Positions 1 through 35,979 of a stretch of 35,979 nt of DNA are shown here, in pieces. Source of the DNA: Acidimicrobiaceae bacterium (GTDB taxonomy: Bacteria; Actinomycetota; Acidimicrobiia; Acidimicrobiales; Aldehydirespiratoraceae). Numbering within the stretch: the stretch's first letter is position 1; each line of letters starts with the position of its first letter. A program made the position numbers and the translations under genes. The notes under the pieces are model-generated. The model did not search any database. It was not told the origin of the DNA and was given only the letters and a program-made list of their open reading frames with translations. The stretch covers positions 13,529-49,507 of the forward strand of contig NZNH01000080.1 in assembly GCA_002694825.1 (NCBI GenBank), read 5' to 3'.

Positions 1-789
1 GACGTCGAGCCGCAGAACCGCATCGATGCCGAGTCCGACGTCATTGCGTGCAGCGACATCATCACGGCGAACTCCGTGGTCGAGTTGCACGAACTCGTGC
101 GTCATTACGGCGCTGATCCGAGCCGCATCGAGATCGTGCCGCCTGGCGTCGACCACGCCTTCTTCTCGCCTGGTTCCCGCCGCGGTGCTCGTCAGGCCCT
201 CGGCCTCGGCGATGAGCCCGTGCTGCTCTTCGTCGGCCGCATCCAGCCGTTGAAGGGTGTCGATGTCGCCGTAGAGGCGTTGTCGCGGCTGCGTGATCCC
301 CGGGCCCGCATGCTGATCGTCGGGGGCTCGAGCGGGATCGAGGGCGATGATCATGCCGCCGAGGTTCGTGATCTCATCACCGATCGAGGTCTCGACGATC
401 GCATCACGATGGTGCCGCCTCAGCCCCACCATGTGCTCTCCACCTATTACCGGGCGGCCGACGTCACGATCGTGCCGAGCCGCTCGGAGTCGTTCGGTCT
501 CGTCGCGCTGGAGTCCGCAGCGTGCGGCACACCGGTCGTCGCTTCTGACGTGGGCGGCTTGCGCACGCTGGTCGATCACGGCCGCACCGGCCTTCGGGTG
601 CCGGGGCGCGATCCGGATGACTTCGCCGAGGCGGTCGAGCGCATCATCGGCGATCCGATCGTCGCCGGGCTACTGTCTGAGCGGGCTGCCGAGGCGGCGA
701 CGGCCTACACCTGGACCTCGATGGCCGCGCGCCTGCGGCGGGTGTATGCCGACCTGAGCGAACGCGTCCTCGTCGATTGCATGGCCTGA
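1..789 (+). CDS. mshA: Glycosyltransferase family 4, MshA-like (5' end missing)
   Basis: The reading frame is open from base 1, so the N-terminal acceptor domain lies outside the window; 262 residues remain before TGA 787-789. The visible part is the C-terminal GT-B domain. It has the FVGRIQPLKGVD stretch typical of GT4 enzymes and the donor-binding E-x7-E pattern in SESFGLVALE, followed by GTPVVASDVGG. The segment around PPGVDHAFFSPG also fits MshA, the D-inositol-3-phosphate glycosyltransferase that adds GlcNAc in the first step of mycothiol synthesis. The next gene is YbjN-like, as beside mshA in mycobacteria, which supports the assignment. Another GT4 sugar transferase is possible because the specificity-determining N-terminus is not visible. 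Confidence 0.75.
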   Translation, partial: DVEPQNRIDAESDVIACSDIITANSVVELHELVRHYGADPSRIEIVPPGVDHAFFSPGSRRGARQALGLGDEPVLLFVGRIQPLKGVDVAVEALSRLRDPRARMLIVGGSSGIEGDDHAAEVRDLITDRGLDDRITMVPPQPHHVLSTYYRAADVTIVPSRSESFGLVALESAACGTPVVASDVGGLRTLVDHGRTGLRVPGRDPDDFAEAVERIIGDPIVAGLLSERAAEAATAYTWTSMAARLRRVYADLSERVLVDCMA

Positions 790-843
790 CCGCCTGCGGT
801 CGGGTGTGTTGGGGCCTGACCGCCTGCGGTCGGGGAGTGTTGG
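783..843 (+). repeat. Tandem ~30-bp repeat with an inverted core
   Basis: Two adjacent copies (783-812 and 813-843) share GGCCTGACCGCCTGCGGTCG and then GTGTTGG, differing by about one inserted base near the end. Each contains GACCGC-CT-GCGGTC (788-801 and 818-831), able to form a short stem. The first copy includes the stop codon of the glycosyltransferase. A related GACC..GGTC core follows the rex stop codon (6613-6626). It may act as a weak terminator or be a small dispersed intergenic repeat; no T-run follows. Confidence 0.6.
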
Positions 844-885
844 CCGGGCGTGTCGAAGGTGATGCCGGGCTGTAAGACTCGGGTG

Positions 886-1365
886 ATGGATCTCGCACCG
901 GCTGCAACTCCCGAGCAACTCGACGCGCTCGAGGCGCAGATCGATGCCTGGCTCGCAGCGGAGCAGGCCGTCAATCCGATGATCGATGCGGTCGAGAAGG
1001 GTGAACGCGAGGTCGGCCATCAGCAGCGTCTCTGGTACGTGCGTCTGCTCGGCGAGGAGAAGGATGTCTGGACGGCGTACTGGACGATCAACCAACGCAT
1101 GTTCCGGTTCGAAACGTTTGTGATGCCGGCGCCGGAGGAGAACGAGCAGGCGTTCTATGAGCACTTGCTGATGCGCAACCGTGAACTCACCGGCATGAAT
1201 CTCGAGATCGGGGACGAGCATGCGATTTTTCTCGCTGGCTCGCTGCCGATCGCGGCGGTCAACGATGCGGAACTCGATCGGGTCCTCGGCTCGATGTGGG
1301 CCTATGTCGAGAAGGTGTTCCGTCCTGCCCTGCGCATCGGCTTCGCCAGCCGATTCGGCAGTTAG
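886..1365 (+). CDS. YbjN domain-containing protein
   Basis: 159 residues. The sequence resembles the actinobacterial YbjN family (Rv0487 type), which has a type III secretion chaperone-like alpha/beta fold. Family-typical stretches are WYVRLLGEEKDVWTAYW, RFETFVMPAPEEN, MNLEIGDEHAIFLAGSLP and the end VFRPALRIGFASRF. Its molecular role is unknown; family members are soluble and are linked to stress responses and surface-related phenotypes. Its place next to an mshA-like gene matches mycobacteria. ATG 886 is preferred because family similarity begins close to it. GTG 883 or GTG 850 in the same frame would add 1 or 12 residues. No strong Shine-Dalgarno is visible. Confidence 0.8.
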   Translation: MDLAPAATPEQLDALEAQIDAWLAAEQAVNPMIDAVEKGEREVGHQQRLWYVRLLGEEKDVWTAYWTINQRMFRFETFVMPAPEENEQAFYEHLLMRNRELTGMNLEIGDEHAIFLAGSLPIAAVNDAELDRVLGSMWAYVEKVFRPALRIGFASRFGS

Positions 1366-1368
1366 TTG

Positions 1369-1386
1369 CTTTTCATATCTTTTCAT
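1369..1386 (+). repeat. CTTTTCAT direct repeat in an AT-rich patch
   Basis: CTTTTCAT occurs at 1369-1376 and 1379-1386, a 10-bp period of about one helical turn, inside an AT-rich stretch (about 1366-1392) that stands out from the GC-rich surroundings. It lies just after the ybjN-like stop codon and about 75-90 bp before the proC promoter box. It could be an upstream activator-type element or the U-rich end of the preceding transcript. Confidence 0.4.
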
Positions 1387-1400
1387 TTATTGTGACGCCC

Positions 1401-1451
1401 GCCGGCGGCGGAGTCACCGCTCGGGGAAGTGTGGTCTTCTCCGCCGCCGGC
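1401..1451 (+). terminator. 13-bp perfect inverted repeat before proC
   Basis: GCCGGCGGCGGAG (1401-1413) is perfectly complementary to CTCCGCCGCCGGC (1439-1451), with a 25-nt loop. It lies between the ybjN-like stop codon (1365) and the proC promoter-like box (1462). A U-tract is absent, so it would be a non-canonical terminator for the upstream gene; an operator role cannot be excluded. The inverted repeat itself is certain, its function inferred. Confidence 0.45.
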
Positions 1452-1461
1452 ACCAGCCCGG

Positions 1462-1467
1462 TACGGT
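1462..1467 (+). promoter_or_regulatory. TANNNT -10 box for leaderless proC
   Basis: TACGGT ends 7 nt before the ATG of proC, the geometry of actinobacterial leaderless promoters where transcription starts at the start codon. No Shine-Dalgarno is visible upstream of this ATG. Confidence 0.5.
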
Positions 1468-1474
1468 GCGCCTC

Positions 1475-2269
1475 ATGACGAGTCCGAAGCTCCAGTTCAT
1501 CGGCGGCGGCAAGATGGCCGAAGCCCTGCTCGGCGGCATGATCGCCACGGGTTGGGCGGCCGCAGACGAGATCCATGTGGTCGAACCGTCGGCCGAGCGC
1601 CGGACGGTCCTCAGCGATGCACATCCCTCGCTGTCGATTGGCGATGCGCCGGTCGCCGGGGTCGATGCCGTGCTGGCGGTGAAACCCCAGATCGCACCCG
1701 AGGTGTTCCCCGGTCTGGCCGCTGCGTCCGTGCCGCGTCTGTTGTCGATTGCCGCGGGCATCACCACAGCGGCGATGGAAGCGGCGCTGCCGGAGGGCAC
1801 GGTCGTCGTGCGCTCGATGCCGAACACACCGGCGCTCGTCGGGAAGGGCATGGCGGCGATCGCCCCCGGCGTCCATGCAGGCGACGATGACCTCGTGTGG
1901 GCCACCTCAATTCTCTCCGCCGTCGGCAGGGTCGTCACCGTGGCTGAGTCAGACCTCGATGCGGTCACCGGCGTGTCGGGCTCCGGTCCCGCCTACGTCT
2001 TCCATCTGGCCGAGGCGCTGACCGCGGCCGGGATTGCGCAGGGTCTCAGCCCCGAGGTCGCCGACAGGCTCACCCGCCAGACCCTGCTTGGCGCGGCGAC
2101 CTTGCTGAGCGATTCCGGCGAAGATCCGGCCCAGCTGCGCATCAATGTCACCTCGCCCAACGGTACGACGCAGGCCGGCCTCGAGGTCATGTACGAGCGT
2201 GGCTTCGCCGAGGTGATCGACGCGGTCGTGGCGGCGGCCACCGCGAGGTCTGCCGAACTCGGGGGCTAG
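1475..2269 (+). CDS. proC: Pyrroline-5-carboxylate reductase
   Basis: 264 residues, close to the usual ~270. It catalyses NAD(P)H-dependent reduction of 1-pyrroline-5-carboxylate to L-proline, the last step of proline synthesis, in the cytoplasm. The N-terminal Rossmann motif is FIGGGKMAEALLGGM, followed by VLAVKPQ and VRSMPNTPALVGKG. The C-terminal dimerisation domain carries the family signature VTGVSGSGPAYVFHLAEAL and ends with the conserved LRINVTSPNGTTQAGL. ATG 1475 gives the expected start two residues into the MTSPKLQFIGGG segment; the frame is open far upstream, but a longer start would overlap the neighbouring gene. proC is also near mshA and hemA in mycobacteria. Confidence 0.95.
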   Translation: MTSPKLQFIGGGKMAEALLGGMIATGWAAADEIHVVEPSAERRTVLSDAHPSLSIGDAPVAGVDAVLAVKPQIAPEVFPGLAAASVPRLLSIAAGITTAAMEAALPEGTVVVRSMPNTPALVGKGMAAIAPGVHAGDDDLVWATSILSAVGRVVTVAESDLDAVTGVSGSGPAYVFHLAEALTAAGIAQGLSPEVADRLTRQTLLGAATLLSDSGEDPAQLRINVTSPNGTTQAGLEVMYERGFAEVIDAVVAAATARSAELGG

Positions 2270-2282
2270 GGAACGCGGCGGA

Positions 2283-2288
2283 TAGCGT
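2283..2288 (+). promoter_or_regulatory. TANNNT -10 box before the SAM hydrolase-like gene
   Basis: TAGCGT ends 7 nt before GTG 2296, the same spacing as at proC, consistent with a leaderless transcript in the 26-bp gap after proC. Confidence 0.5.
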
Positions 2289-2295
2289 CAGCGTC

Positions 2296-3222
2296 GTGAA
2301 CGCCCCCGGTCGTCAGTACGACACCATCTCTTTCCTTTCCGATTTCGGCCACGCCGACGAGTTCGTCGGCGTGGTCCACTCCGTGATCCGTTCGATCGCG
2401 CCGCAGGTCGGTGTCGTCGACGTCACCCACGGCATCGCCAAGTTCGACACACGAGCCGGCGGTCTCGCGCTTGCCCGGGCGGCCAATTACCTCAACCCCG
2501 GCATCGTCATCGCGGTGGTCGACCCCGGCGTCGGTACCGACCGGCGGCCGGTTGCCCTCGAGGTCGGCGACGGCATGTCGGTGCTGATCGGGCCTGACAA
2601 TGGCCTGCTCGCCCCTGCAGTCGGCTTGGTGGGTGGCGCCACCCGCGCGGTTCACCTCACCAACGAGGACTACCAACTGCCACGCTCTGGGGGAGCGACC
2701 TTCGATGGGCGTGACATCTTCGCCCCGGCTGCTGCGCATCTCGCCAACGGCGTGCCCATCACCGAGCTCGGCCCGGAGATCGACCCCGCCACGCTGCTGC
2801 CGGGCGTATTGCCGATCTCGCGCTTCGAGTCGGGCGAACACGGCCAGGAACTCGTGTGCGAGGTCCTGTGGGTCGATCACTACGGCAACTGCCAACTCAA
2901 TGTCGATCCGCTCGAGCTGCTGTCGATCACCGACTCGCCCGGCGGCGAGGTGATGGTCACGATCGGTGCGGGCTCGGCAACGCCCGACGAGCGTGTCGGT
3001 GTTCGGGTCGACGCCTACGACCAGATCCCGGCGGGCCGCATCGGTCTCGTCGTGGATTCCAGCGGTTTGCTGTCGATCGCGGTTGCCCGCGGCTCGGCGG
3101 CGCTCGAACTCGGGCTCGGCGAAGGTATCGAGCTGCGGATCCGTGATCTCGATCCGTCCGACCGCGGTCCCGGCGTCAGCACGCCGGTGCAGCTCGGTCC
3201 CCGCCCCTCTGGAGGATTCTGA
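2296..3222 (+). CDS. SAM hydroxide adenosyltransferase (SAM hydrolase) family protein
   Basis: 308 residues, GTG start. It belongs to the DUF62 family, related to fluorinase and chlorinase, whose members typically hydrolyse S-adenosylmethionine to adenosine and methionine. Visible motifs are ISFLSDFGHADEFVG near the N-terminus, VVDPGVGTDRRPVAL, GPDNGLL, GGATFDGRDIFAPAAAHLANG and WVDHYGNCQLN. The family uses an Asp-Arg-His triad; Asp76 and Arg83 fit, but the residue in the usual TFHGRD motif is Asp137 here (TFDGRD). The enzyme may therefore be altered or use another His. Its stop overlaps the start of the small membrane peptide gene by one base. Family membership is secure; the reaction is inferred. 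Confidence 0.85.
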   Translation: MNAPGRQYDTISFLSDFGHADEFVGVVHSVIRSIAPQVGVVDVTHGIAKFDTRAGGLALARAANYLNPGIVIAVVDPGVGTDRRPVALEVGDGMSVLIGPDNGLLAPAVGLVGGATRAVHLTNEDYQLPRSGGATFDGRDIFAPAAAHLANGVPITELGPEIDPATLLPGVLPISRFESGEHGQELVCEVLWVDHYGNCQLNVDPLELLSITDSPGGEVMVTIGAGSATPDERVGVRVDAYDQIPAGRIGLVVDSSGLLSIAVARGSAALELGLGEGIELRIRDLDPSDRGPGVSTPVQLGPRPSGGF

Positions 3223-3311
3223 TGCGCGCAAGTACCACGCTGGTGATCGGCATCTTGCTGCTCGTCATCCTTGGCGCAGCCGCGTTGCAGTTCGTCTTGC
3301 TGGTCGACTGA
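3222..3311 (+). CDS. 29-residue single-helix membrane peptide
   Basis: A short frame begins with ATG at 3222, overlapping the preceding TGA by one base (TGATG), with a strong Shine-Dalgarno GGAGG at 3211-3215. The product begins MRASTTLVIGILLLVILGAA and ends LQFVLLVD, which is almost entirely one hydrophobic helix. Translational coupling and the good ribosome site make it likely to be real although it is very short. No function can be assigned; comparable tiny membrane proteins often bind larger membrane complexes. Confidence 0.65.
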   Translation: MRASTTLVIGILLLVILGAAALQFVLLVD

Positions 3312-3313
3312 GA

Positions 3314-3329
3314 CGGAGGCCGACCTCCG
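3314..3329 (+). terminator. Hairpin after the small membrane peptide gene
   Basis: CGGAGG-CCGA-CCTCCG forms a 6-bp GC stem with a tetraloop, two bases after the peptide's stop codon. A short TTTT (3345 region) follows some 15 nt later, so it is at best a weak intrinsic terminator. Confidence 0.35.
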
Positions 3330-3423
3330 GTCCGACCCGAGCGTTTTCGGGGTTGTCGTCCGCACCGAAAATGGTCTGAATCGTCGGGGGGATCGGGCCG
3401 CGAACCTGCCAAGATGGTCCGCT

Positions 3424-4923
3424 GTGAACCTCGCGACCCTCTTCGCTGATCATCCCGCAGAACGCACCGCCATCGTCACTGGCGGCGACCGCATCACCTA
3501 CGGGCAATTGTCCGCCGAGGTCGAGAAGACGCGCGGGGTTCTCGTCTCGCTTGGACTCGAACCGGGCGACCGGGTTGCGATCTTGTGCGCGACCAACTTC
3601 CGTTTCGTGCGCGCCTGGTTCGGCATCCTTGGTGCGGGCATGGTCGCCGTGCCGCTCAACCCGCAGAGCCCGGCCCCCGAGATCGAACGTGAACTCGCCC
3701 AGGTCGGGGCCAAGGCCGTGATCGCCGGGCCGGCCGGTATCGGTGTCCTCGAGCAGGTCGATCGTTCGGTCGTGCCGACCCTCAAGCACGTGCTGCGCCC
3801 GTCGGGGGTTGGCCTGCCCGACTCCGTCGACCTTGACGTGCTTCGAGAGACCGTCGAGCCCGCCCCGATGGTCGAACGCGCCGAAGGCGATCTCGCCTGC
3901 CTCATGTTCACCAGCGGCACCGCCGGCGCACCGAAGGCCGCGATGCTCACCCATGGCAACCTGGCCGCCAATCTCCGTCAGAACATGGCGACCAGCGGCA
4001 AGGTCGTCCGCCCCGACGACGTCGGTTTGTGTGTCCTGCCGCTCTTTCACATCATGGGGCTCAACTCGATCCTGAACCTGAGCCTCTATGCCGGGGCCAC
4101 CCTCGTGCTGCAGGAGCGTTTCGACCCGATGACCGTCTTCGAGACGATCGCCGACGAGCAGATCTCGGTGCTGGTCGGTCCGCCCACGATGTGGGCTGCG
4201 CTGAGTCAGGTCGACCTCGTCGCCGACGATGCGCTGAAGACCGTTCGCATCGCCGTCTCGGGTGCCGCCACGCTGCCCAACCGGGTTGTCGAGGAAGTGG
4301 CGGGCCGTTTCGGCGTGCGGATCCTCGAGGGCTACGGCTTGACCGAAGCCGCTCCGGGCGTCACTCGCGCAACCGACGACGACACCCCGATCGGGTCGAT
4401 CGGCCGCCCCATGGCCGGCATGGAGGTCCGGATCGTCGACGCCGCCGGCGACGACGTCTACATCGGCGATGAAGGCGAGATCCTCGTTCGTGGTGACAAT
4501 GTCTTCGTCGGCTACCTCGACGACCCCGAGGCCACCGCTCGGGCGATGGATCCGCAGGGTTGGTTGCACACCGGCGACATCGCCGTGGTCGACGACGACG
4601 GGTTCGTCTACATCGTCGACCGAGCCAAGGACCTCATCATCGTGTCGGGCTTCAACGTCTTCCCTGCGGAGGTCGAGCGGGTGCTCAACGCCCACCCGGG
4701 CGTCGTCGAATCGGGTGTCGTCGGCGTGCCCCACCCGCACACCGGCGAGTCGGTCAAGGCGTTCATCGTGGCCGAGCCGGGCCGAGTTCTCGAAGAGGAC
4801 GACCTGATCGAGTGGTGCGCCACCGAACTCGCCCGTTACAAGTGCCCGACCAAGATCGACCTCGTCGACGAGATCCCCCGGGGGCTCGGCGGCAAGATCA
4901 TCCGGCGAGAACTCGGCGCGTGA
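3424..4923 (+). CDS. AMP-dependent fatty acyl-CoA ligase
   Basis: 499 residues from GTG 3424. It belongs to the adenylate-forming superfamily: carboxylate plus ATP plus CoA gives acyl-CoA, AMP and PPi through an acyl-adenylate. The phosphate-binding loop MFTSGTAGAPKAAMLTHGN begins at residue 161; further core motifs are EGYGLTEAAPGV, GWLHTGDIAVVDDDGFVYI and DRAKDLIIVSGFNVFPAEVE; the catalytic lysine is Lys491 in GGKIIRREL. Length and motifs fit long- or medium-chain acyl-CoA ligases; the substrate cannot be read from sequence. The frame is open further upstream, but similarity starts at NLATLFADHP, which favours this GTG. The stop overlaps the next start (GTGA). Confidence 0.9.
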   Translation: MNLATLFADHPAERTAIVTGGDRITYGQLSAEVEKTRGVLVSLGLEPGDRVAILCATNFRFVRAWFGILGAGMVAVPLNPQSPAPEIERELAQVGAKAVIAGPAGIGVLEQVDRSVVPTLKHVLRPSGVGLPDSVDLDVLRETVEPAPMVERAEGDLACLMFTSGTAGAPKAAMLTHGNLAANLRQNMATSGKVVRPDDVGLCVLPLFHIMGLNSILNLSLYAGATLVLQERFDPMTVFETIADEQISVLVGPPTMWAALSQVDLVADDALKTVRIAVSGAATLPNRVVEEVAGRFGVRILEGYGLTEAAPGVTRATDDDTPIGSIGRPMAGMEVRIVDAAGDDVYIGDEGEILVRGDNVFVGYLDDPEATARAMDPQGWLHTGDIAVVDDDGFVYIVDRAKDLIIVSGFNVFPAEVERVLNAHPGVVESGVVGVPHPHTGESVKAFIVAEPGRVLEEDDLIEWCATELARYKCPTKIDLVDEIPRGLGGKIIRRELGA

Positions 4924-5915
4924 CCGACGGCGGTGTCCAGGTCGAGCGCGTCGGCGACGCCCCGATCATCACGCCGGCCAGTCATCCCAGCATCGGCACC
5001 AACATTCAGGGTCCATCGGTCATCCGTGCGCCTGCGTGGCTGCCGGATCCGCTCGGTCGCTACCTCTGCTACTTCGCCGACCACAAGGGCTCCTTCATCC
5101 GGCTCGCCTACGCCGATGCAATCGAGGGGCCGTGGACCATCCACGAACCCGGCTCGCTGCACCTGGCTGACTCCGGCTTCCTCGTCGAGGATCTCGCGAT
5201 CGATGCCGAGACGCTCGAGCGGATCACTAGCCGCTATCGAGCGGCGCTCGGTGACCAGTTGCCGGTCTCGCTCCTCGATGACCTCGTCACCGCCCACATC
5301 GCCTCGCCCGACGTGCACGTCGACGATGACCGACGCGAGATCGTGATGTACCTGCACGGTCTCGAGGCGCTCGGTGACCAGCGAACGCGAGTGGCTGTGT
5401 CGACCGACGGGATCCATTTCCGAGCGACTCCCGAGACCCACGGTCCGTCGTACTTCCGGTGCTTTCGTCACGACGGCTGGTGGTACGCCCTCGCCATGCC
5501 GGGCCGGTTCTTTCGGTCCCGTGATGGCCGCACCGGGTTCGAGGAGGGTCTCACACTGTTCGGGCCCGACATGCGCCACAGTGCGGTGCGGGTCGTCGAG
5601 GGAGCCACCGGCGCCGAACTCGAGGTGTTCTGGACTCGGGTCGGCGACGCCCCCGAACGCATCCTGCGTTCGCGTGTGTCGATCGCAGGTCCGTGGGAGC
5701 GCTGGTGCGAGATCGGCGAGCCGGTCGAGGTGCTGCGCCCCGAACATGCCCACGAGGGAGCCGACGAGCCGTGTGTGCCATCGATCCGTGGCGCTGTCGA
5801 CGAGCCGGTCAATCAGCTGCGCGATCCGTGCCTGTTCTGTGACCCCGATGACGGGACCTGGTGGCTGTTCTACGCGGTGGCGGGCGAATCAGGGATCGCG
5901 GTCGCCCGCTTGTGA
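4920..5915 (+). CDS. Five-bladed beta-propeller protein, GH43-like fold (unknown function)
   Basis: 331 residues, GTG start overlapping the acyl-CoA ligase stop by 4 bases (GTGA), so translationally coupled. Repeated segments such as SVIRAPAWLPDPLGRYLCYF, HIASPDVHVDDDRREIVMYL, RVAVSTDGIHFRATPETHG, YFRCFRHDGWWYALAMPG and NQLRDPCLFCDPDDGTWWLF each pair an acidic turn with aromatic strands. This is the pattern of glycoside hydrolase 43/130-type propellers. No signal peptide is visible, so a cytoplasmic location is likely. A role in carbohydrate metabolism is possible, but catalytic residues cannot be assigned, and coupling to a fatty acyl-CoA ligase gives no clear hint. Confidence 0.75.
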   Translation: MTDGGVQVERVGDAPIITPASHPSIGTNIQGPSVIRAPAWLPDPLGRYLCYFADHKGSFIRLAYADAIEGPWTIHEPGSLHLADSGFLVEDLAIDAETLERITSRYRAALGDQLPVSLLDDLVTAHIASPDVHVDDDRREIVMYLHGLEALGDQRTRVAVSTDGIHFRATPETHGPSYFRCFRHDGWWYALAMPGRFFRSRDGRTGFEEGLTLFGPDMRHSAVRVVEGATGAELEVFWTRVGDAPERILRSRVSIAGPWERWCEIGEPVEVLRPEHAHEGADEPCVPSIRGAVDEPVNQLRDPCLFCDPDDGTWWLFYAVAGESGIAVARL

Positions 5916-5918
5916 ACT
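5909..5918 (+). promoter_or_regulatory. Possible second Rex half-site
   Basis: CTTGTGAACT here is repeated exactly at 5929-5938, 20 bp away or two helical turns. It overlaps the stop codon of the propeller gene. The inner TTGTGAA is a Rex half-site; its partner arm is degenerate, so any binding would be auxiliary. Confidence 0.4.
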
Positions 5919-5929
5919 CGTGAAGCCTC

Positions 5930-5947
5930 TTGTGAACTGATGCACAA
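5930..5947 (+). promoter_or_regulatory. Rex operator (ROP) upstream of rex
   Basis: TTGTGAACTGATGCACAA matches the known Rex consensus TTGTGAA-N4-TTCACAA at all but one of the 14 specified positions. It ends 18 bp before the rex ATG and just upstream of the -10 box, so bound Rex would block RNA polymerase. This indicates autoregulation by NADH/NAD+ ratio. Confidence 0.8.
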
Positions 5948-5953
5948 GGTGTC

Positions 5954-5959
5954 TAGCGT
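5954..5959 (+). promoter_or_regulatory. rex: TANNNT -10 box for rex
   Basis: TAGCGT ends 6 nt before ATG 5966 and 7 bp after the Rex operator. The geometry suggests a leaderless rex transcript under Rex control. Confidence 0.5.
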
Positions 5960-5965
5960 GGGGTT

Positions 5966-6613
5966 ATGGCACCCCTTGGTCGGATCCCCGAAGCCACCGT
6001 GGCTCGACTCCCGCTGTACCTCCGGGGCCTCGACGCGTTCCCCGTCGGGGTGACGGCAACGGTGTCGTCCGACGAACTCGCCGATCTCGCCGGTGTCAAC
6101 GCCGCCAAGGTCCGCAAGGACCTGTCGCACCTCGGCACCTACGGCACCCGCGGCGTCGGCTACGACGCCGCCTTCCTGAGGTTCCAGATCAGCCAGGCGC
6201 TCGGCGTCGCCAACGTCTGGCCCGTGGTCGTGTGCGGCATGGGCAACCTCGGACGGGCGCTTGCCAACCACACCGGTTTCACGGACCGCGGCTTCCCCGT
6301 GGTGGCGGCCACCGATTCAGATCCGGACAAGATCGGCACGGTCGTCGATGGCGTCCCGGTTCACGCGCCCGGCGAACTCGGCGACATCGTCCGCCGCCTC
6401 GGCGTCGCCATCGGCGTGATCTCGACCCCGGCCGAAGCCGCCCAGGGCACCGCTGATGCCCTGGTGGCTGCAGGTGTCACATCGATCATGAGCTTCGCGC
6501 CGACCGTGCTCTCGGCGCCTGACGAGGTCGAGATCAGGTCGGTCGATCTTGCCACCGAACTCCAGATTCTCGGTTTCCATCTGCACCGCGATCGGATTGC
6601 CGGAGACTCCTGA
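5966..6613 (+). CDS. rex: Redox-sensing transcriptional repressor Rex
   Basis: 215 residues, normal for the family. Rex binds operators when NADH is low and is released by NADH, so it derepresses respiratory and fermentative genes. The N-terminal winged helix includes RLPLYLRGL, SSDELADLAGVNAAKVRKDL and LGTYGTRGVGYD. The Rossmann domain starts with VVVCGMGNLGRALANH. The C-terminal end LATELQILGFHLHRD fits the domain-swapped helix of the dimer. In Streptomyces rex precedes hemACD, as here, and a near-consensus operator lies upstream. It is expected to control the hem genes and probably respiratory operons elsewhere. Confidence 0.95.
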   Translation: MAPLGRIPEATVARLPLYLRGLDAFPVGVTATVSSDELADLAGVNAAKVRKDLSHLGTYGTRGVGYDAAFLRFQISQALGVANVWPVVVCGMGNLGRALANHTGFTDRGFPVVAATDSDPDKIGTVVDGVPVHAPGELGDIVRRLGVAIGVISTPAEAAQGTADALVAAGVTSIMSFAPTVLSAPDEVEIRSVDLATELQILGFHLHRDRIAGDS

Positions 6614-6713
6614 CCCCAGCGGTCGGGTTCCTCCGTCCTCGGCGCGGCGAAGCGAGCGAGTATGTCCATCGTGACACTCGTCGCCCGATCCGGTTTCTCG
6701 GGTGGATGTCCGA

Positions 6714-6719
6714 TAGCGT
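6714..6719 (+). promoter_or_regulatory. TANNNT box in the rex-hemA gap
   Basis: TAGCGT lies 57 bp before the hemA start. If used, transcription would begin near 6726 and give hemA a leader of about 50 nt, unlike the leaderless neighbours. The 163-bp rex-hemA gap otherwise shows only a short GACC..GGTC palindrome next to the rex stop and no operator resembling the Rex site. Confidence 0.35.
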
Positions 6720-6776
6720 TCAGTCGTTGGCCCTGTCACCCTGGGCCGTTGGCTTTGCCTCTGGAGTACGTGTTCC

Positions 6777-8039
6777 GTGTCGATCGTCGCCATCGGTTGT
6801 AACCACCGGTCGACCCCGCTCTCGATTCTTGAGCGGATGACGATCGCGCCCGACGACATCCCCAAGGCGCTCGCCGACCTCGGATCCGCCGATCACCTGA
6901 GTGAGGTCGTCGTGTTGTCGACCTGCAACCGGGTCGAGATCTACGCCTACGCCGAGAAGTTCCACGGCGGCTACCAGGACATTCGCGAGTTCTTTGGCCG
7001 GCATGCCGGACTCGCCCCCGAAGACGTCAACGACCACCTCTACGCACTCCACGACACCGAAGCGATCCGCCATCTGTTCTCGGTGACCGCCGGTCTCGAC
7101 TCCGCCGTGATCGGCGAGCACGAGATCCTCGGGCAGGTTCGCACCGCCTGGGAGCGCTCGGCCGAACACGGCATGGTCGGCTCCACGCTCGGCCCACTCT
7201 TCCGTCACGCGGTCGAGACGGGGAAGCGGGCCCGTACCGATACCGCGATCGGTCGCGGCATTGCGTCGGTCAGCCAGGCTGCCGTCGCCCTCGCCACCGA
7301 GCAACTCGGCGGGCTCGACGGTCGCACCGTGTTGGTGCTCGGTGCTGGCGAGATGGCCGAGGGAACCGTCAAGTCGCTCGCTGCGGCCGGCACCTCCGAC
7401 ATCTTCGTCGCCAATCGCACCTGGGACAACGCCGTGGCGCTCGCCGAGGCGTGCGGTGGCACCGCCGTGAATCTCGACGCCGTGGGCGACGCTCTTGTCG
7501 CCGTCGACATGCTCGTCACGACCACGGGTGCGCAGCAGCTCATCCTCGAGAGCGGCGAGATCGCCGGTTTCCTCTCGCGTCGCAATGGTCGCGAACTCGT
7601 GATCGTCGATGTTGCCGTCCCGCGCGACGTCGACCCCCGCGCCAGCGAGCTGCCCGGCGTCACGCTCCTCGACATGGACGACATCGGTGTGTTCGTCGAG
7701 CAGCAAATGGCTTCCCGTACTCGCGTCGTCGGCAACGTCGAGACGATCGTCGGGGAAGAGGTCGATCGCTATCGCACCGTCACCTCCGCCCGCGAGGTGG
7801 CGCCGCTCATCGCCCAGCTCCGCACCCGGGGCAACGACATCGCCGACGTCGAACTCGCCCGGTTCAATGGCAAGCTCTCGGATCTCGATGCGTCCCAGCG
7901 CGAGGCCGTCGAGGCGATGGCTCGGGGCATCGTCAACAAGTTGCTGCACGAGCCCACCATCCGGCTCAAGGACGCCGCCGGTCACGCTCGGGGCGATCGC
8001 CTCGCCGACTCGCTGCGCGATCTGTTCGACCTCGACTGA
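6777..8039 (+). CDS. hemA: Glutamyl-tRNA reductase
   Basis: 420 residues, GTG start. It reduces glutamyl-tRNA with NADPH to glutamate-1-semialdehyde, the committed step of C5-pathway tetrapyrrole synthesis. The N-terminal catalytic domain has GCNHRSTPLSILER and the nucleophile Cys50 in LSTCNRVEIYAYAE, then VTAGLDSAVIGEHEILGQV. The NADPH domain contains VLVLGAGEMAEGTV, and the C-terminal helical dimerisation domain includes EAVEAMARGIVNKLLHEPT. The partner enzyme HemL is encoded about 2.9 kb downstream at 10901. The upstream Rex gene and operator suggest redox control of haem supply. Confidence 0.96.
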   Translation: MSIVAIGCNHRSTPLSILERMTIAPDDIPKALADLGSADHLSEVVVLSTCNRVEIYAYAEKFHGGYQDIREFFGRHAGLAPEDVNDHLYALHDTEAIRHLFSVTAGLDSAVIGEHEILGQVRTAWERSAEHGMVGSTLGPLFRHAVETGKRARTDTAIGRGIASVSQAAVALATEQLGGLDGRTVLVLGAGEMAEGTVKSLAAAGTSDIFVANRTWDNAVALAEACGGTAVNLDAVGDALVAVDMLVTTTGAQQLILESGEIAGFLSRRNGRELVIVDVAVPRDVDPRASELPGVTLLDMDDIGVFVEQQMASRTRVVGNVETIVGEEVDRYRTVTSAREVAPLIAQLRTRGNDIADVELARFNGKLSDLDASQREAVEAMARGIVNKLLHEPTIRLKDAAGHARGDRLADSLRDLFDLD

Positions 8040-8055
8040 GCCGGCGCTCGTGGGG

Positions 8056-8946
8056 ATGCAGTTGCGAGCAGCCACGCGAGGGAGTGCGTTGGCGTTGTGG
8101 CAGACGCGTCACGTGGCGTCGCAGCTCGAGTGTGAAGTCGACGAGGTCGTCGTCTCGACCGTCGGCGACCGCAACACCGACGTGCCGATCCACTCGATGG
8201 GTGGCAAGGGCGTGTTCGTCAAAGAGGTTCAGGCCGCTGTGCTCGACGGCCGGGCCGACTTCGCCGTGCACTCCGGGAAGGACCTCCCGGCGGCCACGCC
8301 CGATGGTCTCGTGCTCGTCTGCGTCCCGGCCCGAGCCGACGCACGCGACGCGCTCGTCGGCGCATCCTGGGGGTCGCTGCCTCCCGGTGCGCACATCGCC
8401 ACCGGCTCGGTTCGTCGCCGGGCCCAGTTGGCATGGCATCGACCCGACCTTGTCTTCTCCGAGCTGCGCGGCAACATTCAGACTCGGCTGGAGAAACTCG
8501 AGTCCGGCGGCTTCGACGCGATCGTGATGGCGGCCGCGGCGATCGACCGTCTTGCGCTCGACCTGTCGACCCCGGTCGACCGGCTCCACCCGTCGATCAT
8601 GCTCCCGCAGGTCGCCCAGGGCGCCCTCGCCATCGAGTGCCGTGCGGACGACACCGAGACGATCGCGGTGCTGCGTGCGATCCAACATGCCGACACCCGC
8701 CGTGTCGTCGACACCGAGCGGGCCTTCCTCCACGAACTCGGCGGCGACTGCGATCTCCCCGCCGGTGCCCACGCAACTTTTGGGGACGACGGCATCGAGA
8801 TCACCGGCATGCTGGCGTCGCTTGATGGCCGGGTCCTGATCCGTGAACACCGGGTCGGTGCCGATCCGGATCAGCTCGGTCGGGCAGTCGCCCGCTTCCT
8901 GCTCGACGAACGCGGTGGCCGCGACCTGCTGGCCGATCTCCGCTGA
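8056..8946 (+). CDS. hemC: Porphobilinogen deaminase (hydroxymethylbilane synthase)
   Basis: 296 residues from ATG 8056; GTG 8050 would add two. It condenses four porphobilinogens into hydroxymethylbilane. ATG is preferred since family members begin with a short residue run before LRAATRGSALALWQT. Seen are the IHSMGGKGVFVKEV loop, catalytic Asp76 in VHSGKDLPAATPDG, TGSVRRRAQL, LRGNIQTRLEKL and PQVAQGALAIECR. The dipyrromethane cofactor cysteine is Cys232 in LGGDCDLPAGAHA. It follows hemA by 16 nt and precedes hemD by 10 nt, so hemA-hemC-hemD form an operon. Confidence 0.95.
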   Translation: MQLRAATRGSALALWQTRHVASQLECEVDEVVVSTVGDRNTDVPIHSMGGKGVFVKEVQAAVLDGRADFAVHSGKDLPAATPDGLVLVCVPARADARDALVGASWGSLPPGAHIATGSVRRRAQLAWHRPDLVFSELRGNIQTRLEKLESGGFDAIVMAAAAIDRLALDLSTPVDRLHPSIMLPQVAQGALAIECRADDTETIAVLRAIQHADTRRVVDTERAFLHELGGDCDLPAGAHATFGDDGIEITGMLASLDGRVLIREHRVGADPDQLGRAVARFLLDERGGRDLLADLR

Positions 8947-8956
8947 GCGCGGCACG

Positions 8957-10195
8957 ATGACGGCGATGACTCCGCCGCCCGAACCTGTGGTCGCCGGCCC
9001 GCTCGGCGGGCTCCGCATCGTGGTCACCCGACCTCGCGACCAAGCGGCATCGCTGGTCGATGCGCTGGAGGCGCAGGGTGCCGAAGCGGTATCGGTTCCG
9101 GTCATCGAGATCACCGAGCCGCTCGATGGCGGTGTCGGGCTTCGCACGGCGTTGCGGGTCCTGCGCGACGGCGACTGGGTTGCGGTCACCTCGCCCAACG
9201 GTGCCGCAACGGTGGCCGACGCGCTCGGTGAGCGCCCACTCGCCGATGGCGTTCGGGTCGCAGTGGTCGGTCCCGGAACCCGCGATCGGGCCGAGTCGCT
9301 CGGTCTGCCCGTCGACCTCGTGCCTGCCGATGCGATCGCCGAGGGTCTCGCTGCCGCGTTCCCCGCACCACCGATTACCGGTGGTCGGGTCGTGCTCGCC
9401 CGAGCCGAGGTCGCCCGCGAGACCTTGCCGATCCATCTGCGGATGATGGGCTGGAACGTCGACGAGGTCGTCGCCTACCGCACGGTCTCTGCCGACATCG
9501 ACGACAGCGGTCGTCTCGCCTGCGCTGCGGCAGACGCCGTCGTCTTCACCTCCGGTTCGACGGTCGATTCCCTCGTCAACGCCGTCGGGGTCGACGGACT
9601 CCCGAAGATCGTCGCCTCGATCGGTCCGGCGACCTCTGCCGTCGCTACCGAGCGGGGCGTCGATGTCGACGTCGAAGCCGATCCACACACGATCCCCGGC
9701 CTTATCGACGCCCTCGTCATCCACGTCGCCGACCGTCCCGTGCTGCATCGCGAGCCCGCCGGGAGCGCCGACGCACAGTGGTGTCTCGAGCAGTACTACA
9801 CCGAACTCGACACCCGTTTCGCCCACGGCCTCGATCGGGGCACGGTGCAGTCCACCGACGTCGACGAGATCTCGCCACCGAACGGAGTCTTCGTCGTCGT
9901 CCGTCTCGGCGGTCACCCGGTGGGGTGCGGCGCGCTCAAACGTTCCGACCCTGCGGTGATCGACATCAAACGGATGTGGCTGCGTTCCGACGTACGCGGT
10001 CGGGGCCTCGGCCGTGCGCTGCTCGGCCATCTCATGGACGAGGCCCGGACGCTGGGTGTCGACCGGGTTCGGCTCGATACCAACGAGACGCTCGTCGAGG
10101 CGATCGCGCTCTACGAGTCGTCCGGTTTCGTTGCCGTCGAGCGATTCAACGACGACCCGCACGCCACCCACTTCTTCGAACGAGCACTCGATTGA
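8957..10195 (+). CDS. hemD: Uroporphyrinogen-III synthase fused to a GNAT acetyltransferase domain
   Basis: 412 residues, far longer than the ~250 of HemD alone. Residues about 15-258 are HemD, which cyclises hydroxymethylbilane to uroporphyrinogen III: GGLRIVVTRPRDQAASLVDA, WVAVTSPNGAATVADAL, VAVVGPGTRDRAESLG, VVAYRTVSA and AVVFTSGSTVDSLVNA are family-typical. Residues about 270-412 form a GNAT domain with the acetyl-CoA loop VRGRGLGRALLGHLMDEAR and IALYESSGFVAVERF. The frame runs through the junction with no stop, and no Shine-Dalgarno is apparent before the second domain. The acetylation substrate is unknown. Expected gene hemB is not next to it in this window. Confidence 0.9.
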   Translation: MTAMTPPPEPVVAGPLGGLRIVVTRPRDQAASLVDALEAQGAEAVSVPVIEITEPLDGGVGLRTALRVLRDGDWVAVTSPNGAATVADALGERPLADGVRVAVVGPGTRDRAESLGLPVDLVPADAIAEGLAAAFPAPPITGGRVVLARAEVARETLPIHLRMMGWNVDEVVAYRTVSADIDDSGRLACAAADAVVFTSGSTVDSLVNAVGVDGLPKIVASIGPATSAVATERGVDVDVEADPHTIPGLIDALVIHVADRPVLHREPAGSADAQWCLEQYYTELDTRFAHGLDRGTVQSTDVDEISPPNGVFVVVRLGGHPVGCGALKRSDPAVIDIKRMWLRSDVRGRGLGRALLGHLMDEARTLGVDRVRLDTNETLVEAIALYESSGFVAVERFNDDPHATHFFERALD

Positions 10196-10226
10196 CCCGA
10201 CAGCGTCGCGATCGGAGGCCCACATC

Positions 10227-10874
10227 GTGAACCCGCCTGCCGCCGTCATCTTCGACTTCGACGGCGCCATCGCCGACACCGAGACCCCGGTGTACGAGGC
10301 CGCTCGCATCGCGCACGAGGAGCATGGTCTCGAACTCCCCATGGCGACATGGATCCAGGTCGTCGGCACCGCCGACAACAAGCCGCTGGCCGAGCGACTC
10401 AGGGACGAGCTCGGCCGCCCCCCGGATGCCGACGTGATGGCCCGGGCCGAGGAACGGCACCGCCACGCCCGCGAGAACGTCCCGGTGCTGCCGGGCGTGG
10501 AGGATCTGATCACGGTCGCCAAGTCGCACGACCGCCGGCTTGCGATCGCAAGCAGCTCGCCGATTGACTGGGTCAAGCCGCACCTCACCCGGCTCGGGCT
10601 CGTCGACCACTTCGACCACCTCAGCACGCGTGATCAGGTCGACCGAGGTAAACCCGCCCCTGACCTGTTCCTCCTCGCCGCGGCCCGACTGGGTCTCGAC
10701 CCGGCCGACATCCTCGTCATCGAGGACTCGCGACACGGCTATGCGGCAGCCCGAGCGGCGGGGATGCGCTGTGTGGTCGTCCCCAACACAATCACGGCGC
10801 ACGACGTCCACCCCGACGCCGAGATCGTGCTCGAATCACTCGTCGAGTTCCCCTTCGCTCACTTCGGGTTCTGA
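10227..10874 (+). CDS. HAD-superfamily hydrolase (beta-phosphoglucomutase-like subfamily)
   Basis: 215 residues, GTG start with Shine-Dalgarno GGAGG at 10214-10218. HAD motif I is VIFDFDGAIADTET with the nucleophile and acid/base aspartates; motif II is AIASSS; motif III is the lysine in RGKPAPDLFLLAA; motif IV is ILVIEDSRHGYAAA. The helical cap between motifs I and II, including ATWIQVVGTADNKPLAERL, fits subfamily IA phosphatases and phosphoglucomutase-like enzymes. The substrate is unknown. It sits between hemD and hemL, but nothing in the sequence links it to haem synthesis. Confidence 0.9.
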   Translation: MNPPAAVIFDFDGAIADTETPVYEAARIAHEEHGLELPMATWIQVVGTADNKPLAERLRDELGRPPDADVMARAEERHRHARENVPVLPGVEDLITVAKSHDRRLAIASSSPIDWVKPHLTRLGLVDHFDHLSTRDQVDRGKPAPDLFLLAAARLGLDPADILVIEDSRHGYAAARAAGMRCVVVPNTITAHDVHPDAEIVLESLVEFPFAHFGF

Positions 10875-10888
10875 CCCATCGCGGTGGG

Positions 10889-10894
10889 TAGCCT
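10889..10894 (+). promoter_or_regulatory. TANNNT -10 box for hemL
   Basis: TAGCCT ends 6 nt before GTG 10901, with no Shine-Dalgarno near the start, so hemL probably has its own leaderless promoter in the 26-bp gap after the HAD gene. Confidence 0.5.
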
Positions 10895-10900
10895 CGCCGT

Positions 10901-12160
10901 GTGAGCAACACGAACGCATCCCTGTTCGAACGCGGTCAGGCCGTCATCCCCGGCGGTGTGAACTCGCCGGTGCGGGCCTTCGGCTCGGTCGGCGGGACGC
11001 CGTACTTCGTCGAACGAGCGGACGGTCCATTCGTCTATGACGTCGAGGGTCGCCGTTACATCGACTATGTGCAGAGCTACGGCCCGTCGATCCTCGGCCA
11101 TGCCCATCCCGACATCATCGCGGCGATTCGGGATGCCGCTACCCGCGGCACGAGCTATGGCGCTCCCACCGAGAACGAGGTGCGGATCGCCGAAGAGATG
11201 ACGAGCCGGGTTGAGGGGCTCGAGATGATGCGACTCGTCTCGTCCGGCACCGAAGCGGCGATGTCGGCGATCCGGCTCGCTCGCGGTGCAACCGGCCGCA
11301 GCAAGATCCTGAAGTTCGCCGGTAACTACCACGGCCACACCGACTCCCTGCTCGTCGCCGGCGGTTCGGGGATCGCCCAACAGGGCCTCAAGGGTTCCGA
11401 GGGCGTGACGGCGGGCGCGATCGAGGACACGATCGTGGCGCCGTACAACGTCGTCCCCGAGATCGACGACTCGATCGCCGTGGTCTGTGTCGAACCGATT
11501 GCGGCGAACATGGGGCTGGTGGCCCCTGCGCCGGGCTTCCTCGAGGGCCTTCGCGAAGCCTGCGACGCCGCCGGGGCGATGCTGCTCTTTGATGAAGTCA
11601 TCACGGGTTTTCGTCTGTGTCGCGGCGGCGCAGCCGAGTGGTTCGGTGTGCAGCCCGATGTGTGGTGCTTCGGCAAGGTCATCGGCGGTGGCCTGCCCAT
11701 GGGCGCCTACGGCGCGAGTCGCGAGATCATGAGCAATGTGGCGCCGCTCGGAGGCGTCTATCAGGCCGGCACGCTTTCGGGGAATCCGCTCGCGACGGCT
11801 GCTGGACTGGCGGTCCTCGAGCACCTCACGGTCGAGGCGTACGCCGCTCTCGCCGAACGGGCCGCACGCCTCCAAGAGGGCATGCAGGCGTCGTTCGACG
11901 CCGCCGGTGTCGCCGCCGTGCTCCCGAGGGTCGGCCCGCTGCTGGGCATCTTCTTCACCGACACTGCGCCGCACGATTTCGATTCGGCCAAGGCCGCTGC
12001 CGACAACGGCGTCTACCCACGGTTCTTCCATGGGATGCTCGACCGTGGCATCGCCCTCGCACCAGGTGCCTACGAGGCGATTTTCCCCTCGCTCGCCCAC
12101 GGCGACGAGGAGATCGAAGCCACCATCGCTGCCTGCGCCGAGGTCGCCGCAGCCCTCTGA
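10901..12160 (+). CDS. hemL: Glutamate-1-semialdehyde 2,1-aminomutase
   Basis: 419 residues, GTG start, close to the usual ~430. This PLP enzyme moves the amino group of glutamate-1-semialdehyde to give 5-aminolevulinate, completing the C5 pathway begun by HemA. The sequence opens with the family-typical LFERGQAVIPGGVNSPVRAF. Further motifs are GHAHPDIIAAI, LVSSGTEAAMSAIRLARGAT, NYHGHTDSLLVAGGSG, LLFDEVITGFRL, the PLP-binding Lys259 in CFGKVIGGGLPMGAYG, and QAGTLSGNPLATAAGL. Together with hemA, hemC and hemD, this gives four of the early steps up to uroporphyrinogen III; hemB is outside the window. Confidence 0.96.
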   Translation: MSNTNASLFERGQAVIPGGVNSPVRAFGSVGGTPYFVERADGPFVYDVEGRRYIDYVQSYGPSILGHAHPDIIAAIRDAATRGTSYGAPTENEVRIAEEMTSRVEGLEMMRLVSSGTEAAMSAIRLARGATGRSKILKFAGNYHGHTDSLLVAGGSGIAQQGLKGSEGVTAGAIEDTIVAPYNVVPEIDDSIAVVCVEPIAANMGLVAPAPGFLEGLREACDAAGAMLLFDEVITGFRLCRGGAAEWFGVQPDVWCFGKVIGGGLPMGAYGASREIMSNVAPLGGVYQAGTLSGNPLATAAGLAVLEHLTVEAYAALAERAARLQEGMQASFDAAGVAAVLPRVGPLLGIFFTDTAPHDFDSAKAAADNGVYPRFFHGMLDRGIALAPGAYEAIFPSLAHGDEEIEATIAACAEVAAAL

Positions 12161-12246
12161 CCCGACTTTTTCAGCGCATTTTGGAACCACACACCGGGTT
12201 TCGTCCGTACATCATCCGGTAGTGCTCGTGAGATCGTGGAGCTGCA

Positions 12247-12996
12247 ATGACCATCAAGAAGCTGGCCATCGGGGTCGGAATCGCCCTCGCCGTGTTGATC
12301 GCCGCCGTGTGGTGGCTCTTCTTCTGGGGGGACACACCCGAGGCCGTCGATGTCGACGCCGCCAACACCCAACTTGACGTCGACTTGGCCACCGCTTCCG
12401 ACAACGCCCCGGCCACTGCCCCCGAGGCGTTCGATGGCGACATCAACGCCACGTGGGTGGTCGACGACGAGATCGGCGAATTCGATTTCGAGACCGCCAG
12501 CGGCAGCTTCGCTGGCTTCCGAGTCGACGAAGAACTCACGATTGGTGAGGTCGTCGCCGTTGGCCGAACCGGCGGCGTGAGCGGCACGGTCACCATCGAG
12601 GGGGGCCGACTGACCGGCACCGACATCACCGTCGACATGGGGTCGATCACCTCAAACGACACCCGTCGCGAGTTCCCGATCCGCCGGGCCGTCATGGCCG
12701 ACGAGTTTCCGACCGCCACCTTCGTGCTGACCACACCGGTCGACCTGCCGGTCGGTCTTGCCGATGGCGAGACGGCCACGGTCGATGCCGCGGGCGACCT
12801 CACCGTTGCGGGCACGACCAACGAGGCGACGTTCACGATCGAGGCCCTCGTTCGCGACGATGGCTTCGGTGTCATCACGGGTTCGGCCACGATCACGTGG
12901 GAGGACTTCGGTGTGACCCCGCCGAGCGCGCCGATCGTCGTTTCGATCGACGACAGCGGCATCATCGAGTTCCAGCTCATCGTCGCCAAGGGCTGA
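12247..12996 (+). CDS. Membrane-anchored YceI-family protein
   Basis: 249 residues. The N-terminus MTIKKLAIGVGIALAVLIAA and the following WWLFFW form a signal anchor or signal peptide, then an acidic linker (about 30-75) leads to a YceI domain. Domain features are GEFDFETASGSFAGFRV, VSGTVTIEGGRLTGTDITVD, ITSNDTRREFPIRRA, FPTATFVLTTPVDLP, GDLTVAGTTNEATFTI and TWEDFGVTPPSAPI. YceI proteins are lipocalin-like barrels that bind polyisoprenoids or similar lipids outside the cytoplasm. The exact ligand is unknown. A Shine-Dalgarno GGAG (12238-12241) precedes ATG 12247. The 86-bp gap after hemL shows no clear terminator. Confidence 0.85.
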   Translation: MTIKKLAIGVGIALAVLIAAVWWLFFWGDTPEAVDVDAANTQLDVDLATASDNAPATAPEAFDGDINATWVVDDEIGEFDFETASGSFAGFRVDEELTIGEVVAVGRTGGVSGTVTIEGGRLTGTDITVDMGSITSNDTRREFPIRRAVMADEFPTATFVLTTPVDLPVGLADGETATVDAAGDLTVAGTTNEATFTIEALVRDDGFGVITGSATITWEDFGVTPPSAPIVVSIDDSGIIEFQLIVAKG

Positions 12997-13027
12997 GACC
13001 CCGTCGACACGGCTTGCCGCGGGGCTC

Positions 13028-13033
13028 TACCCT
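13028..13033 (+). promoter_or_regulatory. TANNNT -10 box for the kinase-like gene
   Basis: TACCCT ends 6 nt before ATG 13040; no Shine-Dalgarno is apparent. Same layout as at rex and hemL. Confidence 0.5.
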
Positions 13034-13039
13034 CGGCCG

Positions 13040-14137
13040 ATGGCCCAGCATCACGTTCCGACGTCACTCGATCAGATCACCGCCGAGGTGATGACCGATG
13101 CGCTCCGGTCGAGCGGATTCGACGAGGTCGTGGTGTCCTCGGTGTCGGCGGAGCGCATCGCGATCGGCGAGGGCTTCCTGGGTGAACTCGCTCGTCTGAC
13201 GCTCGACTACTCGACCGGAAGCGGGCCGGCGACGGCGATCGCAAAGATCCCGACCACCGACTCAGGACTCAAGCCGATCGGCGACCTGCTCGACGTCTAC
13301 GGACGTGAGCATCGGGCCTACGCGAATCTCCTCTCGCAGATGAAGGTCCGCACACCGCAGGCCTACCTCAATGTGGGCGACGACGAGTCGCTGGCGTACT
13401 GCCTCGTCTTGGAAGATGTCGGCGGCTTCGCGTCCGGTGATCATCATGCGGGGGCGACCCTCGAACAGGCACGTGCCGCTGTGGTCGCGGCCGCCGGGGT
13501 GCACGGCCGCTGGTGGAACCAGGTCGACCAGTTCGACTGGGTGCCGCCGATCGACAGCCCGCTCAACATGGGCTTGCAGGGAATGTTCGAGTCGAGCTGG
13601 CCGATCGTGGTCGACCAGCACGGCGAACAACTCGGCGCCGAGGTCATCGCCCGGCTCGAGTCCTACCTTCCGACAGTCAGCGACATGTTCGCCTCGTTCG
13701 GCGCGTCGAGCCGGACCCTGACCCACAACGACTTCCGGCTCGACAACATGTTTTTCGACGACGACGAACTCGTCCTGATCGACTGGCAGCTCCTTGGCCG
13801 TGGCGACGGCATGGGTGATGTCGTGCCGTTCTTGACGTGCAACCTCGACCCGGCGCTCCGGCGGGCGCACGAGTCCGACCTCATCGCTCTCTACCGAGAC
13901 ACCCTCGAGACGATGGACGCCGGCTATGTCCATCTCGACGACCTGATGAACGCCTACAAGCTGACGCTCAACTTCTGGCTGAGTGCCTGGCTCCACAACT
14001 CGGTGACGAAGGGGGAGACCACCCAGCGGGGTGAAGAACTCTTCGAACGCATCATCACTCGCACCCTCGACGCCTACGTCGAACACGAGGCATGGGAGCT
14101 CATCGGTGCCCACGACCTCTCCCCGGAGATGCGCTGA
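13040..14137 (+). CDS. Aminoglycoside phosphotransferase / ecdysteroid kinase-like family protein
   Basis: 365 residues. A protein-kinase-like fold is supported by the catalytic loop LTHNDFRLDNMFF (His229, Asp231, Asn236) and the metal-binding segment ELVLIDWQLLGRGDGMGDV. An upstream acidic YCLVLEDVGG corresponds to the hinge and TAIAKIPTTDSGLKP to the lysine strand. This family phosphorylates small molecules (aminoglycosides, choline, ecdysteroids); many actinobacterial copies are of unknown substrate and should not be called resistance genes. Single gene with its own likely promoter; it converges on pgi, 123 bp away. Confidence 0.85.
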   Translation: MAQHHVPTSLDQITAEVMTDALRSSGFDEVVVSSVSAERIAIGEGFLGELARLTLDYSTGSGPATAIAKIPTTDSGLKPIGDLLDVYGREHRAYANLLSQMKVRTPQAYLNVGDDESLAYCLVLEDVGGFASGDHHAGATLEQARAAVVAAAGVHGRWWNQVDQFDWVPPIDSPLNMGLQGMFESSWPIVVDQHGEQLGAEVIARLESYLPTVSDMFASFGASSRTLTHNDFRLDNMFFDDDELVLIDWQLLGRGDGMGDVVPFLTCNLDPALRRAHESDLIALYRDTLETMDAGYVHLDDLMNAYKLTLNFWLSAWLHNSVTKGETTQRGEELFERIITRTLDAYVEHEAWELIGAHDLSPEMR

Positions 14138-14249
14138 GCTCGCATCCTTCCCGCAGCCAGCGCTACCGACGGTGTGGGTTGGGCGAGAGAGCCGTCAGGT
14201 CCACCGGGTCAAGTTCGAGCCGCACGGACGCTGCCCGGCCTGGCTAGAA

Positions 14250-14267
14250 CCGGTGTCGGGTCACCGG
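14250..14267. terminator. Inverted repeat at the convergent kinase/pgi end
   Basis: CCGGTG-TCGGGT-CACCGG is a 6-bp stem with a 6-nt loop covering the last codons and stop of pgi. In a convergent gap it might help termination, but there is no T-run on either side. The rest of 14138-14249 shows no gene or RNA. Confidence 0.25.
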
Positions 14268-15892
14268 CCGCGCATCGAGCGATAGCGCTCGATCAGCGCA
14301 TTCGTCGACGCGTCGTGGTGGAGATCGGGCGTCTCGGTGTTTGCCAGTTCGCCGACGATCGCCGAGGCGAGGACCTTGCCGAGTTCCACCCCCCACTGGT
14401 CGAAGCTGTTGAGCCCCCACACGATGCCCTGGGTGAACACCTGGTGTTCGTAGAGGGCCACGAGCTGTCCGAGCACCGATGGGGTGAGGGCGGGCGCCAT
14501 GATCGTGGTCGAGGGCCGGTTGCCCGGGAAGGTTCGGTGTGAGACCAGCAGCGGGTCCGTCTCGGTCGCGGCGACCTCCTCGGCGGTCCTGCCGAACGCA
14601 AGGGCCTGACTCTGGGCGAAGCAATTGGCCACGAGGAGATCGTGATGGGTGTCGGCCCCCTCGAACTCGGGATGGTCGGGCGCACCGAACACGATGAAGT
14701 CGGCGGGGATCACCGTGCTGCCCTGGTGCAGGAGTTGGTGGAACGAGTGTTGTCCGTTGGTGCCGGGTTCACCCCAGATCACCGGTCCGGTCTCGTAGGT
14801 CACCGGCTCGCCGTCGATACGGACTCGCTTTCCGTTCGACTCCATGTCGAGCTGCTGAAGATAGGCAGGAAAGCGATGGAGCACCCGCGAGTAGGGGAGC
14901 ACGGCGCGACTCGGCAGATCGCAGAAGGTGCGATACCAGACCTCGATCAAGCCGAGCAGAGCCGGAACGTTCTCGGCGATCGGGGTCGCTGCCATGTGCT
15001 CGTCGACCGCCCGGAATCCGGCGAGCATCTCGCCGAACGCGTCGGGACCGATTGCGATCATGAGGGACAGCCCGATGGCGGAGTCCATCGAGTAGCGCCC
15101 GCCGACCCAATCCCAGAAGCCGAACATGTTGTCGGTGTCGATCCCGAACGCTGCGACCTCGGAGGCGTTGGTCGACACGGCAACGAAGTGGGTTGCCACG
15201 GCATCGGCGCCAAGTGAGGCGGTGAGCCATGCTCGCGCCGACCGGGCGTTGGTGAGCGTCTCCTGCGTGGTGAACGTCTTCGACGAGATCACGAACAGGG
15301 TCGTGGCCGGGTCGAGGTCGCCGACGGCAGCGATCAGATCGCTGCCGTCGACATTGCTGACGAAGCGGCAGCGAATCCGGTCGTGACGAAACGCGGCGAG
15401 CGCTTCGTACGCCATGACCGGACCGAGGTCGGAGCCACCGATCCCAATGTTGATCACCGTCTCGATCGGTTTCCCGGTGGCGCCGACCCAGTCACCGGAC
15501 CGGACTCGGTCGGCGAACGCGCCCATTCGGCCGAGTACCTCGTGAACGGCGGGTACGACGTTCTCGCCGTCTTCCAGCACCTCGGACCCAACCGGTGCTC
15601 GCAGCGCGGTATGGAGCACGGCGCGATCCTCGGTCGAGTTGATCCGCTCGCCGGCGATCATCGCGGCGAAGCGGTCAGCGAGACCGACCTCGTTCGCCAG
15701 GGCGATGAGGTCGTCGAGAACCGCAGCCGACACGCGTTGCTTGGACAGGTCGACCGTCAGGTCGGCGACCGTGAGCGTCATGCGATCGACTCGACCAGGG
15801 TCGTCGTCGAAGAGCCTGCGGAGGTCGAGATCGTCGAAGGAGGCGGCGTGGCCCTGGAGGGCGCGCCACGAATCGGTGAGCGAGGGATCCAC
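14261..15892 (-). CDS. pgi: Glucose-6-phosphate isomerase
   Basis: 543 residues, GTG start at 15892, near the usual ~550. It interconverts glucose-6-phosphate and fructose-6-phosphate in glycolysis and gluconeogenesis. Seen are [20 protein letters not shown] (phosphate-binding), [17 protein letters not shown], the [20 protein letters not shown] segment, [18 protein letters not shown] with active-site residues, and the C-terminal family signature [14 protein letters not shown] containing the catalytic-region lysine. It is on the minus strand like the cytochrome c gene upstream, but an 86-bp gap with a hairpin separates them. Confidence 0.96.
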
Positions 15893-15920
15893 GGTCCCAT
15901 GTTCGCCGGTTCGGACGCGA

Positions 15921-15949
15921 AACAGCCGGACCCTGCTGGCCCGGCTGTT
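15921..15949 (-). terminator. Hairpin between cytochrome c and pgi genes
   Basis: AACAGCCGG (15921-15929) pairs perfectly with CCGGCTGTT (15941-15949) around an 11-nt loop, and the stem extends with a one-base bulge. It lies 30 bp after the minus-strand cytochrome c stop and before pgi. Probably a terminator or processing hairpin; a U-run is missing. Confidence 0.45.
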
Positions 15950-15978
15950 CGAGGTTCTGTGGTAGGTGGGGGAGCGGG

Positions 15979-16827
15979 TTACTCCGAGGCGAGTTCGCCG
16001 TACTCCTCGTCGACCTTGACGCGGGCGGCGTCGACCCAGCCCTGGATCTCCGGCAGCGTGGCGCCTTCGAAGGTCATGACGCCCTCTTCCTCCATCAGGT
16101 GGTAGAGCTCATCGAGCACGTGGAGCTCCCGCTCGTCGCCTTCCGGCGTGATCTGGTCGGCGCCGAACGCGTGGCGGACGTGGTAGACGACCGCCACCAA
16201 CTGCTCGGGCGAGAGGTTGCCAAAGCCGGCCATCTGGCCGTACGAGCCGGGGGCGTGGGCGCCACCGGGGCGATCGGGGTCGCCGTAGACGAGGAGGCCC
16301 TCGGCCTGTGAACCGGCGGTGCCGTTGGCGACCCAGTGCAGGTGGCCAGCGAGGCCGTCGTACGAGGCGCCGGAAGCGAGCGAGGGGAAAGTGAGCAGGA
16401 CCTCGCCGCCGTTGAGCTGGCGTCCGGAGCCGCCACCGCCACCGCCACCATGGCAGCCGGCGCACTGGCCGCTGTAGATCTCGGCCCCTTCGTAGGCGAG
16501 ACCCTCGGGAGCGGCGGGCGGGTTCTCGAGGTAGCCCACGTAGAAGATCGCCCAGAAGGGAAGGAAGACCAGGACCGGAACGATCCAGACCGGGACCTTC
16601 TTGCGGGTCTCAGCGGCCTCGACATAGGGGGCGGCAGGCTCGGGAGCAGCAGGCTCCTCGGGAACGGCCGGGGCCGGAGCAGCCGTCGTGGCCGGAACCG
16701 GAGCGGCGTCGGCCGCCGACTCGCTGCTCGGCGCAGCGCTCTCGCCGGCGTCGGGTGGGGCCTGCCCGCTGAGGCGGGCACGGGCCTCGGCGGCCTTCTT
16801 CAGGAGGTGCTCGGGTACTTCGGTCAC
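15979..16827 (-). CDS. Membrane-anchored monohaem cytochrome c
   Basis: 282 residues from GTG 16827, with Shine-Dalgarno GGAG at 16835-16838. Residues 1-75 are a cytoplasmic-looking Ala/Pro/Glu-rich tail starting [20 protein letters not shown]. One transmembrane helix (about 78-98) follows, then an extracytoplasmic class I cytochrome c domain: haem motif CAGCH at 122-126 followed by a run of seven glycines, and a likely axial Met in [15 protein letters not shown]. It shares its N-terminal motif with the subunit IV-like protein at 18852. Divergent from the bc/b6f-like cluster, it probably carries electrons out of that complex towards a terminal oxidase. A longer frame to 17085 is open, but has no similarity and crosses the promoter. 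Confidence 0.85.
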
Positions 16828-16908
16828 CGTTGGTCTCCGGCGGATCGATCGGACAGCGGAATGGCGAGTGGTACGGCGGACGCAGGATTGCGCCAACCAC
16901 GCCCCGTG

Positions 16909-16914
16909 AGGATA
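16909..16914 (-). promoter_or_regulatory. Possible -10 box for the divergent cytochrome c gene
   Basis: Read on the minus strand this is TATCCT, fitting TANNNT. It would start transcription near 16902 and leave a leader of about 75 nt before GTG 16827. No convincing -35 box is seen. Confidence 0.35.
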
Positions 16915-16986
16915 GGGGCAGTGTCGCACGTCCGAACAAGCTGAAGCAGAATCCTTCCCCCGAATTTCTGACAATCGCGTATCCCC

Positions 16987-17018
16987 CGATTTTCCCCAGC
17001 CCCGGATGGGGGGAATCG
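16987..17018 (+). repeat. Stem-loop in the divergent region
   Basis: CGATTTTCCCC (16987-16997) can pair with GGGGGGAATCG (17008-17018), nine Watson-Crick and two G-U pairs as RNA, with a 10-nt loop. It lies upstream of the plus-strand promoter box, so it may be a DNA-level element or a transcript end; function unknown. Confidence 0.4.
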
Positions 17019-17072
17019 AAAGGCACCGTGATAAACCAGGGGACCAATCCGGGGGGCGTTGCTCTTCCGGTT

Positions 17073-17078
17073 TAGACT
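17073..17078 (+). promoter_or_regulatory. Putative -10 box for the respiratory operon
   Basis: TAGACT would place a start site near 17084-17086, directly before the palindrome, giving a leader of about 47 nt to GTG 17133. No -35 element is evident. Nearby ATG 17084 only opens a six-codon frame. Confidence 0.45.
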
Positions 17079-17086
17079 TGTGCATG

Positions 17087-17107
17087 GTTTCACGAAGTTC
17101 GTGAAAC
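17087..17107. promoter_or_regulatory. Perfect 10+10 bp palindrome, operator candidate
   Basis: GTTTCACGAA and TTCGTGAAAC flank a single central G with no mismatch. It sits just after the predicted start of transcription of the bc/b6f-like operon, an ideal place for a repressor to act. It is not a Rex site: the half-sites TTCAC/GTGAA point the opposite way and are 7 bp apart. The regulator is unknown. Confidence 0.6.
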
Positions 17108-17132
17108 GCGTCCGTTCTCCAGGAGTCGCAGC

Positions 17133-17582
17133 GTGGTCGCTTTCGTGTCGTCGATCATCGTCACCGCCTTGATCGTTGGCGGAATCCTCGCCTACCAGAA
17201 GCGCCGTCCCGCCGACCAGGCCGTGACCTGGGGCGAGGCGATGCTCGGCTCGATGATCGTCTTTTTCTTGATGTTCTGGGTCTACGGCGTCGTGCCGCAC
17301 CAGTTCCTGACCTGGGCCGACAATGAGCTCAACTGGCGCTCCGACAAGATCCTCTTCGGTCCCTTCGATCTGCTCAAGTCGCAGCAGGATGGTGGCTGGT
17401 CGCCGATTCGTGTCAACTACGTCGTCTTGCGCGACCTCATCGCCGTCGGCATCTACGTCGTTGCGCTCGCTGGCAACATCTGGATGTGGGCCGCCTGGCA
17501 AAAGCGCGGCGAGAAGCAGAACGCCGAGAAGACCCCCGAACGCTCGACCTTCGGCCGCCCACTCGTGAAGGAAGGTGCCTGA
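17133..17582 (+). CDS. Three-helix membrane protein of unknown function, first gene of the bc/b6f-like operon
   Basis: 149 residues, GTG start with Shine-Dalgarno AGGAG at 17121-17125. Predicted transmembrane helices are about 3-21, 39-58 and 97-121, the second running into FWVYGVVPHQFLTWADNEL, which carries a single notable His, and the third ending NIWMWAAWQKRGEKQ. The loop of 60-95 is polar. I do not recognise a family from the sequence. Its stop is 4 nt before the ferredoxin start, and it leads an operon for quinol oxidation, so it may be an extra subunit or assembly factor of that complex, perhaps docking the ferredoxin. Confidence 0.8.
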   Translation: MVAFVSSIIVTALIVGGILAYQKRRPADQAVTWGEAMLGSMIVFFLMFWVYGVVPHQFLTWADNELNWRSDKILFGPFDLLKSQQDGGWSPIRVNYVVLRDLIAVGIYVVALAGNIWMWAAWQKRGEKQNAEKTPERSTFGRPLVKEGA

Positions 17583-17586
17583 CTTC

Positions 17587-18003
17587 ATGGCGACCACCGA
17601 CGCGAATCCGCCGCTTCCCGAGTTCCGCGACGACTACATCCTCCAGCAGGTCGACGCCGCCTGGCTCACCGCCCAGGTCAAGCCGAAGCAGTTCATCCAC
17701 ATCGACCAGTCCGAGTGCATCATGTGCGAAGGCTGCGTCGACATCTGCCCGTGGAAGTGCATCCACATGGTGCGTCCCGACGCGATCGACGAAGCGATCG
17801 GCACAGAACTCCCGGGCAGCGACCCCAACGACAATGTGATCTTCACCATCGACGACGACGTGTGCACCCGGTGCGCGCTCTGCGTCGACCGGTGCCCCAC
17901 TGGTGTGATCATCCTCGGCAAGATCGGCGACCCGCCGGCCGACGGTGATGCCCACCAGCGAACGAATACCCACGGTTACGGATACGGCATGCGCCTCGGC
18001 TGA
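17587..18003 (+). CDS. 2x[4Fe-4S] ferredoxin in the bc/b6f-like operon
   Basis: 138 residues from ATG 17587; an in-frame GTG at 17575 would overlap the previous gene and add four residues. Two CxxCxxCxxxC motifs are present: Cys44, 47, 50, 54 in [12 protein letters not shown] and Cys93, 96, 99, 103 in [12 protein letters not shown], with a 38-residue spacer rather than the short linker of simple bacterial ferredoxins. There is no signal peptide, so it acts on the cytoplasmic side. Encoded directly before cytochrome b, it could pass electrons to or from the quinone pool via the complex. That role is inferred from position only; a free ferredoxin is the alternative. Confidence 0.88.
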
Positions 18004-18035
18004 CGCCGGAGTGCCCTGACACGAAACAAAGATCT

Positions 18036-18830
18036 ATGGCGAACTCAGACGAAGACGTGAAGAAGCCCCTGCCGCAACGACTGCAGGACCAAGCAACCCA
18101 GCTCGTCGACGCGACCCAGTCCTCCCAGGCCTGGAACTCGATCTTCCGACCTGGCTCAATCTTCCGGAAGGGCTACACCGACAGCCCTCGAAACCGGTCC
18201 TACGTGATCATGAACTCGGTGCTGTACCACCTGCACCCGGTGAAGGTGAAGCGTCACGCCGTCAAGGTCAGCTACACGCTGTGCCTCGGCGGTCTGTCCT
18301 TCTTCCTGTTCATCTTGCTGACGGTCACCGGCATCTTCTTGATGTTCTTCTACCGGCCGACCGCCGCAGCGGCCTGGGACGACATCTACACGCTGCAGAA
18401 CAGCGTGACCTTCGGCCTGTTAGTCAGGAACATGCACCGATGGGCGGCCCACTTGATGGTGCTCACGGTGTTCCTCCACATGGCCCGCGTCTTCTACCAC
18501 GGTGCATACAAGCCGCCCCGTGAGTTCAACTGGGTGATCGGCGTCAACCTCTTGCAGTTCACCCTGCTGCTCTCGTTCACCGGCTACCTCCTGCCCTGGG
18601 ACCAGCTGGCCCTCTGGGCGGTGACGGTGGGTACCAACATGATGGGGTACACGCCGGTGTTCGGTGAACAAGTCCGGTTCGTGCTGCTCGGCGGCGTGGA
18701 GATCGGCACTGACACGCTGCTCCGATGGTACGTGTTGCACGTCTTGCTCCTGCCGTTCGTGCTCGTCATCTTCATGGCGATCCACTTCTGGCGAGTGCGC
18801 AAGGACGGCGGCATCTCGGGTCCGCTCTAA
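18036..18830 (+). CDS. petB: Cytochrome b6-type subunit of a quinol:cytochrome c oxidoreductase
   Basis: 264 residues: an ~75-residue polar N-terminus, then the four-helix cytochrome b N-terminal half, ending in the b6-like IRKxGISGPL-type tail ([12 protein letters not shown]). Haem ligands are His134 and His148 in the second helix and His235 and His250 in the fourth. The 15-residue step of the second pair is the b6 spacing, one longer than in mitochondrial-type cytochrome b. Cys83 in YTLCLGGL aligns with the cysteine that binds haem c_n covalently in b6f and Bacillus-type complexes. The quinol-site motif [10 protein letters not shown] is intact. Its C-terminal half is encoded separately by the next gene. 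qcrB is an equally valid name. Confidence 0.93.
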
Positions 18831-18851
18831 GGCAAGAAGGAGAAGAAGGAC

Positions 18852-19643
18852 ATGACCGAAGTCCCCGAACACCTCCGCAAGCGGGCCGAAGAGGCCCGAG
18901 CCAAGGCCGCTGCGGCCAAGGCTGCCGCCGACGCCCCGGCCAAGGCCCCCGCCGAGGAACTCAGCGCCGAACAGCAAGAGGCTGCGTCAAAGATCCCGGC
19001 GCACCTGCTCGAGCGCTCCAAGGCCGCCAAGGCCAAGGCCGCCGGCGGCGATGCCGGCGGTGCCGCCACCGGAACCGCCGTCGCCACGGCTCCCACCGCT
19101 GCCGCCCCTGCGGCGGCGTCGGGTGCTCCAGTGCCGACCGGGCCCGGCGGGCACACCCAGCGCCTGCTCACCGTCGTGAAGTCGGGCTCGATCCAGGACG
19201 TCAAGGCCGTCCCGCAGGACAAGGTCCACACCTGGCCTCACCTGCTCGTGGTCGAGTTCGGCGCTGCGCTCTTTGCGCTTGCATTCACCTTGATCTTCTC
19301 GATCTTCGTGAACGCGCCGCTGCTGGAGCTCGCCAACTTCAACGAGACGCCGAACCCATCGAAGGCCCCGTGGTACTTCCTTGGCCTGCAGGAACTCCTC
19401 ACGGTGTTCCACCCGATGGTGGCCGGTGTGACCATCCCGGGCATCGGCCTGTTCTTCTTGATGTTCATTCCTTACATCGACCGAAACCCGTCGGCGAAGC
19501 CCGAGGATCGCAAGTTCGCGGTTTCGTTGATGACCGTCCACCTCATGTTCTGGGCCGTGCTGACCATGATCGGCTCATTCTTCCGAGGTCCCGGATTCAA
19601 CTTCGTCTTCCCATGGGAAGCCGGCTTGTTCTTCGAGCTGTAA
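18852..19643 (+). CDS. petD: Cytochrome b C-terminal (subunit IV-like) protein with a repetitive N-terminal tail
   Basis: 263 residues with Shine-Dalgarno GGAG in a purine-rich leader. Residues 1-100 are an Ala/Lys-rich tail holding two versions of a P-[EA]-H-L motif: MTEVPEHLRKRAEEARAKAA and KIPAHLLERSKAAKAKAAG. The subunit IV domain follows with about three helices (about 133-153, 187-206, 222-245). The Qo-site motif, PEWY in most complexes, appears as NPSKAPWYFLGLQEL (Trp174, Tyr175), so the glutamate is missing. With the upstream gene it makes a split cytochrome b. Haem ligands are all in the partner. Function is clear from position and sequence; the tail is unexplained. Confidence 0.9.
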   Translation: MTEVPEHLRKRAEEARAKAAAAKAAADAPAKAPAEELSAEQQEAASKIPAHLLERSKAAKAKAAGGDAGGAATGTAVATAPTAAAPAAASGAPVPTGPGGHTQRLLTVVKSGSIQDVKAVPQDKVHTWPHLLVVEFGAALFALAFTLIFSIFVNAPLLELANFNETPNPSKAPWYFLGLQELLTVFHPMVAGVTIPGIGLFFLMFIPYIDRNPSAKPEDRKFAVSLMTVHLMFWAVLTMIGSFFRGPGFNFVFPWEAGLFFEL

Positions 19644-19661
19644 GGCGAGGAGGAAACACCA

Positions 19662-20543
19662 ATGCTCATTGCAGCCATCGTCGTCATTGCCGTGCTGGCC
19701 GCCGTCGCCGTGTTCTCTGCGCTGAAGAGTCGCGATGCCGATGGAGCCGTCGGCATCCTCTCTCGAGAGACCAAGTCACGCGACCGTGAATCGACCGTCC
19801 TCGGCGACGAGGACGCCCTCACGGGAAAGCAGGTTGAGCGGGCCCAGGTCCTCGAGCGCAAGGCCGCCAGCAAGGAGCTCGTCCTCGCTGCCCGCGAGAG
19901 CGCGCCGCCGGCCCCCTATGTGCCGCCGGATCCCGAGGTCATTGGCGTCTCGCGTCGTCAGTTCTTCAACCGCACCATCATCCTCATGATGCAGATCGGT
20001 CTCGGCGGCTTCGGCCTCGCGTCGATCGCCTTCCTGTGGCCCCAGCTCGGCGGCGGCTTCGGCTCGGCCATCCGAGTCGGCCTCGTGAGCGACGTGCTCA
20101 GCGAGATTCGAGGCGCCAACGGCTTCCTGTACCGGGCGGAAGGCCGCATGTGGATCACCGAATACCCGAACGGTGCGGTCGAGAAGGCCCGTGCCGCCTA
20201 CTCGGCGAACGAACTCACCGGTATGGAAGCCGGTCTCGCGCTGGGACTCGACGGTGGTGTGATCGCCCTTTACCAGAAGTGCCCGCACCTCGGTTGCCGC
20301 GTGCCCGAGTGCGTCACCTCCCAGTGGTTCGAGTGCCCCTGCCACGGTTCCCAGTACAACCGTGTCGGTGAAAAGCGTGGTGGCCCGGCCCCACGTGGCA
20401 TGGATCGTTTCGCCATGAGCGTCTCGGCCGACGGTGTTCTCACCGTCGACACCGGCACGATCATCCAGGGCCCACCGATCGGCACGAACACCACCGGGCA
20501 GGAGGCCGAAGGCCCCAACTGCATCGGTCAGTCGTCGCACTAG
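19662..20543 (+). CDS. qcrA: Rieske [2Fe-2S] iron-sulfur subunit
   Basis: 293 residues with Shine-Dalgarno GAGGAGG about 10 nt before ATG. It transfers electrons from quinol at the Qo site to cytochrome c. An N-terminal helix (1-20) and a charged segment precede a second helix with a twin-arginine pattern (Arg98-Arg99 in VSRRQFFNRTIILMM), typical of Tat-dependent Rieske insertion. Cluster ligands are Cys207 and His209 in CPHLGC and Cys225 and His228 in CPCHGS; Cys212 and Cys227 are the expected disulfide. An extra Cys217 and a long C-terminal tail ending in NCIGQSSH are unusual. Third core subunit of the complex with the two cytochrome b halves. Confidence 0.95.
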   Translation: MLIAAIVVIAVLAAVAVFSALKSRDADGAVGILSRETKSRDRESTVLGDEDALTGKQVERAQVLERKAASKELVLAARESAPPAPYVPPDPEVIGVSRRQFFNRTIILMMQIGLGGFGLASIAFLWPQLGGGFGSAIRVGLVSDVLSEIRGANGFLYRAEGRMWITEYPNGAVEKARAAYSANELTGMEAGLALGLDGGVIALYQKCPHLGCRVPECVTSQWFECPCHGSQYNRVGEKRGGPAPRGMDRFAMSVSADGVLTVDTGTIIQGPPIGTNTTGQEAEGPNCIGQSSH

Positions 20544-20549
20544 GCCCGG

Positions 20550-20555
20550 TAGCCT
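20550..20555 (+). promoter_or_regulatory. Possible internal promoter box before the dihaem cytochrome c gene
   Basis: TAGCCT follows the Rieske stop codon by 6 bp in the longest intergenic gap (57 bp) of the operon. It would give a leader of about 40 nt. A small GAGA-GT-TCTC stem lies between. Weak evidence. Confidence 0.25.
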
Positions 20556-20600
20556 CCGTCCGTTCCCATCTCAGAGAGTTCTCGACCACCCGACACTCGC

Positions 20601-22094
20601 ATGTTGCTCGCCGCCTCCACACAACGAACCATCGGACTCGTCATCTTGGCGATCGTCTTCCTCGGTGGGATCGTCTACATCTACTTCAACATCCGATCGG
20701 CTCGCGACGAAGTCGGCTCGGAGATCGAGCTCGCCTCGAACCGCAAGCCGTACCTCTCCGACGAGGATCTCGAGGGCAAGAAGCTCGATCTTGCGCTCGG
20801 CTCGAGCCTGGTGCTGCTGACGATCGTGGCCATCACCTTGCCGCTCTACTGGCTCGGTGAGCCGGGCCGTCACGAAGGCCGCGATCTCGACACGTGGCGG
20901 ATCGCCACCAACCGTGGCGAGGAGATCTATCTCGAGGGTGCCCAGTGCGTGAACTGTCACGGCCCTGAGGGCGCCGGTGGTGTCGTCAACACCGCCATCA
21001 CCTCGTCGTCGGGCGAGTTCGTGGCCCAGGTGAACTGGAAGGCTCCGGCTCTCAACACGCTGATGTCCCGCCACACCGAGGACGAGGTTCTCCACGTGCT
21101 CAACTACGGCCGAAACGGTGTCATGCCGGCCTGGGGTGGCGGTGGCGGCGGTCCGCTCACCGACCAGCAGCTCGAAGAGATCATCTTCTACCTCCGCAGC
21201 GTGCAGATCTCCGAGGACGAGATCCGCTCGCAGGTCGACAGCGGGGTCGAGGCCGGTGCCAAAGCGCTGATCCTCGAAACCAGCGATGAGGCGTGGGCAG
21301 TCGAGGTCCGGGCTGCGGAAGCCGCCCAGGCCGACGCCGCCATGGCCGTTCGGCTGCTCGGTCGAGCCGACTTCGACTTTGAGTGCTCCGACGACATCAG
21401 CGAATGCCTCACCCTCGACGCCGCCAACGCCCGCCTCACCGCAGCCAACGAGGCGGCGGTCGAGCCGCTCGATGCGGCTGTAGCGACCTGGTTCGATCAG
21501 GTCTCGGCGGCGAAGATGGCGGCCGATGCCCTTGCGATCGAGGCCGACCCGTCGCTCGCCGATGAAGGTAATGAGGATGACCTCCGAGCCGCTGCGCTCG
21601 AAATCCTCTCGACCCCCGGTGCGTTCGAGGGCCAGGAGGCGTACCTCCAGTGGGGCGAGATCCTCTTCAGCAACACGGCGGCCGCCGGCACCTATAGCTG
21701 TGCCCGCTGCCACACCTATGGCTGGAGCTTCGACGGCGCATCCGACTATGTGCTCGAGGAGAACGGCCGCGACGGCCCGATTCCCGAGCTCGCCGACGGG
21801 TACGTCACCGCTGGAGGCTTCTTCGGCCCCAACCTGACCGGTGGCTCGACCCTCTCGCAGTTCGAAACCGCCATCGGCCAGTCGGCCTTCATCACCCGTG
21901 GCCAGGCCATCGGTCAGACCTACGGCCGTGGAGGTTCGGGCGGCAACGGCCAGATGCCCGGCTTCGGCGCATTGACGGAAGCCAATCCGGTAGGCCCGGG
22001 TATGGGCCCCGGCTCCGGCATCGTCTTCGAGTACCCGGCCCTGCTTACTGATGAGCAGATCGATGCCATCGTGGCGTTTGAGAGGACTCTCTGA
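20601..22094 (+). CDS. Membrane-bound dihaem cytochrome c
   Basis: 497 residues. Two N-terminal helices (about 10-31 and 64-84) anchor a large domain outside the membrane. The first class I cytochrome domain has CVNCH (Cys116, Cys119, His120) and likely axial Met in NGVMPAWG followed by six glycines. A ~130-residue Ala/Glu-rich helical segment (about 205-340) with a CSDDISEC cysteine pair intervenes. The second domain has CARCH (Cys367, Cys370, His371) and Met in NGQMPGFG. It probably replaces cytochrome c1/QcrC as the electron acceptor from the Rieske protein. The ATG at 20601 lacks a clear Shine-Dalgarno. Stop overlaps the next start (TGATG). Confidence 0.88.
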   Translation: MLLAASTQRTIGLVILAIVFLGGIVYIYFNIRSARDEVGSEIELASNRKPYLSDEDLEGKKLDLALGSSLVLLTIVAITLPLYWLGEPGRHEGRDLDTWRIATNRGEEIYLEGAQCVNCHGPEGAGGVVNTAITSSSGEFVAQVNWKAPALNTLMSRHTEDEVLHVLNYGRNGVMPAWGGGGGGPLTDQQLEEIIFYLRSVQISEDEIRSQVDSGVEAGAKALILETSDEAWAVEVRAAEAAQADAAMAVRLLGRADFDFECSDDISECLTLDAANARLTAANEAAVEPLDAAVATWFDQVSAAKMAADALAIEADPSLADEGNEDDLRAAALEILSTPGAFEGQEAYLQWGEILFSNTAAAGTYSCARCHTYGWSFDGASDYVLEENGRDGPIPELADGYVTAGGFFGPNLTGGSTLSQFETAIGQSAFITRGQAIGQTYGRGGSGGNGQMPGFGALTEANPVGPGMGPGSGIVFEYPALLTDEQIDAIVAFERTL

Positions 22095-23233
22095 TGGAAA
22101 TGGTCGAACTGATTGGCGTCCTCGACTGGATCGACGGGCTCGAGTGGGATCCCCATGTCCGCGGCTTCCTTGCGGTCTTCGCAGGCTTCTGTGTCTGGAT
22201 GGGCTCCATCTGGATCATCGTGTCCAGCAACAGCGGTGTCCGCCTCGGCACCCTGCTGTCTCTGGCGGGCCTCTTCGCGTGGTTGACCATCATGGGTTCG
22301 ATCTGGTGGCTCTACGGCATCGGTTGGGCCGGCGATGCGCCGACCTGGGAAGAAGTCGAGATCGTCGAGGGCACCGACGCGGAAGGGCACCTGACCTTCG
22401 CCGCGCTCGACGAGGCCAACTTGCTTCGCACCGAGTCCCTGTCGTCGGCGCATGAGGCCGTCGTTGCGGCCGCCGAGGCGGCCGAGGCCGAGTTCGGCGC
22501 CGACTGGCGGACCATGGGTTCGGCCGGTCTCAGCAATGATGCCGTCGAACGCCTCGTCGAGATCCAGATTGCCGACGCGGAATTCGGCGTCGTCGTCGCC
22601 GAGCGTCTCACGCCCGACCAGGTCGAGGGCCTGTCGCTCGCCGAGATCGACGCACTCGTCGCCGCCGAGCAGCGCCGCAACGAGGCGACGACGTGGTCCG
22701 AACTTGCGGCAGTCGCCCCTGGTCTGATCGATCCGGACAACGCCAACCTCGGAGGCTGGACACTCCTGTCCACCGCCGAAGCGGGGGAGGCGCAAGCCTC
22801 GGCCATCGCCATGCTGCTCGAGTCCGACGACTTCTCCTTTGCCGACCAGAGCCAGTTCAAGCTCCTTGACGCCTACACCATCGGCGGCAAGGACGGTCTG
22901 CCCGATGACCCGAACGTCCTCGACCGGGTCTGGACCAGGATCCGCCAGACCGCGCAGATCACCCATCCGACCCGCTACGGCGTCATCCAGGTGCAACAGG
23001 TCACGGAGGAGTCGTTGACCAACCTGCCGGGCACCGCGCCGCAGATCCCGGTCGTCGACGAGGACGAGCCGATCGTCTCGGTCGTGATGGTCCGCAACCT
23101 CGGCAACCTGCGTCAGGTGCCGGCGTTCTTCACCATCGGTTCGCTGCTCATCTTCTTGTCGCTGTGTTACATGCTCCACGAACGCGACAAGCTCGTCATG
23201 GCCCGGCGAGCTGAGTTCGAAAAGGCGGCGTAA
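22094..23233 (+). CDS. Membrane protein of unknown function between the cytochrome and nuo genes
   Basis: 379 residues, start overlapping the cytochrome stop by one base. Two N-terminal helices (about 24-44 and 51-74, the second ending IMGSIWWLYGIGW) are followed by a ~265-residue hydrophilic, acidic, Ala/Glu-rich domain with probable coiled-coil parts, and a C-terminal helix (about 343-362, ending LCYMLHERDKL). No haem or metal motif is present and I do not recognise a family. The layout resembles the upstream cytochrome: paired helices and a large soluble domain. Position suggests an accessory subunit linking the bc/b6f-like complex to complex I or oxidase; this is inference. It ends 3 nt before nuoA. 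Confidence 0.8.
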   Translation: MEMVELIGVLDWIDGLEWDPHVRGFLAVFAGFCVWMGSIWIIVSSNSGVRLGTLLSLAGLFAWLTIMGSIWWLYGIGWAGDAPTWEEVEIVEGTDAEGHLTFAALDEANLLRTESLSSAHEAVVAAAEAAEAEFGADWRTMGSAGLSNDAVERLVEIQIADAEFGVVVAERLTPDQVEGLSLAEIDALVAAEQRRNEATTWSELAAVAPGLIDPDNANLGGWTLLSTAEAGEAQASAIAMLLESDDFSFADQSQFKLLDAYTIGGKDGLPDDPNVLDRVWTRIRQTAQITHPTRYGVIQVQQVTEESLTNLPGTAPQIPVVDEDEPIVSVVMVRNLGNLRQVPAFFTIGSLLIFLSLCYMLHERDKLVMARRAEFEKAA

Positions 23234-23236
23234 CGC

Positions 23237-23707
23237 GTGCTCGGCCAGTACCTGCCCCTGCTGATGCTGTTCGGGCTGGCGGTGCTCTTCGCCGCCGGCA
23301 GCTTCATCGCATCGGGCCTCCTGGCCCCGCGCAATCCGACCAACGCCAAGCGTGCTGCGTACGAGTGCGGCATCGTGCCGACCAAGGAGACACCGGAACG
23401 CTTTCCGGTGAAGTTCTTCCTGGTCGCCATGATCTTCATCGTCTTCGACATCGAGATCATCTTCTTCTATCCGTACGCCCTCGCGTACGGAAGCCTCGGC
23501 GTGTTCGGCCTGGTGATGATCATGGTCTTCACGTTCGCCGTCTTCGAATCGTTCGTGTACCTGATCAGCAATGGCGCACTCGAATGGGGCCCGCTCAAGC
23601 AGGTGGCTCGCCCGTCCGGCGCCGTCTCGCCGGAACGAACCGCTGAATCCACCATCCGCCGTGTCGGTCTCGAGAACCGGCCGATCGCCGAGGAGACGGC
23701 AGCGTGA
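23237..23707 (+). CDS. nuoA: NADH-quinone oxidoreductase subunit A
   Basis: 156 residues, GTG start. Small membrane subunit at the junction of the complex I arms. Three helices are seen, with the family motif [20 protein letters not shown] (Cys in the quinone-site loop) and [19 protein letters not shown]-terminal extension of about 35 polar residues after LKQVARPS is longer than in most NuoA proteins. It starts 3 nt after the unknown membrane protein gene, tying the complex I operon to the cytochrome cluster, and overlaps nuoB by 4 nt. Confidence 0.95.
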
Positions 23708-24297
23708 GGATTCCAGGGCTCGGAGAAACCCAGTCGATCGCCGACAACGGCCTCGAGGGGATGGATCACAACTTCCTCACCGGCAATGTCGAGAACCTGG
23801 TCAGCTGGGCTCGGTCCCGCAGCCTCTGGCCGGCCACGTTCGGTCTTGCGTGCTGCGCGATCGAGATGATGGCGTCGGGCACGGCCCACTACGACCTCGC
23901 CCGGTATGGCATGGAAACCTTCCGGGCATCGCCTCGTCAGGCCGACCTCATGATCGTTGCTGGCCGGGTGAGTCAGAAGATGGCTCCGGTTCTCCGTCAG
24001 GTCTACGACCAGATGATGGAACCCAAATGGGTGATCTCCATGGGCGTGTGCGCCTCGAGCGGCGGCATGTTCAACAACTACGCGATCGTGCAGGGCGTCG
24101 ATCAGATCGTGCCGGTCGATGTCTACGCCCCGGGCTGCCCGCCAGGTCCGGAAACCCTCCTGCATGCGATCTTCACCCTGCATACCAAGATCGAATCCGG
24201 CGAGCTTGTCCGACGCCGCGAGGCGAATGGTGGCGGCGCCGGTATCACCATCGAACAGCGCGACGGACAGACCGCTGGCCTGACGATCGGGGGCTGA
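23704..24297 (+). CDS. nuoB: NADH-quinone oxidoreductase subunit B
   Basis: 197 residues, GTG start overlapping nuoA (GTGA). It carries cluster N2, the last iron-sulfur centre before quinone. Ligands are Cys50 and Cys51 in [11 protein letters not shown], Cys116 in [13 protein letters not shown] and Cys145 in [10 protein letters not shown]. Length includes a modest Gly-rich C-terminal tail. The start of the following nuoC is 1 nt away. Confidence 0.96.
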
Positions 24298-24298
24298 C

Positions 24299-24841
24299 AT
24301 GAGTGACGAGACCGCAGCCGCCGAAGAGGCGGAGGCCGAGGCCGTCGCCGAGGAAGCCGCTGTCGATCTGCGCTACGGCGCAGCCGTGGGTGAGTCCCAC
24401 GGCGATGTCGTCTTGCACGCCACGGTTGAGACCTACCTCGACGTTTGCAGCGAGGCTCGCGCTGACGGATTCGACCAACTGATCGACCTCACCGCCGTCG
24501 ACTACCTCACCTACGCCGGCGAGCGCACGCTCCCGGGTGGACTCACCCCCGAACGCTTCGAGGTCGTCACGTCGCTGATCAACCATGTCCGCCGCGAACG
24601 GATCCGTATCCGCACTCAGGTGAGCGCCGACGAGCCGACCATTCCGAGCCTCTTCGACCTGTGGCCCGGCAGCGAGTACCTCGAGCGTGAGGCGTTCGAC
24701 ATGTTTGGTATCACCTTCGCCGACCACCCCGACATGAGCCGGGTCCTCATGCCCGAGGACTGGGTCGGGCATCCTCTCCGCAAGGACTACGCCGTCGGCG
24801 CCATTCCCGTTCAGTTCAAGGCAGCGAGCAACGAACGATGA
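24299..24841 (+). CDS. nuoC: NADH-quinone oxidoreductase subunit C
   Basis: 180 residues. Peripheral-arm subunit without cofactors that packs against NuoD. The family motif is SLFDLWPGSEYLEREAFDMF followed by GITFADHPDMSRVLMPEDW and HPLRKDYAVG. The first ~23 residues are an acidic Ala/Glu stretch not found in typical NuoC. The stop overlaps nuoD (ATGA). NuoC and NuoD are separate here, unlike the fused protein of E. coli. Confidence 0.95.
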   Translation: MSDETAAAEEAEAEAVAEEAAVDLRYGAAVGESHGDVVLHATVETYLDVCSEARADGFDQLIDLTAVDYLTYAGERTLPGGLTPERFEVVTSLINHVRRERIRIRTQVSADEPTIPSLFDLWPGSEYLEREAFDMFGITFADHPDMSRVLMPEDWVGHPLRKDYAVGAIPVQFKAASNER

Positions 24842-26139
24842 CGATCACCGACGAAACCCCCGAGACGATCGACGGCGCCGCACGCGTTCGCCAGCGTGGC
24901 GATGATGCTGCGGTCCTGCGCCTCAGCGAAGCCGAAGCTGCGGCAATCGGCACCGACGCCACCACCCCTGACGACGACGAGCGGGTTCTGCTCAACATGG
25001 GACCGTCGCATCCGTCGACCCACGGCGTGCTGCGCCTCATGCTGGAGATGGAGGGCGAGACCGTCATTCGTTCCAAGCCGGTCGTGGGCTACCTGCACAC
25101 CGGCATGGAGAAGCAGGCAGAGCAGCTGACCTTCCTGCAGGGGTGCACCAACGTCACCCGCATGGACTACGCCTCGCCGTTCTTCACCGAACTGGCGTTC
25201 AGCCTCGCCACAGAGAAGCTCCTCGACATCGAGGTCCCGGAGCGCGCGGTCTGGATCCGCATGCTGATGAGCGAGCTCAACCGCATCAGCTCCCACCTGT
25301 TGTTCATGGCCACCAACGGCATGGATCTCGGTGCCGTGTCGATGATGATCTACGGCTGGCGTGAGCGCGAAGAAGTCCTCCGCTTCTTTGAAAAGGTCAC
25401 GGGCCTGCGGATGAACCACAACTACATCCGCCCCGGTGGTGTCGCCGCCGATCTTCCCGACGGCTGGAAGGGTGAGATCGAGGCGTTGCTCGAACTGCTG
25501 CCGCCTCGCCTCGAGGAGTACGACGTCCTCATGACCGGGCAGCCGATCTGGCGTGAACGCCTGCAGGGCGTCGGCACGCTGAACACCGATGAGGCGCTCG
25601 CCTTGTCGGCCACCGGTCCGATCCTTCGTTCTACCGGCTACGCCTGGGACCTTCGTCGCGATCAGCCCTACCTCGCCTACGACAAGGTCGATTTCGATGT
25701 CATCGTCGGCACGTACGGCGACTGCTACGACCGCTACGCGATCCGCCTCAACGAGATCCGCGAGTCGATGCGCATCGTCGAACAGATTCTCGACAAGATG
25801 CCGTCGGGCGATTACCGGGTGCAGGACAAGAAGGTCACCCCGCCACCTCGCATTCGCATCGATCAATCGATGGAAGCACTCATCCACCATTTCAAGATCT
25901 TCACCGAGGGCTTCAAGGTTCCCGAGGGGGAGGCCTATGCGTGTGTCGAGTCACCCCGCGGCGAACTCGGCATCTACATGGTGTCCGACGGCAGCTCAAC
26001 GCCCTACCGCATGCATGTGCGGGGTCCGTCGTTCATCAATGTCCAGACCATGCCGCACCTCATGCGCGACAGCCTCATCGCCGACGCCGTGGCGATCATC
26101 TCCAGCGTCGACCCAATCATGGGCGAGGTCGATCGATGA
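24838..26139 (+). CDS. nuoD: NADH-quinone oxidoreductase subunit D
   Basis: 433 residues. The 49-kDa-type subunit lining the quinone pocket. Conserved motifs are LLNMGPSHPSTHGVLRL with the quinone-site His, GYLHTGMEKQAEQLTF, LMSELNRISSHLLF, NYIRPGGVAADLPDGW, TGPILRSTGYAWDLRRDQPY and the end SVDPIMGEVDR. An N-terminal polar extension of ~50 residues precedes the core. Start overlaps nuoC and stop overlaps nuoE (both ATGA), pointing to coupled translation. Confidence 0.96.
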   Translation: MTITDETPETIDGAARVRQRGDDAAVLRLSEAEAAAIGTDATTPDDDERVLLNMGPSHPSTHGVLRLMLEMEGETVIRSKPVVGYLHTGMEKQAEQLTFLQGCTNVTRMDYASPFFTELAFSLATEKLLDIEVPERAVWIRMLMSELNRISSHLLFMATNGMDLGAVSMMIYGWREREEVLRFFEKVTGLRMNHNYIRPGGVAADLPDGWKGEIEALLELLPPRLEEYDVLMTGQPIWRERLQGVGTLNTDEALALSATGPILRSTGYAWDLRRDQPYLAYDKVDFDVIVGTYGDCYDRYAIRLNEIRESMRIVEQILDKMPSGDYRVQDKKVTPPPRIRIDQSMEALIHHFKIFTEGFKVPEGEAYACVESPRGELGIYMVSDGSSTPYRMHVRGPSFINVQTMPHLMRDSLIADAVAIISSVDPIMGEVDR

Positions 26140-26765
26140 GCTACTTCACCGCTGACAACCTCGAGACGGCGCACGAGATCATCTCGCGCTATCCCCGCAA
26201 GAAGTCGGCGCTCATCCCACTGCTGCATCTCGCGCAGGAGCAGGAGGGCTGGGTCACCGACGACGCCATGCGTCAGATCGCCGAGCTCACCGACACCACG
26301 CCTGCCGAGGTGAAGGGCACCGGCTCGTTCTACGAGATGTTCAAATTCCACCCGGTGGGCACGTACATGATCAATGTGTGCACCAACCTCGCCTGCCAAC
26401 TGCTCGGCGGCGAGGAACTCCTCGCCCATGCCGAGGAGGCGCTGGGGATCAAGGCCGGCGGCACCACTGCCGACGGCATGTTCACGATCGAAGACGTCGA
26501 GTGCATCGCAGCGTGCACCGAGGCCCCGTGCCTGCAGGTCAACTATCGCTACAAGCTGCGGCTCACCACCGACGATCTCGATCAGCTCATCGACGACATC
26601 CGCAACGGTCGGGCCACCGACATCCCCGAGCACGGCACGCTCGGCCTGGTCCGTCAGCACATTCCGGCCGGTGCCGGTGCGGGCATCGTGGCGCCGGAGC
26701 AGGCCACCGAACGACCGGTCTGGCTCGCCCGAAACGACACTGCCGACGAAGGAGGAGAAGCCTGA
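26136..26765 (+). CDS. nuoE: NADH-quinone oxidoreductase subunit E
   Basis: 209 residues. Thioredoxin-fold subunit with [2Fe-2S] cluster N1a: ligands are the Cys pair in VCTNLACQLL and the pair in ECIAACTEAPC. The N-terminal helical part has PRKKSALIPLLHLAQEQEGW and GTGSFYEMFKFHPVG. The C-terminal ~40 residues after LVRQHI are a Gly/Ala-rich tail, longer than average. Stop overlaps the nuoF start by one base (TGATG), after an AAGGAGGAGAAG ribosome site. Confidence 0.95.
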   Translation: MSYFTADNLETAHEIISRYPRKKSALIPLLHLAQEQEGWVTDDAMRQIAELTDTTPAEVKGTGSFYEMFKFHPVGTYMINVCTNLACQLLGGEELLAHAEEALGIKAGGTTADGMFTIEDVECIAACTEAPCLQVNYRYKLRLTTDDLDQLIDDIRNGRATDIPEHGTLGLVRQHIPAGAGAGIVAPEQATERPVWLARNDTADEGGEA

Positions 26766-28189
26766 TGCCGACGCACGACTATGTCCCCCATGCCCCCGGC
26801 TATGTCGACAACGACGGACCCAAGATCGTCACCAGCCGCTTCGTCCACGAGGACTCCCACACCCTCGAGCGCTACGAGGCCACCAATGGCTACGACGGCC
26901 TGCGCCGCGCCCTCGACCGCACGCCGGCCGATGTCCACGAAGAGGTCCGCGACGCCGTCGTGCTCGGCCGTGGTGGCGCCGGCTTCCCGGCGGGCGTCAA
27001 GTGGGGCTTCATGCCTCCCGGCAAGTTCCCGTACTACCTCGTGGTCAACGGCGACGAGTCCGAGCCCGGCACCTACAAGGATCGCCTCCTCATGGAGCGT
27101 GACCCTCACCAGTTGATCGAGGGCTGCCTCATCACCTGCTACGCGCTCGGCCTCAGCCAGTGCTTCCTGTATGTGCGAGGCGAGATGCCCGCCGCTCAGG
27201 AGAATCTCGCCCAGGCGCTCAACGAGGCCTACGCCAAGGGCTATGTCGGCAAGAACATCATGGGGACGGAGTTCAGCGTCGACATCACGTTGACCTGGGG
27301 TGCCGGCGCCTACATCGTCGGTGAGGAGACGGCACTGATCGAGTCGCTCGAGGGCAACCGCGGGATGCCGCGCCTCAAGCCGCCGTTCTTCCCGGCTGCA
27401 ATCGGCCTCTATGGCCAGCCCACGATCGTCAACAATGTCGAGACACTGAGCAACCTTCCCTGGCTGCTCGTCAACGGCTCCGAGCAGTACAAGGCGTTCG
27501 GCTCGGAGGCTTCGCCTGGTTCGCGCATGGTCGCCGTGTCAGGTCACGTGAACCGTCCCGGCGTGTACGAGATCGAACAGGGCGTCACGACCTTCCGCGA
27601 TCTCTTCTACGGCGACAACTTCTGTCGTGGGATCCGCAACGACAACGAACTCAAGATGTTCGTGCCCGGCGGCGGTTCGGCCCCCTGGTTCTTCCCGGAG
27701 CAACTCGACCTCCCCCTCGAGGGGCGCACCGTCGGTGCGGAAGGTTCGATGCTCGGCTCGGGCGCCATCATGGTGATGGACGAGACCACCGATGCCGTCA
27801 AGGCGGCGCTGCGGCTCGTGCGGTTCTACGCCCGCGAGTCGTGCGGCAAGTGCACTCCGTGCCGGGAGGGCACCACCTGGGAGGAGCGCATCTTGCAGCG
27901 CATTCTCGACGGTGAAGGTCGTCCCAGCGACATCGACAAGCTGCTCGACATCGCCGACAACATCTCGCCCGGCCCCTACCCGGTCGCCGCCGATCCGTCC
28001 CAGGGCCTCGACGCCGTGCCGTTCCCGCCGAAGCAGACCACCATCTGCCCGTTGGGCCCGTCGTCGGTCGCGCCGATCACGTCGACGATTCGTCGCTTCC
28101 GTCACGAGTACGAAGCCAAGATCACCAAGCGGGATTCCATTCCGGTGATGGCCGCCCCGATGTCGTCTGATCCCGTCGAGGTTGGCTGA
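26765..28189 (+). CDS. nuoF: NADH-quinone oxidoreductase subunit F
   Basis: 474 residues. NADH and FMN-binding subunit at the tip of complex I. The glycine-rich NADH/FMN segment is VLGRGGAGFPAGVKWGFMP, followed by VVNGDESEPGTYKDRLLM and GAGAYIVGEETALIESLEG. Cluster N3 ligands are in ESCGKCTPCREGTTW and TTICPLG. ATG 26765 was chosen for the one-base overlap with nuoE and the purine-rich ribosome site just before it; the frame is open further upstream, inside nuoE. Stop overlaps nuoG start. Confidence 0.96.
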   Translation: MPTHDYVPHAPGYVDNDGPKIVTSRFVHEDSHTLERYEATNGYDGLRRALDRTPADVHEEVRDAVVLGRGGAGFPAGVKWGFMPPGKFPYYLVVNGDESEPGTYKDRLLMERDPHQLIEGCLITCYALGLSQCFLYVRGEMPAAQENLAQALNEAYAKGYVGKNIMGTEFSVDITLTWGAGAYIVGEETALIESLEGNRGMPRLKPPFFPAAIGLYGQPTIVNNVETLSNLPWLLVNGSEQYKAFGSEASPGSRMVAVSGHVNRPGVYEIEQGVTTFRDLFYGDNFCRGIRNDNELKMFVPGGGSAPWFFPEQLDLPLEGRTVGAEGSMLGSGAIMVMDETTDAVKAALRLVRFYARESCGKCTPCREGTTWEERILQRILDGEGRPSDIDKLLDIADNISPGPYPVAADPSQGLDAVPFPPKQTTICPLGPSSVAPITSTIRRFRHEYEAKITKRDSIPVMAAPMSSDPVEVG

Positions 28190-30651
28190 TGACCGCCGTC
28201 GAGAACGAGAAGTCCACGGTCACCGTCACTCTCAACGGTGTCGAGATCGAGGCCAACCCGGGCGAACTGCTCATTGATGCCGCCGAGCGTCACGGCACCT
28301 ACATCCCGCGGTTCTGCTACCACTCGCGCATGAAGCCGGTCGGCATGTGCCGGATGTGCCTGGTCGAGGTCGACTCGGGCCGTGGTCCGGCATTGCAGCC
28401 GAGCTGCATGATCCCGGTGGGCGAGGGCATGACCGTCGACACCGAGTCCGAGGCCACCAAGAAGGCTCAGGATGGTGTGCTCGAGTTCCTGCTCATCAAC
28501 CACCCGCTCGACTGCCCGGTGTGCGACAAGGGTGGCGAATGCCCGTTGCAGGATCAGACCGTGGCCTTCGGCCCTGGCGAGTCCCGCTTCGTCGAGGAGA
28601 AGCGGCACTATGAGAAGCCGATCCCGATCAGCGACACCGTCTACCTCGACCGTGAACGCTGCATTCTCTGTGATCGCTGCACCCGCTTCGCCGACGATGT
28701 CGCCGGCGACACGCTGATCCACTTCATGGACCGGGGCAACAGCACCCAGGTCAACACGTTCCCCGATGAGCCGTTCGCCTCGTACTTCTCGGGCAATACG
28801 GTGCAGATCTGCCCGGTCGGTGCACTCACCGCCAAGCCGTATCGATTCAAGGCCCGTCCGTGGGATCTCGAAGAGACGATCTCCACGGCGTGGATCGACT
28901 CGGTTGGTTCTCGTGTCACCGTCCAGTCGAGCCGCAACCAGGTCCTGCGTCTGCTCGGCGTCGACGCCGACAGCGTCAACTGGGGTTGGCTCTCCGACAA
29001 GGAGCGCTTCGGCTTCGAGGCCCTCAACAGCGAGGACCGTCTCACTGCCCCGATGGTCCGTGTCGATGATCGCCTTGAGGCCACCGGCTGGGCCCCCGCT
29101 CTCGCAGCGGCCACCGACGCCTTGCGTGATGCCGACCCGACCCGCATCGGCGTGATCGGCGGCGCCCGCCTCACCAATGAGTCGCAGTACGCCTGGACCA
29201 AGCTCGCCAAGGGCGTGCTCGGCACCGACAATGTCGATGCGCAACTCGGTGATGGCCTTCCGGTGGAGGCGGTGCTGGGTCTGCCTCGCGCCACGATCAA
29301 CCAGGCCTGCGCCCCGGGCGGCACCGTCATCCTCGTCGGTCCCGACCCGAAGGAGGACCTCGGTGCGCTGTTCCTCCGCCTGCGTCACGCCGTCGTCAAC
29401 GACGGCACCACGCTGATTGAGTTGACCCCGACCCGCACCGGTCTCAGCACGATCGCCGCTCACTCGTTGCACCCGAAGCCGGGTGAGGTCGACCTCCTGG
29501 CCGCTGCGCTCGTCGACGCCGTATCGGGCGACGCCCGCGATGCTGCGGGTGTGCCGGCCGACGCCATTGCCGCTGCGGCTGCCGCAATTTCGGGTCCGGT
29601 CACGGTGGTCCTCGGACGGGCCTCGGTCGCCGAGTCCGCTGCGATCACCGTTGATGCCGCCATCGCCCTCAACCGACTCGAAGGCGTCGGTTTCTTGTCG
29701 GCGCTGCGTCGCGGCAATGTGCACGGCGCCCTCGACATGGGCATGGCCCCGGGCCTGCTCCCCGGCCGAGTGCCGCTGAGCGCCGGTTGCGACGCCTTTG
29801 ATCAGGTGCCCACCGAGGTGGGCATGGACACCATCGCCATGCTGGAGGCGGCCGCCGCCGGTGATCTCGACGTGCTCGTCCTGCTCGGCAGTGACCCGCT
29901 GAGCGACGTACCCGATGCCGATCTGGCCGAGCGTGGCCTCGCCGGCGCCGGCACCGTGATCGCCGTCGAGATGTTGCCCAACGCCTCGACCCTTGCCCAC
30001 GCCGACCTCGTCCTGCCCGCTGCGGCGCCGACCGAAGTTGACGGCACCTTCACGAACCTCGAGGGGCGTGTGAGTGTCGCCGAGCAGAAGGTCACCCCTC
30101 CGGGCACCGCCCGTGCCGACTGGATGATCGCCGCCGAACTCGCCCTGCGGCTGGGTGCCGACCTCGGCGTCGAGTCCCCCGAATCGATCCGGGCCGAGAT
30201 CGCCGCCGTGTCGCCGGTTCACGCTGCACTCACGGAGGCCGCGCTGGCCGATGGCCGTGTCGAGGGCGTCCTGATCAACGGTTCGTCGATCGAAGCACCC
30301 ACCGTTTCGGCCTCGACCAACCCGGCCAACGACGCCTACTCCCTCCGCCTCGTCGCTGCTCGACGCATGTACGACAACGGCACGATGCTGCAGGCCAGCG
30401 CCTCCAGCGCCGGCCTCGCCGCCTCGGTGAAGGTCACGCTCAACCCCACCGATTTCGAAAAGCTCGGCCTCGACGCCGGCACCGTCGTCAAGGTGATCTC
30501 GGGTCGAGGTGAGCTGATGGCGCCACTCGCCGCCGACTTCGGTGTCCCCGCTGGTTCGGCCATGATCCCGGCGAACGCGCCGGGGTCCAACGCCAACACC
30601 CTGATCGATGCGTCGGCGTCGGTCACCGACGTTCGGGTGGAACGCGCATGA
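28189..30651 (+). CDS. nuoG: NADH-quinone oxidoreductase subunit G
   Basis: 820 residues. Large iron-sulfur subunit. N-terminal ferredoxin-like domain with N1b ligands in FCYHSRMKPVGMCRMCLVEV and a later Cys (PSCMIP). The N5 motif HPLDCPVCDKGGECPLQD supplies His and Cys ligands; N4 is in RCILCDRCTRF and ICPVGAL. The C-terminal molybdopterin oxidoreductase-like domain follows, but the region where some NuoG proteins carry the extra N7 cluster (TAWIDSVGSRVTVQSSRNQ) has no cysteines, so N7 is absent. The distal part has an Ala-rich, loosely conserved sequence. Confidence 0.95.
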   Translation: MTAVENEKSTVTVTLNGVEIEANPGELLIDAAERHGTYIPRFCYHSRMKPVGMCRMCLVEVDSGRGPALQPSCMIPVGEGMTVDTESEATKKAQDGVLEFLLINHPLDCPVCDKGGECPLQDQTVAFGPGESRFVEEKRHYEKPIPISDTVYLDRERCILCDRCTRFADDVAGDTLIHFMDRGNSTQVNTFPDEPFASYFSGNTVQICPVGALTAKPYRFKARPWDLEETISTAWIDSVGSRVTVQSSRNQVLRLLGVDADSVNWGWLSDKERFGFEALNSEDRLTAPMVRVDDRLEATGWAPALAAATDALRDADPTRIGVIGGARLTNESQYAWTKLAKGVLGTDNVDAQLGDGLPVEAVLGLPRATINQACAPGGTVILVGPDPKEDLGALFLRLRHAVVNDGTTLIELTPTRTGLSTIAAHSLHPKPGEVDLLAAALVDAVSGDARDAAGVPADAIAAAAAAISGPVTVVLGRASVAESAAITVDAAIALNRLEGVGFLSALRRGNVHGALDMGMAPGLLPGRVPLSAGCDAFDQVPTEVGMDTIAMLEAAAAGDLDVLVLLGSDPLSDVPDADLAERGLAGAGTVIAVEMLPNASTLAHADLVLPAAAPTEVDGTFTNLEGRVSVAEQKVTPPGTARADWMIAAELALRLGADLGVESPESIRAEIAAVSPVHAALTEAALADGRVEGVLINGSSIEAPTVSASTNPANDAYSLRLVAARRMYDNGTMLQASASSAGLAASVKVTLNPTDFEKLGLDAGTVVKVISGRGELMAPLAADFGVPAGSAMIPANAPGSNANTLIDASASVTDVRVERA

Positions 30652-31895
30652 TGTTTGCTCAAGACCCGCTCTACGCTGGCGACTGGCTCGGTGATGCGCT
30701 GATCACCGGCCTCAAGGTGCTGGTCGCGTTTGCGTTCTTGCTCGTCGCAGTGATGCTCAACATCTGGTTCCTGCGCAAGGTCATCTCCGACTTCCAGAAC
30801 CGCATCGGCCCGAACACGGCAGGTCGGTGGGGCATTCTCCAGAGCCTGGCCGACGGCATCAAGCTCTTCTTCAAGGAAGATCTGATCCCCGACAACTCGG
30901 ATCGCTTCGCCTTCAAGCTGGCGCCGTATCTGTCGCTCGTCCCGGCCTTCCTCGTCTTCGCGATCATCCCGATCGGGGGCGACTTCAACGGCGACGACGG
31001 CGACGGTGTCGTCAGCATCTTCGGTCACGACACACTCCTTCAGGTCGCCGACCCGCCTGTCGGTGTCCTGTGGTTCCTCGCCATGTCATCGCTCGCGATC
31101 TACGGCGTGATGCTCGCCGGCTGGAGTTCGGGCTCGAAGTACCCGCTCATCGGCTCCGTGCGTGCGTCGGCCCAGATGGTGTCCTACGAAGCGGCCCTCG
31201 GCCTCGCCCTTGCATCGGTGCTGCTCGTGTCGGGCACCTTGTCCACCCATGCCATGGTCATCGACCAATCGGGTGAGGGCCCTGCATTCTTCGGAATCGA
31301 GAACATCCTTCCGGCCTGGTACCTCCTGCCGGTCGGCATCGTGCCCTTCGTCGTCTTCATCATCGCCGGCACGGCCGAACTCAACCATCCGCCGTTCGAC
31401 CTCGTCGAAGCCGAACAGGAGATCGTCGGCGGCTTCCACACTGAGTACTCCTCGATCCGGTTCGCACTCTTCTTCCTCGCCGAGTTCATGAACCAGATCA
31501 CGATGGGCGCCCTGCTCGTCACGCTCTTCCTCGGCGGCCCCAACGGCCCGGCGTTCTTCTTCCCCGAGGGCTGGTGGATCGGCGTCTTCTGGTTCTTCGT
31601 GAAGCTGATGGGCTTCTTGTTCCTGCTCGTCTGGGTGCGAGCCACCCTGCCCCGCTTCCGCTACGACCAGCTCATGGACTTCGGCTGGAAGCTACTGATC
31701 CCGCTGTCGCTCGGTTGGTTCATCTTGCTGGCGTTCATCCAGATCGGCCGTGACGAGGACTGGAGCACCGCCCAGTTCGTCGGCCTCGGTGTGGGTCTGG
31801 CGGCCGTGTTCGTGGCTCTCGCCGGCATGTTGACCCTTGCGATCCGCAATGCCCGCAACGAGCGCATCGAAGAGATGGAGGATGCCCATGGCTGA
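30648..31895 (+). CDS. nuoH: NADH-quinone oxidoreductase subunit H
   Basis: 415 residues. Membrane subunit forming the quinone entry channel with NuoA and NuoB. Motifs: [27 protein letters not shown]-type segment at the N-terminal part, [20 protein letters not shown], and [20 protein letters not shown] with conserved acidic residues. About eight helices. ATG 30648 overlaps the nuoG stop (ATGA); the next codon is also ATG. A longer loop with [10 protein letters not shown] is slightly unusual. Overlaps nuoI by 8 nt. Confidence 0.96.
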
Positions 31896-32568
31896 CGGTT
31901 CCTACCTCAAGGGCTTCGGCGTCACGTTCAAGAAGCTCTTCGAAGACCGTGTGACCGGTGATTACCGCGGTGGCAAGGGCCTCGAGAAGGGCAAGCCCGA
32001 CGAGAAGCGCCCCAAGGCCGACCGACTCCACGGTCGCCATGTCCTCAACCGGTACGAGGACGGTATGGAGAAGTGCATCGGCTGTGAGCTGTGTGCCGGC
32101 GTGTGCCCTGCGAAGTGCATCTATGTCCGGGGCGCCGACAACAACCCCGACGCACCGACCTCGCCGGGGGAGCGCTTCGGCTACGTCTACGAGATCAACT
32201 ACCTGCGCTGCATCCATTGCGACCTGTGCGTCGAGGCATGCCCCACGCAGGCCATCACCGAGTCGAAGCTGTTCGAGTTCTCGTTCACCAACCGCAGCGA
32301 TGCGATCTACACCAAGGACGAACTGCTCGTCGGCGACGACGGCAAGCCTCAGCAGCTGCCCTGGGAAGACTGGCGCGACGGCGAGGACACCATGACCTCC
32401 GGCTGGATGCGGGCCACCTCACCGGCCGGTGACCATCGGTATGAAGGCATGGTCCACTGGGCGGGTGAGCTGGGCTACGGCGTGCGCGACCCTGAAGCGG
32501 GGCAGAGCGCAGAGGTGGACGACGACGGGGGAGCTCGACCGGCAGCGTCGAGCGTCGAGCATGGCTGA
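31888..32568 (+). CDS. nuoI: NADH-quinone oxidoreductase subunit I
   Basis: 226 residues. TYKY-type subunit carrying clusters N6a and N6b: [15 protein letters not shown] and [15 protein letters not shown] provide two CxxCxxCxxxC sets. The N-terminus has [15 protein letters not shown] and [19 protein letters not shown], as expected for the membrane-contacting helix and entry. The C-terminal ~70 residues, including [18 protein letters not shown], extend beyond the short forms of NuoI. An in-frame ATG at 31882 is an alternative start two codons earlier. Overlaps nuoJ by 8 nt. Confidence 0.95.
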
Positions 32569-33196
32569 ATTCATCACGTTCTTCTGCGGGGCGGCGATCA
32601 TCCTCGCCGGGGCGATCGGCGTCGTCGTCGCGCGCAACGCCGTGCACTCGGCGCTCTTCTTGATCCAGACCCTGCTCGGTGTCGCCGTGATCTTTGTCGT
32701 GCAGGAAGCGCACTTCCTGGCGGCGGTGCAGATCGTCGTGTACGCCGGCGCCATCGTGATCCTGTTCCTCTTCGTGATCATGTTGCTCGGTGTCGACAAG
32801 GCCGAGGATCTCGGTGTCGAACCCATCGCCGGCCAAAAGCCGCTCGCTGTGGTCCTCGGCGCCTCACTGCTGGCCACGGCGATCACGTTCGTGCTCGTCG
32901 CCACCGACGGCGCCACGGGCGTCGGCTCCGGCGACCCCGAACGTCAGCTCGATTCCGGCATCACAGATATCGAGCGCATCGGCCGGGTCCTGTTCACCGA
33001 ATACGCAGTGGCGTTCCAGCTCACCGCCGCCCTGCTCACCATCGGCGTGATCGGTGCCGTCGTGCTCACCCGGTCACTGTCGTCGGCTGACCAGCTCGAT
33101 GATCTCGAGCCGGCGTCGATGGACCTCCCGTCGTTGGCGCCCGAGGGGGCCAACGACGAACACCATGTCGACACGGTCGAGGAGGACGCATCGTGA
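32561..33196 (+). CDS. nuoJ: NADH-quinone oxidoreductase subunit J
   Basis: 211 residues with five predicted helices. Family features are [38 protein letters not shown] and [21 protein letters not shown], the latter containing the pi-bulge helix important for coupling. A polar loop (about 95-130) and an acidic C-terminal tail ending in DTVEEDAS are present. The start lies within the end of nuoI and the stop overlaps nuoK (GTGA). Confidence 0.95.
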
Positions 33197-33513
33197 TCCT
33201 CGCCGGGCTTGCGCTCACTCCGCCTTACTACCTCGTGCTGTCGGCCCTGATGTTCGCCGTCGGTGCGACGGGCCTGCTGATCCGGCGCAACCCACTGGTG
33301 ATGTTCATGTGTGTCGAGTTGATGCTCAACGGTGTGAATATCTCCTTCGTCGCCTTCGGAGCCGACCTCAACGATGTGGGTGGCCAGATCTCCGTGTTCT
33401 TTGTTCTCGTGGTCGCTGCGGTGGAGGTCGTTGTCGGCCTCGCCCTGGTGGTCGCGATCAACCGTCGTCGCGCTGACGCCACCGCCGACGACGTGTCGCT
33501 CTTGAGGGGATGA
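33193..33513 (+). CDS. nuoK: NADH-quinone oxidoreductase subunit K
   Basis: 106 residues, GTG start. Mrp-type proton channel helper with three helices. NPLVMFMCVELMLNGVNISF contains the conserved glutamate of helix 2, and VFFVLVVAAVEVVVGLALVV the glutamate of helix 3. Length is slightly above the usual ~100. Stop is 8 nt before nuoL. Confidence 0.96.
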   Translation: MILAGLALTPPYYLVLSALMFAVGATGLLIRRNPLVMFMCVELMLNGVNISFVAFGADLNDVGGQISVFFVLVVAAVEVVVGLALVVAINRRRADATADDVSLLRG

Positions 33514-33521
33514 GCTGACCT

Positions 33522-35825
33522 GTGTTGCTTGATCTTGCATTTCTGATTCCGGCGTTCCCGCTACTCGGGTTCCTCGTGATCCTCGTGGCTGGCCGTCGGC
33601 TCGGTGAGCCCGGTGCCGGCTGGGTCGCCACGATGGCGATGGGTGGATCGTTCGCGGCGGCCGCCGCCGTGTTCCTTGGTCTTCTCGGCGAGGACGCCGA
33701 CGAGCGGCGTCACGTCCAGACCCTGTGGGAGTGGGTGCCGGTCGGCGACTTCTCCGTCGATATCGGCTTCCTCGTCGATCCGCTGTCGATCACGATGACC
33801 CTGTTCATCACCGGTGTCGGTGCGCTGATCCATCTCTACTCGATCGGGTACATGCACGGTGATGAAAACTTCTCGAAGTTCTTCCTCTACCTGAACCTGT
33901 TCGCCTTCTCGATGCTGATGCTCGTGCTCGGCGACAACCTGTTGCTCACCTTCCTCGGTTGGGAGGGCGTGGGCGCCTGTTCGTACTTCCTCATCTCGTT
34001 CTGGTTCACCGAGGAGGCCAACGCCACCGCCGGCAAGAAGGCCTTCGTGACCAACCGCATCGGCGACTGGGGGTTTATGGTCGCCACCTTCCTGATCTTC
34101 GTGACGATCGGTTCGATCGAGTACGTCGACATCATCGGGAACGCCGAGGGTGGTCTCATCAGCGAGAGCACCGCCACCTGGATCACCGTCCTGTTGCTGA
34201 TCGGCGCTGCCGGCAAGTCAGCCCAGTTCCCGCTCTACCTGTGGCTGCCCGACGCGATGGCCGGCCCGACCCCGGTGTCCGCGCTCATCCATGCCGCCAC
34301 CATGGTGACGTCGGGCATCTATCTGCTCACCCGGGTCAACCCGGTTTTGGCCGAGGCTGCCTCGTGGTCGACCGACCTGATCGCGTGGGTGGGTGCGCTC
34401 ACGGCATTGTTCGCCGCCACCATCGCCGTCGCCCAGAACGACATCAAGAAGGTGCTGGCGTACTCGACGGTCAGCCAGCTCGGGTACATGTTCCTCGCTG
34501 TCGGCATCGGCGCCTACATCGCCGCCATCTTCCACATGATCACCCACGCCTTCTTCAAGGCGCTGTTGTTCCTCGGTTCGGGATCCGTCATTCATGGCAT
34601 GCATCACGACCAGGACATGCGCCACTACGGCGGCCTGCAGAAGCTGATGCCGATCACCTCGGCCACCTTCATCGTCGGTTGGCTCGCAATCGCCGGCGTG
34701 CCGCCGTTCTCTGGTTTCTGGTCGAAAGACGAAATCCTGGCCTACGCCTACGACGTCAACCCGATGTTGTGGGTCATCGGTCTTCTCACGGCGTTGCTCA
34801 CGGCGTTCTACATGAGCCGGCAGGTCTTCATGACCTTCTTCGGGGAGTACCGCTACGCCGAGGTTCGCCCCGAGGAGATCTCCGAGATCTGGGACAACCG
34901 GGTCACCACCGCTGAGGCCGCGGTGGCCGAGGCCGAGGCCGGTATCGGCACCGCCGAAGAGGGCATCGTGAAGGCCCAGGAGAAGCTCGATAAGGCCGCC
35001 GAGAAGCTCGAACAGCGCGAAGCCGAACTGGCTGAGGCCGACGAGTCCGATGACAAGGCCGTCGACAAGGCCACCAAGAATCTCGAGAAGGCCAAGGACG
35101 GCGTCGTCAAGGCCCAGGAGGCCGTCGATGAGGTCACCGTGTCGGTCGACGCCGCCCGTGCCGAGGTCGACACGGCCCGTGCACATGTCGAGACGGTGCT
35201 CGCCGCTGCGGCAAGCGCAGGCGACGACCTCGAGGGGATCAGCGACGACGATCTGCCCGCAGCCGTCAAGGAACGTCGTGAATTCCATCCCCACGAGTCG
35301 CCGTGGCAGATGACGGTTCCGCTCATCCTGCTTTCGGCCGCGGCGGTCATCGCCGGCGTGATGAACCTCCCGTTCAGCAAGGATCTCCACTTCCTCGAGA
35401 AATGGTTGGAACCCACGCTGTACGGCAACAAACACAAGCTCGGCCTCTCTGGCGGCGAGCTGTGGATCCTGGCGATCATCGCCGTGGTCATCGGAGCGGT
35501 CGGCATCGCTGCAGCGGTTGCGATCTATCTCCAGAAGCGCATCCCGGCCGAGAAGGTCGAGTTGCCGATCCTTGCTCGGGGCTGGCGCTACGACGAAGCG
35601 GTCAGCGACTTCATGGGCGGACCCGGCCGCAAGGGCTTCGACCTGGTGGCCTGGTTCGACGCCACGATCGTCGACGGGATCGTCAACGGCACCGGTCGCC
35701 TGGTGCGCACGGCCGGCGGGGGACTCCGAACCCTGCAGACCGGTTTGGTTCGTAGTTACGCCGCACTCGTTGCGGTCGGTGCGGTGGGTCTCATCGCGTG
35801 GTTCCTCGTGAGGACGACCTTCTGA
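33522..35825 (+). CDS. nuoL: NADH-quinone oxidoreductase subunit L with a coiled-coil insert
   Basis: 767 residues, GTG start; usual length is about 615-650. Antiporter-like proton-pumping subunit. Core motifs are LLTFLGWEGVGACSYFLISF, FVTNRIGDWGFM, LPDAMAGPTPVSALIHAATM, AQNDIKKVLAYSTVSQLGYM and HAFFKALLFLGSGSVIHGM. Between FMTFFGEYRY and FHPHESPWQM, residues about 450-586 form a highly charged Ala/Glu/Lys segment with heptad-like spacing (AEEGIVKAQEKLDKAAEKLE, TKNLEKAKDGVVKAQEAVDE). Removing it gives ~630 residues, a standard NuoL. The frame is continuous, so this is an insertion, not a frameshift. Stop overlaps nuoM (TGATG). Confidence 0.94.
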   Translation: MLLDLAFLIPAFPLLGFLVILVAGRRLGEPGAGWVATMAMGGSFAAAAAVFLGLLGEDADERRHVQTLWEWVPVGDFSVDIGFLVDPLSITMTLFITGVGALIHLYSIGYMHGDENFSKFFLYLNLFAFSMLMLVLGDNLLLTFLGWEGVGACSYFLISFWFTEEANATAGKKAFVTNRIGDWGFMVATFLIFVTIGSIEYVDIIGNAEGGLISESTATWITVLLLIGAAGKSAQFPLYLWLPDAMAGPTPVSALIHAATMVTSGIYLLTRVNPVLAEAASWSTDLIAWVGALTALFAATIAVAQNDIKKVLAYSTVSQLGYMFLAVGIGAYIAAIFHMITHAFFKALLFLGSGSVIHGMHHDQDMRHYGGLQKLMPITSATFIVGWLAIAGVPPFSGFWSKDEILAYAYDVNPMLWVIGLLTALLTAFYMSRQVFMTFFGEYRYAEVRPEEISEIWDNRVTTAEAAVAEAEAGIGTAEEGIVKAQEKLDKAAEKLEQREAELAEADESDDKAVDKATKNLEKAKDGVVKAQEAVDEVTVSVDAARAEVDTARAHVETVLAAAASAGDDLEGISDDDLPAAVKERREFHPHESPWQMTVPLILLSAAAVIAGVMNLPFSKDLHFLEKWLEPTLYGNKHKLGLSGGELWILAIIAVVIGAVGIAAAVAIYLQKRIPAEKVELPILARGWRYDEAVSDFMGGPGRKGFDLVAWFDATIVDGIVNGTGRLVRTAGGGLRTLQTGLVRSYAALVAVGAVGLIAWFLVRTTF

Positions 35826-35979
35826 TGTCTTCTCTGTTCGCAGCTTCGTCGGCCGACGTGCCGTTCCCGATTCTCAGCGCCCTGGTGGTGACCCCGTTCC
35901 TCGGGGCGCTGCTGATGCTCGTGCTGCCCAACGGTCGGCCCGAGTACTTCAAGCAGGTGGCCTTCCTCGTCAGCGGTGC
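35825..35979 (+). CDS. nuoM: NADH-quinone oxidoreductase subunit M (3' end missing)
   Basis: The first 51 codons are visible; the gene runs out of the window. The product begins MSSLFAASSADVPFPILSAL and continues into a hydrophobic helix with the VVTPFLGALLMLVLP stretch, typical of the NuoM start. ATG overlaps the nuoL stop by one base. Position after nuoL makes the assignment firm. Confidence 0.85.
   Translation, partial: MSSLFAASSADVPFPILSALVVTPFLGALLMLVLPNGRPEYFKQVAFLVSG

Follow-up and report, generated by a model that had tools for sequence, protein, structure and literature searches.

A uroporphyrinogen-III synthase fused to a GNAT acetyltransferase domain in one family of Acidimicrobiales

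The uroporphyrinogen-III synthase (HemD) encoded in the haem gene cluster of an Acidimicrobiaceae bacterium is joined, in one uninterrupted reading frame, to a C-terminal GNAT acetyltransferase domain. The fusion, found here in a stretch of 35,979 nucleotides (the window), is shared with other genomes of the same family and arose once, and its acetyltransferase half is conserved in most of the genomes that carry it and has decayed or disappeared in others.

The fusion gene

The fusion gene occupies positions 8957–10195 of the forward strand and, in the frame listing of the window, runs from an ATG at 8957 to a TGA at 10195 with no internal stop, encoding 412 residues. The preceding gene, hemC, ends at 8946 and hence 8957, which lies 10 bp further on, is a sensible start, whereas a longer frame, beginning with a GTG at 8843, overlaps hemC. 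An open frame of 608 aa also crosses the fusion gene on the opposite strand (window positions 8801–10627), probably as a by-product of the high GC content, and the openness of the fusion frame is therefore, by itself, little proof of coding. However, the uninterrupted HemD-GNAT frame recurs in other genomes at 53–96 % identity with dN/dS well below 1 in both halves, and it is on this basis that we regard it as one coding gene. Production of two proteins via an internal start was rejected as the in-frame GTG at the junction (residue 262) is not common to all members; it is present in the window's group within its genus (g1), in G008 and in genus g7, but genus g8 has another codon there and G003 has no start codon of any kind at this position. 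A scan of positions 8900–10950 for the sigma-70 consensus only found no promoter-like site.

The HemD half (residues 1–258, positions 8957–9730, forward strand) matches HEM4 (PF02602) at residues 33–250, covering profile positions 3–230 of 231 (153 bits, cut-off 27.5; E 8.3e-45). The window protein misses the NCBIfam HemD equivalog cut-off (best 91.3 bits versus 246), but these models appear to be narrow and lineage-specific, and the shortfall lowers the equivalog label only. The GNAT half (residues 259–412, positions 9731–10195, forward strand) matches Acetyltransf_1 (PF00583) at residues 304–391 with 60.9 bits against a cut-off of 20.7 (E 1.8e-16), and includes the acetyl-CoA motif RGRGLG at residues 347–352 (positions about 9995–10012, forward strand), which fits the pattern (R/Q)xxGx(G/A). 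The first-pass annotation, made from the letters of the window, had described HemD and a complete GNAT domain with the acetyl-CoA loop VRGRGLGRALL in one uninterrupted frame, and this description holds in every part: the frame from 8957 to 10195 contains both Pfam domains and is found in other genomes, the GNAT match exceeds its cut-off, and the loop is present in the second half.

The window comes from a fragmented assembly that is 89 % complete, and two separate genes might have been joined there by an error of assembly or sequencing. We give this explanation practically no credence as 16 genomes have the uninterrupted frame, among them the single-contig 4.48-Mb assembly of G015, and comparison with other assemblies contradicted a stop or frameshift near 9740–9770, where the frame is uninterrupted. 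The independent assemblies refute an artefact, and the HemD-GNAT fusion is real and heritable.

Gene neighbourhood and the HemD copy

The gene order around the fusion is Rex-like regulator, hemA, hemC, hemD-GNAT, HAD hydrolase, hemL and a YceI-like gene. On the forward strand, hemA (glutamyl-tRNA reductase; 6777–8039; Pfam GlutR_N and GlutR_dimer) lies in the same operon and is followed by hemC (porphobilinogen deaminase; 8056–8946; Porphobil_deam, E 1.7e-71). Downstream, also on the forward strand, are a HAD-family hydrolase gene (10227–10874; HAD_2) and a hemL-type class-III aminotransferase gene (glutamate-1-semialdehyde aminomutase; 10901–12160; Aminotran_3), the latter conserved in position and sequence among relatives. 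Relatives carry hemB in the interval that separates the HAD gene from hemL (2330–3310, reverse strand, in L078; 7823–8803, forward strand, in L082), and there is no hemB between these two genes in the window (10874–10901). The hemB gene is located on a different contig in G001, G004 and G006, and was not found in the assemblies of G000 and G002, which may reflect gaps in incomplete genomes. In G005, the HAD gene and hemB are separated by a gene that, as read by eye, resembles M20-family hydrolases (6532–7755, forward strand, in L082); the window does not include this gene.

The window genome contains a single HEM4 gene, set in the haem operon with hemA and hemC upstream and hemL downstream. 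When 51 genomes of the family were searched for HEM4, nearly all had one gene each; departures from this were due to genes that the assemblies had split or cut, and to G034, which had none. As the only HEM4 gene in its genome, the fused HemD should have to serve haem synthesis.

Distribution across genomes

A survey covering 61 genomes from genus to order level located the full-length fusion in g1 and in g7 and g8, which belong to the same family. Together with a further g8 genome (G429, locus L066), both domains are found in one frame in 16 genomes from three genera. In G031 and G428 the gene is cut by a contig end, yet the GNAT domain is joined directly to the tail of HemD. The near relatives that bear names are metagenome assemblies assigned to Acidimicrobiaceae or Acidimicrobiales, one of them labelled Candidatus Microthrix. 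The family with the fusion belongs to the Acidimicrobiales (Actinomycetota), and some of the genomes are marine.

In 397 sampled genomes of the order, full-length matches were confined to the family, among the matches listed, and when the GNAT half was used to search 396 genomes of the phylum, the relatives found outside the family had no adjacent HemD. Over these approximately 800 other Acidimicrobiales/Actinomycetota genomes, the fusion was not found outside the family among the matches listed, in searches that would miss HemD joined to a different GNAT subfamily. As far as sampled, these sequences indicate that the fusion is restricted to one family. Among plasmids, no protein was found that covers 80 % of the query. 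The first-pass annotation had suggested looking for hemD and GNAT as separate adjacent genes in relatives, but no such pair was seen, and the relatives contain the fusion, a remnant or nothing.

Origin of the GNAT half

Outside the family, the GNAT half is best matched by the C-terminal half of MarR-GNAT proteins (38–51 % identical), which are annotated as helix-turn-helix GNAT proteins. The same subfamily is also found stand-alone and behind DUF4031 (an example is locus L076, G041:C47:181000-184500), and since it lies behind both MarR and DUF4031 domains it appears to be promiscuous in its choice of partner. A tree built from 43 GNAT sequences places the 15 fused ones in a single clade (support 100/100), apart from the MarR-linked, stand-alone and DUF4031-linked relatives. 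Hence, the fusion arose once. Within the GNAT tree, G003 and G007 are placed away from the other g1 members, probably due to fast change. Transfer of the complete fusion gene from one genus to another was considered and rejected, as the HemD tree does not group the fused HemD of g8 with those of g1 and g7. The HemC tree is poorly resolved, with genus g2, which may have lost the GNAT half or may never have gained it, falling outside the others.

Loss and decay of the GNAT half

In the sister genera g9 and g10, a plain hemD ends and the HAD gene is directly next (for g9, seen in synteny as well). Further cases, which are recent, were found among the genera with the fusion. In G005 (g1), a stop codon at the junction is followed by a GNAT remnant extending to approximately residue 71 of the 154-residue half, and the HAD gene comes after the remnant. 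In G026 (g7), the first junction residues, VIHTED, are kept, after which the sequence diverges and ends. The frame remains open in G003 and G007, but only 23–24 of the 44 subfamily-conserved GNAT positions are kept; between these two the GNAT halves are 51 % identical and the HemD halves 78 %, with dN/dS of 0.378 and 0.128, respectively. The number of losses is uncertain because g2 branches at different points in the trees of HemD and HemC. That the GNAT half has repeatedly been lost or is decaying while HemD stays intact suggests that HemD is independent of it and, judging from these genomes, haem synthesis does not need the GNAT half.

Conservation and predicted structure of the GNAT half

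The GNAT half of the window protein keeps 38 of the 44 subfamily-conserved positions, RGRGLG included, and all residues of the acetyl-CoA motif are intact across the window group. Outside G003 and G007, the other fused proteins keep 31–38 of the 44, and unfused relatives 34–44. For the g7 pair, the GNAT dN/dS is 0.075 and the GNAT halves are 90 % identical compared with 68 % for HemD; the values range from 0.087 to 0.26 in g8 and, from small counts, from 0.16 to 0.34 in the window's close group. In sequence terms, the GNAT half is thus under purifying selection in most members.

When modelled alone, the GNAT domain was predicted to adopt a GNAT fold (pLDDT 83.9), and the best match of this model in the PDB was 3lod (TM-score 0.74 by query length), followed by 3d8p and then the protein acetyltransferase HP0935. 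The nearest solved structures by sequence, an IAA acetyltransferase from B. cereus and YsnE from B. subtilis, are too distant to fix a substrate. The model of the full-length protein is of low confidence (mean pLDDT 64.7), too weak to judge contact between the halves. Because its sites are conserved, its dN/dS is low and its modelled fold matches solved GNATs, the GNAT half is likely to be catalytically active, though it could be inactive despite the acetyl-CoA motif.

Comparison with known HemD and GNAT proteins

Like plain HemD proteins, the window protein has a full-length HEM4 domain, is encoded directly after hemC and is the only genomic copy, but plain HemD lacks the C-terminal GNAT domain. 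The first-pass annotation had named methyltransferase and DNA-binding domains as the known partners of HemD, and the literature consulted bears this out, with CobA-HemD and NnaR as examples; NCBIfam additionally includes a HemD-HemX model. In the bifunctional CobA-HemD fusion (PMC11237513), HemD is also joined to another catalytic domain, but there the partner, a methyltransferase, sits at the N-terminus and belongs to the pathway of HemD itself, whereas the GNAT partner is C-terminal and has no known link to the pathway. The window protein does not include an N-terminal methyltransferase, as HemD begins near residue 15 with no domain upstream. In the examples examined from other families of the order, a CobA-like methyltransferase precedes HemD in-frame (L041, L046 and L052, as read from sequence), and the window's family appears either to have lost this partner or never to have had it.

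NnaR, a regulator combining HemD with an OmpR-type DNA-binding domain, is likewise an actinobacterial HemD with an extra C-terminal domain; however, its HemD domain is reported to be inactive in S. coelicolor (PMC11162112), whereas the fused HemD described here is the sole copy and its partner is a GNAT. A Pfam scan found no DNA-binding domain in the window protein. The homologous GNAT halves of the MarR-GNAT proteins share the motifs RGxGxGR, LDTN and FNDxP with the window protein, but their N-terminus is a MarR winged helix and that of the window protein contains, by Pfam, HEM4 only. No description of a HemD-GNAT architecture was found in the literature searched.

Discussion

In our judgement, the fusion probably, though by no means certainly, encodes a two-function protein made up of the sole HemD and a dispensable, working GNAT expressed from the haem operon. 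The HemD half would close hydroxymethylbilane into uroporphyrinogen III and the GNAT half would use acetyl-CoA, its most likely target being a small amine or an N-terminus with no relation to tetrapyrroles. A GNAT of the promiscuous subfamily usually joined to MarR would have been added to the 3′ end of hemD on a single occasion, in an ancestor of these genera, and the fusion would place the acetyltransferase under haem-operon expression, at a steady level and in fixed ratio to HemD. Some lineages may benefit from it and others may do without it.

The losses could also be taken to mean that the GNAT half is carried along neutrally and is heading for loss everywhere, as the stop and truncation in G005, the loss in G026, the decay in G003 and G007 and the absence from g9 and g10 would suggest. 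We think this unlikely since the GNAT half is better conserved than HemD in g7, has dN/dS down to 0.087 in g8, and retains every acetyl-CoA-motif residue in the window group. Purifying selection on the GNAT half in most members, together with its physical attachment to HemD within a hemA-hemC-hemD-hemL cluster, could instead point to a GNAT that acts within haem synthesis, acetylating an enzyme of the pathway or an intermediate that bears an amine (for example glutamate-1-semialdehyde, 5-aminolevulinate or porphobilinogen) and so controlling or detoxifying flux. This too seems quite unlikely to us, given that close relatives with the same operon have lost the GNAT half, or have it in decay, and kept HemD, and that the GNAT subfamily is usually joined to unrelated partners. 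Furthermore, hydroxymethylbilane, HemD's own substrate, carries no amine, and direct action of the GNAT on it is therefore unlikely. Stronger still, and very doubtful, is the proposal of a dedicated acetyltransferase of tetrapyrrole synthesis through which acetyl-CoA supply controls haem production via a pathway enzyme or amine intermediate. Nevertheless, most members in the three genera have retained the GNAT half as a fusion and have no separate copy of it, which could be a sign that its link to haem synthesis matters. Between the two readings that the first-pass annotation had put forward, the fusion of an unrelated neighbouring domain agrees best with the evidence, given the mobility of the partner and the losses, while acetylation in the haem pathway has only the physical link in its favour and is weakened by those losses.

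A non-catalytic role, with the GNAT half sensing acetyl-CoA or another ligand and regulating or stabilising HemD, has a precedent in NnaR, in which HemD is coupled to an output domain with a regulatory role (PMC11162112), and would agree with the conserved acetyl-CoA loop. Yet the kept sites span the pattern of the whole GNAT subfamily, beyond that loop, and HemD works without a GNAT half in sister genera and apparently also in G005 and G026, making such a sensor improbable in our view.

The two-function protein that we favour adds GNAT to the partners of HemD, one absent from the literature searched, the combination being new and the parts known. For these genomes, it also carries a warning for annotation, as the name HemD conceals an acetyltransferase. 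In addition, close genomes provide a natural series in which the acetyltransferase half is intact, decaying, truncated or absent on the same essential enzyme, and this series allows a direct test of whether the two halves are functionally linked or whether hemD is merely a site that offers a domain reliable expression.
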